This document shows, in pieces, positions 1 to 64,000 of a stretch of 64,000 nt of DNA; the stretch's first letter is position 1; the number at the start of each line of letters is the position of its first letter. Location: the NCBI GenBank assembly GCA_040881665.1, contig JBBECT010000004.1:878303-942302 (forward strand), written 5' to 3'. The notes under the pieces are model-generated. The model did not search any database. It worked only from the letters and a program-made list of their open reading frames with translations, and was not told where the DNA came from. The stretch is from Actinomycetota bacterium (GTDB lineage Bacteria; Actinomycetota; UBA4738; HRBIN12). Made by a program: the position numbers and the translations under genes.

Positions 1-485
1 GCGCGATCTTCGGTGGGGTCCTCGGGCTCTCGGCTGAGAACGGTCTTCTCGAGCGGTTCCTCGAACCGGTGATCGGCCACCCCGCGTCGGCGCACCTGGG
101 CCCGCCGGAGTCGACCCTGATCGCGATCTCGGTCGCGCTCGTCCTGCTCGCGCTGGGACTCGCCTGGTACCTGTGGAGCTCAGGTCGCTACGACTGGCTG
201 TCGTTCCCGCAGCGGCAGCCGTTCAGCGCCGAGGCGCTCCGCACCGGCTTCTTCGTGAACCCCGGCTACGCCTGGGCGGTCGAGCACTGGGGCAAGGGCG
301 GCGCCCGCGCGCTCGCCTGGTTCGACACGCAGGTGATCGACGGCGCTGTGAACGGCGTCGGAGCGATCGCCCGGCGCGCCTCGCGGATCTCCCCGATCTG
401 GGAGGGCGGCCTGGTCCGCGTGTACGCGGCGTCGTTCGCGATCGGCGCGGTGGCGATCCTGTTCGTGCTGGGACTCAGGAGCTGA
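1..485 (+). CDS. nuoL: NADH-quinone oxidoreductase subunit L, C-terminal part (first copy)
   Basis: The frame is open from base 3, so the gene begins before the window. The visible part (about 160 residues) is the C-terminal region of NuoL, an antiporter-like membrane subunit of complex I. It contains hydrophobic segments and a stretch reading AWFDTQVIDGAVNGVG. The same block recurs as [16 protein letters not shown] near the end of the second NuoL at 8436-10457, which shows that the two are paralogues. nuoM follows after one base, so this is the tail of an L-M-N gene set. The call is firm. The size and contents of the upstream cluster are not visible. Confidence 0.9.
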   Translation, partial: AIFGGVLGLSAENGLLERFLEPVIGHPASAHLGPPESTLIAISVALVLLALGLAWYLWSSGRYDWLSFPQRQPFSAEALRTGFFVNPGYAWAVEHWGKGGARALAWFDTQVIDGAVNGVGAIARRASRISPIWEGGLVRVYAASFAIGAVAILFVLGLRS

Positions 486-486
486 C

Positions 487-2115
487 GTGGACTTCCCGTG
501 GCTGACGCTCGTGATCTTCCTCCCCCTCCTGGGAGTGCCGGTGCTGCTGGTGGCCAAGGGGATCGACGATCGTTCGGCGCGGGGGATCGGCGTCGCCGTC
601 ACGGTGCTCACCCTGCTCGCCTCGATCGGGATGCTCGTGCAGTTCGACACGGTGGCCGCGGGCAACCAGCTCGTGGACCGAGCCGTCTGGGTCGAGTCGC
701 TCGGACTGCAGTACTTCGTCGGGGTCGACGGGATCAGCGTCTGGCTCGTGATGCTGACGACGTTCATGATGCCTGTCGCGATCTTCCTGTCGGGTGGCAT
801 CACCAAGCAGGTGCGCCTGTACATCGCGGCGTCGTTGGTGCTCGAGACCGCCGTGCTCGGCGCGTTCCTCTCGCTGGACCTGCTGCTGTTCTTTGTCTTC
901 TTCGAGGCGCTGCTCGTCCCGATGTTCCTGTTGATCGGCGTGTGGGGCAGCACGCGGCGGATCTACGCGGCTGTGAAGTTCTTCCTGTACACGATGGCAG
1001 GCTCGGCGTTCCTGCTCGTCGGGATCTTCGTGCTGTACGTGCTGTCGGGGGACGAGCTCGGGCGCGCGACGTTCGACCTGACGCAGCTCCAGCAGCTGGA
1101 TCTGCCGCCCGGCACGGCGCGCTGGTTGTTCGTGGCGTTCTTCGTCGCGTTCGCGGTGAAGGCGCCTCTGTTCCCTGTGCATACGTGGCTGCCGGACGCG
1201 CACACCGAAGCTCCGACGAAGGGCTCGGTCGTCCTGGCCGCGCTGCTGCTGAAGACCGGGACCTACGGCATGATCCGCTTCAACCTGACGCTGTTCCCCG
1301 AGGCGTCGAGCTACTTCGCCGACGTGATCGCGGTCCTCGCGGTGATCGGGATCATCTACGGGGCGATCGTCGCGGCGATGCAGACCGACCTCAAGCGCCT
1401 GATCGCCTACTCATCGGTCTCGCACATCGGTTTCGTCGTCCTGGGGATCTTCGCGCTGACCGAGCAGGGGATGAGCGGCAGCGTGCTCCAGATGGTGAAC
1501 CACGGGCTGTCGACGGGCCTGCTGTTCATCTGCGTGGGGCTGCTCTACGACCGGACGCACACGCGTGAGATGTCGGAGATGGGCGGGCTCGCCACGACGA
1601 TGCCGCTGCTCGCGGCGATGTTCCTGCTGGCCACGCTGTCGTCGATCGGTCTGCCTGGCCTGAACAACTTCGTCGGGGAGTTCCTCGTGATCCTCGGGAC
1701 GTTCAGCGTGCACGAGGTGCTCGGGGCGTTCGCCGCGCTCGGGGTGATCCTCGGAGCGATCTACATGCTGTGGGCCTACCAACGCACCTGGCAGGGAGCC
1801 GAGAAGCCGGCGTGGGCGCATCTGCCCGACATCGGTCGCTGGGAGGCCGCGGCGATGGGCCTGGTTGTCGTGGTGATGATCGCGATCGGTGTGTACCCGA
1901 AGCTGCTCCTCGATCGGGTGAACCCCGCTACCGACCGCGTGGTCGCCCGGGTCGTGTGCGCGGATGCGACCACGTTCGGAACCGATGGGAGTCAGGTGCT
2001 CGCCGCCCCCCCGGAAGCAGAGGCGCCTGCGGTCGAGGGCGGAGAAGATCCGGGGCGGGCCAACTGTGACGAGGCCTTCGCACCCGGCCAGACCACCGAG
2101 GAGGGAACGCCGTGA
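487..2115 (+). CDS. nuoM: NADH-quinone oxidoreductase subunit M (first copy)
   Basis: This 542-residue polytopic membrane protein is a proton-translocating antiporter-like subunit of complex I. The family's most conserved block is present (KAPLFPVHTWLPDAHTEAPT), with the lysine and histidine of the proton path. It starts with GTG one base after nuoL and its stop overlaps the nuoN start (GTGA), so translation is probably coupled. A C-terminal tail of about 50 polar residues, rich in Glu, Ala and Pro and containing two Cys, follows the last membrane segment. The second NuoM in this window (10489-12036) lacks this tail, so it is unusual. Confidence 0.93.
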   Translation: MDFPWLTLVIFLPLLGVPVLLVAKGIDDRSARGIGVAVTVLTLLASIGMLVQFDTVAAGNQLVDRAVWVESLGLQYFVGVDGISVWLVMLTTFMMPVAIFLSGGITKQVRLYIAASLVLETAVLGAFLSLDLLLFFVFFEALLVPMFLLIGVWGSTRRIYAAVKFFLYTMAGSAFLLVGIFVLYVLSGDELGRATFDLTQLQQLDLPPGTARWLFVAFFVAFAVKAPLFPVHTWLPDAHTEAPTKGSVVLAALLLKTGTYGMIRFNLTLFPEASSYFADVIAVLAVIGIIYGAIVAAMQTDLKRLIAYSSVSHIGFVVLGIFALTEQGMSGSVLQMVNHGLSTGLLFICVGLLYDRTHTREMSEMGGLATTMPLLAAMFLLATLSSIGLPGLNNFVGEFLVILGTFSVHEVLGAFAALGVILGAIYMLWAYQRTWQGAEKPAWAHLPDIGRWEAAAMGLVVVVMIAIGVYPKLLLDRVNPATDRVVARVVCADATTFGTDGSQVLAAPPEAEAPAVEGGEDPGRANCDEAFAPGQTTEEGTP

Positions 2116-3581
2116 ACCCGGACGCGCCGCTCCCCACGCCGCCGCTGGACTTCCTGCCCCTGCTGCCCGAGCTGATCCTGCTCGGGTTCGGCGTGATCGC
2201 GTTGATCGCCGGGACGTTCGTCCGAAAGCGCTCGCACACCGCGCAGCTCCCGCTGATGCTGCTCACCCTCGCGGGATTCACGACGTCGGCGGCCGCCTCG
2301 ATCCTGCTCTGGAACCGGGAGGGTGACGCGACCGTGCTCGGCGGGATGATCGGCACCGACCGCTTCAGCGTGGCCGGTCGTCTGATCATCCTCGCCATCG
2401 GCGCGCTCGGGGCGGTGCTGGCGTTCCATTACTTCTCGCGCACGCAGGACCCTCGGGCGGAGTTCTGGGCGCTGCTGCTGTTCTCGGTGCTCGGGATGAC
2501 CCTGATCGTCGCGGCCGCCGACCTGATCGTGGTCTTCCTCGCGCTCGAGATCCTGTCGTTGTCGCTGTACGTGATGACGGCATTCGGCTGGCAGGTCGGC
2601 TCGACCGAGGCGGCGATGAAGTACTTCCTGCTCGGCGCGTTCTCGTCGGCGTTCTTCCTGTTCGGGGTGTCGTTCGCCTACGGCGCGTCGGGGAGCACGA
2701 ACATCGGTGAGCTCGCGCTGTCGCTCACCGATCCCGGCAGCCAGGCGCTCGCGCTCGTGGCCGCCGGGTTCCTGCTGATCGGCTTCGGCTTCAAGGTCTC
2801 GCTCGTGCCGTTCCATATGTGGACGCCGGACGTCTATCAGGGCGCGCCCACCTCGGTCACCGCCTTCATGGCGGCGGGAACGAAGGGCGCGGCGTTCCTC
2901 GCCCTGACGCGCGTGTTCACGGTCGCGTTCCAGCCGCTCACCTGGGACTGGCGGCCGGTGATCGTGGCGGTCGCGGTGGTCAGCATGGTGGGGGGGTCGA
3001 TCCTCGCGATCGCGCAGACCGACGTGAAGCGGATGCTTGCCTACTCGAGCGTCGCGCACGCCGGATTCATCCTCACGGGGCTCACGTCGGCCGACCAGGT
3101 GGGGATCGAGGCGGTCCTGTACTACCTCGTGGCCTACGCCGTGTCGGTGATCGGTGCGTTCGGCGTCGTGATGCTCGCGTCCGGCAACGCCCTCGAGCGC
3201 TCCTCCTACGCCTCGTTCCGCGGGCTCGCGAAGCGCAGTCCCGTGCTCGCCGGATTGCTGACCCTGTTCCTGCTCTCGCTCTCGGGGATCCCGCCCACGG
3301 TCGGGTTCGTCGGCAAGGTGGGCGTGTTCTCCGCCGCGGTGGGTGCCGGCTACTGGTGGCTCGCGATGATCGGTGTGCTCGCGAGCGCGATCGCCGCCTT
3401 CTTCTACCTACGGGTGGTCGTGATGATGTACATGCAGGAGCCCGAGGGAGACGCCGTCGCGGACGACGCCGCGTTGCCGCGCTGGACCCTCGCCGTGCCC
3501 GCCGTGCTCACCCTCGTGCTCGGCGTGTTCCCGGGTCTGATCCTCGGCCTGCTCGAGGAGGCGTCGATCCTCCGATGGTGA
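2112..3581 (+). CDS. nuoN: NADH-quinone oxidoreductase subunit N (first copy)
   Basis: This 489-residue multi-spanning protein is the third antiporter-like subunit of complex I. Typical NuoN blocks are visible: GFGFKVSLVPFHMWTPDVYQ and the downstream TDVKRMLAYSSVAHAGF. The GTG start overlaps the nuoM stop. It ends the first L-M-N set, and a non-nuo gene (polyprenyl synthase) follows after 43 bases. The second NuoN at 12039-13523 is a clear but divergent paralogue. Confidence 0.93.
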   Translation: MNPDAPLPTPPLDFLPLLPELILLGFGVIALIAGTFVRKRSHTAQLPLMLLTLAGFTTSAAASILLWNREGDATVLGGMIGTDRFSVAGRLIILAIGALGAVLAFHYFSRTQDPRAEFWALLLFSVLGMTLIVAAADLIVVFLALEILSLSLYVMTAFGWQVGSTEAAMKYFLLGAFSSAFFLFGVSFAYGASGSTNIGELALSLTDPGSQALALVAAGFLLIGFGFKVSLVPFHMWTPDVYQGAPTSVTAFMAAGTKGAAFLALTRVFTVAFQPLTWDWRPVIVAVAVVSMVGGSILAIAQTDVKRMLAYSSVAHAGFILTGLTSADQVGIEAVLYYLVAYAVSVIGAFGVVMLASGNALERSSYASFRGLAKRSPVLAGLLTLFLLSLSGIPPTVGFVGKVGVFSAAVGAGYWWLAMIGVLASAIAAFFYLRVVVMMYMQEPEGDAVADDAALPRWTLAVPAVLTLVLGVFPGLILGLLEEASILRW

Positions 3582-3624
3582 CCCCACTCGCGGCGGGACA
3601 CCCCTGTGTGGGAGGCTGGCGCCC

Positions 3625-4632
3625 GTGAGCCGCCGCGTGATCCCCGGGCTGGAGGCCCCCGACCCCGTGCTCGAGCGGGAGATCCGCGGGCGGCTCGATC
3701 GCGTCGAGGAAGCGCTCGAGAAAGCGGTCCGAGCCGACTCGGACCTGCTCGCCGAGACCTCCCGCCACCTGCTGGCCGCCGGGGGCAAGCGCTTCCGTCC
3801 GATGCTCGTCCTGCTCGCCGGCTACTTCGGCGATCCGACCGACCACCGGCTGATCCCCGGGTCGGTCTCGATCGAGCTCGTGCACCTGGCGACCCTGTAC
3901 CACGACGACGTGATCGACGAGGCCGACTCGCGGCGCGGTACCCCGAGCGCGAATTCGCGCTGGGACAACACGGTCGCGATCCTCACCGGCGACTACCTGT
4001 TCGCCCGCGCCTCGGAGATCTCCACCGATCTCGGCACCGAGGTCTGCCGACTGCTCGCACGCACGATCGCGATCCTGTGCGACGGCCAGATCCGCGAGGT
4101 GGACTCATCCGGGAACGTGGACCAGCCCGAGGACAGCTACATGGAGATCATCCGCCGCAAGACCGGGTCGCTGATCGCCACGAGTTGCCGCCTGGGCGGG
4201 ATGCTCTCGGATGCCACGCCCGACACCGTCGACACCCTCGAGGCGTTCGGCGAGGCCGTCGGCATGGCCTTCCAGCTCTCGGACGACATCATGGACGTCA
4301 CCGCCACCCAGCTCGAGCTCGGGAAGGAACCGGGCGTCGACATGAAGGAGGGCGTCTACACGCTCCCGGTGCTGCACGCGCTGGCCACCGGCCCCGAGCG
4401 CGAGGAACTGTCCCGGCTGCTCTCGGGCGGTCCTCCCGACGGCGAGCGGCTCGATCGGGCGCTGGAGATCATCCGGACCGGCGACGGCATCGACCACGCC
4501 CGGGCCGCCGTGACGGGCGAGGTCCGCCGCGCGAAGGACCTGGCGGCGCGCCTGCCCGACGGCACGCCGCGCACCGCGTTGGTGCAGCTCGCGAGTTTCC
4601 TCGCGGCCCGATGCGGCGCGGAGCAGGCGTGA
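3625..4632 (+). CDS. Polyprenyl diphosphate synthase (probably menaquinone side chain)
   Basis: The enzyme chain-extends allylic diphosphates with isopentenyl diphosphate. It is a 335-residue all-helical trans-prenyltransferase. Visible signatures are GGKRFRP (about residues 53-59), the first aspartate-rich motif DDVID at 94-98 in the context LYHDDVIDEADSRRG, and the second motif SDDIMDV near residue 217. The GTG start has a GGGAGG ribosome site 9 bases upstream. It lies between two nuo gene sets, which fits a role in making the quinone tail used by complex I (inference). Chain length cannot be read from sequence; heptaprenyl or longer is plausible. Confidence 0.88.
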   Translation: MSRRVIPGLEAPDPVLEREIRGRLDRVEEALEKAVRADSDLLAETSRHLLAAGGKRFRPMLVLLAGYFGDPTDHRLIPGSVSIELVHLATLYHDDVIDEADSRRGTPSANSRWDNTVAILTGDYLFARASEISTDLGTEVCRLLARTIAILCDGQIREVDSSGNVDQPEDSYMEIIRRKTGSLIATSCRLGGMLSDATPDTVDTLEAFGEAVGMAFQLSDDIMDVTATQLELGKEPGVDMKEGVYTLPVLHALATGPEREELSRLLSGGPPDGERLDRALEIIRTGDGIDHARAAVTGEVRRAKDLAARLPDGTPRTALVQLASFLAARCGAEQA

Positions 4633-4687
4633 GCACGGCGCTGCTAGACTCCGCGCCCGAGATGCTGGGGAGGGATCTCGCGAGCTC

Positions 4688-5053
4688 GTGAACACCTACT
4701 ACAACAGCTACGGGGTCGTCGTCGCCGTGATCGTCGCGGGCGCGGGTCTGGTCGCCGTGGCCTTCGGCGCCGCGAAGCTGATCGCTCCCAGCCGCCCGAG
4801 CTACGGCAAGCTCACGACCTACGAGTGCGGCATCGACCCGGTGGGCGAGGGCTGGGCGCAGAGCCAGGTCCGCTACTACATCTACGGGTTCCTCTTCGTG
4901 ATCTTCGACGTCGAGAGCGTGTTCCTGTTCCCGTGGGCGGTGACCTTCGAGAACATCGGTTGGAGCGCCGTCGTCGAGATGGGTCTGTTCATCGGGATCC
5001 TCGGCGTCGGCCTCGTGTACGCGTGGCGGAAGGGGGTGCTGAGGTGGGCGTGA
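4688..5053 (+). CDS. nuoA: NADH-quinone oxidoreductase subunit A
   Basis: This 121-residue membrane subunit of complex I has three hydrophobic segments. The NuoA signature is clear: [14 protein letters not shown] (about residues 40-53), which carries the conserved Cys of the active/deactive loop, followed by [22 protein letters not shown]. The GTG start follows a GGGGAGGGA ribosome site. A TAGACT box at 4644 could be a -10 element for the operon, but I see no clear -35. It is the first gene of an operon running without real gaps to nuoN at 13523. Confidence 0.93.
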
Positions 5054-5556
5054 TCGACGGCTCTCCGCTGCACAAGGTCAAACCCGTCAAGTTCCTGCTG
5101 AACTGGGGTCGCAAGTACTCCCTGTGGGTCATGAACTTCGGTCTGGCCTGCTGTGCGATCGAGTTCATCGCCGGCTCGGCGGCCAAGCACGACTTCATCC
5201 GGCTCGGGGTGATCCCCTTCGCGCACGGACCCCGCCAGGCCGACCTGCTCGTGGTCGCAGGAACGCTCACGGACAAGATGGCGCCCGCCCTCAAGCGCGT
5301 CTACGATCAGATGCCCGACCCGAAGTACGTGATCTCGTTCGGCAGCTGCTCGAACTGCGGCGGCCCCTACTGGGACTCGTACTCGGTCACCAAGGGTGTC
5401 GATCAGATCGTCCCGGTCGACGTGTACGTCCCCGGATGCCCTCCCCGTCCCGAGGCCCTGATCCACGGGATCGTGAAGCTGCAGGAGAAGATCGGTCAGG
5501 AAGACATCAAGGAGAAGTGGAGTGGCACCAGTGGCGCCCCCGCTGTCTCCTCCTGA
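5044..5556 (+). CDS. nuoB: NADH-quinone oxidoreductase subunit B
   Basis: This about 170-residue subunit holds the terminal 4Fe-4S cluster N2. The four ligands are visible: the Cys-Cys pair in [12 protein letters not shown] (residues 36-37), Cys102 in FGSCSNCGG and Cys132 in [12 protein letters not shown]. Two GTG starts are possible, at 5044 and 5050. I chose 5044 because AAGGGGG lies about 7 bases upstream. Both overlap the end of nuoA. The C-terminus overlaps nuoC by about 35 bases. Confidence 0.92.
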
Positions 5557-6049
5557 GATCACCGAGCGCCTCCGAGCGCAACTCGGCGACGACCTCCTGG
5601 GCGCAGAGGACTCGTTCGGACACGCCGTGTTCGGGGTGACGGCCTCGCGTTACCACGAAGCGATCAAGCTCTGCCGCGACGAACCGAAGCTGGCCTGCGA
5701 CTACTGCGACTTCGTCGGGGGCGTCGACCGGGGCGAGGACGGGTTCGAGGTCGTGACGGCCCTGTACTCGACGAAGCTGCACCACAACGTGCGCTTCAAG
5801 GTCCCGCTGCCCCGGGAGGCACCGGCGATCGACACGATCAGCGATCTGTACGCCGGCGCGAACTGGCACGAGCGCGAGCTGATCGAGATGTTCGGGATCG
5901 AGGTGACCGGGCATCCCCAGCCGGTCAACCTGCTGCTGCCCGAGCAGTTCGAAGGGCACCCGCTGCGCAAGGACTTCGTCCTGATGAGCCGGGTGGCCAA
6001 GCCCTGGCCGGGGGACTCCGAGGGCGAAGAAGACGGGGACGCGGAGTGA
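5522..6049 (+). CDS. nuoC: NADH-quinone oxidoreductase subunit C
   Basis: This 175-residue peripheral-arm subunit (30 kDa subunit) carries the family signature as [18 protein letters not shown], followed by PLRKDF near the C-terminus. It is not fused to NuoD: its length is that of NuoC alone, and the next gene, overlapping by GTGA, is nuoH. nuoD would normally sit at this junction but is absent. The GTG start within nuoB is the only reasonable one upstream of the conserved region. Confidence 0.9.
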
Positions 6050-7080
6050 TCGAGCAGGTCGCCGCCCCATTCACCCTGCTGGCCACCGAGGCCGGCACGA
6101 GCGTCTTCGACTTCGACAACGTCTGGCTCACCACGATCGTGAAGGCCGCGGTCGTGCTGGGCTTCTTCCTCGTCGCGCCGCTGCTCGTGGGCTACATGGA
6201 GCACAAGACGCTCGCGCACATGCAGGCGCGGTTCGGACCGATGGAGGCCGGTGGCTTCCACGGCTGGGCCCAGCTCGTCGCCGACGGGGTGAAGTTCATC
6301 CAGAAGGAGGACGTGGTCCCGAAGGCGGCCGACCGCACGGTGTTCTCCCTCGCGCCGGCCGTGACGATGGTTCCCTACATCGTCCTGGTGGTGCTGATCC
6401 CGTTCAGCCCGACGGTGTTCGCGATCAACCTCGACCTCGGCATCTTCTTCCTGCTGGCGCTGAGCTCGGTGAGCGTGATCGGCGTGCTGATGGCCGGATG
6501 GGCGAGCGCGAACAAGTTCTCCTTGATCGGCGCATTGCGCGCGGCCGCGCAGCTGATCGCCTACGAGTTGCCGCTCGTGCTCGCCGCCGCCGCGATCGTG
6601 ATGCAAGCGGGAACGATGTCGCTGATCGGCATCACCGAGATGCAGGAGAGCTTCTGGTACGTCGCCACGCAGCCGATCGGCTTCGTGATCTTCATGATGG
6701 CGGCGCTGGCCGAGATGACGCGGCCGCCGTTCGACATGCCGATCGCCGACTCCGAGATCATCTTCGGGGCCTACACCGAATACACCGGCTTGAAGTTCGC
6801 GTTCTTCCTGCTCGCCGAGTACGGGGCGATCGTCGTGTTCTCGGCGATCGCGTCGGTGCTCTACCTCGGCGGGTACCGGGCGCTGCCGGGGCTCGGCGCG
6901 ATCCCCGCGCCGCTGTGGATGGCGGGCAAGATCGCCGCGCTGTCGTTCGTCGTGATCTGGCTGCGGGCCACGTTCCCGCGGCTGCGCGAGGATCAGCTCC
7001 AGCGGTTCGCCTGGCTCGCGCTGATCCCGCTGGCACTGCTGCAGATCATGGTCGTCGCCGTGTTGAAGGTCGCGTACTAG
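6046..7080 (+). CDS. nuoH: NADH-quinone oxidoreductase subunit H
   Basis: This 344-residue membrane subunit joins the peripheral and membrane arms and lines the quinone chamber. Diagnostic blocks are [16 protein letters not shown] near residue 50, [22 protein letters not shown] and [15 protein letters not shown]. The last contains the acidic loop facing the quinone site. The GTG start overlaps the nuoC stop by four bases, so no sequence was lost in the gap where nuoD would be expected. Multiple transmembrane helices are evident. Confidence 0.94.
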
Positions 7081-7102
7081 TACACCGGAGAGGGGGAGCG
7101 AG

Positions 7103-7633
7103 ATGGCAGACATCGAGAAGATGCCCGAGGAGGCCAAGAAGACCGGCGGGGGCCAAGGCCTGCTGAAGGGTCTCGGCGTCACCCTGAAGACGCTGCTCAC
7201 TCCGGCCGTCACGCAGGCGTATCCGCACGTGCAGCCCGATCTGCCCGCGCGCACCCGCGGCGTGATCGCCCTGAAGGAGAGCAACTGCACGGTCTGCTAC
7301 AAGTGCTCGCGCGAGTGCCCGGACTGGTGCATCTACATCGACGCCCACAAGGAGTCGCACGATCCCGCGGGGGGTGGCCGCGCCCGGTCGGCGAAGGTGC
7401 TCGACCGGTTCGCGATCGACTACGCCCTGTGCATGTACTGCGGGATCTGCGTCGAGGTCTGCCCGTTCGACGCCCTGTTCTGGAGCCCGGCGTTCGACTA
7501 CGCGGAGTACGGCATCGCCGAGCTCACCCACGAGAAGGAACGCCTGGAGGAGTGGACCTACAAGGTCCTTCCGCCGCCGGCCCTCGAGGAGGGCGCCACG
7601 GCTCCCCAGGGTGATGAAGAGGGAGCGGCGTAG
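7103..7633 (+). CDS. nuoI: NADH-quinone oxidoreductase subunit I
   Basis: This 176-residue ferredoxin-like subunit carries two 4Fe-4S clusters (N6a and N6b). Both CxxCxxCxxxCP motifs are present: Cys62-65-68-72 ([12 protein letters not shown]) and Cys110-113-116-120 ([12 protein letters not shown]). The ATG start has a strong GGAGAGGGGGAG ribosome site. The C-terminal tail is acidic. The spacer between the motifs (about 38 residues) is typical of NuoI. Confidence 0.94.
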
Positions 7634-8143
7634 GTGGAGGTCTCCGCCCAGGAATACGCGTTCGCCGTCCTCGCGTTCGTCGGGACCTTCTCCGCGATCC
7701 GCGTCGTGACGACCAGGAACGTGGTCAGGGGCGCGCTTTACCTCGTCGTGTCGCTCGCGTCGGTCGGCGGCGTGTTCCTCGTCACCGCGGCCGAGTTCGT
7801 CGCGGGCGTCCAGATCCTGATCTACGTGGGGTCGATCGTGATCCTGTTCCTGTTCGGACTCATGCTCACGAAGGCGCCGATCGGGCGGGACACGCTCGAC
7901 AACCAGCAGCGCGGCGTCGCGGCGATCGTCGGTCTCGGGGTGTTCGCCGGGCTGGTCTTGCTGATCCAGGACGCCTTCAGCATGGACGCCGCCGATCGGA
8001 TCGAGCTGCAGGCGACGACGGCCGCGCAGGTCGGCGACTCGATGTTCCGTGATTGGGTGCTGCCATTCGAGGCGGTATCGTTCCTGCTGCTCGCCGCGCT
8101 GATCGGGGCGATCGTGCTGGCGAGGAAGGACGACGCGCAGTGA
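7634..8143 (+). CDS. nuoJ: NADH-quinone oxidoreductase subunit J
   Basis: This 169-residue membrane subunit of complex I has five predicted hydrophobic segments. The family block [21 protein letters not shown] is nearly complete, and this helix contains the pi-bulge region important for coupling. It starts with GTG directly after the nuoI stop and overlaps nuoK by GTGA. Confidence 0.9.
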
Positions 8144-8442
8144 TCCGCCTGCCGCTGCTGCTGCTGTTCTCGGCCGCCCTGTTCTCGGCCGGCGTCTACG
8201 GCGTGCTCGCACGACGTAACGGCGTCCTCGTGCTGATGTCGATCGAGCTGATGCTGAACGCCGTCACGATCAACCTCGTGGCGTTCTCGGCGGCGCTCCG
8301 GGACGTCACCGGACAGGTCTTCGCCTTGTTCGTGATCGCCGTCGCGGCCGCGGAGGTCGGGATCGGGCTCGCGATCGTGATCCTGATCTACCGCAACCGC
8401 GAGACGATCAACGTGGACGAGGTGAACCTCCTCAAGTGGTAG
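8140..8442 (+). CDS. nuoK: NADH-quinone oxidoreductase subunit K
   Basis: This 100-residue membrane protein has three transmembrane helices. The conserved [17 protein letters not shown] carries the buried Glu, and a second conserved acidic site is in [12 protein letters not shown] chose the GTG at 8140, which overlaps the nuoJ stop, because it gives the normal family length. A longer frame open upstream is only a shadow of nuoJ. The gene end overlaps the nuoL start. Confidence 0.9.
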
Positions 8443-10457
8443 GTCTGCTCGCGACCGAGGCCGGCGGCCACGCGACCTCCGCGGCGACCTCGCCCGGGTT
8501 CCTCGAGTACGCGTGGCTCCTCCCGCTCGTCCCGGCGGTCGCCGCGCTGCTGATCGTGCTGTTCGGCAAGCGCCTGCCCGGCAAGGGTGCCGACCTCGGC
8601 ATGATCTCGATCTCGGCGGTCGTCGTGATGGCCGGTCTGGTGCTGTTCCACTTCGTCGACGGCGGAGGAGCCTACGAGAAGGGCTGGGAGCTCTCGCCGG
8701 TCGGCTTCCTCGGCAGCGGCTCGTTCACCCTCGAGGTCGGCGTCTTCGTCGACGGCCTGACCGCCGTGATGGTGACGATGGTCGCGGTCGTGTCGTTCTG
8801 CGTGCACCTGTACTCGATCGGCTACATGAAAGACGATCCCCGGTTCCCCTGGTTCTACGCGCTGCTCTCGCTGTTCACCGCCGCGATGCTGAACCTGGTG
8901 ATCGCGAACGACCTGATCCAGCTGCTCGTGGGGTGGGAGCTGGTCGGGATCGCGTCGTACCTGATCATCGGCTTCTGGTGGGAATCCAAGGAGAACTCGA
9001 ACGCCGCGAACAAGGCGTTCCTGACGACCCGCTTCGGCGATGTCGGCTTCATGTTCGGGATCTTCGTCCTGATCGTCGCCGTGGGCACCTCGAACATCCC
9101 GACGATCCTCGAGGCCTCGCAGGCCGGAGCGATCACGGGAACGGTCTTGACGGTCTCCGGCCTGCTGCTGCTGTGCGGCGCGGTCGGCAAGTCGGCCCAG
9201 GTGCCGCTGCACGTGTGGTTGCCCGATGCGATGGCCGGCCCGACGCCCGCTTCGGCGCTGATCCACGCCGCGACGATGGTCGTCGCCGGGATCTACCTGA
9301 TCGCCCGCATGTTCCCGATCTACGTCGACGGCGAGACCGCGATCACGGTCGTGGGCATCGTCGGAGCGATCACGATGCTGCTGGGCGCCGTGCTTGCATT
9401 GGTGCAGGACGACCTCAAGCGGGTGCTCGCCTACTCCACGATCTCCCAGCTTGCCTACATGGTCGCCGCGCTCGGCCTCGGCAGCCACGGGTACACGCCG
9501 GGGCTGTTCCACATGTTCACGCACGCGTTCTTCAAGGCCCTGCTGTTCCTCTGTGCGGGTTCGGTGATCCACGCGGTGCACACGAACAACATGTCGGAGA
9601 TGGGTGGACTCCGGAAGAAGATGCCCATCACGTACTGGACGTTCCTGATCGGGACGCTCGCGCTTATGGGGGTGCCCCCGTTCGCCGGGTTCTGGTCGAA
9701 GGACGAGATCATCACGGTCGCCTGGACCGAGGGCGAGTACCTGATCTGGGGAGCCGCCCTGGCGACGGCGGGACTCACCGCCTTCTACATGATCCGGGCG
9801 TTGCTGCTGACCTTCCACGGCTCGTATCGCGGGCACGCGCATCCGCACGAGTCTCCAAGGGTGATGACGACCCCGCTCGTGATTCTCGCGATCCCCTCGA
9901 TCGCGATCGGATTCCTCGGTGCTCCGAACCTCGATCTCGGGTTCATCGAGTTCAACGGGGCGTTCGGCGACTGGGTCTTCTTCCGCGAACACGTCACCGA
10001 GGACTTCTCGATCGGCTACGCCCTCGTCTCGCTCGTCGCGGTGGGGATCGGGGTCGCCGTGTCGATGGCGCTGTACCGCGGCTACCGCGAGCGGGATCCG
10101 CTGACCAAGCTCGGGCCGATCTACACGGCCCTGGAACGTCGTCTGTACATCGACGACCTCTACATGAAGGGCATCGTCCGGCCGGTGCAATACACGCTGG
10201 CCTCCGCGGTGAACTGGACGAACACCTACATCATCGACGGCATCGTGAACGGTCTGGCGGTACTCACGCGCGGCCTGGGAGAGGCCGTCGCGTGGTTCGA
10301 CCGCACCGTGATCGACGGCGCCGTCAACGTGATCGGACGGGGCGCCGGTGAGACCGGTGGTCTGCTCCGCTATCTGCAATCGGGCAACGTGCAGCGCTAC
10401 GCCGTGTTCCTGTTCGTCGGCGTCGTCGCTCTTGCCATCGTCATGACGAGAGTCTGA
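8436..10457 (+). CDS. nuoL: NADH-quinone oxidoreductase subunit L (second copy)
   Basis: This 673-residue antiporter-like subunit has the long lateral C-terminal helix region. Conserved blocks are [20 protein letters not shown] (about residues 162-181), [20 protein letters not shown], and FSKD-type WSKDEII. The C-terminal 60 residues match those of the partial NuoL at 1-485. The GTG start overlaps the nuoK stop. It is the full-length member of the L pair in this window. Confidence 0.94.
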
Positions 10458-10488
10458 GGGAAGGCCAAGCAGACATGGGAGAGAGCCG

Positions 10489-12036
10489 ATGAACAGCGGG
10501 TGGGAGAACTGGGCGATCTCGATCGCCGTGTTCCTACCGGTGGTGGGAGCGCTGGTGATCGCGCTCGTGCCGTCGGATCGGGATCGGCTGATCCGCGGTC
10601 TCGGCATCCTGTTCACCGGCGCAGCCCTCGTGGTGGTCACGGTGATGATGTTCGACTTCGACTACGGCGCCCCCGGCCTGCAGTACGAGGTGAACACGTC
10701 GTGGATCACGGTGATCAACGCGCGCTACCACATCGGGATCGACGGGATCTCGATGCCGTTGTTCGTCCTGACCTACCTGCTGACGTTCCTGTGCGCGATC
10801 TACACGTGGAAGTGGCTCCCCGCGCCCGGGAAGCCGAAGGCGTTCATCGGCCTGATGCTGCTGCTCCAAACGGGGATGGCGGGGACGTTCATCGCGTTCG
10901 ACCTGATCCTGTTCTTCGTGTTCTGGGAGCTCGTCCTCGTTCCGATGTACTTCCTGATCGGCACGTGGGGTGGGGCCAACCGCGAGTACGCCGCGATCAA
11001 GTTCTTCCTCTACACGCTGTTCGGCTCGATCTTCATGCTGCTGGGCTTCCTCGCGATGTACTTCCGCTCGAACATCGAAGGCGTTGGGAACAGCTTCGAC
11101 ATCATCCAGCTGCAGGAGTTCGCCGCGAACGACGGCTTCTCCCGCACGTTCCAGCTCGTCGCGTTCGGCGCGATCGCGCTCGGCCTGGCGGTCAAGGTGC
11201 CAATGTGGCCGTTCCACACCTGGTTGCCCGACGCCCACACCGAGGCGCCGACGGTCGGCTCGGTGCTGCTTGCCGGGATCATGCTGAAGATGGGGACCTA
11301 CGGGTTCATCCGGATCGCTCTGCCGCTGCTGCCCGAGGGCGCGAGGACCTACGCACCGTGGATCGGGTTGCTGGCGGCGATCGCGATCGTCTATGCGGCG
11401 CTCGCGTGCCTCGCGCAGAGAGACCTGAAACGGCTGATCGCGTTCTCGTCGGTAGGGCACATGGGCTTCGTGATGCTCGGGATCGCGACGCTCACGACCG
11501 TGGGCATCAACGCGGCGATCTTCGGGATGGTGGCGCACGGCGTGATCACCGGGATGCTGTTCTTCACGGTCGGTTCGCTCTACGACCGCTACCACACGCG
11601 CCAGATCGCCGAGATCGGCGGGGGCATGATGCAGAAGCTGCCGATCATCGGCGGGATCCTCGCGCTCGTCTCGATCGCCTCGCTGGGCCTGCCCGGTCTT
11701 GCCGGGTTCTGGGGCGAGGTCATGGCGCTGCTCTCGGCCTACGACCCCGCCCCGGGCCTGGACGCCGGCCTGTTCCGCGGCTTCATGGTCGCGGCCGGGA
11801 TCGGGACGGTGCTCACCGCGGCGTACTTCCTGTGGATGCTGCAGCGCGTGGACTTCGGTGAGCTGCCAACGAAGTGGAAGGAAGCGAAGTTCGGCGACAT
11901 CGTGACGGTGGAGTGGATCTCGTGGCTGCCGCTGATCGCGCTGATCTTCGTCCTCGGCGTGTACCCGCGCCTGATCTTCGGCGCGACCGAGGAAGCCGTG
12001 GATGCCCTTATGACACCCCTCAAGGCCTTCTTCTAA
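10489..12036 (+). CDS. nuoM: NADH-quinone oxidoreductase subunit M (second copy)
   Basis: This 515-residue antiporter-like membrane subunit carries the hallmark block VKVPMWPFHTWLPDAHTEAP, the same family block as in the first NuoM, but the proteins differ along their whole length. An ATG start is preceded by GGGAGAG. It lacks the long polar tail of the first copy. The gene order L-M-N is repeated in both clusters, which argues for duplication or separate acquisition of a whole L-M-N block. Confidence 0.94.
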   Translation: MNSGWENWAISIAVFLPVVGALVIALVPSDRDRLIRGLGILFTGAALVVVTVMMFDFDYGAPGLQYEVNTSWITVINARYHIGIDGISMPLFVLTYLLTFLCAIYTWKWLPAPGKPKAFIGLMLLLQTGMAGTFIAFDLILFFVFWELVLVPMYFLIGTWGGANREYAAIKFFLYTLFGSIFMLLGFLAMYFRSNIEGVGNSFDIIQLQEFAANDGFSRTFQLVAFGAIALGLAVKVPMWPFHTWLPDAHTEAPTVGSVLLAGIMLKMGTYGFIRIALPLLPEGARTYAPWIGLLAAIAIVYAALACLAQRDLKRLIAFSSVGHMGFVMLGIATLTTVGINAAIFGMVAHGVITGMLFFTVGSLYDRYHTRQIAEIGGGMMQKLPIIGGILALVSIASLGLPGLAGFWGEVMALLSAYDPAPGLDAGLFRGFMVAAGIGTVLTAAYFLWMLQRVDFGELPTKWKEAKFGDIVTVEWISWLPLIALIFVLGVYPRLIFGATEEAVDALMTPLKAFF

Positions 12037-12038
12037 CG

Positions 12039-13523
12039 ATGCAGGCGATCGACTACCACGCGATCCTCCCCGAGCTGATCATCTCGGGCACGCTGTTGCT
12101 CGTCCTGATGGTCGACGCGTTCCTGCCCGCACGCCGGGCGTGGGCGGTGATGTGGCTCGGGCTGTTCGGGGCGATCGCGGCGCTGGCCGCGACCCTCACG
12201 CTCGTCGGCGACACGCGCTCGACGTTCGGGGGGATGTTCGTCGTCGACGACTTCGCCGTGCTGTTCAAGGTGTTCTTCCTGATCGTGGCGATCGCCGTGC
12301 TCGCGCTCTCGCTGCGCTACTTCCGCGAGGGCGGGTACTACCAGGGGGAGTACTACTACCTGCTGCTAACCGCGTTCCTCGGCTGCCTGCTGATGCCGAG
12401 CTCGCGCGATCTGCTGATGCTGTTCCTCGCGCTAGAGCTGGTATCGGCGCCCGGGTTCCTGATCGCCGCGTTCCGCAAGGCCGATCCACGATCGAACGAG
12501 GCCGGGTTGAAGTTCTTCCTGATCGGCGTCCTGTCGACCGCGGTGATGCTCTACGGGATGAGCATGATCTACGGGATCACCGGCGGGAAGACGCGGCTGA
12601 ACGAGATCGCTGCGGCGCTCGCGGGTCCGCTCGGCAACGCCGAGAGTCTCGCGGTGGCCTCGATCCTGTTCGTCGTCGTCGGGTTCGCGTTCAAGGTGTC
12701 GGCGGTGCCGTTCCAGTTCTGGGCGCCGGACACCTACGAGGGAGCCCCGGTGCCGGTGGCCACGTTCCTCGCGACGGCCTCGAAGGCGGCCGGGTTCGCC
12801 GGTCTGCTGCAGCTGATGTTCGTTGCCTTCGTGAACCAGGCGGAGTTCTGGACGCCGATCTTCGCCGGTCTGTCGATCCTGACGATGACGCTGGGCAACC
12901 TCATCGCGCTGCGCCAGACACAGGTCGTGCGGCTGCTCGCGTATTCGTCGATCGCTCAGGCCGGGTACATGCTGCTGCCCTTCGCCCTCGTGTCGGTCGA
13001 CGACCCGGGCGTGAACGATGCCGCGTTCAGCGCCGCGATCGTCTACATCCTGATCTACTCCGTCATGACCCTGGGCGCGTTCGCGGTCGTCATCGCGATG
13101 TCGCGCGGCTCCCGCGGCTTGCTGATATCGGACTTCGCCGGACTGGTGCGCCGTGCTCCCGTGCTCGCCGTCGCGATGACCGTGTTCATGATCTCCCTCG
13201 CGGGGATCCCGCCGACGGGTGGATTCTGGGCGAAGTTCGTGATCTTCCGCGCGGCGATCGACGCGGGTGGAGTCGGCCCGTGGCTGGCCGTCGTGATGCT
13301 CGTGAACTCGGTGATCAGCCTCGTGTACTACCTGGTGATCCCCAAGCAGATGCTCCTCGTCGACGGTGAGCTCGCGGACGCCGGGGAGCCGGTCACGCCG
13401 ATGCGGACGCCGGTGCTCGTGGGCGGGGTCGTGCTGATCGCCACGCTCGGTGTGCTGGCGATCGGGATCTACCCGGACCTCGTCGCGAAGTTCCCCTCGA
13501 TGTCGGGTCTCGTCGGCGGCTGA
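12039..13523 (+). CDS. nuoN: NADH-quinone oxidoreductase subunit N (second copy)
   Basis: This 494-residue antiporter-like subunit ends the second nuo operon. Typical blocks are GFAFKVSAVPFQFWAPDTYE and the TQVVRLLAYSSIAQAGYM stretch. I chose the ATG at 12039, two bases after nuoM. The open frame extends further upstream only as antisense or out-of-frame shadow. About 90 bases with no recognised gene separate it from htpX. Confidence 0.93.
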   Translation: MQAIDYHAILPELIISGTLLLVLMVDAFLPARRAWAVMWLGLFGAIAALAATLTLVGDTRSTFGGMFVVDDFAVLFKVFFLIVAIAVLALSLRYFREGGYYQGEYYYLLLTAFLGCLLMPSSRDLLMLFLALELVSAPGFLIAAFRKADPRSNEAGLKFFLIGVLSTAVMLYGMSMIYGITGGKTRLNEIAAALAGPLGNAESLAVASILFVVVGFAFKVSAVPFQFWAPDTYEGAPVPVATFLATASKAAGFAGLLQLMFVAFVNQAEFWTPIFAGLSILTMTLGNLIALRQTQVVRLLAYSSIAQAGYMLLPFALVSVDDPGVNDAAFSAAIVYILIYSVMTLGAFAVVIAMSRGSRGLLISDFAGLVRRAPVLAVAMTVFMISLAGIPPTGGFWAKFVIFRAAIDAGGVGPWLAVVMLVNSVISLVYYLVIPKQMLLVDGELADAGEPVTPMRTPVLVGGVVLIATLGVLAIGIYPDLVAKFPSMSGLVGG

Positions 13524-13613
13524 GGCGTCGCTCCCAGCGCCTCCGTTCCCGCGGGTCTGTGGGAGCATGAAAGGTGCTCGGGACACCGCCCCGACGCAGG
13601 AGGAACCACAACG

Positions 13614-14488
13614 ATGATCGGCATCAACCGCGTCAAGACCTGGATCCTGATCGCGGGCCTGGGCGGTCTGTTCGTCCTGGTCGGCGGGCTGCTCGGCGGA
13701 ACGAACGGGGCCACGATCGCCCTCGCGATCGCCCTGGTCTTCAACTTCTCGATGTACTGGTTCTCCGCGAAGATCGCGATCGCCACCACGCGGTCCAAGC
13801 CCGTCACCGAACAGGAGTACCCCGACTACTTCCGGACCGTACGGGAGCTCACCCAGCAGGCGGACATGCCGATGCCGACCCTGTACGTCTCGGACATGGC
13901 CCAGCCCAACGCCTTCGCGACCGGGCGCAACCCGGGCAACGCCGCCGTCTCGGTCACCAAGGGCATCCTCCAGGTGCTCGACGAGCGGGAGCTGCGCGGC
14001 GTGCTCGCCCACGAGCTGTCCCACGTGGCGAACCGCGACATCCTGATCTCGTCGGTCGCCGCCGCGATCGGGATGAGCATCACCTTCCTCGCGCGGTTCG
14101 TGCTGTTCTTCGGCAGCGACGACCAGAACCCGCTCGGGCTGCTGCTCGCCTGGATCCTCGCGCCGCTGGCCGCCGCGCTGATCCAGATGGCCGTGTCGCG
14201 CTCGCGCGAGTACCAGGCCGACGAGTCCGGCGCGCTGCTCTCGCGGGACCCCGATGCCTCGCGAGCGCGCTGCGCAAGATCGAGGCGGCCGCCAAGCAGG
14301 TTCCCGTACCGGCGAGCGTCAGCCCGGCCGAGGCGCACCTGTTCATCATGAATCCGTTCTCGGGACGGCGGTCGCGGGGAGGGGTCGCCTCGTTCGCGCG
14401 GTTGTTCTCGACCCACCCGCCGACCGACGAACGCGTCGAACGGCTCCGCCAGGTCAAGACCCAGCTCCAGGGCACGTCCGCTCCGTGA
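13614..14488 (+). pseudogene. htpX: Zinc metalloprotease HtpX, single-base frameshift
   Basis: HtpX is a membrane-anchored M48 protease for membrane protein quality control. The N-terminal frame gives hydrophobic helices, the zinc motif HELSH at residues 133-137 and the third ligand region SREYQADESGALLSRDPDA. At about 14257 the frame then breaks. The rest of the family sequence (LASALRKIEAAAKQVP through the C-terminal HPPTDERVERL) continues in the next frame to a stop at 14488. Adding one C in GATGCCTCG restores a normal protein of about 291 residues. It is a recent frameshift or a consensus error, since nothing else is degraded. The end overlaps the next gene by GTGA. Confidence 0.85.
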
Positions 14489-15633
14489 GGGCCCGGCGTT
14501 CCATCCTCGTGCTCCTCGGGGTGCTGCTGCTGAGTGCGAGTTTCGTCCCCGCCGGCGCCGGATCGGTTCCGCAGCCATCTGCGCGCCGGCTTAAGGCTGC
14601 CCTGCGCGACCTCGTCGATGATCCGAACGGCCCACGCGGTGCGATCGTGGTGATCCACCGAGGGTCGAACCGTCGGGTGTTCACCTCAGGTGTCGCGAAC
14701 GTTGAGACCGGCGCCGCGATGCGATCCGACATGCATATGCGGATCGCCAGCACGTCGAAGGCCTACAGTGGCGGCGTCGCACTCTCCCTGGTGCAACAGG
14801 GCGCGCTGTCGTTAGACGACACGGTCGCCGACCTGCTCCCGTGGGCGCCACCGGACTGGGGAGAGGTGACCCTCGGCCAGGCGCTGCATCACACGAGCGG
14901 CCTTCCCGACTACACGGCGGACCTGGGTTTCCTCGACTACTTCGCCGACCATCTCGAGGATCCGCTGCCTCCACGACAGTTGCTGGGATACGCCGGCGAC
15001 GAGCTCGACTTCGATGCGGGAACGCAGTACCAGTACTCCAACTCCGACAACATCGTCGTCGGCCTGATGGTCAAGGCTGCCACCGGGCGCCGGTACGAGC
15101 GGGAGCTCACTATGCAGGTCCGCAAGCCGCTCGGCCTCTTACACACGAGCCTTCCGCGCGGAGTCGAGATGCCCCGCCCGTACATCCGCGGCTACCAGCC
15201 CCCGGGGAACCCTCCTGAGGACGTCAGTGAGCTGGCCGCCGCCGGCTACGCGTGGGCGTCGGGCGGCATCGTCTCGACCCCGGGTGATCAGGACCGCTTC
15301 GTCCGCGGCTACATCGGACGAGACCTGTTCGACCGAACGACCCAACAGGCGCAGTTCGACTTCATCCCCGGCGACTCGGACCCCCCCGGCCCGGGAGACA
15401 ACCACGCCGGGTTGGCCGTGTTCCGGTACTCGACGTCGTGCGGAACGATGTACGGCCACACGGGCAGCATCTTCGGGTACACGCAGTTCATCGCGGCGTC
15501 GCGCGATGGGCGTCGCTCGGTGGTCGTGTCGGTCAACAGGCAGACGACGCCGACCGTCGCGCCGGCCGTGTTCGAGAAGCTTCAGCGGGTGTTCCGACTG
15601 GGCGTCTGCGCTGCGATGTCCGGATCTCGGTGA
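14485..15633 (+). CDS. Secreted serine hydrolase, class C beta-lactamase/DD-peptidase family
   Basis: The product has 382 residues. The N-terminus has an Arg-rich start, a hydrophobic stretch and an Ala-rich cleavage region, so it is probably exported. The family's three active-site elements are visible: SxxK as Ser89-Thr-Ser-Lys92 (RIASTSKAY), YxN as YSNSDN, and a GHTGSIFG box near the C-terminus in place of KTG. This supports a penicillin-binding-fold serine hydrolase (DD-carboxypeptidase or esterase type). The substrate is not predictable. The GTG at 14485 overlaps the htpX stop and gives the signal peptide, so I preferred it over the longer frame. Confidence 0.85.
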   Translation: MRARRSILVLLGVLLLSASFVPAGAGSVPQPSARRLKAALRDLVDDPNGPRGAIVVIHRGSNRRVFTSGVANVETGAAMRSDMHMRIASTSKAYSGGVALSLVQQGALSLDDTVADLLPWAPPDWGEVTLGQALHHTSGLPDYTADLGFLDYFADHLEDPLPPRQLLGYAGDELDFDAGTQYQYSNSDNIVVGLMVKAATGRRYERELTMQVRKPLGLLHTSLPRGVEMPRPYIRGYQPPGNPPEDVSELAAAGYAWASGGIVSTPGDQDRFVRGYIGRDLFDRTTQQAQFDFIPGDSDPPGPGDNHAGLAVFRYSTSCGTMYGHTGSIFGYTQFIAASRDGRRSVVVSVNRQTTPTVAPAVFEKLQRVFRLGVCAAMSGSR

Positions 15634-15639
15634 CCTGCT

Positions 15640-17007
15640 TCAGCCGCGGAGCGTGTCGAGGATCGGCCGGATGTCGTCGAGCGTGGTTTCCGGATTGACG
15701 AAACACATGCGCACCACCTTCTCCCCGCGCCAAGTGGTCGGCAACACGTAGCCGATCTGGTCGCGGAGCAGCTTCGCGCTCCAGGCGTCGTAGTCGGAGC
15801 CTTCCCAGCCGTGTCGCCTGAACAACACGACCGACAGCTCCGGGCTGAGCACGAGTTCGAGCTCGTCGCGCCACCGGATCTCCTCCGCGGTCGCCGCCGT
15901 GATGTCGAGGACACGGTCCACCGCCTCCCGGTAGGCGTCGGTCCCGTGGACCGCCAGCGAGAACCAGAACGGCATCCCGCGCGCCCGCCGGGTCAGGTGG
16001 TATGCGTAGTGCATCGGTGACCACTCCCGGTCCTCGGTCACGGTGTCCAGGTAGGAGGCCTCCTGCGCGAGCGCGACCCGAGCGAGTGACGGGTCGCGAT
16101 ATACCAGCGCGGCGCAGTCGAACGGGGCGAACAGCCACTTGTGCGGGTCGATCGTGACCGAATCCGCGTGCTCGATCCCCGCGAACAGACTCCGGGTCCG
16201 ATCCGAGACCAGGGCCGCGCCACCGTACGCGGCGTCGACGTGGAACCAGAGTCCTCGCCGCGAGCAGACCTCGGCGATGCCCTCGAGGTCGTCGACGATG
16301 CCGGCGTTCGTCGTCCCACCCGTGGCGACGACGCCGAACAGGTCATCGACGCCGGCCCCCGCCGCGTCGAGGGCGGCCTCGAGAGCGGGGCCCGTCATCC
16401 GCCCACGGTCGTCGACGGAAACCGCCAGCACCTCGGCGTCCATCACCCGGCACGCGGTGATCACCGATGAGTGGACCGCATCGGAAGCCGCCACCTTCCA
16501 TCGCGCGGGCCGTTCACGCCCGGCGGCCTCGCGACGCGTCTGCATCGTGTGTCGGCCGGTGACCATCGCGGACAGGTTCGCGGCCGAGCCGCCGGAGACG
16601 AACACGCCTCCCGCCTCGGTGGGGAGCCCGACGAGATCGGAGATCCATCGCAGCGCCTGGTTCTCCGCGTAGATCACACCTGAGGCGTCGATCCACGCCG
16701 ACGCGATGATCGACGACGCCCCGACCACGAGATCGAACAGGATCGAGGACTTCGTCGGAGCGGCCGGAACGAACGCGAGGTTCGCCGGGTGATCGGTCGA
16801 GACACACGCGGGTGCGAGCACTTCGTTCCAGATCCGCAGAGCTTCGTCCCCCCCGAGGCCACCGGGGGTGATCGTCGTGCCCGCCGCGGCGGTCAGCTCT
16901 TCGAGCGAGCGGGGGTGATCCAGCGGCTGTGGCTGGGAGATCCGCTCGCGGATCGACGCGTCGATCTCACGGGACAGCGCGTCGATCTCGCCCGTGTAGC
17001 GGTGCAC
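15640..17007 (-). CDS. Group II PLP-dependent amino acid decarboxylase
   Basis: The product has 455 residues. Family marks are HVDAAYGGAAL (Asp contacting the PLP ring), the PLP-lysine box TIDPHKWLFAPFDCAA, and an N-terminal region typical of aromatic/diaminobutyrate decarboxylases. The reaction is loss of CO2 from an L-amino acid to give an amine. The specificity (aromatic, diaminobutyrate or glutamate) cannot be decided. The GTG start lies only 4 bases after the stop of the upstream aminotransferase on the same strand, so the two are probably one transcript and work in one pathway. It converges with the serine hydrolase gene. Confidence 0.85.
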   Translation of the reverse strand: MHRYTGEIDALSREIDASIRERISQPQPLDHPRSLEELTAAAGTTITPGGLGGDEALRIWNEVLAPACVSTDHPANLAFVPAAPTKSSILFDLVVGASSIIASAWIDASGVIYAENQALRWISDLVGLPTEAGGVFVSGGSAANLSAMVTGRHTMQTRREAAGRERPARWKVAASDAVHSSVITACRVMDAEVLAVSVDDRGRMTGPALEAALDAAGAGVDDLFGVVATGGTTNAGIVDDLEGIAEVCSRRGLWFHVDAAYGGAALVSDRTRSLFAGIEHADSVTIDPHKWLFAPFDCAALVYRDPSLARVALAQEASYLDTVTEDREWSPMHYAYHLTRRARGMPFWFSLAVHGTDAYREAVDRVLDITAATAEEIRWRDELELVLSPELSVVLFRRHGWEGSDYDAWSAKLLRDQIGYVLPTTWRGEKVVRMCFVNPETTLDDIRPILDTLRG

Positions 17008-17011
17008 GCTC

Positions 17012-18370
17012 CTATGAAGAGAGCTCGCTGCAGAACTCGCCGAACGCCTCGACGTAAGTCCGGATGTCGGACTCGGAGTGCTGGACCGACAGGGTCCACT
17101 GCTCCTCGTCGCCGGGGGTCATGAAGATGCCTCGGTTGACCATCCAGGGGAACGACGCGTAGTAGATCTCGGTGTTCGTCTCGAGGAAGTCGCGGTAGTT
17201 GCGCAACGGCTCGGCTCGGTACGACACGCAGCCCTTGCATCCGAGGTCGACCGTGTGGCCGGGGATGCCCGCTTCGTCGAGCGCCCGCTGGCAGCCCTCT
17301 GCGAGCATCGTTCCGAGCTTGCCCATGTGTTCGTAGGCATCTTTGGTCAGGACCTCGCGCAGTGCCGCGACGCCGCCGGCGCAGGTGAGCGGGTTGCCGT
17401 TGTAGGTGCCGATCTGCGCCGCCCCGTGTTCGATCGTGTCCATGATCTCGCGCTGCCCGCCGAACGCGCCGGACACGAGACCGCCGCCGATCGACTTGGC
17501 CCACGCCGACAGGTGCGGTTGGGTCCCGAAGCGTTCCGCGGCGCCGCCATGTGCGATCGTGGCACCGCACTTGACCTCGTCGAAGATCAGGACGACGCCT
17601 GCGGCCTCACACAGGTCCTTGAGTCCCTGCAGGTAGCCCGGTTCGGGAACGACGATGCCGATGTTCATCATCACCGGCTCGAGGATCATGCAGCCGATCT
17701 CGTCGCCGAACTCGTCCAGCATCTTCTTAGTGGCCTCGAGATCGTTGAAGGGAACGACCTTGACGCGCTCGGCCATCTCGGGCGGGATCCCCTTCGACAT
17801 CGGGGTCGACGCGGGGAGGTCGCGGCCGCCCATCATGTCCGAGTTCGGGACGACCGAGAACATCACGGCGTCGTGGTGCCCGTGATAGCTGCCTTCGATC
17901 TTCAGGATCGTGTACTTGCCTGTGTACGCGCGTGCGACGCGGATCGCGTCGGCGGTCGCCTCGGTCCCGGATTGGGTCAGGCGGACCATGTCGCAGTTGA
18001 ATCGTTCCGCCAGCGCTTCGGCGTACTCGACGGTGACCTCGGTCGGAGCGGCGAAGTGGGTGCCGAGCTTCGCCTGCTTCTCGATCGCTTCGACGATCTT
18101 CGGGTGTGCGTGACCCACTGCCATCGATCCGAACCCGTTGTGGAAGTCGAGGCGCTCGGTGCCGTCGACGTCCCAGACCTTCGGGCCTTTCCCGTGCGAG
18201 AGGTAGATCGGATAGGGGTCGTTCGCCTGGAACGTGGACGGAACCCCGTACGGCAGGACTTTGTGCGCGCGCTCGTACAGCGCCGCGGACTTGGAGGTGC
18301 TGGCCAGGAGCTTCTCGGTTTCGCTCCCGGCGATCTCCCGTGCTTTGGCGTTCAGGCGTTCGACGTCCAC
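17012..18370 (-). CDS. Class III aminotransferase, HemL-like
   Basis: The product has 452 residues. The fold type I PLP signature is DEVKCGATIAHGG (Asp for the pyridine nitrogen), with the PLP lysine in AWAKSIGGGLVSGAFGG. TQSGTEATADAIRVARAYTG is the cofactor phosphate region. The overall pattern is like glutamate-1-semialdehyde aminomutase relatives, but loop differences, including a CKGC motif near the C-terminus, argue against a housekeeping HemL. It precedes and is probably co-transcribed with the decarboxylase. A two-step amino acid to amine or diamine route is plausible (inference). Confidence 0.85.
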   Translation of the reverse strand: MDVERLNAKAREIAGSETEKLLASTSKSAALYERAHKVLPYGVPSTFQANDPYPIYLSHGKGPKVWDVDGTERLDFHNGFGSMAVGHAHPKIVEAIEKQAKLGTHFAAPTEVTVEYAEALAERFNCDMVRLTQSGTEATADAIRVARAYTGKYTILKIEGSYHGHHDAVMFSVVPNSDMMGGRDLPASTPMSKGIPPEMAERVKVVPFNDLEATKKMLDEFGDEIGCMILEPVMMNIGIVVPEPGYLQGLKDLCEAAGVVLIFDEVKCGATIAHGGAAERFGTQPHLSAWAKSIGGGLVSGAFGGQREIMDTIEHGAAQIGTYNGNPLTCAGGVAALREVLTKDAYEHMGKLGTMLAEGCQRALDEAGIPGHTVDLGCKGCVSYRAEPLRNYRDFLETNTEIYYASFPWMVNRGIFMTPGDEEQWTLSVQHSESDIRTYVEAFGEFCSELSS

Positions 18371-18502
18371 GTGGTATCACCCTCCCGTTCGTGGCAGTTG
18401 AGGGTACCCGCGACCCCGGGCCGCGGCAAGGTCCGTGACCGCAGTCGCCGGCCTCTCACCTGGGGGTTTCGTCGTGATCGATGGCTTGGACGAGCCCGAT
18501 GT

Positions 18503-18997
18503 TCAGCGGTAGTTCGTGAACTGCAGGGGGAGGCCGAAGTCCTGGTCCTTCAGCGCTGCGATCGCTGCCTGCAGGTCGTCCCGCTTCTTCCCGGTGACGC
18601 GGACCTGGTCGCCCATGATCTGGCTCTGGACTTTGATCCCGCTGCCCTTGAGCGCCTTCACGATCGCCTTGGCCTTGTCCTCCGGGATACCGGTGGTGAT
18701 CGTGACCTTCTGCCGAGAATGACCCTTGGCGGCCGACTCGACCGGGCCCTCCTGCAGCGCCTTGAGGGAGATCTTGCGCTTGACGGCCTTGTCTTTCACG
18801 ACACCGAGCGCGGCGACCAGGCGGTCCTCGGTCGAGGACTCGAGCTGGACCGTGGTGTCGTCCTCGAGCTTCACGGTCGTCTCGGTGTTCTTGAAGTCGA
18901 ACCGCTGCGCGATCTCGCGCGCTGCCTGGTCGACCGCGTTCGTGATCTCCGGCAGTTCCACCTCGGAGACGACGTCGAAAGAAGATGAACTCGCCAT
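18503..18997 (-). CDS. yajQ: YajQ family nucleotide-binding protein
   Basis: This 164-residue protein has two ferredoxin-like repeats. The family N-terminus SSSFDVVSEVELPEITNAVD and the C-terminal QVRVTGKKRDDLQAAIAALK are very typical. Family members bind cyclic di-GMP or tRNA in some bacteria, and the role here is unknown. It is a single gene. The 132 bases to the aminotransferase contain no recognised gene. Confidence 0.92.
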   Translation of the reverse strand: MASSSSFDVVSEVELPEITNAVDQAAREIAQRFDFKNTETTVKLEDDTTVQLESSTEDRLVAALGVVKDKAVKRKISLKALQEGPVESAAKGHSRQKVTITTGIPEDKAKAIVKALKGSGIKVQSQIMGDQVRVTGKKRDDLQAAIAALKDQDFGLPLQFTNYR

Positions 18998-19040
18998 CGC
19001 CCGGGATAGTAGCCGACCGGGAGCGAGGGCGACGGTGCGC

Positions 19041-19046
19041 TAGAAT
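19041..19046 (+). promoter_or_regulatory. Likely -10 box of the tRNA-Tyr promoter
   Basis: TAGAAT lies 16 bases before the tRNA 5' end, at the normal distance for a start of transcription just upstream of the tRNA. No convincing -35 box was seen. Confidence 0.45.
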
Positions 19047-19062
19047 CCGTGGTCGATCACCC

Positions 19063-19144
19063 GGGAGGATGCCCGAGCGGCCAAAGGGAGCGGTCTGTAA
19101 AATCGCCGGCGTAGCCTACGAAGGTTCGAATCCTTCTCCTCCCA
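19063..19144 (+). tRNA. tRNA-Tyr (anticodon GUA)
   Basis: The acceptor stem pairs GGGAGGA (19063-19069) with TCCTCCC (19137-19143). The anticodon stem GCGGT/ATCGC encloses the loop CTGTAAA with anticodon GTA. A long variable arm (class II, as for bacterial tRNA-Tyr) and a T arm with GGTTCGAATCC follow. The discriminator is A and CCA is not encoded (CCG follows). Mobile-element sequence starts within a few bases of the 3' end, so the tRNA may have marked an insertion site. Confidence 0.95.
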
Positions 19145-19220
19145 CCGAGGGGTGTTCTCGAAACTACGCGCCGTGTCATCTCGAAACCCCCTTAGGAAGC
19201 GTCCGCGAACCCTGATCGAG

Positions 19221-19290
19221 GGCGCCGGGTCCGTTCGGAACACGATGCGCAAGAGGATCGGCTCTCCGGAGCTGCTCGAACATGCCGAAG
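19221..19290. repeat. 70-base repeat shared with 56228-56297
   Basis: The stretch from GGTCCGTTCGGAACACGATG through CTCGAACATGCCGAA recurs near 56235-56297 with only a few differences. It lies within or at the edge of the mobile element here and between an amine-oxidase relic and the duplicated kinase fragment there. Neither copy looks coding in its own right. Confidence 0.7.
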
Positions 19291-19320
19291 GGCGTCACGA
19301 GGCATGCTCGTGACGCCCTT
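19288..19320 (-). terminator. Perfect hairpin downstream of transposase remnant 1
   Basis: AAGGGCGTCACGAG and its exact complement CTCGTGACGCCCTT (14 pairs) enclose a 5-base loop. It lies just past the transposase stop. A similar hairpin with the same AAGGGCGTC/GACGCCCTT arms lies after transposase remnant 2 (26379-26414), so it belongs to the element. There is no clear U-tract. Confidence 0.55.
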
Positions 19321-19357
19321 GAAGGAGCGGTGGGGGGAGCCGGTGGAGCGGGACCGT

Positions 19358-20165
19358 CTAGTCGGGCGGCGGGTCGCGACCTGAGGCGACCTCGTCGGCG
19401 TGTCCGAGCAACTGCGGGAGGGTCCCCGTACGCCGCCTCGCCCGGACCGGCTTGGCCGAGGCGGAGGCCTTGGCGCGGGCGACGAAGGACCGGATGCGGT
19501 CGAGGTTGTAGCCGACGGCGGAGAAGGTGAGCATCACCGCGGTCTTGACGAGGCCCATCACCCTGATGTTCTTCCGCGCGATGTTCACGAACCCCCCCTT
19601 CAGCCCTGCGTTGGCCGCCTCGGCGACCTGGCGCCGGCCCATGGACTTCCGCCAGGCGGTCGTGCCGGGCGGCAGGGTCTGCCACCACACCAGATCCTCC
19701 GCGGACGCAGTGATCGTCTTGGGGCAGCAGGCACTGCCCTCGGGCAGGTCGACCATCGGGACCGTGGGCGCGCGCCGCATCGTGTGCGGGATCGCGCGCG
19801 AGCGGAGGTACCCCGAGCTGAACGGGCACCGCCAGCGCGTCGTGCCGTCGGTGTCGGGTTTGACGTGGCGCTGGTAGCGGAACCGGGCGCGCCGGTTGAA
19901 CGCCTCCTCGTAGAGCGTGGTCTCCTTCGGCCCCGACCCCATCGGCGGCATCGGCAGCTCGCCGCGCAGCTCCTCTGGCACGTGGTCGCTGAACAGCTGC
20001 CCCTCGATCATCAGGACGCCGTCGGCGAACGGCTTGCTCGCCCGCTGGTGGCGATGCGGGCGGAATGTGTGTTCGATCCCCGCGCTGCGCAGTGGGTAGA
20101 CGGTGGTCTCCGGCCTCAGCTGTGAATAGCCCCTGTCCCAGATCACCTCGTCGATCTCCTGGCCC
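19358..20165 (-). pseudogene. DDE transposase, N-terminally truncated (remnant 1)
   Basis: About 265 C-terminal residues of a transposase remain. WDRGYSQLRPE carries a probable catalytic Asp, and GRRQVAEAANAGLKGGF carries a probable catalytic Glu. The first catalytic Asp region is missing. The C-terminus (GYNLDRIRSF, then RRTGTLPQLLGHADEV) matches remnant 2 at 26449-26808 and the relic at 63043-63140. An open frame continues to 20341, but residues before about 20165 do not resemble transposase. I do not name the IS family with confidence. Confidence 0.75.
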
Positions 20166-20183
20166 TCCCCTTCCGAGATTTCG

Positions 20184-20221
20184 ACTTCGCGACCTCTACG
20201 CGAACCCGGAGGTCGCGAAGT
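20184..20221. repeat. 13-base perfect inverted repeat
   Basis: ACTTCGCGACCTC (20184-20196) and GAGGTCGCGAAGT (20209-20221) are exact complements separated by 12 bases. The site lies at the broken edge of mobile element 1. It could be a terminator of a lost gene or a recombination site. On the plus strand it reads as a plausible protein end (LRDLYANPEVAKLLAKHDSD, then a stop near 20257), so it may be part of a truncated gene. Confidence 0.5.
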
Positions 20222-20329
20222 TGCTTGCGAAGCACGATTCTGATTCCCGCAGCTCCTAGAACGCTCGACTCTAGGGAAGAGGCTGTGACGATGCGACGCG
20301 ATCGAGAGCATTCCGGCGACTACGCGAGA

Positions 20330-20418
20330 GGGGGCTCGCAAGCCTCGCGAATCAGTACCTGCAGAACGCGATGCGTGTCGGGAACCGGGTCGTCAACCCG
20401 TTCGGACCGCAGTTCTAG
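20330..20418 (+). pseudogene. Short C-terminal gene remnant, unidentified
   Basis: One plus-strand frame ends with ASLANQYLQNAMRVGNRVVN then PFGPQF and a TAG at 20416-20418. It has protein-like composition but no start and no recognised family. It lies in the 230 bases between mobile element 1 and the next gene, together with the inverted repeat at 20184. Confidence that it was ever a gene is low. Confidence 0.3.
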
Positions 20419-20731
20419 CGTCGGGCCGGGCAGGAACCGCAGGACCCGCTCCCGACAGAGAGACCCCCAGGAGCACCAGCGCGATCAGAACCCCACCGCT
20501 CGCCGCGAAGAGCCGGATCCCGCTCTGCCGATCCGTGACGGGGCTCGGCGGGGAAGTCCAGAGCAGGCAATCTCCCTCGCCGGCGGCTGCCTTGGCCGCG
20601 CACGAGGCCGTCAGATTCTCGTACTGGGTCTGCTCGACGGGATCGATGTAGGAGCGCTCGGGCAGGAGCGCGGCCGTCCCGAATCCCAGGGCGAGCACAC
20701 CTACCGCAGCTACCCGGAGGAGCGTTTGCAT
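20393..20731 (-). CDS. Small membrane protein, unknown function
   Basis: This 112-residue product has an N-terminal hydrophobic segment (LLRVAAVGVLALGFGTAALL) and a second one near residues 76-94. Between them is a polar, probably extracytoplasmic loop with two Cys (ASCAAK, GDCLLW) that could form a disulfide. The topology is two transmembrane helices with a short Pro/Arg-rich tail. No family is recognised. It is divergent from the gene at 20768 with 36 bases between starts. Confidence 0.5.
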   Translation of the reverse strand: MQTLLRVAAVGVLALGFGTAALLPERSYIDPVEQTQYENLTASCAAKAAAGEGDCLLWTSPPSPVTDRQSGIRLFAASGGVLIALVLLGVSLSGAGPAVPARPDARTAVRTG

Positions 20732-20767
20732 CCTCCGATTCTGACACAGGAAGGAAACCGCCGCTAG

Positions 20768-21135
20768 ATGGCTACGAATCCTTGGGGCTCAAGCTCCGAC
20801 TCTCCGTGGGGCTCTTCCAGCACGGCCAACCTGCCTCTGATCGACGAGGAGGGGGGCCAATCGGGTCTGTTCGGGTTCCTCCAGAACCTCTTCGGCGACT
20901 TCGGCGAGATGGGCGAGGGGATCGCCTCCCTGGGCGGCTCGGCCATCCACGATGCCGGACGGGGCCTGGCCCAGCTCCTGCCCGGTGAGCAGAACTGGGG
21001 CGTGGTCAACGACACCGACCAGCGTGGCTACCTGCTCGACGACATCGCCGCGGCGCTGCCCGGAGCCGTCGCAGGCGACTACTCGGCCCGGTACGGGGGC
21101 GAGGGCCTGGACGAGGTGGGCCAGCAGCTCTACGC
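20768..21135 (+). pseudogene. Unknown protein with NPWGSSS repeats, 3'-truncated
   Basis: The ATG follows AGGAAACCGCCGCTAG. The protein starts with a low-complexity NPWGSSSDSPWGSSS segment, then an amphipathic glycine-rich region (GLFGFLQNLFGDFGEMGEG) and an acidic tail. From about 21135 the frame (which stays open to 21583) runs antisense through the phosphatase-like gene on the other strand, so the true 3' end is lost. The convergent gene is cut at the same point, which makes this a deletion or recombination junction. The function is unknown. Confidence 0.5.
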
Positions 21136-21829
21136 GCTTGTCCTCATCGCGGAAGTTGGCGATCGTCTCGGCCACGTCCCGGAGCACGAAAGCAAGGTTG
21201 GGGTTCACCGCCGGCTCGTCGTCGTCGACCAGCCACACTTCGAGGTGGTCGAAGTCGTGGGGTACGTCGTGCGTCCCCATCCGGCACAGCGAGACGACCG
21301 CGTCAAACTCGACGTCGGCCAGTGCCGCCACGTCCCCGACGAGAACGCCTGGGTCTTGGGGGAGCGAGGTAACGAAGCCCGACGGCCGATACCGCTTCAT
21401 GTAGTAGGGGACCAGGTACTCGGCGGCGGGCCATCCCGTCGCGTCGGCGCCGTCGTGTCCGAGATCGGCGACGACGGCACGCATCACGAGGTCTCGGTCC
21501 GTGAGCGGTCTGCTCCTCGTGAGGAGCAGACGGTCCCGGAGCCGCAACGTCGAGACTCCCTTGGTCGCCCCGAGCACCGCTAACTCGCTCGCCTCACCGA
21601 CATCGAGCCGACCGCCTACCGCACCAGGGAGGTCGGCTGGGTGCGTGGCCAGGACATCGGAGACCTCATCGGCGATCCGGACCGATGCGTCCTTGTCGAG
21701 ATGCGAGCGCATCGTGCCGATGCCCGCACCGACCATCGCGCCGATCGATTCGTGGAGGCCCATCGAACACAACGTATCCGTTGCCTCCGACGCCATGAGC
21801 AGGAGGTCTGACGCCTGACGGAGTGTCAT
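21130..21829 (-). pseudogene. Dual-specificity-phosphatase-like protein, cut before its catalytic loop
   Basis: From the ATG at 21829, residues 1-120 are a helical region of unknown family. Residues about 175-233 (FDAVVSLCRMGTHDVP, then FDHLEVWLVDDDEPAVNPNL) resemble small dual-specificity phosphatases. Where the HCxxGxxR active-site loop should come, after DEDKRV, the sequence changes to the antisense of the gene at 20768. The active site is therefore missing. Its start is only 46 bases from the divergent MBL-fold gene at 21876, so the two may have shared a promoter region. The family call is moderate and rests on one block. Confidence 0.5.
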
Positions 21830-21875
21830 TGCTGGCGCGTAGGATGCGTTCAGGCTCAACCAGATCGGAACTGGC

Positions 21876-23129
21876 ATGAAGGTCCGGATCCACCGCGGCG
21901 CGCACGAGATCGGGGGCAGCTGCGTCGAGGTGGAAAGTGCTGACGGTGACCGACTCGTGCTCGACGTTGGGGCGCCGCTCGTCACTGTCGAGGGTGAAGA
22001 GCCCACGGTGCCGGCGGTCGATGGTCTCATCGAGGAGGACCCGGCCCTCAAGGGTGTCGTGATCACCCACGCGCACCAGGACCACTGGGGGCTCGTGGAC
22101 AAGACGCTTCCGAGCGTCCCGCTGTACATGGGCGAGGCGACACACCGGATCTTGAAGGATGCCGCGTTCTGGGTCAGTGGCCTCACGCGCACCCCCGCAG
22201 GGTCCCTCTCCCATCGCGAGCCGTTCGAGCTCGGCGGCTTCCGCATCACGCCGTTCCTGAACGACCACAGCGCGTTCGACGCTTACTCGCTCCTCGTGAA
22301 GGCCGACGGACGACGGCTCTTCTACACCGGCGACATCCGCGGACACGGTCGAAAGGCGGGCATCTTCGAGCAGCTCCTGCGCAAACCGCCGAAGGATATC
22401 GACGTCTTGCTGACCGAGGGGACCAACATCCGCCCCGCAGACAATGGTGAGGCAACCGAGCCGACCTCGACCGAGACCGACGTCGAGCACGCGTGTGTCG
22501 AGCTGTTCAAGGACACGCCGGGCATGGTCCTCGCGATGTACTCGGCTCAGAACATCGACCGGCTCGTGACGCTGTACCGAGCCGCGAAGCACACCGGCCG
22601 GACCCTCGTCATGACCCTGTACGGCGCCTCGATCGCGGAGGCGACCGGGAACGAGAACATCCCGAAGGCGGGTTGGGAGTTCGTCCGCGTGTTCGTGCCG
22701 GGCTGGCAACAGGCGAAGGTCAAGGAGGCCGGCCAGTTCGACCGGGTGGACCAGATCAAGTCCTGTCGCGTGTTCGAGGAGGAGCTCGCAGAAGACCCGT
22801 CCCGCTGGGTGGTGTCGTTCGGTATGCCGATGGCCACGAGGCTCGACAAGGTCGGATGCTTCACCGGAGCACATCTCATCTGGTCGATGTGGCCCGGGTA
22901 TCTGAAGGACGACAAGCAGAAGCCGCTGCTTGCCTTCCTCGAGGAGCGGGGGATCCCGCTGACGATCGAGCACACGTCGGGACACGCCTCGATCCATGAC
23001 CTGCAGCGGCTCGCCGAGGCGCTGGCGCCGGAACGTGTCGTGCCGATCCACTCCTTCGGCGCCGACCGCTTCGACGATCTGTTCGAACACGTCGAGCATC
23101 ACCCCGACGGTGAGTGGTGGAAGGTCTGA
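21876..23129 (+). CDS. MBL-fold metallohydrolase, RNase J-like
   Basis: The product has 417 residues. It opens like RNase J (RIHRGAHEIGGSCVEVE) and carries the zinc motif THAHQDHWG (residues 64-72), a further His in LNDHSAFDAY (about 131) and Asp in FYTGDIRGHGR (about 157). The C-terminal EHTSGHASIHDLQRL and VVPIHSFG blocks are those of beta-CASP/RNase J-type nucleases. It is shorter than housekeeping RNase J (about 550 residues) because the C-terminal domain is absent. It is the first gene of a plus-strand run to 26072, with 11 bases to the next gene. An RNA substrate is likely by family but not shown. Confidence 0.8.
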   Translation: MKVRIHRGAHEIGGSCVEVESADGDRLVLDVGAPLVTVEGEEPTVPAVDGLIEEDPALKGVVITHAHQDHWGLVDKTLPSVPLYMGEATHRILKDAAFWVSGLTRTPAGSLSHREPFELGGFRITPFLNDHSAFDAYSLLVKADGRRLFYTGDIRGHGRKAGIFEQLLRKPPKDIDVLLTEGTNIRPADNGEATEPTSTETDVEHACVELFKDTPGMVLAMYSAQNIDRLVTLYRAAKHTGRTLVMTLYGASIAEATGNENIPKAGWEFVRVFVPGWQQAKVKEAGQFDRVDQIKSCRVFEEELAEDPSRWVVSFGMPMATRLDKVGCFTGAHLIWSMWPGYLKDDKQKPLLAFLEERGIPLTIEHTSGHASIHDLQRLAEALAPERVVPIHSFGADRFDDLFEHVEHHPDGEWWKV

Positions 23130-23140
23130 AAGGAGTCCCG

Positions 23141-24031
23141 ATGCCGGAGAAGCTGTTCAACCGAGCGCTGAGCACGGCTGGTCTCGAGAAGTTCGAGAAG
23201 GAGCCCTCTTATACAGCGCTCCTTCAGTACTGTCGAGCCGACCCTTCCCTGTCGATCTTCCTACGCGGCAAGACCGTGGACGTCTACTGGGAAGGCTTCG
23301 TCGTGTTCCACGTCGTGGTCTCGACCGGCCGGCTCCAGATCGGGTCGGCCAGCGACGCGCCCGTGCCAGGGTGGCCGACCTCACTGTCCGAGATGGATCC
23401 GGCCAGGCTGCCCGAGTACATCGCCGGCGTGAAGGACCGTCGCGCCGTCAAGGCAGCGACGAAGATCCCTGAACTCCGGTTCGAGGCTGGAGTGATCCGT
23501 GACAACCAAGGGGTGGGTGGCCCCGTGGCGGTCCTCGACCGTCAGGTCGCCGGTCCCGGAGGCCAGGACCAGCTGGACCTGATGCTGCTCGACGTGGGGT
23601 CGTCCAGGCTGGGGCTCGCGGAGCTCAAGGTTGTCGGCAACAAGGAGATCGGGGGCGCGGTACTCGGTCAGCTCGAGCGCTACCTCGAGGCGTTCGGAGA
23701 CCTAGGCCCGGCCTATGGGGACGTTTACTCCCAGATGAGGCACCTCGGATTGGTCGCGAACCGGAACGCGACGGTGCTGCCCAACAAGGAGCCGATCCCG
23801 ATCCTGATGCTTGCTGGCGTCCCGGTGAGGAAGTTCGGAGCGGAGTCCGACGATCCGCTGTTGCACGCCCTCAAGATCGCGAACGACAAGAAGGTGACGA
23901 TGCACAAGGGGTGGGACGCGCGGATGATCGTGTTTCCGCGTCACATCGATCAGTCGTTCTCGATCCCGACGTCCCTCGAGGACCTCCCGACGATCTCGAC
24001 ATGGTGTCGCCGGAACCTCTCCGACAGCTAG
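23141..24031 (+). CDS. Unknown protein with a possible PD-(D/E)XK nuclease core
   Basis: The product has 296 residues, with an ATG behind AAAGGAG. Residues 146-163 read as a strand with Asp (LDLMLLDV), a turn, then LGLAELKVV. The Asp plus Glu161-x-Lys163 pattern fits the D...ExK active site of restriction-like nucleases. This is followed by a helix (GAVLGQLERYLEAFG) as expected for that fold. No other family is recognised. The MBL-fold gene is 11 bases upstream and the CxxC protein 11 bases downstream, so all are probably co-transcribed. The nuclease call is inference from a short motif. Confidence 0.5.
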   Translation: MPEKLFNRALSTAGLEKFEKEPSYTALLQYCRADPSLSIFLRGKTVDVYWEGFVVFHVVVSTGRLQIGSASDAPVPGWPTSLSEMDPARLPEYIAGVKDRRAVKAATKIPELRFEAGVIRDNQGVGGPVAVLDRQVAGPGGQDQLDLMLLDVGSSRLGLAELKVVGNKEIGGAVLGQLERYLEAFGDLGPAYGDVYSQMRHLGLVANRNATVLPNKEPIPILMLAGVPVRKFGAESDDPLLHALKIANDKKVTMHKGWDARMIVFPRHIDQSFSIPTSLEDLPTISTWCRRNLSDS

Positions 24032-24042
24032 GAGTCTCAGCG

Positions 24043-24435
24043 ATGCGCGATCACAGATGGATGGGACTGGGGACCGCGGAGTTCACCGACGCGCAGGCGT
24101 TGGAATGGGCGACGCTCGACGGCGCCACCGACGCGCCGCTCGAGCTGAACATCGCCCAGGTCGTGTGTCTGATCTGCGACGCGCCCTACGTCGACACGGT
24201 CGATGGCTGCCCCGGACCGCTGGATCGGCCGGCCCGCCACCGCTGGGTCTCGATGATGACCGTCGCCATGACACCGGAGGAGGCAGCGGGGTGGGCAGAC
24301 CCTGCACCGATGGAGGGTCTGGACGTCCGTCCTCGCTCGACCAACCTTCTGTGCGCCCTCTGCGGACAGCCATATGAGCAGGCGGAGGACGCGTGTCCCG
24401 AACGTGCCTTCTGGATCTCGACCGGTTCTGAGTGA
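24043..24435 (+). CDS. Small cysteine-rich protein, probable zinc knuckles
   Basis: The product has 130 residues. It has two similar Cys clusters, CLICDAPYVDTVDGC (about residues 42-56) and CALCGQPYEQAEDAC (about 104-118). Each has CxxC followed by PY and a third Cys, so they look like an internal repeat that may bind zinc. The ATG has AGGAG 9 bases upstream. The stop overlaps the next start (GTGA). The family is unknown. It could be an adaptor for the neighbouring nuclease-like proteins (inference). Confidence 0.55.
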   Translation: MRDHRWMGLGTAEFTDAQALEWATLDGATDAPLELNIAQVVCLICDAPYVDTVDGCPGPLDRPARHRWVSMMTVAMTPEEAAGWADPAPMEGLDVRPRSTNLLCALCGQPYEQAEDACPERAFWISTGSE

Positions 24436-25214
24436 GCCAGGCCCCGGACGACAGGAGGCACCAGATGAAGGGCAAGTTCGAGGGGGAGGATGGGGGTGTC
24501 CTCGGGACGCTCGCGAACAGGAACCTCCGGAACGCTGCATCCTGGAGGATCACTTCGGAGATCTGCCGGCGTTATCCGCAGGACACCTTCATCCTCGATG
24601 CGGTGCCTATCGTCGGCGTCGATTACGACTGCCTTCGTGTTGCAAGGCTGGATGGAGCTGGATGGATCGAGTTCAACCGCAACTCGACGGGCAGCGCCCA
24701 TCGGCTCGTGGCTGACCTTGAAGAGGATGTGTGGCCAGCCTTCTTGATGGAGTGGATCTCCGTTGCCGATCGCCGGAATTTCGTACGGAGGGTGTCGGAG
24801 TGGTTCGGGCTTCCGCGTGTCGCGCAACTGCCACCGACGACCCGGCGGACCCTCGCATACCGGGCGCTGGCTGGGTTCCTTCAGGCTCACGCCATGGATC
24901 GACATAGGTGGAGCGTCGATGGCGCAGCGTTGGTCGACGACATGGATCAGCCTCATCGTCGCCACGAGCTCATCAAACGGTTCAAGGATGTCCGGATCGA
25001 ACGACCGAAGGGTGGCGGACCGATGAACACGGTGACGGAGCCAGCCTTCTCCGTGTGGTTCATCTGCAGAAACGAGTCACCTCTCGTGTACGTGACCGCA
25101 GAAGCGCAAGCGACGAACCGGAAAGGAGTCGAGGTAGACCTGTTCGACACGTACTCCCGGACGAAGCGGATTGATGATGTCATCGCCCAGCTCGCGTCCC
25201 TGATGCCGCGATGA
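24432..25214 (+). CDS. Unknown protein of the nuclease-like operon
   Basis: This 260-residue soluble protein is rich in charged and aromatic residues (FILDAVPIVGVDYDCLRVAR, EEDVWPAFLMEWISVADRRN). There is no membrane segment or recognised motif. The GTG start overlaps the CxxC gene stop, and its own stop overlaps the start of a 42-residue ORF (ATGA). This makes it part of a tightly coupled set. An internal ATG at 24465 is an alternative start. Confidence 0.5.
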   Translation: MSQAPDDRRHQMKGKFEGEDGGVLGTLANRNLRNAASWRITSEICRRYPQDTFILDAVPIVGVDYDCLRVARLDGAGWIEFNRNSTGSAHRLVADLEEDVWPAFLMEWISVADRRNFVRRVSEWFGLPRVAQLPPTTRRTLAYRALAGFLQAHAMDRHRWSVDGAALVDDMDQPHRRHELIKRFKDVRIERPKGGGPMNTVTEPAFSVWFICRNESPLVYVTAEAQATNRKGVEVDLFDTYSRTKRIDDVIAQLASLMPR

Positions 25215-25339
25215 ACGCTCAGGCGATGCAGGCGATCGAGGGCCGGCGCGACAGGCTGAATGCCGCGATGCTGGGTACGCGCCGCTTGGAAACGTCTGGA
25301 GCCAGCGACGGTCTCTGGAACGAGCTTCACCCAGAGTAG
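25211..25339 (+). CDS. 42-residue ORF coupled to the upstream gene
   Basis: The ATG at 25211 overlaps the stop of the 260-residue gene in an ATGA junction and the frame runs to TAG at 25337-25339. The peptide is polar and probably helical (MNAQAMQAIEGRRDRLNAAM), followed by a less structured tail. No homology is recognised. The overlap geometry is the main support. It could also be the start of a truncated gene. Confidence 0.35.
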   Translation: MNAQAMQAIEGRRDRLNAAMLGTRRLETSGASDGLWNELHPE

Positions 25340-25400
25340 CCGAGCGCGACCTGCGCCCATCTCGCACTCGACTGAGGTGAGCGAGAGTACGATTCCCGGG

Positions 25401-26072
25401 ATGGAACGGGCTGGGCTGTGGTACAGCGAGCTGCGCAACCTTGCCCTCACCCACCGGTCCTACGCCTTCGAGCAGGGACTCGATCGCGTCACGGGCACGA
25501 ACGAGCGCCTCGAGTTCCTCGGGGATGCCGTGCTCGGGGTCACGGTGGCACAGATGTCATACGCCGCCTACCCGGACAGGCCGGAGGGCTGGCTCGCGAA
25601 GCTTCGCGCGGCGATCGTGAACGAGTCGGCGCTCGCCGACGTCGCGCGGGAACTCGGTCTCGGGGACGAGGTCAAGCTCGGCAAGGGCGAATTGGCCTCG
25701 AATGGCCAGGACAAGGACAGCATCCTCGCTGACACGCTCGAAGCCGTCATCGGGGCGATGCACCTCGGCCTCGGACCCGACGCAGCTCGCGCCTGGGTCG
25801 AGGAGTTGTTCCGCCCCCGGATGGAAGCTTGGGCGGGGGGCGAGGACCCGGAGAACCGGGACTACAAGACGGAGCTCCAGGAGATCGCCGACATGCCGCC
25901 CGTGTACCAATACGAGGAGAGCGGACCCGACCACGAGAGACAGTTCACCGCCACCGTGGACATCGACGGCAAGTCACTCGGCAAGGGCTCCGGACGATCC
26001 AAGAAGGAGGCCGAGCAGCGCGCCGCGCGTGAGGCGATCTCACTGCTCCGCGCTGGGAGTCGCGAGGGCTGA
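25401..26072 (+). CDS. Ribonuclease III family protein
   Basis: The product has 223 residues. The RNase III signature NERLEFLGDAVLG lies at residues 34-46, and the second acidic pair is in DTLEAVIGA (Asp111, Glu114), so the catalytic site looks complete. A C-terminal dsRNA-binding domain starts near residue 150 (YKTELQEIAD, later GSGRSKKEAEQRAAREA). The length is normal for bacterial RNase III. The setting is not the usual one with smc or rpmF, and it follows the nuclease-like operon inside an island, so it may be an accessory copy. The ATG at 25401 was chosen because the domain begins there. Confidence 0.88.
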   Translation: MERAGLWYSELRNLALTHRSYAFEQGLDRVTGTNERLEFLGDAVLGVTVAQMSYAAYPDRPEGWLAKLRAAIVNESALADVARELGLGDEVKLGKGELASNGQDKDSILADTLEAVIGAMHLGLGPDAARAWVEELFRPRMEAWAGGEDPENRDYKTELQEIADMPPVYQYEESGPDHERQFTATVDIDGKSLGKGSGRSKKEAEQRAAREAISLLRAGSREG

Positions 26073-26151
26073 GATCGCAGTCACCCGCCTCCAAGGGGAG
26101 GGGACAGCCGAGAGAGTCTGAACGCGCACGGTTACGGGAACGCCACCATCC

Positions 26152-26275
26152 TGCTGTGGGAGGTACCTCTCTTAACCTGTGGGAGGTCCTCCAGAAGTGC
26201 CGCAAACCGTGTGGCCAGGGAGTTATGAGAACCCCACCGTTGGGGTGTTCTCAAAACTGGGGCCCCTGACATCTC
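26152..26275. repeat. Mobile-element terminal repeat region (copy A)
   Basis: The stretch starting CTGTGGGAGGTACCTCTCTT and running to about 26240 is closely matched at 53218-53305 (copy B), with a weaker match at 59990-60066 (copy C). It contains the palindromes GAGGTACCTC and GGAGGTCCTCC. It ends in two element ends placed back to back: TGAGAACCCCA, then a short spacer, then TTGGGGTGTTCTC. This resembles abutted inverted ends of an insertion sequence or a small non-autonomous element. Confidence 0.6.
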
Positions 26276-26378
26276 AGAACTCCACTGAAGAGGCGCCCGG
26301 CGGTCGGTTCGCGCGATCGGGGGCTGGATTCGGTCGTTCGGCAGTCGACGCGACGGGCGATCGGCGCTCGAGAAGCAC

Positions 26379-26414
26379 GAAGGGCGTCACCGGAACATGC
26401 CGGCGACGCCCTTC
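26379..26414 (-). terminator. Hairpin downstream of transposase remnant 2
   Basis: GAAGGGCGTCACCGG pairs with CCGGCGACGCCCTTC (one mismatch) around a 6-base loop. It has the same arm core as the hairpin after remnant 1 and lies just past the transposase stop at 26449 on the minus strand. Confidence 0.5.
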
Positions 26415-26448
26415 TTCAGAGGTGAGGTGTTCTTCGAACTCGGGCTGG

Positions 26449-26808
26449 TCAGCCCGGAGGCGGTGAGCGGCCGGACTCCGGACGATCAGAGCCGATCACG
26501 TCGGTCCACGTCCCGGTGCGACGCTTCTTCCTCGTCCTCTTCGGCGGCGCCGCGGTGCGCTCCGCCTCCTTCTTCGAGAGGAACGAGCGGATGGCCTCGA
26601 GGTTGTAGCCGGCCAGGGTGAAGGCCAGCAGCAGCGTCATCTTCGCGAGGCCGAAGACGCGCAAGAATTTGTGCTGGATGTTGACGAAGCCTCCCTTCAG
26701 CATCGCGTTCACGCCCTCGACCACCTGACGCCTGCCGTAGGAGATGCGCCATGCCGTGGTCCCCGGGAGGAACCTCTGCCAGTGAGGAAGCTCGGCGGCC
26801 GATGCCGG
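26449..26808 (-). pseudogene. Transposase C-terminal fragment (remnant 2)
   Basis: The C-terminal 120 residues align with remnant 1: LPGTTAWRISYGRRQVVEGV, then NAMLKGGFVNIQHKFLRVFG, then GYNLEAIRSFLSKKEAE. The Glu in QVVEGVNAM is the probable last catalytic residue. The N-terminal two thirds are missing. In frame it is joined directly to a broken glycosyltransferase at about 26808, so one open frame (26449-27237) reads through both. Confidence 0.75.
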
Positions 26809-27621
26809 GGACAGGTAGACGGCCTTCCCCTCGCCGGGCACCTGCTCGTCCACGTCGAACGGCTCCTCAGAGGTTCGAACGGTCGACTGCAGCCGGTGCC
26901 AGGTCGTATCGAGGGGGACCGAGCGCGGGTAGTTGACCACCTCCGGGAACAGGTACAGGTTCAGCAACGGCGAGTGCGTGTTGAACTCGGCGGGTGGGCA
27001 CGGCTCCAAGCCGACGGAGACCCTGAACTCGTTGTGTTCGGCCAGCGGGTCCTTGTGGACTCGGCGATACTCGTTCCGAAGACCTGCCACCTCCCTCCGG
27101 TCGTCGGTTGGCAACCCAGACAGAGGGGGCGGGAGATCCGGATCGCGCATCTCGAGCGGGTTCGCGGAGACGAAGCGCGCCCACGGGCATCCAGCAAGCT
27201 CGACGGCGGGGAAGCCCGTGACGTTGTCCGTACACACGACGTCCGGCCGGATGTCGTTTCAGATCTCCATGAGCCGGTGGTGCGAGTACCTCACGCCGGC
27301 GACCAGCGCCTCCCAGATCGGCGGCGTGACGGTCGCCTGGCTGCTCGATCGTCGGCTTGCGGAACTCCGGCGACGTGACGCGGATGAACTCGGTCCAGGA
27401 TCCGCGGTCGGATCCGCATCCTCTTGAGGCGGCGCCATCCGCATCGCACGCTCCCCGAAGCCTTTCGCTTCCAGGAGCCCTTCGAACGAGGAGTCCACGA
27501 CGAACACCACGCGTTGTCCTCGCCCGCGGAGCACCTCCGCGATTGCGATGCAATTGTTGGTTGGACTCCACGCACCGGGCTCGGGGAAGAAGGCAATCGT
27601 CCTCGCGTCTCCTACTTGCAC
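26809..27621 (-). pseudogene. Glycosyltransferase (UGT/MGT type), broken and 3'-truncated
   Basis: From the GTG at 27621 the frame starts like a UDP-glycosyltransferase (IAFFPEPGAWSPTNNC, then RGQRVVFVVDSSFEGLLEAK). A short central part (FIRVTSPEFRKPTIEQ) is in another frame, so there are compensating frameshifts. The original frame then resumes (WEALVAGVRYSHHRLMEI) and meets an in-frame TGA near 27258. Homology continues after it (NDIRPDVVCTDNVTGFP through EPFDVDEQVPGEGKAVYLS). At that point, before the nucleotide-sugar-binding half, it is cut by the transposase fragment. It has several inactivating changes and is a true pseudogene. Confidence 0.75.
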
Positions 27622-27748
27622 GCACCTCCTGCTCGGCGGACGGCCGCCGCATCGGCCCGCGCAAGTTAGTCACGGAGCCGAAGGCAGCGCGACGATGCCA
27701 GACGAGCGCCACCGAGGACCGCGACGGTGGCTCGATGAACGACCCGGT

Positions 27749-29152
27749 CTACGAGTCGAACCCCAGACCGAGCGCGTCGAGCAGCCTCAGCCACGGCCCT
27801 CGCCTGCCGTGTCGCCGGTCCGCCCGCTCGAGCGCTCTTCGGGTCAGCTGGATCCCGAGGTATCGAAGGGGCTCAGGAGGAAACGGGATCGGCTTCTTGC
27901 GCACCATCCGGAGCCTGGTCCTTGCGGTGTCGCTCCCGTCCACCAGGTCGAGAGCCACGCGGGCGCCGAAGCGGGTGGCTCCCACCCCAAGACCGGTGTA
28001 GCCCGCCGCGTACGCGACCCGACCGTCCAGAGCCGTCCCGAAGAAGACGCTGAAGCGGCTGCACGTGTCGATCGCTCCCGCCCATCGGTGCGAGAACCGC
28101 AGGCCTTCGAGCTGAGGGAAGGTCTGGAAGAAGTGGGTTGCCAGCAGGGCGAACGTCTGCGGACGCTCCTCGAACCTGGAATCGACGCCGTTCCCGAAGC
28201 GATAGATGGCGTCGTAGCCGCCCCACAGGATCCGGCCGTCCGCGGTGACGCGGAAGTAGTGGAACTGGTTCGGCATCTCGCCGATCCCCTGACGGTTGCG
28301 CCACCCGATCGAGGCCCACTGCGACTCGCTGAGCGGTTCCGTCACGAGCACGTAGTCGTAGACCGGCACGACGTAGCGACGTATCGCGCGAGCGAGCGGT
28401 GGGAACGCGTTCGTGGCCAGGATCACGCGACCAGCCTTCACCACGCCTCCTCGCGTCGTGAGCCTCACCCCCGCGCCGTCCCGGACCATCGATTTCACCG
28501 GCGTTCGCTCGTGGATGCGAACCCCCATCTCGAGCGCCACCCGCTTCAAGCCCCACGCGAGCCGGGCCGGATCGACCATCGCGCTGCCGGACCGCTTCCA
28601 GAACGAGCCGAGGTACGTGGGCGAGTTCACCTCGGCCCGTGTCTGTTCGCTGTCGAGCTCCTCAGCCTGGTGCCCGAACTTCCTGAGCAGACCGACGGCG
28701 TCGCGCGCCCACTCGAGCTCGTGCGGCTCTCTCGCGACGACCAGCATGCCACTCTCCGTCCAATCGCAGTCGATCCGGTGCTCGCGGACGGTCCTCCGCA
28801 GTCCTTCGAAGCTCTCGCGCGCGTGCTCCTCGATCTGGTTGATCTCGTCGGGGAAGCGCTCGATGCCGTTCGCGAGACCGTGCGTCAACGACGCATCGCA
28901 GAAGCCTCCGTTCCGCCCGCTCGCTCCGAAGGCCACGGTGTCCTTCTCCAACAGCACGACCTCACGAGCCGGGTCGTCCTCCTTGGCCTGTATGGCGGCC
29001 CATAAGCCCGTGAAGCCGCCACCGACGATCGCAAGATCGGCCTCCGTCGCGCCCGAGAGATGCGGCTCTTCTCCCGGAGCGTCCGACCGATCCAGCCAGA
29101 ACACCTTGCGCTCGGCGTCGGCCCACACGCGGTTGATCGCGCTCCTCGGCAT
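27749..29152 (-). CDS. FAD-dependent amine/amino acid oxidase (DAO superfamily, PuuB-like)
   Basis: The product has 467 residues. It starts with a conserved segment and then the FAD Rossmann motif ADLAIVGGGFTGLWAA, followed by EKDTVAFGASGRNGGF, the strand-glycine block of gamma-glutamylputrescine oxidase and sarcosine-oxidase-like proteins. The C-terminal GYTGLGVGATRFGARVALDL closes the FAD domain. The reaction is probably oxidation of a C-N bond in a secondary amine or amino acid. The substrate is unknown. I chose the ATG at 29152 because earlier frame is not conserved. The cupin gene lies 8 bases upstream, and such cupin/PuuB-like pairs are common. Confidence 0.82.
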   Translation of the reverse strand: MPRSAINRVWADAERKVFWLDRSDAPGEEPHLSGATEADLAIVGGGFTGLWAAIQAKEDDPAREVVLLEKDTVAFGASGRNGGFCDASLTHGLANGIERFPDEINQIEEHARESFEGLRRTVREHRIDCDWTESGMLVVAREPHELEWARDAVGLLRKFGHQAEELDSEQTRAEVNSPTYLGSFWKRSGSAMVDPARLAWGLKRVALEMGVRIHERTPVKSMVRDGAGVRLTTRGGVVKAGRVILATNAFPPLARAIRRYVVPVYDYVLVTEPLSESQWASIGWRNRQGIGEMPNQFHYFRVTADGRILWGGYDAIYRFGNGVDSRFEERPQTFALLATHFFQTFPQLEGLRFSHRWAGAIDTCSRFSVFFGTALDGRVAYAAGYTGLGVGATRFGARVALDLVDGSDTARTRLRMVRKKPIPFPPEPLRYLGIQLTRRALERADRRHGRRGPWLRLLDALGLGFDS

Positions 29153-29160
29153 CGCAGACC

Positions 29161-29517
29161 TCAGTCCGTCAGCGTGATCTGGAAGACCTTGCGGATCGTC
29201 TCTTGCACGGGCCAGCGCGTGCGGGCGCCCCGCTCCAGGACCCCGACGACCCCGGGCTCCAACTCCAGCGTGGGCCCTCCCTCGACGTCGACGGTCGCGC
29301 GACCCTGGAGCATCACGAACAGCTCGTCCTGCTCGGCATCGGCTACGACGGCCGGCGTGCACTCCCAGACGCCACGCATGATGCGACCGTCCTCCGACTC
29401 CCAGAGCACGGCGGCCGTCCGGGGGTCGCCGGACAGCACCTGAGCAAGATCGAGCTTTTCGGGTTCGAGCGTCACCCCGGATGCGTGGACTGCGAACGTC
29501 GACATACGGCCGTTCAT
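29161..29517 (-). CDS. Cupin domain protein (DUF861-like)
   Basis: The product has 118 residues. The single cupin barrel shows VLWESEDGRIMRGVWECTP and the second motif region DELFVMLQGRATVDVEGGPT. I chose the ATG at 29517 because GAGGG sits 7 bases upstream; ATG 29505 is an alternative. Cupins of this type are often next to amine oxidase or aldehyde dehydrogenase genes of polyamine catabolism, as here. Its role is probably small-molecule binding or isomerisation. Confidence 0.75.
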   Translation of the reverse strand: MNGRMSTFAVHASGVTLEPEKLDLAQVLSGDPRTAAVLWESEDGRIMRGVWECTPAVVADAEQDELFVMLQGRATVDVEGGPTLELEPGVVGVLERGARTRWPVQETIRKVFQITLTD

Positions 29518-29552
29518 GATACAGCCCTCGTGGAGCGGGATACCGACGACCT

Positions 29553-29594
29553 CCCCGGGTTCGTTCTCTCCGGCCCCGGGGTCGTTCTCTCCGG
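29553..29594 (-). repeat. Two adjacent 21-base direct repeats upstream of the cupin gene
   Basis: Two head-to-tail copies (29553-29573 and 29574-29594), one mismatch apart, share the core CGTTCTCTCCGG. They lie 36 bases upstream of the cupin start. The 21-base period is two helical turns, which suits a regulator binding site. They sit in a 212-base gap with no gene between the cupin and the M24 gene. Confidence 0.6.
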
Positions 29595-29729
29595 AAGGTG
29601 GAGCTTTCCCCGTGCGGTCATGGGCCGCTGCCGCGGCGCACACCCGGATGGCCACGCCCGGGCGGACGGCTCCGCTGCGACATGGGATCTTGCGTCGCGG
29701 GGATCACGCGGGAATCATTGGAGCACGGA

Positions 29730-30998
29730 TCAGACGCCGAACCCGGCTCTCAGGCGCCGAACGACGAACAGCTCGGACGGGGTCGACTGGAGGAAGGCGG
29801 CGCCATCGTCCTCGAAGGACAACGTGTTGATGCTGAGCGCAAGCCCCTTCGCCTCGGGGAGGTAGAAGTTCGCCTCGTAGTTCACGACGTCACCGGAGCG
29901 GAACGTCTCGTCGCCGGGATCGGAGCCCGCCTCGTAATAGAAGTCGCCGACCCAGTCGGGCGGGAAGGCGATGCCGAGCTCGTAGCCGCCGATCCACCAT
30001 TCGTCGCCCCACAGGCCGGTGTCGCGGTAGTACGCCTCGACCGTTGCGAGAAGTTCGCGCACGGGCAGCCCGGGCCGCAGCAGACCGGCCACGACGTCGA
30101 CGGCGCGGCTGACGTCGTCGATCCGCCCCCGCACCGGGGCCGACGGCTCGCCGATCGAGAAACAGCGCGCCATGTTCGCGTGGTACCGGTTCACCACGCC
30201 GCAGACGTCGACGTTGACAACGTCGCCGGGTTCGAGCTTGCGACGGCTCGCGAGCCCGTGCACCGTCGACGCGCGGTAGCCCGACACGACCGGCAGCGGG
30301 ATGGCGGCGACCTCCCCGCCGGCCGACGCCATCGCGTGGATTATCGCGCCGTAGACCTCGAGCTCCGTCACGCCCGGCGCCATCGCGTCGCGGGCGGCGG
30401 CCATCCCGACGTCGGCGACGCGTTGAGCCTCGCGGACCACCTCGAGCTCGGCCGGGGTCTTCCAGCGGCGGACGCTTCGCGCGACGCTGGTGGCGTCCAC
30501 CGTCTCGGCGCCGGCGCGCGCGAACGCTGCGTCCGCGTACGCCGCCGCGGCAGGATGCGGGCGGTAGCTGCGGCGCTCGACGCCGACGCGGCCGTCGAGC
30601 CAGCCCGCCGCGCGCAGCTCGTCGACGACGAAGTCGACCATGTCTGTTCCAAGGCCCGGACCGATCCGCACGTCGTCGACGACGCTCGTGAAGCGGACGA
30701 GCGTGACCTCCTCCTCGTCGTCGAACTGAATCGGGGCGTCGTGATCGACGTGCAGGACCGCGCACGAGCCCGGCACCCACCCTTCAGGGCCGTTCGCTTG
30801 GTACCACTCCGCCGCGTAGCCGGTGACGTAGCAGATCGATTCCGGCGCGGTGAGGACGAGACAGCCGATGCCGGCGGTTTCCATCGCCGCCCGGATCCGC
30901 TCCCACCGTCCGCGATACTCGTCGCGGGAGAACGGCGCCTCGTTCGGCGGGTCGAACTCCTCGAAGTACCACCGCTTGATCGGGCCGATATCGCTCAC
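29730..30998 (-). CDS. M24 family hydrolase, creatinase/ectoine-hydrolase-like (first)
   Basis: The product has 422 residues with an N-terminal creatinase domain and a C-terminal pita-bread domain. WWIGGYELGIAFPPDWVGDF resembles the corresponding block of ectoine hydrolases. Where metallopeptidases have DxG...SDxTRTF this protein has VNVDVCGVVNRYHANMARCF, with Asn for the second Asp. The metal-binding HGxG His is replaced by the GGYELG block. It is therefore probably a metal-independent C-N hydrolase, as creatinase is, not a peptidase. The GTG start overlaps the stop of the amidohydrolase gene (GTGA). Confidence 0.78.
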   Translation of the reverse strand: MSDIGPIKRWYFEEFDPPNEAPFSRDEYRGRWERIRAAMETAGIGCLVLTAPESICYVTGYAAEWYQANGPEGWVPGSCAVLHVDHDAPIQFDDEEEVTLVRFTSVVDDVRIGPGLGTDMVDFVVDELRAAGWLDGRVGVERRSYRPHPAAAAYADAAFARAGAETVDATSVARSVRRWKTPAELEVVREAQRVADVGMAAARDAMAPGVTELEVYGAIIHAMASAGGEVAAIPLPVVSGYRASTVHGLASRRKLEPGDVVNVDVCGVVNRYHANMARCFSIGEPSAPVRGRIDDVSRAVDVVAGLLRPGLPVRELLATVEAYYRDTGLWGDEWWIGGYELGIAFPPDWVGDFYYEAGSDPGDETFRSGDVVNYEANFYLPEAKGLALSINTLSFEDDGAAFLQSTPSELFVVRRLRAGFGV

Positions 30999-32612
30999 TG
31001 GTAGGCTCCTCGCTCGTAGACGACCTCGCCGCCGATCATCGTCAGGTCGACGCGGGCGTCGGCGGGACCGGCGAGGTCGGGGTCGGTCGGATCGTGGTCG
31101 AGCACGACGAGGTCAGCCCGCTTGCCGACCTCGATCGTGCCGGTCGTATCGTCGAGGTGGTTCACGTACGCGCTCCCGATCGTCGCGGCGCGAGCGCCGT
31201 CTCGAGATGGAGCGCCTCCTGCGGGATGAACGGCTCGGCGCCGCGGTCCTCAGGGTCGGTCCGCGTCACGGCCACCTCGATCCCCATCAGCGGATCGGCG
31301 GTCGTGATCGCCCAGTCGCTCGCGAACGCGAGCCGCACGCCAGCGTCGTGCAGCGAACGGAACGCGTACTGCCGGCCGCTCCGCTCATGGCCGAGGTACG
31401 GGATCGTCAGCTCGGTCATCTGCTCGTCGGCCGAGGCCCAGTACGGCTGCACGGTGGCCACGAGGTCGAGTGCTCGGAACCGTTCGACGTCGGCGGGATC
31501 GAGGAGCTGCAGGTGCGTGAGGTGGTGCCGGGCGTCGCGCCGGCCGTTCGCGTCAACGGCGGCCTCGAAGGCGTCGAGCGTCTCCCGGATCGCACGGTCG
31601 CCGATCGTGTGGACGTGCACCTGGAACCGCTCGGCATCGAGGGCGACGATCGCTTCGCGCAGGGCGGCGGGGTCGTTGAAGCTGAAGCCCGTGCCGCCGC
31701 CGGCGCCGTCGACCTCGAGGTAGGGCTCGAGGACCGCGGCGGTGAAGTTCTCCGGCACCCCGTCCTGCATGATCTTCACGGTTCCGGTGTTGAGCGTGCC
31801 GACCGACGACGAGGCCCGGCGTTCGACCATGCCGGCGATCTGCTCCATGCCGCGCGTACGCTCCCACCACTGGCACGCGACGACGTGAGCGCGGAGCTCG
31901 CCCGAGCCCGCGAGCGCGCGGTACGCGGTGAGCACGTCGGGCTCCACCCATGCGTCCTGCCACGCGATGACGCCCAACGACAGCAGATGCCGCTGCGACG
32001 CGAGGATCGCGGCGCGCCACGTCTCTTCCGATGTTGGCGGGAGCAGCGCTGCGACGAGATCCCGTGCCCATTCGTGCAGCGTGCCCGTCGGCGACCCGTC
32101 GGGATCCCGCTCGATCCTTCCGCCCGGCGGGTCGGGCGTGTCGCGATCGATGCCGGCGAGCTCGAGCGCGCGCGAGTTCACCCATGCGCCGTGGAGGTCG
32201 CTGTTCATCAGGTACACGCACCGGTCCGGGACCACGCGGTCGAGGTCCTCCGCACGCGGCAGGCCGCCCGGGAACGCGGACATGGCCCAACCACCGCCGT
32301 AGATCCACTCCGCGTCGGGATTCGCGGTCGCATACGCCGCGACCGCGTCGAGGTACTCCTCGCGGCCGTGGAGGTCGTGGAGGTCGCACGTCAGACGGTA
32401 GCGACCAGCGAAGCACGCGTGGTTGTGCGCGTCCTGGAACGCGGGCAGCGCGATCTCGGCGGTTCGCGGTCCGCGGAGAGTTTCGATCTCGTCGCGCGTA
32501 CCGACGGCGAGGATGCGACCGCCGCCGAGCCCCACCGCCTCGGCACGGGGCCGCAACGGGTCCATCGTGACGACCGCGGCGCCGGTATCACGGTCTCGAG
32601 CCCATCGTCCAT
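30995..32612 (-). pseudogene. YtcJ-like amidohydrolase with two single-base frameshifts
   Basis: The main frame (31162-32565) carries the metal motif PAFQDAHNHACF (about residues 41-52), a TVKIMQDGVPENF block and HVHTIGDRA, typical of the amidohydrolase-3 family. Near 31189 the frame breaks. The normal C-terminus (ATIGSAYVNHLDD, then GKRADLVVLDHDP) continues in the next frame to a stop at 30995. Upstream, TGAAVVT joins the main frame without a start, while an ATG at 32612 (MDDGLETVI) lies in another frame, so a second lost base near 32583 is likely. With both restored, the gene is full length. The substrate would be an N-acyl, urea or amidine bond. Confidence 0.75.
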
Positions 32613-32821
32613 CCGGTGCACTATAGGCGCCTCGGTTGAATCGGTGTCGCGGTCACGTCGGAGCCCTATCATCGCAAACACGGCCAAGGTCGTGTCCAAA
32701 GAACCGGGACCGGTTCAGCGGTCACCGCGCATCTGCTTCAGGCATAGTGCCGCCTCGAGAGCTGACGTGCACGGTGAGGAACTACACCACTACGCGGGAC
32801 GTGACCTGATGGAGAGGGTTC

Positions 32822-33736
32822 GTGGCTGAGCAAACGGGCGTCGTCGGCGAACGGACCTGGCTGTGGCGAGCGTTCGCCGCGCCGGGCGTGACCTGGCTGA
32901 TCCTGCTGTTCCTCACGCCCTTCTACGCGATCCTCTCGGTGGCGATGGGGAAGCTCGACCCGATCTTCCTCACCGCCGAGCCCGTGTGGAACCCGGCGGC
33001 GTGGGATCCGGGGGTCTTCGCCGAGGCGTTCGGTGAGATCTTCGGGGGCGCCCTCGGGGAGACCGCCCTCCGAACGATCGCCTACGTGATCGTCGCGACG
33101 TCGCTGTCCGTCCTGATCGGGTACCCCGTGGCCTACTACGTGTCCCGCCGGGCCGGCCGCTGGAAGATCCTGATCCTCGTGCTGTTGATCGCGCCGTTCT
33201 GGATCAACTACCTGATGCGGATGCTCTCCTGGGTCAACCTGCTGGACCGCGAGGGGTACGTGAACCAGATCCTGATGGCCCTCCAGATCTTCGACGAACC
33301 TCGGGAGTGGCTCGTGGGACGGCACGAGACCGTGATCCTCGGCCTTGTGTACGGCTACATCCCGTTCTTCATCCTGCCGCTGTTCGCGGCGCTCGATCGT
33401 ATCGACGAGGCCGTCGTCGAGGCCTCGCGGGACCTCGGGGCCAGCCCCTTCTGGACCTTCCTCCGGGTGACGTTGCCGCTCTCCAAGCAGGGGATCCTTG
33501 CCGGCACCGTGATCATCATGCTGCCGATGTTCGGCGACTACTACACGCCCAACCTTCTCTCCGGCTCGCCCAAGACGAGGATGTTCGCCAACGAGATCGA
33601 CCTGTTCGTGAACCAGACGACCTCGGGCGGCGGGCGGGGCGCAGCCCTGACGCTAATCCTGATGGGCTTCGTCGGGCTCCTGATGGTCTACTACCTCCTC
33701 AGCGTCGCGCGTGCGACCCGGGAGGCGCGGGCGTGA
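32822..33736 (+). CDS. ABC transporter permease, spermidine/putrescine type (PotB-like)
   Basis: The product has 304 residues and six predicted helices. The permease EAA loop is VEASRDLGASPFWTFLRVTL (about residues 199-218), which contacts the ATPase. The N-terminal periplasmic loop and GDYYTPNLLSG segment are typical of PotB relatives. GTG start. It is coupled to the next permease by GTGA. No ATPase gene is seen in the window. Confidence 0.88.
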   Translation: MAEQTGVVGERTWLWRAFAAPGVTWLILLFLTPFYAILSVAMGKLDPIFLTAEPVWNPAAWDPGVFAEAFGEIFGGALGETALRTIAYVIVATSLSVLIGYPVAYYVSRRAGRWKILILVLLIAPFWINYLMRMLSWVNLLDREGYVNQILMALQIFDEPREWLVGRHETVILGLVYGYIPFFILPLFAALDRIDEAVVEASRDLGASPFWTFLRVTLPLSKQGILAGTVIIMLPMFGDYYTPNLLSGSPKTRMFANEIDLFVNQTTSGGGRGAALTLILMGFVGLLMVYYLLSVARATREARA

Positions 33737-34665
33737 GCGCCGGGACGACGCTGGGCCGCTTGGAGATCGAACGCCCGTCCGTCCTCGCGCGTCTCAAGCG
33801 CTGGCTCGCGAACCCCTGGAACCGTCCCAGGCTCCTCGCGCTCTGGACGTGGATCTACCTCGCCTGGTCGATCGTCCCTATCGTCATCGCGGTCCAGTTC
33901 TCGTTCAACGCCGGGCGGTCGAGGAGCACCTGGCAGGGGTTCTCGTTTCAGTGGTACTTCCAGGACCCGGACCTCTCGGTGCTCCACGACCCGTCCCTGC
34001 GGCTCGCGCTGATCCAGAGCCTGAAGCTCGCCGGCCTGTCGATGCTGATCACCACGCCTCTGGGTGTCGCCCTCGCGCTGGGGCTCGCCCGCTGGCGTGG
34101 CCGCGGTGCGAAGCCGGCGAACTTTCTCATGCTCTTTCCCCTGGTCACGCCCGAGATCGTGATGGGGGTCGCACTTTTCCTGGTCTTCACGAACCTCCTC
34201 GACTTCGTGCCGCTCGGCACCCCGGCCCAGCTCCTCGGGCACGTCACGTTCTCGTTGTCGTTAGTCGTGATCATCATCCGTGGCCGCCTCTTCGCCGTGG
34301 GAAGGGAGTACGAGGAGGCCGCGATGGACCTCGGGGCGACGCAGTGGGAGTCGCTGCGTCGCGTCCTCCTGCCCCTGCTCGCGCCGGCGATCTTCTCGGC
34401 ACTGATGATCGTGTTCGCCCTCTCGATCGACGACTTCGTGATCAGCGCTTTCCTCGTCTCGCAAGAGAGCTCGATCACGATCCCGGTCCGTCTCTACAGC
34501 TCGGCGCGGATGGCCCCGAGCCCCGCGCTGAACGCCCTCGCGAGCCTCCTGCTGTTCGGCTCGCTCACCGCGATCACGTTAGCCGGCCTGTTCCTTCGGA
34601 GGTACCGCAAGCGCGAGGGCGCCCGGGGTTCCGCGGTCGAGGACCTCGCCCGCCTCGAGATCTGA
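33733..34665 (+). CDS. ABC transporter permease, spermidine/putrescine type (PotC-like)
   Basis: The product has 310 residues. The EAA loop is EEAAMDLGATQWESLRRVLL, and FALSIDDFVISAFL is the PotC signature helix. I chose the GTG at 33733, which overlaps the PotB-like stop; the longer open frame upstream is a shadow. It forms the second half of the membrane channel. The matching binding protein is at 37288, beyond the regulator and an M24 gene. Confidence 0.88.
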   Translation: MSAGTTLGRLEIERPSVLARLKRWLANPWNRPRLLALWTWIYLAWSIVPIVIAVQFSFNAGRSRSTWQGFSFQWYFQDPDLSVLHDPSLRLALIQSLKLAGLSMLITTPLGVALALGLARWRGRGAKPANFLMLFPLVTPEIVMGVALFLVFTNLLDFVPLGTPAQLLGHVTFSLSLVVIIIRGRLFAVGREYEEAAMDLGATQWESLRRVLLPLLAPAIFSALMIVFALSIDDFVISAFLVSQESSITIPVRLYSSARMAPSPALNALASLLLFGSLTAITLAGLFLRRYRKREGARGSAVEDLARLEI

Positions 34666-34743
34666 TACGCAGGGACCCCGACCCCGAGCCGGGGTGATCC
34701 GGACCGGTGCGCGAGCCACTAGGAGGCGTCGGGAGGACGAACC

Positions 34744-34870
34744 ATGGGAACGATCGACCACCCGTGCCTGCACGAGCTCATGGCGCGCGAGGAGCGCCGG
34801 TTCCTCGAGAGCCAGCCCCGTTCGCGGGACTGTTCGAGCGAGCCAAAGGATCGATGCTGGTCAGGACGCT
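34744..34870 (+). pseudogene. Aminotransferase N-terminal fragment
   Basis: The ATG opens MGTIDHPCLHELMAREERRF and, after one frame change near 34827, LFERAKGSMLV. This resembles the N-terminus of class III (HemL-like) aminotransferases, where a PLP domain should follow. Homology stops about 40 residues in, so this is a remnant. It lies in the 365-base stretch between the permease and GntR genes. The rest of that stretch holds only the operator-like site at 34919. Confidence 0.45.
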
Positions 34871-34918
34871 ACCGGAACCTCGCCGGGATTTGCGCGCCAG
34901 CCGTTGGGCGGGCTAGGG

Positions 34919-34937
34919 TGGTCTGACAATCTGACCA
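34919..34937. promoter_or_regulatory. Inverted repeat, probable GntR/FadR-type operator
   Basis: TGGTCTGACAATCTGACCA is an imperfect palindrome with TGGTC/GACCA outer arms. This is the type of half-site (TGGT...ACCA) used by FCD-subfamily GntR regulators. It lies 94 bases before the GntR gene at 35031, so autoregulation or control of this gene set is plausible. Confidence 0.5.
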
Positions 34938-35030
34938 GATCAGTTCTTGGCTGAGCCGACGTTCTGGGGGGCGACGGGATGCTGGAGATTCACGACGCGA
35001 CCCGCTACCTGAAGGAGACCGTCCGATCCC

Positions 35031-35945
35031 ATGAGCGCCACTCGCAAAGAACAGGCGTGTGTACGGATCGGCGGGTCGGATCGGCATGGACAGGAGGGTG
35101 GCAACGTACTTGGGGTGCCGCAGACTAGAGGCGTGCCCTCGAAGGCGAGCGGACGTGCCAGCGGTCCTGAAGCGCTCAGGGAGACCAGCTGGACGGCGAG
35201 GGGGAGCGGCCTGACCTTCTCAGAGGTCCATCGGCGGCCCCTCTACCAGCAGGTGGCGGACCAGGTGCGTGAGGCAATCCTGACGGGCGCTCTCTCCCCC
35301 GGGGATCTGTTGCCCACTGAGCGGAGCCTGTCCGATACCTTCGGCGTGAGCAGGGCCTCCGTTCGGGAGGCACTGAGATCGCTCGAGACGGAGGGGCTCA
35401 TTCTCTCCAGCGGGGCGCCGGTGGGTCGCTCGGTTGTCTCTGAGTACTCCACAGACGTTCTGCGAGACCATCTCGCGAATCTACTGCGCCTGCAGCGTGT
35501 GCCAGTCGATGACCTCGTTGAGTTCCGAATCGTTCTCGAAACCGGAGCTCTCCAGCGAGTCGCCCGCGATCCCCGACAGGAGCTGCTCAGCCAAGCGGCG
35601 GATGCTCTCGCGGAAATGAAGCGGCCCAGCCTTTCGCTGGAGGATTTTGATGCAGCCGATGTTCGCTTCCATCTCTCGCTGGTGAAGGCGTCGGGCAACG
35701 AGACGATGCATGTGGTGATGGTCGCCATCCGCGACGTCATCGCCAGGTATCTTCTCGACGCACTGAGTGCCCTGCCGGATCCGCAAGCCGATATCCCTGA
35801 GCTGGTCAAGGAGCATCAAGCGATCTTCGATGCCGTGAGTACGGGCGACGACGCGGCCATACGCCGTCTCGTAACCCAGCACCTGCGAGACTTCTATGAT
35901 CGGGTTCTTCTGTCGGCCGACTCGGAACAGGGTAAGACGACTTAA
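35031..35945 (+). CDS. GntR family regulator, FCD (FadR-like) subfamily
   Basis: The product has up to 304 residues. The winged-helix DNA-binding domain is RPLYQQVADQVREAILTGAL, then GDLLPTERSLSDTFGVSRAS and VREALRSLETEGLI. The FCD effector domain follows with EFRIVLETGAL, DVRFHLSLVKASGN and EHQAIFDAVSTGD, whose Asp/His residues usually bind a metal and a carboxylate ligand. The first 60 residues are not conserved, so a GTG at 35133 could be the real start. It is followed by the second M24 gene after 9 bases, so both are likely one transcript. The ligand is probably a substrate of this pathway. Confidence 0.85.
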   Translation: MSATRKEQACVRIGGSDRHGQEGGNVLGVPQTRGVPSKASGRASGPEALRETSWTARGSGLTFSEVHRRPLYQQVADQVREAILTGALSPGDLLPTERSLSDTFGVSRASVREALRSLETEGLILSSGAPVGRSVVSEYSTDVLRDHLANLLRLQRVPVDDLVEFRIVLETGALQRVARDPRQELLSQAADALAEMKRPSLSLEDFDAADVRFHLSLVKASGNETMHVVMVAIRDVIARYLLDALSALPDPQADIPELVKEHQAIFDAVSTGDDAAIRRLVTQHLRDFYDRVLLSADSEQGKTT

Positions 35946-35954
35946 GGGGGGACC

Positions 35955-37181
35955 GTGGGTACTGAAGGCTCTATGGACGCTGATGTTCCTTTCTCCCAGC
36001 AGGAGTATGAGCTTCGGCGAGAACACACGAAGAGGCTGATGCGGGAGAGAGGGATCGATGTGTTGTACGTCACCTCTCCGGCCAACCTGTACTACCTAGC
36101 CAACCATGAGTTGATCTGGTACGACGGCAGGACTCCGACCGGACTCGTTCTCTCACAGGAGGGACCCGCCGTTCTTCTCGACGGCACCGATCATCAGGCC
36201 CAAGGTGCGGCGACGACGACACTGATCGATGAGGCGATCTACTTCGAGATCGGAAGCCCGCTTCGTGACGGTGGGCAGGGCCCGTCATCTTTTGCGATGC
36301 CCGAGGTAGATACCGTGGCGACGGCTCTGAAGAAGCTGGGTGTGCGTGGACGTCGGGTGGGCCTCGAATACTGGAGCCGGGCTCCATCCGGCCCCACTCT
36401 TGCGGCGCTCGCGAGCCGTCTCAGAGAGGAAGGCGCCGACGTCGTTGATGGGTCCTTCCTCGTCGACCGTGTTCGGTTCGTCAAGTCTCCACAGGAAGTC
36501 GACTATGTCCGTCGGGCGGCAGAGATCGCAGACACCGCAATGGACGGTGTTCGGTCCTCCATCGACGTCGGCGTCACCGAACTCGAGGTCGCGGCAGAGA
36601 TCTATCGACTCCTCCTGGAACAGGGGGGCGAAGAACCCGCGATTCGCGTGTTGGTCCACTCGGGGCCGAGAAGCTCCCACTACCACGGCCCCTCAACGAC
36701 ACGCCGTATCGGGCCCGAGGAGATGGTCTGGGTAGACTTCTGCGGGGTCTACAAGCGGTATCACGCCGATCTCAGCAGGACCTTCAGCGTCGGGGACTTC
36801 CCGAGAGCCAGAGAGGTGTTGGCGCAGGCGGCCCCGAGCGTCACTCGGCTACTGGAGGCCGTTACCGTTGGCATGCCATTGTCGGAGGCGCAACGGATTG
36901 CTGACGAGTACATCGACCAACAGGGACTCAGGACGGACGTGTGGTGGATCGGCGGCTATTCGCTTGGAGCTGACCTTCCGCCGGATTGGGTCGGCCACAT
37001 CTACCTCGGAGGAGAAACGTTCGAGGAGGCGATGTTCGAGCCCGGAGTTCTCACCAACTACGAGAACCTCTTTGACTTTCCGGAGGAGGGCTGGGGTGGC
37101 GGCTTCATAGACACGATCCTGATGACCGACACCGGCCTGGAGGTGCTGTCGAAGCTTCCCAGGGAGCACAGCGTCATTTGA
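35955..37181 (+). CDS. M24 family hydrolase, creatinase/ectoine-hydrolase-like (second)
   Basis: The product has 408 residues and is a paralogue of 29730-30998. It shares WWIGGYSLGADLPPDWVGHI and the VDFCGVYKRYHADLSRTFSVG block. Here the second Asp of the DxD-type metal site is kept (HADLSRTF), but the HGxG His is again replaced, so metal binding would be incomplete. The N-terminal creatinase domain is present. The GTG start has an AGGGGGG ribosome site; ATG 35985 is another option. It lies between the GntR gene and the transporter binding-protein gene, which fits hydrolysis of the imported compound. Confidence 0.78.
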   Translation: MGTEGSMDADVPFSQQEYELRREHTKRLMRERGIDVLYVTSPANLYYLANHELIWYDGRTPTGLVLSQEGPAVLLDGTDHQAQGAATTTLIDEAIYFEIGSPLRDGGQGPSSFAMPEVDTVATALKKLGVRGRRVGLEYWSRAPSGPTLAALASRLREEGADVVDGSFLVDRVRFVKSPQEVDYVRRAAEIADTAMDGVRSSIDVGVTELEVAAEIYRLLLEQGGEEPAIRVLVHSGPRSSHYHGPSTTRRIGPEEMVWVDFCGVYKRYHADLSRTFSVGDFPRAREVLAQAAPSVTRLLEAVTVGMPLSEAQRIADEYIDQQGLRTDVWWIGGYSLGADLPPDWVGHIYLGGETFEEAMFEPGVLTNYENLFDFPEEGWGGGFIDTILMTDTGLEVLSKLPREHSVI

Positions 37182-37226
37182 GGCATTGGAAGGGGGATGA
37201 AGCGGGTCGGGAACGACTGAACCGTG

Positions 37227-37280
37227 GGCCAATGCCTAAGGAGTCGGCCAATGCCAAGGAGTCGACCAATGCGAAGGAGG
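37227..37280 (+). repeat. Three tandem repeats with ribosome-site cores upstream of the binding-protein gene
   Basis: Three imperfect 17-19-base units, each with CCAATGC followed by AAGGAG, lie at 37227-37245, 37246-37263 and 37264-37280. The last AAGGAGG is the likely ribosome site of the gene at 37288. Each unit also carries an ATG. A 34-codon frame from 37232 reads MPKESANAKESTNAKEG and overlaps the gene start out of frame. Confidence 0.7.
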
Positions 37281-37287
37281 GGATAGC

Positions 37288-38598
37288 ATGGCGTTCCATC
37301 CACGAGAGGGCTGGATCGGGAACGGCCGGCGCGTAGTGAACCGTCGGGAGTTCCTCCGGAGGGCCGCGGCCGCCGGGATCGGGTTCCCGACGGCTGCCGC
37401 GATCCTGGCAGCGTGCGGGGGCGAAGAGGGCGGCAGTGTCGGCGACGACGGGGGCGGGGGCGAGTTGGTGGTCGGCCGGCCCGAGAGCCCGGCCACCCAG
37501 CCGATCTACGACGACAACCCGCCGATCGAGTCCGGGCTGGACGCCGAGCCCGGACCGCTGCGGATCTACAACTGGGCCGACTACCTGTGGGTCCGGGTCC
37601 TGAATGACTTCACGGACGAGTTCGGGGTGGAGGTCGAGCTCACGACCTTCTACAATGAGGAGGAGGCGCTCCGGAAGCTCCGGACGGGGGAGATCCCGGT
37701 CGACGTCTACTTCCCGACCTCGGAGAACATCAGCAAGCTCGTGGCCGGGAAGCTCGTACAACCGCTGAACCACGACTACATCCCCAACCTGCAGGCCAAC
37801 GTCTGGCCGTTCCTCGCGGATCCCTTCTACGACAAGGGCTCGCAGTACACCGTTCCCTACACCGTGTACAAGACCGGGATCGGGTACCGGACCGACATGG
37901 TCGACGAAGGCCTTCTGTCGGAGGGTCCGACCCCCTGGGACGTGTTCTGGAACCCGGCCGTCGAGAATATCGCCGGCCTGTACGACGACATCTCGGAGGC
38001 GATCCAGAGCACGATGTTCCGCAACGGGGTGGAGGTCCACCCGGCCGACGCTAGCCCCGAGGAGATCGCCGCCGCCGGCGACGCGCTGGTGGAGCTCGCC
38101 GACCTCGTGAACATCCGGTACACGATCGACGGCCCGTACGCCAAGCTCCCCGAGGGCACGTTCGGCGTCCATCAGGCCCTGTCGGGCGACATAGTGGCGA
38201 CGCCCTACTACTTCCCGAAGGGCGACGACCCCTCGGTGGCCCGGTACCTGTGGCCGCCGAACGCGACGGCCAACCCGGCGAAGGGGCTGATCGCCAACGA
38301 CACGATGGTGGTCGCGAAGGACGCGGAGCACCCCGTTCTCGCCCACATGTTCCTGAACTACATGCTGGACGAGGCGGTGACGCTGAAGAACTTCAGCTGG
38401 GTCGGCTACCAGCAGCCGCAGAACGGGGTCACCCCCGACAACCTGGTGGCAGATGACTACGTGCCGGAGTGGCTCGAGTCGGCGATCGTCCGCCCCGAGG
38501 ACTTCGAGCACGAGCTCGGTGTGATCCCGGTCCCGCTCGAGCCGGACAAGGAGGCCCTCTGGCTGGACGCCTGGGCGCGGGCACAAGCGGGCGGCTAG
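37288..38598 (+). CDS. ABC transporter substrate-binding protein (PotD-like), Tat/lipoprotein signal
   Basis: The product has 436 residues. The signal region NRREFLRRAAAAGIGFP has a twin-arginine motif, and ILAACGG gives a lipobox Cys near residue 48, so it is probably a Tat-exported lipoprotein. The mature part begins LRIYNWADYLW, the opening of spermidine/putrescine-binding proteins, followed by FGVEVELTTFYNEEEALRKL and GEIPVDVYFPTSENI. It delivers substrate to the permeases at 32822-34665. The substrate could be a polyamine or another cationic or zwitterionic amine. The ATG follows AAGGAGGGG. Confidence 0.87.
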   Translation: MAFHPREGWIGNGRRVVNRREFLRRAAAAGIGFPTAAAILAACGGEEGGSVGDDGGGGELVVGRPESPATQPIYDDNPPIESGLDAEPGPLRIYNWADYLWVRVLNDFTDEFGVEVELTTFYNEEEALRKLRTGEIPVDVYFPTSENISKLVAGKLVQPLNHDYIPNLQANVWPFLADPFYDKGSQYTVPYTVYKTGIGYRTDMVDEGLLSEGPTPWDVFWNPAVENIAGLYDDISEAIQSTMFRNGVEVHPADASPEEIAAAGDALVELADLVNIRYTIDGPYAKLPEGTFGVHQALSGDIVATPYYFPKGDDPSVARYLWPPNATANPAKGLIANDTMVVAKDAEHPVLAHMFLNYMLDEAVTLKNFSWVGYQQPQNGVTPDNLVADDYVPEWLESAIVRPEDFEHELGVIPVPLEPDKEALWLDAWARAQAGG

Positions 38599-38712
38599 GT
38601 GTTGAACTGACGGACATCGTGTACCACATCGGATTCCCGCAGCGAAGGGAGGACCGGTGATCGAGCAAGAGCTCGCGGGGCGGGCGCAACGTCGAGGAGG
38701 TGCGGTCCGCTG

Positions 38713-40827
38713 ATGGCAGCCACGCGCTCGAAGGCTCGGACCGGCCGGGGGAAGCCCGTCCCCCGGCCGGTCCGCGACGGCTGGATCATCGCCATCGACG
38801 TCGGCGGCACCTTCACCGACGCGGTCGCGCTCTCGGGACGGGGCGAGGTCCGGGTGGCGAAGGTGCCGTCCACGCCGAGCGATCCCGCGGTCGGGCTCAC
38901 CGACGCGGTGCGAGAGCTCTCGGACCTGGGCACCCCGCTCTCGCTCGTGCGCTCGGTCTTCCACGGCACGACCGTCGCCACGAACGCGGCGATCACCGGC
39001 CAGCTGGCGCGCGTCGTGTTGCTCGCCACCGAGGGCTACCGCGACGTGCTGTCCTTCCGTCAGGGGGCGCGTCCCGAGCTCTACGACCTGGAGCAGCGCC
39101 GTCCTCGAGAGCTGGTCCGTCGCCGCGACCGGCTCGAGGTGCACGAACGGCTCGCGTGGGACGGCGAGGTCGTCACGCCGCTCACCGACGCCGAGGTCGA
39201 GCGCATCGTGGAAGAGGTCGCGCGTCACGAGCCCGAGGCGATCGCGGTCTCGCTCCTGTTCAGCTACATGAACGACGCGCACGAGCGGAGACTGGGCGAG
39301 GCGCTCGAGCGCCGGTTCCCGGATCTGCCGATCACACTGTCCTCCGCGATCGCGCGGGAGTTCCGCGAGTACCCGCGGACGGCCACGACGGCCCTCAACG
39401 CCGGGCTCCGCCCGATCGTGGGGAGCTACCTCCTCCGCGCGCGGGATTCGCTCCGCGAGCTCGGGGTCCGCCAACCGTTCCTCATCATGCAGTCGAACGG
39501 CGGCAGCGTTCCCGCGGAGCGCGCCGATCAGGAGGCCCATCGTCTCCTGCTGTCGGGCCCGACCGCCGGGGTGGCCGCGTCGATCGACCTCGGTGCGCGC
39601 CACGGGATCGATCGCCTGATCGCCCTCGACATGGGAGGCACCTCGGTCGACGTGTGCCTGATCGCCGACGGCGTTCCGCCGGTCACATCGATGGAGGAGG
39701 TCGACACGCACCCGATCCTCGCGCCGTCGGTGGACCTCGTGACCGTCGGGGCCGGCGGCGGGAGCATCGCGAGCGTGGACGCGGCCGGCCGCCTCCGGGT
39801 GGGGCCGGACAGCGCCGGGGCGGACCCGGGTCCGGCCTCCTACGCGCGGGGCGGCAAGGAGGCCACCCTGACGGACGCCCACGTCGTGGTGGGAACGCTC
39901 GGGGGTGAGACGCCGCTCGCCGGTCGGCTCGCCCTCGACGTCGAGGCGGGCCGCGAGGCGATCGGGCGCGTGGCCGAGGACCTCGGGCTCGAGGTCGACG
40001 AGGCCGGCGAGGGCATCATCGCGGTGGCGATGGCGCACGTCGTCCGCGCGCTCCGTCGCGTGTCGGTGGAGCGGGGGGTCGACCCGAGCGACTACGCGCT
40101 CGTGGCGTTCGGTGGGGCGGGACCCCTGCATGCCGGTCGCCTCCTGCGGGAGATGCGCTTGGGTTCGGTTGTGGTGCCGCGGCACCCGGGGCTGTTCTCG
40201 GCCGCGGGGCTCGTGGCAGCGGACCTGCGGATCGACGAGTCGCAGACGGTCCTCCGGACCGTGGAGCCCGGGGAGACCGACGAGCTTGCGGCCTGGTACC
40301 GGGCCGCGGCGAAGCGGGTGACGGTGCAGCTGCGGGAAGACGGGATCCCGAAGACGAAGATCCGGCTCGTGGGCAGTGCCGACTGTCGCTACCTCGGCCA
40401 GGGGTTCGAGCTGCAGGTGCCGCTGCGGGGCCTGACCCCGGCCGCCCTTCGACGGCTCGTCGGGGATTTCCACGAGCTGCACGAGCGCACCTACGGACAC
40501 GTTGCCCGCGACGAGGCCGTCGAGCTGGTCACGCTCCGGCTCTCCGGGTTCGGCGGCCTCCCCAGGCCGGAGCGGTTGCCGGTCGCCTCCGGCGGGCGAG
40601 ACCCGGTCCGCGGCGCGGTCGTCGGCGCTCGGCAGGTGCGACTCCCCGGGGGCCGCCGGCGAGGGAAGGTGCCGATCCTGGCCCGGGAGGAGCTCCGGGC
40701 ACGCAACCGGATCGTGGGACCGGCGATCGTTGAGGAGATGGACTCGACGACCGTCCTGCTGCCCGGGCAGACGGCCACGGTGGACCGGGACGGGAACCTT
40801 TGGATCCGGGAAGGAGGCGGACGATGA
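38713..40827 (+). CDS. hyuA: Hydantoinase/oxoprolinase subunit A
   Basis: The product has 704 residues. The ATP-binding fold starts with IIAIDVGGTFTDAVAL (residues 25-40) and VFHGTTVATNAA. A second glycine block LDMGGTSVDVCLI lies in the middle. These are HyuA/5-oxoprolinase/N-methylhydantoinase A features. The enzyme would cleave a cyclic amide in an ATP-dependent reaction. It partners with HyuB, encoded by the overlapping next gene (ATGA). A short frame of 18 codons (38657-38713) precedes it with no recognised role. Confidence 0.9.
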   Translation: MAATRSKARTGRGKPVPRPVRDGWIIAIDVGGTFTDAVALSGRGEVRVAKVPSTPSDPAVGLTDAVRELSDLGTPLSLVRSVFHGTTVATNAAITGQLARVVLLATEGYRDVLSFRQGARPELYDLEQRRPRELVRRRDRLEVHERLAWDGEVVTPLTDAEVERIVEEVARHEPEAIAVSLLFSYMNDAHERRLGEALERRFPDLPITLSSAIAREFREYPRTATTALNAGLRPIVGSYLLRARDSLRELGVRQPFLIMQSNGGSVPAERADQEAHRLLLSGPTAGVAASIDLGARHGIDRLIALDMGGTSVDVCLIADGVPPVTSMEEVDTHPILAPSVDLVTVGAGGGSIASVDAAGRLRVGPDSAGADPGPASYARGGKEATLTDAHVVVGTLGGETPLAGRLALDVEAGREAIGRVAEDLGLEVDEAGEGIIAVAMAHVVRALRRVSVERGVDPSDYALVAFGGAGPLHAGRLLREMRLGSVVVPRHPGLFSAAGLVAADLRIDESQTVLRTVEPGETDELAAWYRAAAKRVTVQLREDGIPKTKIRLVGSADCRYLGQGFELQVPLRGLTPAALRRLVGDFHELHERTYGHVARDEAVELVTLRLSGFGGLPRPERLPVASGGRDPVRGAVVGARQVRLPGGRRRGKVPILAREELRARNRIVGPAIVEEMDSTTVLLPGQTATVDRDGNLWIREGGGR

Positions 40828-42524
40828 CCCGGAGGACCGGACCGGCCCCGAAGCACCCGCGGCGGCGAGCCGCCCGCGGCACCGCTCGGCTCGATCCGAT
40901 CACGTTCGAGTTGGTCCATGCGCAGCTCCTCTCCGCCGCGGAGGAGATGGGAAGCCTGATGAAGCGCTCGAGCTTCAGCCCGATCATCCGCGAGATGGCC
41001 GACTTCAGCTGCGCGCTCTTCAATGCAGAAGGCGACCTCGTCGCGCAGGCCGACTTCATTCCGGCGCAGCTCGGCGCGATGTCGCTCGTGGTGAAGTCGA
41101 CGCTCTCCCGCTGGCGGGACACCCTGCGGCCCGGCGACGCGTTCATCGCGAACCACCCGTACGAGGGCTGCATGCATACGCCGGACATCAACATCCTGCT
41201 GCCGGTCTTCATCGGGGAACGGCTGTTCGCCTGGACCGGGTCGACCGCGCACCACATCGACGTCGGCGGCGTGAACCCCGGCACCGAGGGGCCCGACCTC
41301 CGCGAGCTGTACGCGGAGGGTCTCGTCATGGCGCCGGTGCACCTCTACCGGGGCGGGCAGGAGGACCCCGACCTCTTCTCCGTGATCACCGAGAACGTCC
41401 GCGCCAAGATCACGACGATCGCGGACCTCCGCGCGCAGCGGGCCTCCTGCGAGCTGGGGCGTCGGCGGCTCGAGGAGGCGGTGGAGCGGTACGGAGCGAG
41501 CACCGTCGAGACGGCGTTCGCCCAGGCCCTCGATCACGTCGAGCGCGCGGCCCGTGCCGCGTTGCGGGACCTGCCGGACGGTGAGGGGGAGGCGGAAGGG
41601 TTCCTCGACGACGACGGGGCGGGCGGCCCTCCGACGCGGATCCACGCCCGGCTCGTCAAGCGTGGGGACCGCCTCACCGTCGACCTGTCGGGAACCGCCC
41701 CCCAGATCCCCGGGGCCCTCAACGTCCCGTGGGCCAGCACCCGGGCCGTGATCGTGTATCTGCTCCGAGCGGTCACCGACCCGGCGATGACCACGAACGA
41801 CGGGGCCCTGCGCGCGGTCGACATCGTGTGCCCGAGGGGCAACGTGCTGAACCCCAACCCGCCCGCGGCGGTCTCGGTCCGCCACAACACCTGTCAGCGG
41901 CTCGCGGAGACCCTCATCCGGGCCGCGTCGCAGATCTGGCCGGAGAAGGCGGTGGCGAGCGGGACGGTCGCGTTCTTCGACGTGAACCTCGACAGCGTGT
42001 CCCCGAAGACCGGTCGGCCGTCGGTGATGATGGACGTCGTCGGCGGTGGGACCGGCGGACATCGTTTCGACGACGGCCTCGACGGCGTGGACACCTACAT
42101 GTCGAACGTCGTGCTGCTGCCAACCGAGGTGGCCGAGGCCGAGTACGCCGTTCGCCTCCGCAGGACCGAGCTGGTTCCCGGGTCCCAGGGGCTCGGCGAG
42201 CACGACGGGGGCCTTGGGATCCGGCGCGAGTACGAGGTGCTCGACTTCGCCCAGATCGCCACCGTGTACGGGGAGCAGACCGACCCCCGGTTCGCGCCGA
42301 CCGGCGTGCTCGGGGGGACGGGCGGCGCGCCGACCAGGATCTCGATCTTCGACCCGGAGGGCCGGGAGATGGACGTCCCCACGAAGGTGACGCTCGAGCT
42401 GCCGGCCGGCTCGATCGTCCGGGTCGAGACGAGCGGAGGCGGCGGCTTCGGGGACCCGGCGAACCGCGACCCGGACCGCCGCCGCGCGGACGAGGAGGAC
42501 GGCCGGCTGCCCACCGCCACCTGA
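40824..42524 (+). CDS. hyuB: Hydantoinase/oxoprolinase subunit B
   Basis: The product has 566 residues. Family blocks are MKRSSFSPIIREMADFSCAL near residue 38 and IANHPYEGCMHTPDINIL, followed by WTGSTAHHIDVGG with probable metal-binding His and Asp residues. The C-terminal GSIVRVETSGGGGFGDP is the family ending. It works with HyuA in ATP-dependent opening of hydantoin- or oxoproline-type rings. The ATG start overlaps the hyuA stop and has AAGGAGG upstream. The exact ring substrate is not predictable. Confidence 0.9.
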   Translation: MTRRTGPAPKHPRRRAARGTARLDPITFELVHAQLLSAAEEMGSLMKRSSFSPIIREMADFSCALFNAEGDLVAQADFIPAQLGAMSLVVKSTLSRWRDTLRPGDAFIANHPYEGCMHTPDINILLPVFIGERLFAWTGSTAHHIDVGGVNPGTEGPDLRELYAEGLVMAPVHLYRGGQEDPDLFSVITENVRAKITTIADLRAQRASCELGRRRLEEAVERYGASTVETAFAQALDHVERAARAALRDLPDGEGEAEGFLDDDGAGGPPTRIHARLVKRGDRLTVDLSGTAPQIPGALNVPWASTRAVIVYLLRAVTDPAMTTNDGALRAVDIVCPRGNVLNPNPPAAVSVRHNTCQRLAETLIRAASQIWPEKAVASGTVAFFDVNLDSVSPKTGRPSVMMDVVGGGTGGHRFDDGLDGVDTYMSNVVLLPTEVAEAEYAVRLRRTELVPGSQGLGEHDGGLGIRREYEVLDFAQIATVYGEQTDPRFAPTGVLGGTGGAPTRISIFDPEGREMDVPTKVTLELPAGSIVRVETSGGGGFGDPANRDPDRRRADEEDGRLPTAT

Positions 42525-42578
42525 CGGTCGCCGAGGTTGCCCGGGGACGCGGCCCCGGTCGGATGACCGGCGCGGCCC

Positions 42579-43367
42579 CTACCCCTCGCGCGCGGCCACG
42601 GCACCCTCTCGGCGGGGACACCGAAGGGGAGGAGGCGCAGGAGTGACGAGAGCACGGATACGATCGGCGAGGTGATGACGACGGACGTGGGTGGTTCGAG
42701 ATGCTCCGGGCCGAACGAGTCGGACGAGTAGTGGGTCGCCGACGTCCTGGCCTCCGCTCGATGACCAAGGTCGATCCCTTGAGGAAGGCGAGGACCCGAA
42801 AGGAGCTACTCGCTCAGCCAAGCTAAGTCCTCTGGCTCGAAAGTCCGCTAACGAATCGATCGCTCGGGCAGCGACCTGCAGTGCCTCCTTCTCACGCACC
42901 CGCCGCATGAGGCGGGCGAGATCGTTCCGGGTGAACTTCCACCACCTCAGCTGTGATTCCCGGAAAGGTTCGGTAGCGTCTCGTACATCCGGGATGCCAG
43001 CCACGAGTCCCCAGATCACCGCGTCCTGGATGCGACTGAGCGCGACGAGGAACGGTTCGAACGGACCGGGATCCATCGGCTCATCTGCGAGTTCGGCTTC
43101 GCGCGCGAGGAACTCTTCCAGGCCGAGCTTTCCCCCGTCGGGGCCGACGAGCCTCCCGGCGCCTCCCGGCGCTTGCGGTCGCGACCGATCTCTCGAACGA
43201 CGGCGCTCCTCCGTCGGGCTCGGCCTGCTCGAACTCAGAGCATCAACACTTGAGCGCAGCTGTGGGCGTGCCGCAGCGTCGGTCGGAAGCTCGTTCCCCG
43301 AACATGCGGCACACGGTCGGCACCATCTTTCGGCATCTTCATAGTGAAGTCCACCTGTGGTCTCCAT
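42579..43367 (-). CDS. Unknown protein, possibly decayed
   Basis: A 262-codon minus-strand frame fills most of the 950 bases between hyuB and the GcvT-like gene. Only the middle, about 42830-43150, looks like a real soluble helical protein (FLVALSRIQDAVIWGLVAGI, then FRESQLRWWKFTRNDLARLM). The flanks are Ser/Arg-rich and low in complexity, as expected of non-coding GC-rich DNA. No family is recognised. It may be a decayed gene. Nothing else is seen in this stretch except the operator-like site at 43399. Confidence 0.3.
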   Translation of the reverse strand: METTGGLHYEDAERWCRPCAACSGNELPTDAAARPQLRSSVDALSSSRPSPTEERRRSRDRSRPQAPGGAGRLVGPDGGKLGLEEFLAREAELADEPMDPGPFEPFLVALSRIQDAVIWGLVAGIPDVRDATEPFRESQLRWWKFTRNDLARLMRRVREKEALQVAARAIDSLADFRARGLSLAERVAPFGSSPSSRDRPWSSSGGQDVGDPLLVRLVRPGASRTTHVRRHHLADRIRALVTPAPPPLRCPRREGAVAAREG

Positions 43368-43396
43368 TGACGACGGGGGAAGCTCGAAGATACTGT

Positions 43397-43410
43397 AACG
43401 AACGTTCGAT
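43397..43410. promoter_or_regulatory. Palindromic TetR-type operator candidate
   Basis: CGAACGTTCG is a perfect 10-base palindrome extended to AACGAACGTTCGAT, typical of TetR-family sites. It lies 70 bases upstream of the GcvT-like gene. A related half, TAACGAAC, occurs on the minus strand at about 47244-47252 in the divergent region near the TetR gene at 46379. Confidence 0.5.
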
Positions 43411-43479
43411 TCGATGGGCGTTTCGCGACGTGCGGGTCACGCGTGACAGACCAGGTTGAACCGAGCCAGGGGGTGGGAG

Positions 43480-44577
43480 ATGGGACAGGAAGAGCCGATC
43501 AAAACTGCTCTGCACGATGTGCAGAAGGCGATGGGGGCGAGCTTCGCTGCGGAGGGCGGTTGGTACTGGCTCGACGGCTTCGGAGACGTTCCCGGCGAGT
43601 ACCGGGCGGTCCGTGAGGGCGTCGGTGTGTGGGACATGTCGCCGCTCATCAAGTGGGAGTGGCGAGGGTCCGATGCCGCGGCGGCGATCCAGCGCGTCTT
43701 CTCGAACGACACTCCCGGCATGGAGGTCGGACAGGTCCGCTACGGCGGCTTCCTGGATGCCGAGGGAAACCTCGTGGACGACGGCACCGTCTTCCGGCTC
43801 GCCGACGACCACTTCTGGGTCATGACGAACGGCATGGACCTGGCAAAGTTCTTCGCGGGGGCGACCGGCGGTCTGGACGTGGGGATCGAGCACGTGACCC
43901 ACGACATGCCGAACTTCCAGGTACAGGGTCCGGGGTCGAGGGACCTGCTCAGCAAGCTCACCGACGCTGACCTGAGCGGCCTTGGCTACTTCCGCTTCCG
44001 CCCTGAGCTGACGCAGGTCGGCGGCGTCCCGGCCTGGATCTCGCGGACCGGGTTCTCAGGGGAGCTCGGCTACGAGCTGTTCGTCCGGCGTGACGACGCC
44101 GAAGCCCTGTGGAACGCGCTGGTCGCCTCGGGCGCGAAGCTGTACGGCAACTCGGCGATCGAGACGTGTCGCATCGAGAGCGGCATGGTCGTGACGGGCT
44201 TCGACTACCAGCCCGGTGCCGGGACGCCGTTCGACGTGGGGCTGGACCGCTTCGTTGCGCTCGGCGCCGACATCCCGGGCCAGAGCCGGCTCGCCGAGGT
44301 CGCCGCGGCGCCGCCGAACCGGTTCAAGACCCTGCGCTGGGACGGGGACGAGCTGCCCGAGTACGGCACCCCGGTCATGAAGGGCGGGGAAGAGGTGGGC
44401 CTCCTCACGTCTCCCACCAACAGCCCCATCTTCGGCCCGATCGGCCTCGCCGTGATCCGGGCCGACGTCGCCGAGGAGGGTGGAAACGTCGAGGTCCAGG
44501 GACCGAACGACACCATATCGGCCACGGTGACCTCCGCGCCGATCTACGACCCGAAGAAGGAACGGGTTCGCATGTGA
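43480..44577 (+). CDS. GcvT-like aminomethyltransferase family protein
   Basis: The product has 365 residues. The folate-binding fold of the glycine cleavage T-protein family is recognised from VWDMSPLIKWEWRGSDAA, the VRYGGFLDAEGNLVDDGTVF block and ISRTGFSGELGYELFV. Members move a one-carbon unit from an N- or S-methyl group to tetrahydrofolate. Here the neighbouring FAD enzymes suggest N-methyl or methylamine-type substrates, though a DmdA-like role cannot be excluded. It is not housekeeping GcvT by context, since gcvH and gcvP are absent. The ATG at 43480 has a GGGGGTGGGAG site; a TTG at 43456 is possible. Confidence 0.82.
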   Translation: MGQEEPIKTALHDVQKAMGASFAAEGGWYWLDGFGDVPGEYRAVREGVGVWDMSPLIKWEWRGSDAAAAIQRVFSNDTPGMEVGQVRYGGFLDAEGNLVDDGTVFRLADDHFWVMTNGMDLAKFFAGATGGLDVGIEHVTHDMPNFQVQGPGSRDLLSKLTDADLSGLGYFRFRPELTQVGGVPAWISRTGFSGELGYELFVRRDDAEALWNALVASGAKLYGNSAIETCRIESGMVVTGFDYQPGAGTPFDVGLDRFVALGADIPGQSRLAEVAAAPPNRFKTLRWDGDELPEYGTPVMKGGEEVGLLTSPTNSPIFGPIGLAVIRADVAEEGGNVEVQGPNDTISATVTSAPIYDPKKERVRM

Positions 44578-44660
44578 CAGAGGTCGCATCGCTCGAGCCC
44601 CGTGTGATCCAGGGTCGGTCACTCGGTGGAACCGCCATCGTCCGGACACCTTCACCTTGA
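44574..44660 (+). CDS. Very short ORF overlapping the GcvT-like stop
   Basis: A GTG overlapping the previous stop opens 28 codons (VTEVASLEPRVIQGRSLGG, then a short tail). The RVIQGRSLGG segment resembles the start of AcnX-type swivelling-domain subunits, so it may be the remnant of a truncated gene. It is too short for a confident call. Confidence 0.25.
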   Translation: MTEVASLEPRVIQGRSLGGTAIVRTPSP

Positions 44661-44672
44661 GGAGTCTTCCGT

Positions 44673-46304
44673 ATGCAAGCGAGGCAACGTGACGTCGTGA
44701 TCATCGGAGGCGGCCACAACGGCCTCGCCTGTGCCGCCTACCTCGCGAAGGCCGGACTCGACGTCCTGGTCCTGGAGAGACGCTCGATCCTGGGCGGCGC
44801 AGCCGCCACGGAGGAGACGTGGCCGGGCTACCGGGTATCGTCCGCCTCGTACGTGGTCAGTCTCATGGCGCCGGAGATCATCTCGGAGCTCGATCTCAAG
44901 CGGTTCGGGTACAAGGTGTCGATCATCTCGCCGGACTACTTCGCTCCCTTCCCGGACGGATCGTCGCTCACCCTGTGGGGCGACCCTGTTCGGGACGCGG
45001 AGAACATCGCGAGGTTCTCCAAGCACGACGCAGCCGCGATGAAGGAGTTCGACCGCTACTTCTCCCACATCGGACCGCTGCTCAAGCAGCTCGAGTTCGT
45101 GATCCCGCCGAACCTCTCGATCCGAGAGCTGCCCCGATGGCTCTCCCTGGCGGCCCGCCTCAGGAACTGGACCGGGCGTGATGTGGCCGAGGTGGTGCGG
45201 CTCTTCACGATCAGCGCCGCCGACCTTCTCGACGAATGGTTCGAGGACGACCGCGTCAAGGGAGCTCTCGCGACTCAGGCCGTGATCGGCGCATGGCACG
45301 GGCCGATGACGCCTGGATCGGCGTACGTCCTCGTCCACCATTGGATGGGTGAGATCGACGGACATGATGGCGCGTGGGGCTGGGTTCATGGAGGCACGGG
45401 GGGAGTGAGTGCCGCCCTGGCGGCGGCCGCCTCCGCCGCCGGCGCCGAGATCCGCACGGACGCGCAGGTCGCGCGGGTGGCCATCTCGAACGGCCGCGCG
45501 GTCGGGGTGGAGCTCGCCGACGGCAGCACCATCCGAGCCGGGCGCGTCGTCTCGAACGCGCACCCGGTGACGACGTACCTGGACCTCGTCGGTGAGAGTC
45601 ACCTCCCGAGCGACATCGTGCGGAGCGTGAAGAACTACAAGACGAAGTCGGGGTCGGTGAAGGTGAACGTCGCCCTAGGCGAGCTTCCCCGCTTCCCCTC
45701 CTGGGATCAAGAAGGGGAGCTCCACTGCGGGATGGTGGCGATCTCCCCATCGATCGAGTACCTGGAGCGGGCCTGGGAGGACGCGAAGCATGGGCGGCCG
45801 TCGACGCATCCGTACGTCGAGGCGATGTTTCCCACCGCTCACGAGCCGGGCCTGGCCCCAGAGGGCAAGCACATCATGCTCGCCTTCACGCAGTTCGGTC
45901 CCTACGAGGTGAAGGATGGCTCCTGGGACACGGAGCGCGAGGCCTACGGCAAGCGCGTCATAGAGACGCTCGGCGAGTTCTCGCCGAACCTCGCGGGTGC
46001 CGTCGACGAGATGGAGGTGCTCGCTCCGCCGGACCTCGAGGAGCGGTTCGGCCTCGTCGGGGGGAACATCTTTCAGGGTGAGATGAGCCCGAGCCAGATG
46101 TTCTCGCTCCGGCCGATCCCGGGCTACGGGGACTACCGGACGCCGATCGCCGGGCTGTACCTCTGCGGCGGGGGCACACACCCCGGCGGCGGAGTCATGG
46201 CGATACCCGGGCGCAACGCGGCCCAGGTTGTGAAGCGGGACGCTGGGCGCGGTGGCCTGGTCGGGTCCTTGCGTTCCCTCGGGCGCGCCCGCAACGGCCG
46301 GTGA
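44673..46304 (+). CDS. FAD/NAD(P)-dependent oxidoreductase, phytoene-dehydrogenase-like (PYROXD2 type)
   Basis: The product has 543 residues. The dinucleotide motif is DVVIIGGGHNGLACAAYLAK (about residues 7-26), followed by LERRSILGGAAATEE. The C-terminal LCGGGTHPGGGVMAIPGRNA is the second FAD contact of the CrtI/PYROXD2 group. It lies 95 bases after the GcvT-like gene on the same strand and is probably co-transcribed, so an amine or amide redox step is more likely than carotenoid synthesis (inference from context). The ATG has GAGGAG upstream. Confidence 0.85.
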   Translation: MQARQRDVVIIGGGHNGLACAAYLAKAGLDVLVLERRSILGGAAATEETWPGYRVSSASYVVSLMAPEIISELDLKRFGYKVSIISPDYFAPFPDGSSLTLWGDPVRDAENIARFSKHDAAAMKEFDRYFSHIGPLLKQLEFVIPPNLSIRELPRWLSLAARLRNWTGRDVAEVVRLFTISAADLLDEWFEDDRVKGALATQAVIGAWHGPMTPGSAYVLVHHWMGEIDGHDGAWGWVHGGTGGVSAALAAAASAAGAEIRTDAQVARVAISNGRAVGVELADGSTIRAGRVVSNAHPVTTYLDLVGESHLPSDIVRSVKNYKTKSGSVKVNVALGELPRFPSWDQEGELHCGMVAISPSIEYLERAWEDAKHGRPSTHPYVEAMFPTAHEPGLAPEGKHIMLAFTQFGPYEVKDGSWDTEREAYGKRVIETLGEFSPNLAGAVDEMEVLAPPDLEERFGLVGGNIFQGEMSPSQMFSLRPIPGYGDYRTPIAGLYLCGGGTHPGGGVMAIPGRNAAQVVKRDAGRGGLVGSLRSLGRARNGR

Positions 46305-46378
46305 CACGCGGGCGGGGTCAACCGAGGATCGCTGCCCGGGGCTCGGCCCGCCGAGGCCCCCCGACCGCACCACGCATC

Positions 46379-46984
46379 TCACGTCTCGACGGGGCACCCC
46401 CGCACGATGCCGAGGGCGAATCCCGCGTACTCCCGTGCGATCTCCTCGATCGGCAGACGACCGCCGGCCCGGTACCACGTGCTCACAGCGGTGCTCATCG
46501 TCGCGATCGCGTATGTCGCGGTCTTGACGTCCGACGCGTCGAAGATCCCCTGCTCCGTGCCGCGGGCGATGAGCCCCTCGAAGATCGCCTGATGCCGGTC
46601 GCGCATCGCGATGATCCGCTCGCGGTTGTCCGGCTCCAGGGCGCGGATCTCGAAGTCGGTCACGAACGCATCCCGTGGATGCCGCCCATGGAAGAGTACG
46701 TGCGCCCGGACCCCCTCCGCGAGCTGCTCCGCGGTCCCCTCGGCGCCTTCGACCGCCTCGGACACCTCCGCCGTGAGCCTGCTCATCGTGCGCTCCATGA
46801 TCTCGACGAGCAGAACCTGCTTCGTGCTGTTGTGGTGGTAGAGCGATGACGTCTGCACGCCGACCGCGCTCGCGAGGTCACGCATCGACGTCCCGAAATA
46901 CCCTCTCTGCCAGAAGAGGTCGACCGCGGCATCGTAGATCTCCTGCTTCCGATCGCGCGGCGCGGCCGTGTCGCGGCGGCTCAT
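46379..46984 (-). CDS. TetR family regulator
   Basis: The product has 201 residues. The N-terminal helix-turn-helix reads RKQEIYDAAVDLFWQRGYFG, then TSMRDLASAVGVQTSSLYHH (about residues 12-51). The C-terminal ligand domain has the WYRAGGRLPIEEIAREYAGF ending common in acyl/amine-responsive TetR proteins. It converges with the PYROXD2-like gene. Palindromic or half sites at 43397 and about 47244 are candidate operators. Confidence 0.88.
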   Translation of the reverse strand: MSRRDTAAPRDRKQEIYDAAVDLFWQRGYFGTSMRDLASAVGVQTSSLYHHNSTKQVLLVEIMERTMSRLTAEVSEAVEGAEGTAEQLAEGVRAHVLFHGRHPRDAFVTDFEIRALEPDNRERIIAMRDRHQAIFEGLIARGTEQGIFDASDVKTATYAIATMSTAVSTWYRAGGRLPIEEIAREYAGFALGIVRGCPVET

Positions 46985-47039
46985 CGGCTCACTGTCGACG
47001 GGAGCATCGACCGAGCGGCTCCAGCTCCGCGGCCCGCGA

Positions 47040-47229
47040 TGCTAGTCCATCTTCGTCGAACGATGAGTGCGAAAGCCGCCTCCCAGAACGCTTCGTCGAC
47101 GACGGTTTCGGGGGGACAGAACCACACGTGGAATCGAGCGAAGATGTGTTCGTGGGTCAGCACGATGCCGAGATCCGCCGGCTTTATCGTGCCCAGCACC
47201 GCCTGCGCCTTTCCGATGACCGTGTCCAT
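47040..47229 (-). pseudogene. Phosphotriesterase-family hydrolase, N-terminal fragment
   Basis: From the ATG at 47229, the peptide GKAQAVLGTIKPADLGIVLT, then HEHIFARFHVWF, matches the N-terminus of phosphotriesterase-related amidohydrolases, including the HxH metal motif (HEH). After about 60 residues homology ends, while intact members have about 320-350. It is truncated next to the TetR gene. Confidence 0.6.
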
Positions 47230-47240
47230 GCCTCCCCCTA

Positions 47241-47256
47241 TCGAGTGTTCGTTAGA
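47241..47256 (-). promoter_or_regulatory. Possible second TetR site in a divergent promoter region
   Basis: On the minus strand this reads CTAACGAACACTC, sharing TAACGAAC and a following CG-rich half with the palindrome at 43397. It lies between the two divergent gene fragments (47229 minus, 47355 plus). Weak evidence. Confidence 0.3.
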
Positions 47257-47354
47257 CTCCACTATCGTGAGTGGTGTGGACGGGGTCAACGTTCCATCCT
47301 GATGGATACCGCGTCTGCGCCATCGTTCGGGCATTCACGCTCCGTGGAGGCGAG

Positions 47355-47553
47355 ATGACTGCGAACTCCTACGACGCGATCGTGATCGGCGGGGGACACA
47401 ACGGCCTCGTCGCCGCCGCCTACCTCGCGAGGTCCGGCGCTCGCGTGGTGGTCCTCGAAGCACGGCACAAGGCCGGGGGCGCGGCCGACACGAGCTCGCC
47501 GTTCCCCGACCTCCTCGACGTGCGGGTCACCAGGCTCTCCTACGTGCGGGAGC
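47355..47553 (+). pseudogene. FAD oxidoreductase N-terminal fragment (PYROXD2-like)
   Basis: The ATG follows GGAGGCG. SYDAIVIGGGHNGLVAAAYL, then ARSGARVVVLEARHKAGGAA, is the FAD-binding start of the same family as 44673-46304. After VTRLSYV the homology stops and the frame continues as unrelated residues. The missing 460 residues make it a remnant. The 265 bases after it contain only a GACC/AACT-type simple repeat and a weak promoter. Confidence 0.65.
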
Positions 47554-47689
47554 CGCTGGCCAGCTCGCCGGGTCCACCGGGTGAGTGCATTCCCCCTGCT
47601 CAGGGTGGTGTGGGTGGTCGGGTCCTTACCGCGTGGGTGCTCCTCGAGAGGGCCGGCACGGCGCAGGTCACCGGGGTTTCGAGTACACC

Positions 47690-47736
47690 CCACCGACCGA
47701 CCAACTGACCAACCGACCGACTGACTTACTTACATA
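47690..47736. repeat. Degenerate tetranucleotide repeat
   Basis: A run of GACC, AACT, AACC, GACT and TTAC units lies after the FAD oxidoreductase fragment and before the gene at 47819. This low-complexity DNA is unlike the surrounding sequence and may mark a recombination junction. Confidence 0.6.
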
Positions 47737-47764
47737 CGCGAAGTCGCTTGACAGGTTGTGCAAC

Positions 47765-47794
47765 TTGCGGGCCTGCGTGGTGGAGACGTATAGT
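47765..47794 (+). promoter_or_regulatory. Possible promoter of the membrane-protein gene
   Basis: A TATAGT box at 47789-47794 lies 18 bases after TTGCGG (47765-47770) and 24 bases before the gene start at 47819. The -10 match is good and the -35 match is partial. Confidence 0.35.
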
Positions 47795-47818
47795 CGCGCC
47801 GTAACGAGAGGGGTTCAG

Positions 47819-48319
47819 ATGGCCACTGCAGATGTGCCGCGAACCGCTGTTGACAACGAGCCGATGCTTCGCTGGGGATCCTGGCTGATGGTGATCGCCG
47901 CCGTCGGATTCATCGGCTATGGCCTGCTCTTCTTCATCCGCAACTTCACCGATAGCTTCCTCGAGCTGGGGATCGGTCCGAACGAGGTGAACGTTGGGAA
48001 GACGCAGATCCAGCAGTTCAGTCCGTCGCTGTACGAATACATCAGCCACCTACAGATCGCGCTCTCAGGCTTCATCGCGGCGACCGGGCTCGCTGTCGTC
48101 TTTCTCGTTGCCTACGGTGTGAGGCGTCGTTACGGGTGGGCGTGGATCGGCGCGGTCGCCTCGCCGGTGCTGGCTCTACTGGTTGCGTTGCCCGCCCATT
48201 ACCCGAACGACTTCGACACGTTGGGCCATCTCGGGCTGATCTACTTGGCGACGCTGATCTTCGTCATCGGTGCCGTCATGAGCGGCAAAGCGATCTTGGA
48301 CTCGCGGAAGGAGCCGTAG
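47819..48319 (+). CDS. Membrane protein, four predicted helices, unknown function
   Basis: The product has 166 residues. Hydrophobic segments lie at about residues 22-40 (WLMVIAAVGFIGYGLLFFI), 78-100, 110-127 and 136-157, with an extracytoplasmic loop after the first. The ATG follows GAGAGGGG. No family is recognised. The codon use and GC look slightly lower than in neighbours. Confidence 0.6.
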   Translation: MATADVPRTAVDNEPMLRWGSWLMVIAAVGFIGYGLLFFIRNFTDSFLELGIGPNEVNVGKTQIQQFSPSLYEYISHLQIALSGFIAATGLAVVFLVAYGVRRRYGWAWIGAVASPVLALLVALPAHYPNDFDTLGHLGLIYLATLIFVIGAVMSGKAILDSRKEP

Positions 48320-48369
48320 CGGCGACGATCGTGGGGGCGGGAACCGTCGGGGCTCTGCCTGAGCCGGTG

Positions 48370-48640
48370 TTCGTCGCTCTTACGGGTCTCTACCGATACT
48401 CCAGGCGGTCCTCGACCACCCGAAGGGTCGACCTCGGTCGCTCAGCGTGGAGGCGCTCCTCGTCGCGTTCTACCTGAACGGGATCCGTCGCCACCACAAG
48501 AGCCACGTCGTCGAACTAGCCCGCATCCTGAACTCGCTCTCCTCCGACCAGCTCGACGCGCTCGGCGTGAGGAAGTGGAACCCGACCGAGGCTTACGACC
48601 GGACCGACCGGTTCCTCCCGAGGCCTCCCCTGGTTGCGGG
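48370..48640 (+). pseudogene. Transposase N-terminal fragment (other family)
   Basis: One frame reads PILQAVLDHPKGRPRSLSVE, then ALLVAFYLNGIRRHHKSHVV, and ARILNSLSSDQLDALGVRKW. This composition and domain order look like the N-terminus of a transposase that precedes a catalytic domain. The frame loses sense after DRTDRFLPRPP. It has no start and is a remnant in the 480-base gap between genes. The family is not one of the other elements in this window. Confidence 0.4.
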
Positions 48641-48801
48641 ACGAGCGTGCATCGCCTTTTCCGTCCGTCACCGTCGTCGCGCGCCGCCGTCCCTTCGCTG
48701 CGATGCGCGCGCCCCGGTCATCGGACCCGCTAGGTGACTGTTCCAAGGGGTAGGCTGGCGTGGTTCACGCCGCCCCGCCGCTCCTGTAGAAACGCCTCAA
48801 G

Positions 48802-51546
48802 GTGGCCCCAGTCGCGATCATCGGGCGAGCCGAGGAGCTCGCTGCCATCGCCCGCTTCTTCGAGGATGCGCGTCCGGGGTCAAGCGCGCTGGTGCTCGAG
48901 GGCGACGCCGGGATCGGCAAGACGACGCTCTGGCGCGAAGCTGTTCGGCTCGCGGAGCGCACAAGCCTCATCCTGTCGTCGCGGGCATCCGAAGCCGAGG
49001 CGAGGATGTCGTTCGCGGTCCTCGGCGACCTTCTGACTCCCGTGCTGGAAGGGCCGATGGCCGAGCTGCCCGCCGGCCAGCGGAACGCCCTCGAGGCCGC
49101 CTTGCTGTTGGGGTCGCCGGGTCCCACCCGTCCAGATGCCCGAGCGGTTTCCCTCGCGGTCCTCGGGGTGCTGCGGGCACTTGCCTCCGGCGCCCCGCTC
49201 ACGATCGCGGTCGACGACGCGCAGTGGATAGATGCCCCGTCGGCCCGCGCGCTCGCGTTCGCGCTACGTCGCCTCGAGGACGAGCCCGTGACGCTCGTCG
49301 CGGCGACGCGATCCCCGACCGGCGCGTCCGATTTGCTGGACCTCATGGGCTCGCTCCGGGACGGCGTCGATCGACTGACGATCGGTCCGATCGCCCGCGT
49401 GCCGCTCGGACGGCTGCTCCGTCAACGACTGGAGGACGATGTCGCTTCGCCGCTGGTGCAACGGATCCACGAGGCCTCGGGCGGCAATCCGTTCTTCGCG
49501 CTCGAGATCGGTCGAGCGCTCGAGGGTGCAGACGCGCTCCTGACGCCGGGGGAGCCATTGCCGGTGCCGGCGGACCTCCGCGAGCTCCTCCGCCGCAGGC
49601 TGAGGGCGCTTCCTCGATCCACGCGCGATGCCCTCCTCGTCGCTGCGAGCTCCGCGCAACGCACGGTACCGCTCGTCGAGAAAGTCAAGGGATCGGCCAC
49701 GGGGCTGGCCGAGGCGGAGGACGCGGGGATCGTCCTGGTGCGCGGCACGTCGATCGAGTTCACGCATCCGCTCTTCGCGTCGACGGTCTACGAGAGCGCG
49801 TCCACGGGCGATCGACGCGCCGCGCACGCCGGGCTAGCGAACGCCGTGAAGGATCCCGAGGAACGAGCGCGGCACCTGGCGCTCTGTTCGACCGGACCGA
49901 GCGAAGAGGTCGCCCGTGTCCTCGAGGAGGCGGGCGATCGCGCAGTGGCGAGGGGGGCTCCGCTCGGCGCCACCGAGCTCTACGGGCTGGCTGCCACCCT
50001 CACCCCTCCGCAGGAGGCCGACAGCCTCCAGATGCGACGCCTCCGGTCCGCACAAACCCTCTTCGCCGCCGGAGATACGCGCGGCGCCCGCGAGCTCGTC
50101 GAGCAGATCCTTGCCGAGACGGTACCGGGCCTCGTTCGCGCGCAGACGATGTACTCCCTCTCATTCATGAGCTGGAACGACCTCCCTCGCGTGAAGGGGT
50201 TGCTCGAGCTGGCCTTCGAGGAGATCGATGGGAACGGCTACATCCGAGGACTGATCCTTGCGGACCTGGCGTGGGTCGAGCTCGGCGCCTGTGATCCGGC
50301 ATCGGCCCTGCCGTGGGCGAAGGCCGCCGTCGAGCTGGCGGAAGAGGTGAACGATCCGTTCCTGCTCCGAAGCGCGCTGGCGGCCCTGGCCTCCGTCGAG
50401 GCTGTCCTCGGTCACGACCCCGCCGACCTCCTCGATCGAGGCATCTCCAAGGAGGGCTCGCTCGCGTACGGCGAGGTGACGACACCGCGGACCTGCCTCG
50501 GACGGTTCCAGCTGTGGAAGGGCGCGCTCGACGCGGCACGAGACACGCTGCACGTCGAGCTCGAGCGATACCTCGAGCAGGGCCACGAGTCGGCGTCATG
50601 GGACGTGCGGGCGTCGCTCGCTGAGGTGGAACACCGTGCCGGACATTGGCGGCTCGCCGCCGACCACGCCCTCGAAGCACGGGAGATCGTGCTCGAGGCG
50701 GGCTGGATCGATGTGCTGGGCGAGGTCGCAGCCGTGAAGGCGGCGATCGAGGCCGCGACAGGGAGAGTCGAGGAAGCTCGCGACGATGGCATCGAAGCCC
50801 TTGCTGCGTGTGAGCGGACGGCAGACCGCTGGAACGAGATCAGGGCGCGCGCGGCCTTGGGCTTCCTCGAGGTGTCGCTCGGGGACGCCGCGGCAGCGCA
50901 CGCCTGGCTCGCTCCGGCAACCGAGATGACGGAGCGGATGGACCTTCGGGAGCCCGGAGCCTTCCCGTTCGTGTCCGACGAGATCGAAGCGCTCGTGGCA
51001 CTCGGTGAGCTCGAGCCCGCCGAACGGCTCACCGACCGGTTGGACGACCACGGGCGGGCGCTCGACCGCCCGCTGGCGCTCGCGACGGCCGCCCGGTGCC
51101 GCGGCCTGGTCGCCGGGGCGCGGGGAGATCTCGAAGGGGCCGAAGCGCATCTGCAGCGATCCCTCCACGAGCACTCGCGGACGCAGCACCCCTTGGAGCT
51201 CGGACGGACGCTGCTGGTGGGGGGCTCGGTGCGCCGGCGGATGCGCCAGAAGAAGGGCGCGCGCGACCTCCTTCAGCAGGCGCTCATGACATTCGAGGAA
51301 CTGGGCGCGCCGTTGTGGTCGCAGCGGGCCCAAGGTGAGCTCGCGAGGATCGGAGGCCGGGCACCCTTCTCGACTGCGCTCACCCCCACGGAGGCGCAGA
51401 TCGCACGCCTCGTCGCCGAGGGGAAAACGAACCGTGAGGTCGCCGAGGCCCTCTTCGTGAGCGTGCACACCGTCGAAGCCAACCTGACGCGCATCTACCG
51501 GAAGTTGGACGTGCGCTCGAGGACCGAGCTCGCGAGGAAGCTCTAG
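48802..51546 (+). CDS. LAL-type LuxR regulator (AAA ATPase plus HTH)
   Basis: The product has 914 residues. The N-terminal ATPase domain has Walker A GDAGIGKTT (residues 34-42) and a Walker B-like LTIAVDDAQWID near 133-144. The middle is TPR-like helical repeats. The C-terminal 60 residues are a LuxR helix-turn-helix (LTPTEAQIARLVAEGKTNRE, then VAEALFVSVHTVEANLTRIY). These large ATP-dependent regulators usually respond to a small ligand. The GTG start gives the normal N-terminus. It is a single gene with no operon partner. Confidence 0.9.
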   Translation: MAPVAIIGRAEELAAIARFFEDARPGSSALVLEGDAGIGKTTLWREAVRLAERTSLILSSRASEAEARMSFAVLGDLLTPVLEGPMAELPAGQRNALEAALLLGSPGPTRPDARAVSLAVLGVLRALASGAPLTIAVDDAQWIDAPSARALAFALRRLEDEPVTLVAATRSPTGASDLLDLMGSLRDGVDRLTIGPIARVPLGRLLRQRLEDDVASPLVQRIHEASGGNPFFALEIGRALEGADALLTPGEPLPVPADLRELLRRRLRALPRSTRDALLVAASSAQRTVPLVEKVKGSATGLAEAEDAGIVLVRGTSIEFTHPLFASTVYESASTGDRRAAHAGLANAVKDPEERARHLALCSTGPSEEVARVLEEAGDRAVARGAPLGATELYGLAATLTPPQEADSLQMRRLRSAQTLFAAGDTRGARELVEQILAETVPGLVRAQTMYSLSFMSWNDLPRVKGLLELAFEEIDGNGYIRGLILADLAWVELGACDPASALPWAKAAVELAEEVNDPFLLRSALAALASVEAVLGHDPADLLDRGISKEGSLAYGEVTTPRTCLGRFQLWKGALDAARDTLHVELERYLEQGHESASWDVRASLAEVEHRAGHWRLAADHALEAREIVLEAGWIDVLGEVAAVKAAIEAATGRVEEARDDGIEALAACERTADRWNEIRARAALGFLEVSLGDAAAAHAWLAPATEMTERMDLREPGAFPFVSDEIEALVALGELEPAERLTDRLDDHGRALDRPLALATAARCRGLVAGARGDLEGAEAHLQRSLHEHSRTQHPLELGRTLLVGGSVRRRMRQKKGARDLLQQALMTFEELGAPLWSQRAQGELARIGGRAPFSTALTPTEAQIARLVAEGKTNREVAEALFVSVHTVEANLTRIYRKLDVRSRTELARKL

Positions 51547-51627
51547 AAACGTAGGGGTTTCCGGGATTCCTCTCCTAATGCTGCTCCCTAGGGTCGGCTT
51601 CCCGGCCCCAGACTAAGGGAGAGAGTT

Positions 51628-52362
51628 ATGCGGAAGGTGCTGGTTACCTGGGCAGCACTCGCGATCGTGCTGTCGGTGAGTCCATCCGTCGGCGCTGTCA
51701 ATGGCGGCTTGGACGGCAACGCGCATCCGAACGTGGGCGTGATGATCGTTGCGGACAGCAACGGCGACTGGTTTGAGTTCTGCGGCGGCGTGTTGATTTC
51801 GTCAACGGAGTTCCTTACCAACTACAACTGCCCCGGCGCCGTTGCGTTCGCGCAATCGATCGGCGGCCACGCGGAGATCACGTTCGACCCAGTCGCCTGG
51901 CCCCCCAAGGAGGCGAGGTGGCGGACAGTCGAAGCCGGCTACATCCACCCGGACGCGAACCCCAAGAACGGCACCAACCTCTACGGGATCGCCGTGCTCG
52001 CCACCCCCGTCCGAGGGATTACACCAGCCGAGCTCCCCACGCTGCAGCAGCTCGCGTCGATCAAGAAAACGCAGCGGCTTACCGTCGTCGGCTACGGCTC
52101 GGACCCCGCTGTCCGACGGTCCGCGACGGCGACGATCGCGGCGATTGATCCCGGCACGATCGCGGTCCTGAATAACGCGAAGGCGACCGGGCAAGGTGGC
52201 GTGTGCGGAGACGGGGGCGCCCCGTATTTCCTCGGGGATTCCAACGTCGTGGTCGCCGTGGCCGACGGCGAGGTCGGGAGGTGCAACGCGATCTCGTGGG
52301 CGTTCAGGAACGACACGGAGACCGCACGCTCGTTCCTGGACGACTTCGTCAGCGTGCCGTAA
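51628..52362 (+). CDS. Secreted trypsin-like protein without catalytic triad
   Basis: The product has 244 residues. A signal peptide (MRKVLVTWAALAIVLSVSPS) is followed by the trypsin-fold start AVNGGLDGNAHPNVG. The positions of the triad are all changed: the His site FLTAAHC is FLTNYNC, the Asp segment is LYGIAVL, and the Ser site GDSGGP is GDGGAP. The rest of the fold (CGGVLIS, VVGYGSD, the Cys pairs) is kept. It is therefore probably a non-proteolytic binding protein or inhibitor. The ATG has GGGAGAG upstream. Confidence 0.75.
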   Translation: MRKVLVTWAALAIVLSVSPSVGAVNGGLDGNAHPNVGVMIVADSNGDWFEFCGGVLISSTEFLTNYNCPGAVAFAQSIGGHAEITFDPVAWPPKEARWRTVEAGYIHPDANPKNGTNLYGIAVLATPVRGITPAELPTLQQLASIKKTQRLTVVGYGSDPAVRRSATATIAAIDPGTIAVLNNAKATGQGGVCGDGGAPYFLGDSNVVVAVADGEVGRCNAISWAFRNDTETARSFLDDFVSVP

Positions 52363-52470
52363 CGGCACGCTGACCGAGGAGCGGCGACGGCGTTGGCCGC
52401 TGGGGTGGCCAACGCCGTCGCCCCGCCCTCGCCAGGAGCCGGCATGGCTTGATTGAAGGAGGTCTTCGGG

Positions 52471-53208
52471 ATGACGACGAAACAGGTCGAGCCCGATCTC
52501 GATTCGCGGAGGGATCAGGAAATCAGACAGGAGCAGGCCCGCCGGCGACGCAGGATCGGGGCGTTCGCCCTGGCAGCGGTGATCGGTGTAGCAGCGGTCG
52601 CGCTTCTCCTGGTGATACGTCCAGGGCAGGACACGATCACACCGGCGAACGAACCCTCGGTGATCAACCCGGTGGATCCTTCAGCGGTGGCGGTCGCCAC
52701 GAGGTTTGTCGAGGCATTCGGTGCTTTCGACGGTAAGGAGGCGATTACCTATCTGGCCGATAACCCATACCTCGAGATGGACGCAACCACCCCGGAGGAA
52801 GTGCCAGCGTTCACCTCCTTCCTCGAAGCTCAGGGCTACGAACAGATCCCCGTCGGAGGATGCTCTGTAACGGGTAGCTCCGCCTCTGGCACCGCGGTGC
52901 GTTGCCGGTTCAATTGGCACGCCATCAGGTCCGACGAGATCGGACTGGGTCCCTACCCCGGCTTCTGGGATCTCACCGTTCGTGATGGAGAGATCGGTTC
53001 CGTGTCCCTGTATTGGGAGATCAAGAAGTTCTCGCCGCAGATGTGGGAGCCTTTCAGAAACTGGGTGTCCTCGACGTATCCGAAAAACTTCGCGGTGATG
53101 TACGTCGACTCGGGGTCCAACTTCCGGCTCACCGAGGAGTCGATCGGGCTCTGGGAGCTACGCACCAAGGAGTACGTGGAGAAAGTGAATCAGGGAAACG
53201 CGGGGTAG
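52471..53208 (+). CDS. Membrane-anchored protein, unknown function
   Basis: The product has 245 residues. A charged cytoplasmic N-terminus (QARRRRRIG) is followed by one transmembrane helix (AFALAAVIGVAAVALLLVI) at about 37-55. The extracytoplasmic domain (AVATRFVEAFGAFDGKEAIT and later FWDLTVRDGEIGSVSLYW) has a helix-then-sheet pattern like SnoaL/NTF2-type cone folds. The ATG at 52471 has AAGGAGG 10 bases upstream; a TTG at 52453 is less likely. The stop is directly followed by mobile-element repeat copy B. Confidence 0.6.
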   Translation: MTTKQVEPDLDSRRDQEIRQEQARRRRRIGAFALAAVIGVAAVALLLVIRPGQDTITPANEPSVINPVDPSAVAVATRFVEAFGAFDGKEAITYLADNPYLEMDATTPEEVPAFTSFLEAQGYEQIPVGGCSVTGSSASGTAVRCRFNWHAIRSDEIGLGPYPGFWDLTVRDGEIGSVSLYWEIKKFSPQMWEPFRNWVSSTYPKNFAVMYVDSGSNFRLTEESIGLWELRTKEYVEKVNQGNAG

Positions 53209-53215
53209 TGAATCG

Positions 53216-53306
53216 CTGCTGTGGGAGGTACCCCTCTTAACCTGTGGGAGTTCCTCCAGAAGAGTGGGAAGCCGTGTGGTGAGGGAGTTCTGAGAACACC
53301 CCACTG
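53216..53306. repeat. Mobile-element terminal repeat region (copy B)
   Basis: It matches copy A (26152-26240) over about 85 bases: CTGTGGGAGGTACC, CTCTTAACCTGTGGGAG, TCCTCCAGAAG, and then GAGGGAGTTCTGAGAACACC. The end is the complement of the TGGGGTGTTCTC terminus seen at 19149 and 26244. The element body is not present here. Confidence 0.65.
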
Positions 53307-53307
53307 C

Positions 53308-53444
53308 TTACGATTGGCGAGCGAGTGATCAGCCGCGCGAACGTGCGCCGCGACGACCGGCGAGACGAGAACCGGCGCGTCGGACCGATCACGAACGCGC
53401 TCGCCCACGCCCCGAGATGGCTCGGGTACAACCTCGGGGCCTAG
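53308..53444 (+). pseudogene. Short C-terminal remnant, unidentified
   Basis: A plus-strand frame (LTIGERVISRANVRRDDRR and then GPITNALAHAPRWLGYNLGA, stop at 53444) has protein-like composition but no start or family. The rest of the 390-base gap between 53209 and 53597 contains repeat copy B and nothing else recognised. Confidence 0.25.
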
Positions 53445-53597
53445 CGGGGGGCTCGAGGAGCAGATCGGATTCGAACCCGACGGCCTCGTCTGAGACCTCG
53501 TCCACCAGTCGGGTGCGTTCACGCTGCGGGACAGCGGCACCATCACCCGTACCCGTCGCTTGCCGGCGTTCCCGGTACGACGTTCGCCGGTGCGGGC

Positions 53598-55949
53598 ATG
53601 GTCACCGCTATTAGGATGAGCGACGTGAACGAAATGGGCCTCGACGACGTGCTCTCCACTGCTCCGCCGGCTCTTCCGGCGGAGGAGGCAGCCGCGCTGG
53701 CGCTCGAGTTGTTCGGGGCCGAAGGGACGGCGACAGCGGTGGGAAGCGAGCGCGACCAGACGTTCGTTCTGGGTGGCCCTCGTCCGGCGGTGATGAAGAT
53801 CTCGAACGAGGCCGAAGATCCCGCCAGGCTCGATATGGAGGCCCGTGCCGCGTTCCACGCGCTGGCCGCCGATCCGGGGCTGGCGGTCGCAACACCGTGG
53901 GCTGCTCTGAGAACGGATCCGTCCCGAGGCCCGGCGGCGTATCGGGCATCGATCCCCTCGGCGACCGGGGGCGTGCACCAGGTCAGGATGTACGCACGCA
54001 TGCCGGGGACGGCTTCGGTCGATGAGTCGACGCTGAGCGACGCCGCCGTGAGCGCATGGGGAGAGACCGCTGCGCGGCTGGGGCGCGCGCTTCGGGGGTT
54101 CTTCGATCCCGGGGCCTCGCGTGCGGTGTTCTGGGATCCCCAGCATGCGCTCGCGCTTCGCCCGCTGGTCTCAGCGGTCGCGGATCATCGGATGCGCGCG
54201 CTCATCGAGCGAACGCTTGACCGCTACGAGGCGGTCGTGGTCCCGGGGTGGTCCACGCTGCGCCATCAGGTGATCCACGGCGATCTCTGTGCGGACAACA
54301 TGCTCGTGGACGACGATGGCGTGATCACGGGCATCATCGATTTCGGAGATATGAGCTTCACGGCGCTGGTCGTCGACTTGGCAGCGGTGATCGAGTCCCT
54401 GGTCTCGGGTCGAAGCGGCGACGAGGTCTTGCGGGTAGCGCGCATGGCGATGGACGGGTTCGAGCGTGTGCTCCCCCTGGAACCCGGAGAACGCGCGATC
54501 CTCGGGGAACTCGTCGCGGCCAGATCTTGCGCAGCATCGATCCTTCCTTCGTGGCGCTCCTCGATGTACGAAGACCCCGAGGCCTTCGCAGCTCAGTATC
54601 ACGAGGATGCCTTCGAGCTCCTCAAGCTGTTTGACGAGATGGGCTTCGAGGACGTGGCCCGAAGATTGGGCGGGCGAGAGCCCGGCACCATGGTCGCCTT
54701 CGACGACCTGGTCGGCCGCCGCGCCAACGTGCTCGGCTCCGCGCTCACCGGACTCTCATACGCTCAACCGCTTCACATCGTTCGGGGTGAGGGTCCCTGG
54801 CTCTTCGACCACGAGGACCGCCGCTACCTCGATGCGTACAACAACGTGCCCGTCGTCGGGCATTGTCACCCTCGCGTGACCGGAGCGATCGCACGGCAAG
54901 CCCGCGTGCTCAACACGAACATGCGCTATCTGCACGCGACGGTGCTCGATCTAGCCGAGCGACTGGTGGCGACCACCGAGGGCGAACTGGACACAGTGAT
55001 GTTCGTGAACTCCGGTTCAGAGGCCAACGATCTGGCTTGGCGGATCGCCATCGCGGCCACCGGCAACAGCGGCGGGCTCTGTACGGCCTATGCCTACCAT
55101 GGGGTGAGCGAGACCACGACGTGGCTTTCCCCGGAGGCCTGGTCGAAAGGAGCGCGTCCCGACCACGTCGAGACCTGGCGCCCCCCCGACGCCTACCGGG
55201 GCTTGCATATGGACCCGTCCGAGTTCCCCTCTGCGATTGCCCGTCTCGCCGAGCGAGGTCACGCGCCCGCCGTCGCGATCTTGGACGGAGTGCTCACGAG
55301 CGACGGGATCCTCGATCTCGATCCCGAGTACGTGACAGCGTGCGTGGACGCACTGCACCGCGCTGGTGGCCTCTGGATCGCGGATGAGGTTCAGGGGGGG
55401 CACGGTCGCACCGGAGACGCGATGTGGTCCTACCAACGTCTCGGGATCGCACCCGACTTCGTCACCATCGGTAAGCCCATGGGCAACGGACACCCGGTGG
55501 CAGCGGTGATCACCAGGAGCGACATCGTCGACCGCTTCGCCGAGACCACCGACTATTTCTCTACGTTCGGCGGCAACCCCGTGTCGACAGCCGCTGCCAG
55601 CGCGGTCCTCGACGTGATCGAGGATGAACGACTCTTGAACAACGCTCGTGAAGTGGGTACCTATCTCCTCGCCCGACTGCTCGAGGTCAAGGCCGACCAC
55701 CCGATCATCGGAGACGTGCGTGGCATGGGGCTTGCCTGCGGGGTCGAGATCGTGACGGACCCTGCTTCCAAGCAGCCGGACGCCGGCGCCGCCGAGCGGA
55801 TCATCAACGGGCTCCGACAACACGGGGTGCTCGTCGGCACCACCGGTGCGGCGGACAACACGCTCAAGGTCCGCCCCCCGCTCGTGTTCGGCCGCGCGGA
55901 GGCAGATCTCTTGGTGGAAACCCTCCGCGACGTGCTCACGGGTGGATGA
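53598..55949 (+). CDS. Kinase-aminotransferase fusion (APH domain plus class III PLP enzyme)
   Basis: The product has 783 residues. Domain 1 (about 25-340) is an aminoglycoside/choline-kinase-type fold with a Lys at residue 67 (AVMKIS), catalytic HGDLCADN (228-235) and metal-binding DFGD (248-251). Domain 2 (about 365-783) is a class III aminotransferase-fold enzyme with MFVNSGSEANDLAWRIA, IADEVQGGHGRTG and the PLP Lys in TIGKPMGNGHP. Such pairing recalls the human hydroxylysine kinase and its phospho-lyase partner, so a phosphorylate-then-eliminate route for an amino alcohol is plausible (inference). An ATG at 53616 is an alternative start. Confidence 0.88.
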   Translation: MVTAIRMSDVNEMGLDDVLSTAPPALPAEEAAALALELFGAEGTATAVGSERDQTFVLGGPRPAVMKISNEAEDPARLDMEARAAFHALAADPGLAVATPWAALRTDPSRGPAAYRASIPSATGGVHQVRMYARMPGTASVDESTLSDAAVSAWGETAARLGRALRGFFDPGASRAVFWDPQHALALRPLVSAVADHRMRALIERTLDRYEAVVVPGWSTLRHQVIHGDLCADNMLVDDDGVITGIIDFGDMSFTALVVDLAAVIESLVSGRSGDEVLRVARMAMDGFERVLPLEPGERAILGELVAARSCAASILPSWRSSMYEDPEAFAAQYHEDAFELLKLFDEMGFEDVARRLGGREPGTMVAFDDLVGRRANVLGSALTGLSYAQPLHIVRGEGPWLFDHEDRRYLDAYNNVPVVGHCHPRVTGAIARQARVLNTNMRYLHATVLDLAERLVATTEGELDTVMFVNSGSEANDLAWRIAIAATGNSGGLCTAYAYHGVSETTTWLSPEAWSKGARPDHVETWRPPDAYRGLHMDPSEFPSAIARLAERGHAPAVAILDGVLTSDGILDLDPEYVTACVDALHRAGGLWIADEVQGGHGRTGDAMWSYQRLGIAPDFVTIGKPMGNGHPVAAVITRSDIVDRFAETTDYFSTFGGNPVSTAAASAVLDVIEDERLLNNAREVGTYLLARLLEVKADHPIIGDVRGMGLACGVEIVTDPASKQPDAGAAERIINGLRQHGVLVGTTGAADNTLKVRPPLVFGRAEADLLVETLRDVLTGG

Positions 55950-56042
55950 CTCTGCGATGCCCTCGGCAAGACGGAGATGATGGGTGAGTGATATCCCTCG
56001 GCGCGCTCGTGCGCAGCTGGAGCCCGATCCGGGTGTGTGGGT

Positions 56043-56215
56043 TCAGATGTCGACCGCGCAGCGCTCGCCGCTCGGGATCGCTCCCTCCATGAACCCTGGG
56101 AAGTCCCACTCTGTCGCGTCACCGGCGAAGTGGATATTCCCTTCACGCACTCCCTCGATCCCGGAGAACCCGGTGAACTGGCCGGGCTTCCAGTACGGAA
56201 CGCTCCCTTGACCCA
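56043..56215 (-). pseudogene. Flavin amine oxidase, C-terminal fragment
   Basis: The last about 55 residues of a monoamine-oxidase-like protein are present: YWKPGQFTGFSGIEGVREGN, then IHFAGDATEWDFPGFMEGAI and a stop at 56043. The FAD-contacting HFAGD/FMEGAI block is characteristic. The rest of the gene is missing, and the break falls next to the 19221-type repeat. Confidence 0.6.
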
Positions 56216-56227
56216 TGGGTCGTTGAG

Positions 56228-56297
56228 GCCCGCCGGGTCCGTTCGGAACACGATGTGCAAGAGGATCGGCTCTCCGGAGCCACTCGAACATGCCGAA
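56228..56297. repeat. Second copy of the 19221-19290 repeat
   Basis: It matches 19221-19290 over about 70 bases with a few differences. It lies between the amine-oxidase fragment and the duplicated kinase fragment, so it may mark the junction of a rearrangement. Confidence 0.7.
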
Positions 56298-56353
56298 TGC
56301 GCGAGAACGCCAGTCGCGCGCGAGCCAGTCGGCCACGCGGCGCCAGAGTGGCA

Positions 56354-56870
56354 CGTTCCACGCGCTGGCCGCCGATCCGGGGCTGGCGGTCGCAACACCG
56401 TGGGCTGCTCTGAGAACGGATCCGTCCCGAGGCCCGGCGGCGTATCGGGCATCGATCCCCTCGGCGACCGGGGGCGTGCACCAGGTCAGGATGTACGCAC
56501 GCATGCCGGGGACGGCTTCGGTCGATGAGTCGACGCTGAGCGACGCCGCCGTGAGCGCATGGGGAGAGACCGCTGCGCGGCTGGGGCGCGCGCTTCGGGG
56601 GTTCTTCGATCCCGGGGCCTCGCGTGCGGTGTTCTGGGATCCCCAGCATGCGCTCGCGCTTCGCCCGCTGGTCTCAGCGGTCGCGGATCATCGGATGCGC
56701 GCGCTCATCGAGCGAACGCTTGACCGCTACGAGGCGGTCTGGTCCCGGGGTGGTCCACGCTGCGCCATCAGGTGATCCACGGCGACCTCGGTGCGGACAA
56801 CGTGCTCGTGGACGACAACCGCGACAGCTGCTGCCACTGCGGTCCTCGACGTGATCGAGGAGGCGGCCCT
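56354..56870 (+). pseudogene. Internally deleted copy of the kinase-aminotransferase fusion gene
   Basis: 56354-56738 matches 53851-54235 with no difference seen over 385 bases (offset 2503). One base is then missing (the G at 54237), which shifts the frame just before HGDL. Several substitutions follow. After GTGGACGAC (near 56815) the sequence jumps to a match with the aminotransferase part at 55588-55630 (CGGTCCTCGACGTGATCGAGG) and then diverges. It has no start, a frameshift and a deletion of about 1.2 kb, so it is a pseudogene. Confidence 0.8.
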
Positions 56871-57008
56871 TTCCGGTTCGATATTCCAAGCACCATCCGA
56901 TGGTCCCTCCGGCTCGATCGCTCTCGCAGCACCCCGAATTCCAGCGCGGCCGAAGGCATAGTCTGTGTCCACGAGAGCGGGCCGACACCGGAAGGGGATG
57001 GGTACCCG

Positions 57009-57461
57009 ATGAACGAGGATACGGTGCTGCAAGAAGAACTCGAGGCTGGCACGAGTCTGACGCAAGCTATCCAGGACGCGCCTCACGACCTACGTCCCGT
57101 CGACGGAGTCGTTCCGGGCTGGTCGCTCCATGACACCTTGTGGCATGTGGCCTACTGGGTCAACCACGCCGCAGACGTCATCGAGGCCGTACAACCCGGC
57201 GAGCCGTTCCCCGAGGAACCGGTAGAAGCCGAGTACTACGACGCGAAGAACGCGGAGGCCTTCCCCCAGGGTCGCACCATGGAATGGAACCATGTCGTCG
57301 CCCATCTCGAACACGGGCGCGAACGGGCACGGCAGGCACTCGCGGCGTGCGACGAGGCGAACAGCGACGCGGCCGCTGATCGGCTCATGGAAGAAGTCGA
57401 GCACTACCGCGAGCATGACGCCCAGATCCGGGCGTTCCTCGCCCCGCAGGAGACCGCGTGA
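57009..57461 (+). CDS. DinB-like four-helix protein
   Basis: The product has 150 residues. The LHDTLWHVAYWVNHAADVIE block and the later EHYREHDAQIRAFL place His residues where DinB/mycothiol-dependent enzymes bind a metal. The length is typical. The ATG start comes after a poor ribosome site. The stop overlaps the next gene (GTGA). The function in this superfamily (thiol transferase, hydrolase) is not predictable. Confidence 0.65.
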   Translation: MNEDTVLQEELEAGTSLTQAIQDAPHDLRPVDGVVPGWSLHDTLWHVAYWVNHAADVIEAVQPGEPFPEEPVEAEYYDAKNAEAFPQGRTMEWNHVVAHLEHGRERARQALAACDEANSDAAADRLMEEVEHYREHDAQIRAFLAPQETA

Positions 57462-57652
57462 GCGAGCCATCGGTCATCGTGCTCACCGGCGCCACGGTGA
57501 GAGCAGGCATGGAGGGGCAGGAGGCCTCGCTCGCCGAGCGGATGGACGCCACCATGCGGGGGGCACCCGGATTCATCTCGTCGAAGGACTTCACCGCCGA
57601 AGATGGCGTTGAGATGGCGGGTCCGATCGCGATGGATCCTCTGCTTCGATGA
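57458..57652 (+). CDS. Antibiotic-biosynthesis-monooxygenase-like domain, short
   Basis: The product has 64 residues. The pattern VIVLTGATVRAGMEGQEASL, then MDATMRGAPGFISSKDF, is that of ABM dimeric alpha-beta barrels, but the domain (about 95-100 residues) ends early after the AEDGVEM strand. It may be a 3'-truncated gene. The start overlaps the DinB-like stop and its end overlaps the methyltransferase start (ATGA). Confidence 0.45.
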   Translation: MSEPSVIVLTGATVRAGMEGQEASLAERMDATMRGAPGFISSKDFTAEDGVEMAGPIAMDPLLR

Positions 57653-58221
57653 ACGAAGGGCACAACGAGCTGTGCTCGAGCCCCGATTGGGCCGAGTACC
57701 TTCGAACCGATGTGCTCCCCCTCGTTCTCGATGGAGTCGACCTGGGATCCGACATGGTCGAGGTTGGTCCGGGCTTCGGTCTCGCGACCGATATCCTTCG
57801 GCACCGCGTGTCGAGTCTGACCGCCGTCGAGATCGACCCGGCTCTCGCAGTGAGCCTTGCAGCGCGCCTGGCTGACACCAACGTCAACGTGCTTGAAGCA
57901 GACGGGACCCACCTACCGCTCGACTCCGGGCGCTTCAGTTCGGCGGCCTCGTTCACCATGCTTCACCACGTTCCGTCCGTTTCCGACCAGGACGCGCTCT
58001 TGACCGAACTGGCGCGCGTGCTGCGAGTCGGAGGTGTGCTGGTCGGGGCGGACAGCCTCGATGACCCAGAGTTCAGGGAGTTCCATAGAGGTGACGTGTG
58101 CGTTCCCGTCGATCCGGGGGAACTGCCGGATCGGCTCCGACGCTCCGGATTCTCGGATGTGCGCGTGGGGACCTCGGGCGACACTCTCTGGTTCGTCGCT
58201 CGCACGGCTCCGAACTCCTAG
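57649..58221 (+). CDS. Class I SAM-dependent methyltransferase
   Basis: The product has 190 residues. Motif I is VEVGPGFGLATDIL (about residues 38-51), motif II LTAVEIDPALAV and motif III LEADGTHLPLDSGRF. The acceptor substrate is unknown. It is the third gene of a coupled set with the DinB-like and ABM-like genes. Confidence 0.82.
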   Translation: MNEGHNELCSSPDWAEYLRTDVLPLVLDGVDLGSDMVEVGPGFGLATDILRHRVSSLTAVEIDPALAVSLAARLADTNVNVLEADGTHLPLDSGRFSSAASFTMLHHVPSVSDQDALLTELARVLRVGGVLVGADSLDDPEFREFHRGDVCVPVDPGELPDRLRRSGFSDVRVGTSGDTLWFVARTAPNS

Positions 58222-58270
58222 CGCTGGGTACCGCTCCAGTCCCCAGGCTTCGACGAGCCGACCGACTTGC

Positions 58271-58490
58271 CTACTCGGCCGAAACGGGGTTCCGTGGGTC
58301 TGCTCGGGGTCGGAGCTTGTCCGGGTCGTCGATGGGTACCGCGTGCACCCGACCCACCGAACCGTCGACCTCCAAGTGACCTCCGGATGCGGAGTGCTCG
58401 GCTTCGACAACGCAGAGGGCGAGGGTTCCGTAACGGGGCGTGCGGTCGGCGCTTCGAACGTCGCCGACGACCTTGCCCTCCGAGCTCACC
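58271..58490 (-). pseudogene. YgfZ/GcvT-family C-terminal fragment
   Basis: The minus frame EGKVVGDVRSADRTPRYGTL, then ALCVVEAEHSASGGHLEVDG and HAVPIDDP, matches the C-terminal barrel of folate-binding YgfZ/GcvT proteins. Only about 75 residues remain. It lies in the 600-base relic-rich gap between the methyltransferase and DUF6176 genes. Confidence 0.5.
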
Positions 58491-58534
58491 TCGGCTCCGT
58501 GCTTCGGCACCTTCTCACCCTTCAGCGGGAGACA

Positions 58535-58692
58535 CCCTGGCTGGGGGCCCGGGACGCGACGTCCTGGATGCGGTGGACGTCATAGGGAGAAACACCGTTC
58601 GCGGTGGTCGGGGTCGGGACGTGTGCTTCGTCGAACCGGGCGACGATGTCCGCGGATGCGAGGATGTGCGGATGCGCGTGACCCAAGGCTAG
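58535..58692 (+). pseudogene. Calcium-binding-repeat protein, C-terminal fragment
   Basis: The plus frame GGPGRDVLDAVDVIGRNTVR, then GGRGRDVCFVEPGDDVRGCE, resembles the final GGxGxD repeats and Cys-Glu ending of secreted RTX-like proteins of actinobacteria. It is a short remnant. Nothing else is recognised between 58693 and 58828. Confidence 0.4.
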
Positions 58693-58828
58693 TTCAAGCC
58701 CTACCGGACTCCTCCACAGCCGGGATCCGCTCTCCAATAGGTGTGCACAGCGGCGGAAGCCAGGCGATGGAACGAGACGCCGGCGTCAGAGTTGCCTATG
58801 ACACCCTTGATGAAGCATCGAGCCCACG

Positions 58829-59155
58829 CTAAAGGTGGCGAACCGGCGCGGCTGGCGGCGGTGCCGAGAAGTCCATCGGATGAATCTCCTCGACCTTCGA
58901 GCGGAACCATGAGTCGAACTCGCGATCGGAGCCCGCGAGCTTGCCGAGGAACTCGGACGCGCCGGGCCCATCGAGGACAACGACCGTGAGCTGGCTCCCG
59001 TCCGGGTTTTCCTGGAGCCACGCGGCGTGCGTCGTCAGGCCGAGGCGCTCGTTCATCTCGTCGAACTCCGACTTGCGGGCGCCGGTCACCTCACCGGCCC
59101 AGGCCTTCCAGTCGTCCGCTCTCCCGGGCTTGATCGGTACCGCAAAAGCCTCCAT
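58829..59155 (-). CDS. DUF6176-like protein
   Basis: The product has 108 residues. MEAFAVPIKPGRADDWKAWA, then EFDEMNERLGLTTHAAWLQE, is the DUF6176 pattern, an alpha-beta domain of unknown function. I chose the ATG at 59155 because homology begins there; the frame upstream is Arg-rich. Confidence 0.65.
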   Translation of the reverse strand: MEAFAVPIKPGRADDWKAWAGEVTGARKSEFDEMNERLGLTTHAAWLQENPDGSQLTVVVLDGPGASEFLGKLAGSDREFDSWFRSKVEEIHPMDFSAPPPAAPVRHL

Positions 59156-59296
59156 GCGCCCCCTCCCTGGTCGCGATGCCGACGGAGCGTAGTCGAGCTG
59201 GCGAGCTCGGGCAACGCGAGGAGCTCTCGTTCGGACGCGGTGACACGAGGTTCTCACCTCCGCGGGTCCACAAGCTCGCCACGAGCGCGGGCTCGG

Positions 59297-59953
59297 CTAT
59301 CGACGGATGAAGGTCAGGTGGGTGACACCGCTGGGAGACGAGACCGCCTCGATGCCGTAGCGTTCCTCGACGCCCTCGATGCCGTCCCAAAGGCGAACGC
59401 CGCGGCCGAGGAGGATCGGCACCTGCACGACGTGGAGCGTGTCGATGAGGTCGGCAGCGAGGAAGTCGCGGACGACGGTTGGGCCACCGCCGATACGCAC
59501 GTCGAGGTCGCCCGCTGCTTCCCGGGCGACGTCGAGCGCCTCCTGCGGGTTGGCGTCGACGAATTGGAACACGGTGCCGCCCTCCATCTCGATCGGCGGG
59601 CGCGGGTAGTGCGTAAGCACGAACACCGGCGTGTGGAACGGCGGGTTCGGCCCCCACCAGCCACGCCACTCGTCGTCGGTTCCGACGTCGGTCCACGGGC
59701 CGGTCTGCGCGCCGAATTTGCCCCGACCCATGATCTCGGCGCCGATGCCGAGGCCATGGCGTTCGGCGAACGAGTGGTCGACACCCTCCGTGCCACCAGC
59801 TTCGCCGACCATCGAGCGCCAAAACCGGGTGGTGAACATCCACTCGTGCAGGCGTTCCCCGGCGTGACCGAACGGGGCGTCGAGCGTGATGCCGTCGCCC
59901 GTCCCGAACCCGTCCAGGGAGATCGAGAAGTTGTGGACACGGACCTGGGACAT
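59297..59953 (-). CDS. Dihydrofolate-reductase-like (RibD C-terminal) protein
   Basis: The product has 218 residues. SQVRVHNFSISLDGFGTGDG is the family N-terminus, and VRIGGGPTVVRDFLAADLID is the NADPH-binding glycine block. Members reduce pterin- or flavin-precursor-like substrates. The actual substrate is unknown. ATG start with AGGAGGCACC upstream. Confidence 0.85.
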   Translation of the reverse strand: MSQVRVHNFSISLDGFGTGDGITLDAPFGHAGERLHEWMFTTRFWRSMVGEAGGTEGVDHSFAERHGLGIGAEIMGRGKFGAQTGPWTDVGTDDEWRGWWGPNPPFHTPVFVLTHYPRPPIEMEGGTVFQFVDANPQEALDVAREAAGDLDVRIGGGPTVVRDFLAADLIDTLHVVQVPILLGRGVRLWDGIEGVEERYGIEAVSSPSGVTHLTFIRR

Positions 59954-59989
59954 GGGTGCCTCCTACCCTGAGAAACGAACGGCCCTGAC

Positions 59990-60120
59990 CTGCTGTGAGT
60001 GCTACCCCTCTTGACCTGTGGGTACTCTTGAATGGAGCCCGAATCCGTGCAGGTGAGCGGGTCATGACTTCCTCCGAACCTCAACATGCACTAGTTGTGA
60101 CTAGTTGTGGTAGTTGTGGC
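59990..60120. repeat. Partial mobile-element repeat (copy C) and short tandem repeat
   Basis: 59990-60066 holds CTACCCCTCTTGACCTGTGGG and following bases that match copies A and B at lower identity. At 60091-60119 three CTAGTTGTG-type 9-10-base units follow in tandem. The stretch 59954-60162 contains no gene. Confidence 0.5.
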
Positions 60121-60162
60121 GCGAGGCAAGGGATGACGCTGAGCAGAAGCTCGCCGGGCGCT

Positions 60163-61347
60163 CTATGAGAACGGCCTCCGCGGAAGCCCGAAGGCCTCTC
60201 CCGACACCGTGAGCCGCCGGCCAAGCTCGGTGATGATCCGGTCCCGTGCGGACGATGCCGTCTCGATCTCTATGAAGAGCCTGTCGGCCACGACCCCGTA
60301 CAGCCTCTCGCCGGCGAAGTAGCGACGCCCCCGGCGTTCCCCTTCCGATGCCAGGAGTCCACTTGCCACCGCCGTGGTGAGGTCTTTCGTTGCGGTCGCT
60401 GGGCTCACGTCTGTGAGCGAGCGGTAGTAGCCGGCGGTCACGTCACGTCCGAAGAACGCGTCCCATAGCGCGTTCGCAAGCCGGCGGTCCATCCCCACGT
60501 CCTCCGCGGCCTCTTCGACCGCCATCCACACCTGCTGCTCGGTGTTGAGCCGCAGATCCAGCGCCCGCACCTGTCGTACCTGGGCGTCGAGATGCCCGTG
60601 CACGAACGGCGTGACGTCCGCGTCGCGATCGAACATCGACCCGAGGCAGCCGAAGAGCCCGTAGTAGTCCTGCAGGTGGTACCCCCACCATTCCTCGAGC
60701 GATGTGAACTCGCGCCGCTTGAATCCACCCCTGTACATCGCGAGCGAGGCAAGGATCCGAGCGGATCGTCCATTCCCGTCCACGAAGGGGTGGATGGCTG
60801 CGACGACGACGTGGATCCATGCGGCGGCAACTGCGCTGTGGAAGCCCGCTTGCTGCATCCGGGTGACAGCCTCCTCGACCAAGGCATCAACCTGTTCGCC
60901 GGGGGGTGGGAGGAACACCTCTTCGCCGGTAGCGCGGTTGGTCACCCACACCTGCTTATCCGTGCGGAGTCGGCCAGCACCCTGGGCGTAGCGACCGGCG
61001 AGGACACGATCATGGAGTCCGACTATCAGACCGCGATCCCATGAGAACGCCGGGTCATCAGCTTGGCGGAGGACGAAGTTCATGGCGTCTCGATAGCCCT
61101 CAACCAGTTCTCGGTCCAGCGGTTCTACCTCGGGCGGTCGGTCTCCTGCCAGGATCCGGCGCACCTCGTCAACGGTGACGTTGACGCCCTCCATGCGGGT
61201 TGACGCGGCCACAGCCTCTGCCTCGAGGTCGCGGCGAAGCCGCCCCTCCCAGGTACGGGGGAGCACTCGGATGTCGAGGCGGTCCTTCCAGGCGTCGAGC
61301 TCTTCGACGAAGCCTCGGATGCCGTCCGTCTCGGTAAAGGGGAGCAT
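60163..61347 (-). CDS. Fic family protein with N-terminal inhibitory motif
   Basis: The product has 394 residues. The Fic active site HPFVDGNGRSAR is at residues 186-197 (catalytic His186) and is intact. STRMEG at 49-54 fits the (S/T)xxxE(G/N) inhibitory helix with Glu53, so the protein should be self-inhibited (class II type). A C-terminal winged-helix-like region (TAGYYRSLTDVSPATATKDL) suggests DNA binding and autoregulation. Such proteins usually transfer AMP to target hydroxyls. There is no antitoxin gene next to it. Confidence 0.88.
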   Translation of the reverse strand: MLPFTETDGIRGFVEELDAWKDRLDIRVLPRTWEGRLRRDLEAEAVAASTRMEGVNVTVDEVRRILAGDRPPEVEPLDRELVEGYRDAMNFVLRQADDPAFSWDRGLIVGLHDRVLAGRYAQGAGRLRTDKQVWVTNRATGEEVFLPPPGEQVDALVEEAVTRMQQAGFHSAVAAAWIHVVVAAIHPFVDGNGRSARILASLAMYRGGFKRREFTSLEEWWGYHLQDYYGLFGCLGSMFDRDADVTPFVHGHLDAQVRQVRALDLRLNTEQQVWMAVEEAAEDVGMDRRLANALWDAFFGRDVTAGYYRSLTDVSPATATKDLTTAVASGLLASEGERRGRRYFAGERLYGVVADRLFIEIETASSARDRIITELGRRLTVSGEAFGLPRRPFS

Positions 61348-61365
61348 GGTGACTCCATTCTATCA

Positions 61366-61418
61366 CTCAAACGCTAGCGATTCCATCTTTGAATCGCTAT
61401 CCCTCAAACGCTAGCGAT
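61366..61418 (-). promoter_or_regulatory. Fic gene promoter region with paired repeats
   Basis: CTCAAACGCTAGCGAT occurs at 61366-61381 and again at 61403-61418, 37 bases apart. Each holds the palindrome CGCTAGCG. Between them GCGATTC and GAATCGC form a 7-base inverted repeat (61377-61397). The array lies 18-71 bases upstream of the Fic start, overlapping the place where a promoter is expected, so it is a probable operator, perhaps for the Fic protein's own HTH. Confidence 0.6.
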
Positions 61419-61519
61419 GGCCTTTTGGAAACCTTCGCGGCGTTCATCACGAGCCGGTTGGGGACATTGAATGAAGGCGAGCGACCCACGTGCACCGCTG
61501 GTCCTGAAGGCGGGCGACC

Positions 61520-61800
61520 GGAGCCGTCGTCCATTCGGACCGCGGGAGCCAATTACGTCCGGGCGCTTCGAAACGCCGGGCTGCAGGGGTCCATGGGTCG
61601 GACCGGAACGTGTGCGGACGACGCCGGCATGGAATCGTTCTTCTCGTTGCTCCAGAAGAACGTGCTCAACCAGAAGCGCTGGGCCTGCAGAGAGGAGCTA
61701 CGCCTGGCGATCGTGAACTGGATCCGAGGCCACGTACATCGCCGGCGCCGCCAACGCGGTCTCCCCAAGCGGGATCCATCACTCCTACGTCAACCGACCA
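61520..61800 (+). pseudogene. IS3-family transposase OrfB, C-terminal fragment
   Basis: One frame gives VHSDRGSQ (DDE core). After a frameshift another gives RALRNAGLQGSMGRTGTCAD, DAGMESFFSLLQKNVL (catalytic Glu) and REELRLAIVNWIRG, followed by RRRRQRGLPKRDPS. This is the typical end of IS3 OrfB. The N-terminal part and OrfA are missing. It runs into the 3' end of the cyclase gene on the other strand. Confidence 0.75.
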
Positions 61801-63018
61801 GCCTTCCCTCCAACAGCCAAGTCTTCATGTCACCCTTCCCCTTGACGACGACCATCCCCCGCTCCTCGAGGGCGTAGCGCCCACGGAGCCGCCGGTAGGT
61901 TCGCTCCGTCACCTGGATGCTGCCCGGAAGGCCATTGGACTCCATCCGACTCGCTGTGTTGACTGTGTCGCCCCAAAGGTCATAGATGAACCGGCGCACG
62001 CCGATCACGCCGGCGACCGCGGGTCCCGTGTCGATCCCGATGCGCAGCTGAACGGGCGAACCGAGTTGGTGATCGATCGCGTCCGGCCCGGCCATCATCT
62101 CGAGCGCCATGTCGGCGATGGCTTCGGCATGATCCGAGCGAGGCACCGGGATGCCGCCGGCCACCATGTACGCGTCACCGATCGTCTTGATCTTCTCGAG
62201 CCCATGCCGTTCGGCGAGCCGATCGAACCATGAGAACAACCCGTTCAAGAGCTCGACGATCTCCTCAGGCTGCGCGGCTGCTGACAACGTCGTGAAGTCC
62301 ACGATGTCCGCGAAGAGCACCGTCACGTCGTCGAAGCCATCGGCGATCGTGCCCTCCGAGTCCCGCAATCGAGCCGCGACCGAAGCCGGAAGGACATTCA
62401 GGAGGAGGCGCTCGGACTTCGCCCGCTCGTGCTCTCGCTCGAGCACGAAGAACCGCAGAGCAGAAAGGCGGTGGCCGAGACGCCTGCGAGGTTGAGGACG
62501 AAGAACGAGATCATCACCGACGTGGGGATCTTTGACGTCGGCTCAAGGAGCGGGTCCACGAGGCCCGACAGAACGAGGACGACCGCGTATGCCCCGAACC
62601 AGTTGATCGAATCGCGGGCCCCACTGAACATCAGCGCCGCAATGGGTGCCGTGAACGACCAGAGCACTACCGCGCTTGAGGGGACGAAGCCACCGAGGCT
62701 CAGCTGCAAAAAGAAGGGGAGCATCAGCATCATCGCCAACTGGCTCAAACGGAAGAATCGGAGCCGCTTCGTTCGTGAGAATGCCACCAGGGATCCGATC
62801 GAGATGACCTGGTAGACGAGCGGAATGGCGGCAGCGACCGGGAGGCCCGACGAGAAGTACGTGACGACCCACACGGTCGAGAGCGCGGTGATGAGGCAAG
62901 TGGAAAGGGTTGTGACCGTCTTGTCGAGTCGTTCCTGTTCGTCGTCCTCAGGCGTGATGCCGGTCACCGCAAGCCGGCGGATCAGTCGCTGCGCACTCGT
63001 GACGGCCGAAGAGGTCAT
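61790..63018 (-). pseudogene. Membrane adenylate/guanylate cyclase (class III), single-base frameshift
   Basis: The frame from the ATG at 63018 encodes six hydrophobic segments (for example VSATAFLL at its end). The frame then breaks near 62456. The second frame (to 61790) continues with a linker (LEREHERAKSERLLLNVLP) and the catalytic domain: metal Asp in VLFADIVDFTTLSA, IKTIGDAYMVAGG, and LWGDTVNTASRMES with the transition-state residues. One extra base restores a fusion of about 410 residues. All catalytic residues are present, so this is recent or a consensus error. The nucleotide specificity is not certain. Confidence 0.8.
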
Positions 63019-63042
63019 GCGACGAGCATAGTGACCTGACCC

Positions 63043-63140
63043 TCATTCCTGACCGGAAGCGTCGTCCCTGGTCTGCGGCTCGGCGACGTCATCGACCTGT
63101 CCGCACAGCTGGGGGAGGGTTCCTCGACGCAGGGAGTAGG
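63043..63140 (-). pseudogene. C-terminal transposase relic (remnant 3)
   Basis: On the minus strand LRRGTLPQLCGQVDDVAEPQ aligns with the end of remnant 1 (RRTGTLPQLLGHADEVASGR). About 30 residues remain between the LuxR gene and the cyclase gene. Confidence 0.5.
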
Positions 63141-63149
63141 ACCCGGGGA

Positions 63150-64000
63150 TCACAGCTGGGGCGACTTTGTGGTGAGGCCGTGCTCGTAGGCGTATGCGGT
63201 GGCAGCTGCCCGCGACGACAGACCAAGCTTGGTGAAGATGTGGCTCAGGTGGCTCGCGGCTGTCTTCTCGCTGATGAAGAGCTGGTCGGCGATCTGCCGG
63301 TTCGTCTTGCCTTGAGCGACGAGCCCGAGCACCTCGAGCTCGCGTGCCGTGAGACCGCCTGGAACCGCTCGGCGATCCGGAGTGGATATGGAGTCGGCCC
63401 ACGTCAGGTCCGGTGAGGCTCCCAGGGCTGCGAACACCTGGCGGGCGGCATCGAGCTCCATCTTGGCGCCGTCGGCGTCGCCCAGCGCCCGGCACACCAG
63501 CGCGATGACCACTCGCGCTCGGGCGGCTTCGTGCGGCGCCTCGATCTCGCGCCAAACCGTCCACGCCCGGCGCAGGGACACCAATGCCGCCGGAGCATCC
63601 CCTTCGGCCAGGAGTACCACGCCGGACATGTGTGCTGCGAGGGCTTGAAGGAACGGCTGGTTCAGGTTGGCGGCGAGGGCGGTCAGCTCGTCAGCCGCGA
63701 CGCGGGCCGTTTCCACGTCGCCCGTGGCCACGACGATCTCGACGAAGGGCCCCAGCATCGAGGCGCGCGTGATCGGATCCTCCGCCTCGCCGAGCGCCCG
63801 GCGGATCGTGGCGTCGGCGACGTCGACCCGGCCCTGAGCCAAGCGCAGCAACGCGAGACCCGGTTGCGGCTCGCGGCCTGCTTCGTGGGCGGCGCCGTAG
63901 GAACGCTCAGCCGCTGTGAACTCACCACGCAGGCGGTGGAGCTCACCGCGAAGATATGATGCCGCACCGAGGATCCGCGGGCCTACGGAATCCGCGAGCC
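63150..64000 (-). CDS. LuxR-type regulator, partial (N-terminus outside window)
   Basis: The frame is open to base 64000. The visible 283 residues consist of TPR-like helical repeats (AERSYGAAHEAGREPQPGLA and similar) and a C-terminal LuxR helix-turn-helix (LTARELEVLGLVAQGKTNRQ, then IADQLFISEKTAASHLSHIF). It is probably the end of a large LAL- or TPR-LuxR regulator like 48802-51546, but not closely similar to it. The stop at 63150 is followed by a transposase relic. Confidence 0.85.
   Translation of the reverse strand, partial: LADSVGPRILGAASYLRGELHRLRGEFTAAERSYGAAHEAGREPQPGLALLRLAQGRVDVADATIRRALGEAEDPITRASMLGPFVEIVVATGDVETARVAADELTALAANLNQPFLQALAAHMSGVVLLAEGDAPAALVSLRRAWTVWREIEAPHEAARARVVIALVCRALGDADGAKMELDAARQVFAALGASPDLTWADSISTPDRRAVPGGLTARELEVLGLVAQGKTNRQIADQLFISEKTAASHLSHIFTKLGLSSRAAATAYAYEHGLTTKSPQL

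Follow-up and report, generated by a model that had tools for sequence, protein, structure and literature searches.

A mobile gene pair of a predicted compact beta-CASP nuclease and an exchangeable PD-(D/E)XK-like partner, probably serving in genetic conflict

Results

Six genes flanked by decayed IS remnants

The window analyzed here, a 64,000-nucleotide stretch of an Actinomycetota genome, contains six plus-strand ORFs (A to F; 21876–26072) in the order described in an earlier sequence-only reading. The coordinates also agreed with the spacing reported there for the first five: the A–B and B–C gaps are 11 bases each, gene C overlaps gene D at GTGA, and gene D overlaps ORF E at ATGA (Table 1). 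No named PADLOC system was found among genes A–D and F (PADLOC models, no match at E ≤ 1).

Table 1. Features of the locus, in window coordinates
Feature	Coordinates	Strand	Basis
tRNA-Tyr	19063–19146		
Left decayed IS1182-like remnant, directly after tRNA-Tyr	19150–20341	−	NF033551, DDE_Tnp_1_6, end motif
Divergent glycohydrolase-phosphatase fragment (linker + phosphatase part)	21143–21877	−	Identity to L017/L039 proteins
Gene A, compact beta-CASP metallo-beta-lactamase-fold nuclease (predicted), 417 aa	21876–23129	+	Pfam, TIGR00649, motifs
Gene B, PD-(D/E)XK-like partner, 296 aa	23141–24031	+	Alignment of 24, AlphaFold model
Gene C, 130 aa, two CxxC...C clusters	24043–24435	+	Sequence
Gene D, TY-Chap2 predicted peptide-binding chaperone, 260 aa	24432–25214	+	PF22553
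ORF E, 42 aa, ATGA overlap with D	25211–25339	+	ORF call
Gene F, second RNase III, 223 aa from ATG 25401	25401–26072	+	TIGR02191
Right decayed IS1182-like remnant	26243–27237	−	DDE_Tnp_1_6, NF033551, end motif

The tRNA-Tyr gene lies at the left edge, where it had been placed before, and an IS remnant stands on either side of the gene set. Both remnants gave weak matches, below the cut-off, to NF033551 and DDE_Tnp_1_6 (1e-3 and 1e-4, respectively, for the right remnant) and have an exact end motif in common, GGGTGTTCTCRAAACT, at 19150 and 26243, for which 0.39 matches are expected at up to 3 mismatches. On these sequence features, they are decayed IS1182-like 3′ pieces. Since their bodies are only about 66–69% alike, and since the tRNA-Tyr 3′ end was not found as a duplicated att site, a composite transposon was rejected. 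The IS-bounded island proposed earlier was thus upheld insofar as related, decayed remnants flank the genes, but not as a neat transposon. An Rfam scan returned tRNA only, which leaves the suggestion of RNA-based control without a supporting RNA element.

Gene A is a predicted compact beta-CASP nuclease

Matches to Pfam (Lactamase_B_2, 3e-13; RMMBL, 2e-5) and to the RNase J family TIGR00649 (E 6e-21) agreed with the initial description of the first gene as MBL-fold and RNase J-like. The protein carries motifs 1–4 and A–C of the beta-CASP scheme (D; HxHxDH; H; D; E/D; H; H) (PMC3095777, PMC7458816), namely D30 (motif 1), H65, H67, D69, and H70 (motif 2), H131 (motif 3), D153 (motif 4), E181 (motif A), H370 (motif B), and H392 (motif C), and all 10 catalytic positions were invariant in an alignment of nine diverse homologues. 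His rather than Val in motif C marks RNA-specific beta-CASP enzymes (PMC3095777); by this rule H392 is of the RNA type, and gene A is predicted to act on RNA. The nearest solved structures were those of the uncharacterized protein EF2904 (2az4, 5e-30) and RNase J1. RNase J proper was ruled out, as gene A scored 74.5 bits against a TIGR00649 cut-off of 400 and has 417 residues against about 550. Three further, weaker matches in the host genome are taken to include the housekeeping RNase J.

Motif and model point to a PD-(D/E)XK-like gene B protein

The D...ExK pattern noticed previously in the second protein was borne out by an alignment of 24 relatives, in which D146, E161, and K163, the D...E-x-K core, were invariant. 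A confident AlphaFold model (pLDDT 87.9, pTM 0.88) has a predicted helix-strand topology of the type expected for PD-(D/E)XK proteins. In Foldseek searches, the best PDB matches were PaqCI, Can2, and MunI, none significant (E 0.17 or worse), and the best BFVD match (E 5e-3, probability 0.96) was likewise counted as not significant. The PD-(D/E)XK relationship that the sequence-only reading had proposed to check was therefore obtained from motif and model but not as a significant Foldseek match, and the assignment rests on the motif, the topology, and the consistent top matches. By these measures gene B has the character of a PD-(D/E)XK-like protein and is a predicted nuclease. PD-(D/E)XK proteins usually act on DNA, and the RNA-type gene A and its partner need not share a substrate.

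The gene B family was absent from Pfam, NCBIfam, PADLOC, PHROGs, and the PDB, and only one relative was present in 150 related genomes. Used alone as a query, gene B gave no matches in genome contigs, plasmids, or phages; because it is too divergent for searching alone, gene A was taken as the anchor.

Genes A and B recur as neighbors across phyla

We collected 90 loci encoding gene A relatives from many phyla. The 80 loci read from a one-genome-per-species collection were the best of at least 542 gene A relatives, indicating that the family is common and mobile. A B-family gene stood beside gene A at 34 of the 90 loci. The other partners belonged to different sequence families, each with a D...ExK core, and inclusion of these same-motif families brought the paired loci to 79/90, a count made partly by reading motifs by eye. 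A strict D...ExK pattern was present at 53/90 gene A loci versus 16/191 matched control genes (Fisher p 4e-19); an earlier regular expression that was stricter still had undercounted (37/90), and the looser pattern used in its place was set against a control of similar design. Gene order was swapped at one locus (G102/L034). Gene A had no recognized partner at about 11 of the 90 loci, three of them at contig ends; L017, whose gene A is closest to that of the window, lacked gene B, and both L017 and L039 lacked a PD-(D/E)XK partner.

Gene A alone found no match in viral contigs, and an alignment of nine gene A relatives as the query retrieved six loci there. Four of five distinct viral-contig loci outside the 90 were paired (L098–L101). 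Among three intact new gene A matches in related genomes, one was paired (L162), one had a probable partner (L161), and one had none (L163). Of the alternative partners, fam6 resembled the PADLOC candidate PDC-S26 (E 4e-8) and that of L071 resembled Pfam Tox-REase-9 (E 9e-5); the closest structure to a fam1 model was EcoO109I (Foldseek E 0.04, not significant), used as weak support only, the model itself being of low confidence (pLDDT 66). PADLOC models around gene A loci numbered 58 versus 34 in a control that was not phylum-matched, a modest enrichment that is suggestive only, as the control was drawn from few genomes of the window's phylum. Conserved order elsewhere, named at the outset as the check on a functional unit, was found for A and B, which adjoin each other in many phyla as well as on plasmids and viral-classed contigs. 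A–B as a recurrent adjacent gene pair across phyla is well supported by these sequence comparisons.

Genes C to F lie outside the pair

The same check failed for the remaining genes, as homologues of C, D, and F occurred in none of the other 89 gene A loci. Gene C has the two CxxC...C clusters described before and is probably zinc-binding; no relative was found in 120 related genomes. Gene D, formerly read as a 260-residue protein of no known family, is a TY-Chap2 protein (PF22553, E 5.6e-33) with one relative only in the 120 genomes. Genes C and D are best explained as local additions to the pair. The 42-residue ORF E is coupled to gene D by the overlap already noted but had no Pfam match and no independent support as a gene.

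The sixth gene was correctly recognized as an RNase III, scoring 206 bits against TIGR02191 (cut-off 166) and containing PF00636, PF14622, and PF00035 (RNase III plus dsRBD). Its start is most plausibly 25401, 61 bases past ORF E, so that it is not tightly coupled. Gene F is an extra rnc, since a better-scoring host rnc adjoins mutM elsewhere in the genome, and it stands on a long branch with up to 62% identity to the rnc of relatives. It had been considered that this gene might be the only rnc, sitting here by chance; it is a second rnc, yet nothing links it to A or B. With no RNase III in the other 89 loci and essentially a single rnc per genome across 60 relatives, its membership in a module was dropped, and gene F is considered an unrelated extra gene outside the A–B pair.

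That genes A–F constitute one RNA/DNA-cutting module, as the short gaps and start/stop overlaps running through ORF E might suggest, is thus very improbable given the other 89 loci and the separate position of gene F. The six-gene set is refuted as a conserved unit, and co-transcription in this host alone is possible. The idea of a mobile nuclease module, perhaps for phage defense, therefore survives for two genes, which passed the neighborhood check, and not for six.

The partner of gene A is exchanged as a cassette

Gene A proteins that were 76–87% identical had neighboring partners without a significant match to one another. DNA identity between L042 and L055 was confined to gene A; between L054 and L058, flank identity resumed past the differing partners; and Bradyrhizobium L076 had only the upstream DNA and gene A in common with L074, L077, and L079. 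Similar A proteins with unrelated neighbors, once between conserved flanks, indicate that the partner was replaced as a cassette. Such swapping among close relatives is what a bacterial defense system would lead one to expect. The gene A tree required 37 partner changes for 11 labels. At L082 the pair as a whole lies between two flanks that directly adjoin one another in L026. It was also carried on plasmids and was patchy: strong gene A matches were confined to 6 of 199 related genomes, including one from the host's own family. As far as we found, A–B is a widespread mobile gene pair that is apparently undescribed.

These exchanges bear on two other readings of the pair. RNase J and CPSF73, relatives of gene A, are RNA-processing enzymes, and RecB/UvrD-type or RmuC genes occur close to some of the loci, as might be expected if A–B were a housekeeping-like RNA or DNA processing or repair pair that spread horizontally without a defensive role. 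Processing enzymes, however, seldom swap partners in such a manner, and the swaps between close relatives, the very patchy occurrence (6/199 related genomes), and the carriage on plasmids and viral contigs make this unlikely. The tight coupling of the two genes and their carriage on plasmids and islands would fit a toxin–antitoxin or addiction module in which the PD-(D/E)XK protein is the toxin and gene A its neutralizer or a clearing enzyme, as would the Tox-REase-9 resemblance of one partner and the adjacent genes in L161 and L162, read as AbiE-like and Phd-like solely by sequence. In such modules, however, the antitoxin usually changes together with its toxin, but gene A remains 76–87% identical while its partner turns unrelated, and gene A itself is a complete enzyme judging from its motifs; we regard this alternative as quite unlikely.

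Traces of an ADP-ribosylglycohydrolase-type locus

The fragment upstream of gene A shows 40–44% identity to proteins of L017 and L039, which are PF03747 + PF00782 fusions within gene A loci. It had no Pfam match of its own; the glycohydrolase domain is absent (no PF03747 match in window:20792–21877) and the phosphatase end is lost. Gene D provides a chaperone of the TY-Chap/SseB/vWA group. Together, gene D and the fragment suggest that A–B in this genome lies within an ADP-ribosylglycohydrolase (ARG)-type conflict locus or took the place of part of one. A WYL gene was also seen at L043.

We know of no experimental test of the predicted anti-ADP-ribosylation systems. ARG-centered systems were predicted in 2022 by the Aravind group as combinations of a glycohydrolase-phosphatase, a chaperone, and variable restriction-fold effectors, with ARG, phosphatase, TY-Chap2/vWA, a "rapidly evolving REase," and WYL or Nudix regulators in the component set (PMC9503650). 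The window resembles them in its TY-Chap2 gene, glycohydrolase-phosphatase remnant, and fast-evolving restriction-fold gene (section 3.8 of that paper), and their variable modules are replaced between close genomes, as are the A–B partners. Two other Actinobacterial gene A loci hold intact PF03747 + PF00782 fusions, one with a vWA gene as well. Conversely, such a gene is present in only 3/90 loci, so that most A–B loci have no ARG gene; the window has no intact glycohydrolase, the two loci with intact fusions lack a PD-(D/E)XK partner, and the main text of PMC9503650 mentions no beta-lactamase-fold component. It is thus unlikely that the nuclease pair is the effector arm of an ARG-centered system countering viral ADP-ribosylation. 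A–B loci are nevertheless a place to seek the effector arm of such predicted systems.

Discussion

We infer a conflict (defense) role for A–B, which is probably a horizontally moving two-nuclease module whose PD-(D/E)XK partner is exchangeable and which is most likely directed against phages or plasmids. This reading is based on the adjacency across phyla, the preservation of the catalytic motifs in both proteins, and the partner swaps with gene A unchanged, as seen in sequence. Gene A would be the constant part, a compact beta-CASP nuclease of RNase J/CPSF73 type with RNA as its predicted substrate, and gene B the variable, PD-(D/E)XK-type part. The exchangeable protein may sense infection, or it may recognize foreign targets that change over time and cleave them; its cutting would leave 5′-phosphate ends, and the conserved beta-CASP enzyme could then degrade or process the nucleic acid. 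More tentatively, the pair could represent an undescribed immune class in which a conserved RNase-J-like nuclease is joined to interchangeable PD-(D/E)XK cassettes and the partner sets what is recognized or cut. If it is a defense system, an mRNA-decay-type ribonuclease would be joined to a restriction-type protein with natural partner replacement, and the same A with differing partners would offer ready comparisons on what the variable protein recognizes.

Gene A is like RNase J, TTHA0252, and CPSF73 in its MBL and beta-CASP motifs 1–4 and A–C and in the motif C His. It differs from RNase J in length (about 417 rather than about 555 aa), in lacking the RNase J C-terminal region, in falling far below the cut-offs, and in being accessory and patchy. 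Cas14 of type VII CRISPR-Cas is a beta-CASP nuclease acting as a prokaryotic immunity effector (PMC10910872); gene A as Cas14 was rejected (NF045584, 25.9 bits; cut-off 800), and no Cas7 or Cas5 genes were among the neighbors seen. In Hachiman, AVAST, Lamassu, and DRT systems, MBL-nuclease/trypsin-protease pairs occur (PMC12799240), where an MBL-fold nuclease is likewise repeatedly joined by a second protein in unrelated contexts. That nuclease is ComEC-like and DNA-specific, with a protease fused to a defense enzyme as its partner, whereas gene A resembles RNase J and is joined by a PD-(D/E)XK partner; a pair of the HamM/Avs1a type was set aside, as Pfam revealed no protease among genes A–F. 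PDC-S26, which is similar to the alternative partner fam6, is listed as a single-gene candidate rather than in a pair with an MBL protein; the window's gene B matches neither PDC-S26 nor Tox-REase-9. Gene A-type proteins are annotated only as "MBL fold metallo-hydrolase" and their partners as "hypothetical protein."

Organization of the window gene set

The six plus-strand ORFs described in the sequence-only reading were recovered in the window, and gene D, left there as an unknown protein, belongs to the TY-Chap2 family. A PADLOC search of genes A–D and F gave no match. The tRNA-Tyr gene was also confirmed, and its end has no repeat copy. The flanking transposase pieces are indeed remnants, decayed and IS1182-like with a common 16-base end motif, but their bodies are only ~66–69% alike. 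Two further near-matches to this motif suggest additional remnants of the same element family.

Features of the gene set and its surroundings
Feature	Position	Strand	Description
IS end motif	19150; 26243		common to both remnants
ORF, 5′ part	20768-21137	+	MATNPWGSSSDSPWGSS...
Phosphatase fragment	21143-21877	-	divergent
Gene A	21876-23129	+	MBL/beta-CASP protein
Gene B	23141-24031	+	no family match
Gene C	24043-24435	+	no family match
Gene D	24432-25214	+	TY-Chap2 (PF22553, 5.6e-33)
ORF E	25211-25339	+	
Gene F	ORF open from 25260; conserved part from ATG 25401	+	RNase III
IS motif near-matches	47675-47690; 53286-53301	-	

Gene A encodes all catalytic residues of the beta-CASP class (D30; H65, H67, D69, H70; H131; D153; E181; H370; H392), which are common to nine diverse homologues. 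Its motif C is a histidine, a residue associated with RNA substrates, DNA-acting members having valine (PMC3095777). Compared with RNase J the protein is shorter, and its score lies far under the RNase J cut-off; its closest solved relative is the uncharacterised EF2904, followed by RNase J1. Gene A is accessory, as just 6 of 199 related genomes gave a strong match.

Gene A is paired with a PD-(D/E)XK-like partner

We collected loci encoding A relatives with a profile search that gave 80 genome loci from many phyla (the best 80 of at least 542), to which nine plasmid loci and the window were added. In 34 of these 90 loci, a match to an iterated B profile adjoined A, most of these genes starting where A stops or overlapping its 3′ end. 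Other A neighbors fell into several families that lack BLAST-level similarity yet have a common D...E-x-K core (e.g. RAIDLVHV...EFIELKV, QVDLWGIS...GFELKTA, EVDWLLV...VVAEVKI), and weak profile–profile matches around this core link several of them (L071–L101, 93%; fam1–L071, 91%; fam8–L023, 77%). One alternative partner resembles Pfam Tox-REase-9 and another PADLOC PDC-S26. A fixed motif pattern detected a positive neighbor in 53 of 90 loci versus 16 of 191 matched anchor genes on the same contigs (Fisher p ~4e-19, somewhat optimistic given near-identical loci). Counting by families and by eye, a softer measure, gave 79 paired loci, and 3 of the 11 unpaired ones stop at a contig edge. Outside this set, a partner was present in 4 of 5 distinct viral-contig loci. 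Of three further intact loci, all from related genomes, one carries an unambiguous B-family partner (L162), one a probable partner in the form of a truncated ORF with an ELK motif (L161), and one lacks a partner (L163); L164 is frameshifted. Only one of 150 related genomes has a B relative, which directly precedes A, the reverse of the window order. Comparative genomics gives good support to a module of two genes, a beta-CASP nuclease and an exchangeable PD-(D/E)XK partner.

A model of window B built from 24 sequences was confident (pLDDT 87.9, pTM 0.88). Two PD-(D/E)XK enzymes, PaqCI and Can2, were its best PDB matches and MunI ranked below them, none of these being significant; in a viral library, phage G Gp54 ranked first (probability 0.96, E 5e-3), above several named PD-(D/E)XK proteins. 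The low-confidence model of the fam1 partner best matched EcoO109I (E 0.04). The motif, its invariance and these concordant hits make it highly probable that B is a PD-(D/E)XK protein. In the partner family of L016, L019, L021 and L059, the ExK lysine reads as glutamate (VEIEEADVGP); these partners may be inactive or have a variant active site.

Partner exchange and mobility

On the A tree, 11 partner labels (including "single" and "none") required 37 changes versus a minimum of 10, and A proteins 76–87% identical can have partners without a significant match to each other (87% in L042/L055 and L069/L061, 80% in L054/L058, 76–78% between L076 and L074, L077 or L079). In DNA comparisons, L042 and L055 are 89% identical, the similarity stopping exactly at the limits of A; L054 and L058 have A in common, differ in the partner gene and then have a common downstream flank; Bradyrhizobium loci have the upstream flank and A in common with different partners; and in Nitrospira L082 the pair separates two flanks that adjoin each other directly in L026. 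These patterns reflect cassettes being replaced and moved, which goes beyond fast divergence. Some A loci are carried on plasmids, and L010 lies in Tn3/Tni transposons.

RNase III is probably a passenger

The source genome has two rnc genes, the better-scoring copy directly preceding mutM, whereas related genomes have essentially one each; gene F, on a long branch, is therefore an extra copy. Because none of the 89 other A loci encodes an RNase III, gene F is probably an independent passenger. The proposal of a six-gene unit is unsupported.

Possible functions and genomic context

The divergent fragment next to A aligned with the linker-phosphatase part of ADP-ribosylglycohydrolase–phosphatase fusions. 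Intact fusions lie beside the MBL gene in two actinobacterial loci (L017, L039), both without a PD-(D/E)XK partner, and the window keeps only the fragment. Glycohydrolase-phosphatase and TY-Chap2 are components of predicted anti-ADP-ribosylation systems (PMC9503650), in the main text of which no beta-lactamase-fold member appears. A link with these systems is possible, but it holds for 3 of 90 loci. Near 21140, the plus-strand ORF seems to enter the antisense of the fragment, looking like an old recombination junction.

PD-(D/E)XK nucleases leave 5′-phosphates, and RNase J-type enzymes degrade 5′-phosphorylated ends. Plausibly, the variable PD-(D/E)XK protein would recognise a target and nick or cut it, and the conserved beta-CASP enzyme would degrade it. 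As a caveat, PD-(D/E)XK proteins usually prefer DNA, whereas motif C of A is of the RNA type; the two proteins may have different substrates, both within one response. We found no description of this pairing in searches confined to the open full-text literature; the nearest parallels are MBL-nuclease/protease pairs (PMC12799240) and Cas14 (PMC10910872). Overall, a role of the A–B module in defence is likely.

Flanking genes matched 58 PADLOC models versus 34 for control genes, a modest excess measured against an imperfect control. L008 adjoins R-M genes, and WYL regulators are adjacent or nearby in L043 and L015. A small family (~120–190 aa, consensus GIFWxV...HPRGR...HYR) without a Pfam match repeatedly accompanies the pair in Alphaproteobacteria and is possibly a third, optional component. 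It lies next to the MBL gene in L007, L008, L009, L012, L079, L083 and L090, elsewhere in the locus in L038, L047 and L084, and weakly in L046. Four loci have peptidyl-arginine/agmatine-deiminase-like genes (L014, L076 and, directly adjacent, L035 and L101), and in L010, L014 and L072 a calcineurin-like phosphoesterase gene lies immediately beside the MBL gene. In two related genomes (L161 and L162), the pair is adjoined by AbiEii/AbiEi-like genes and by a NACHT-like ATPase with a Phd-like antitoxin, all named by sequence inspection alone.
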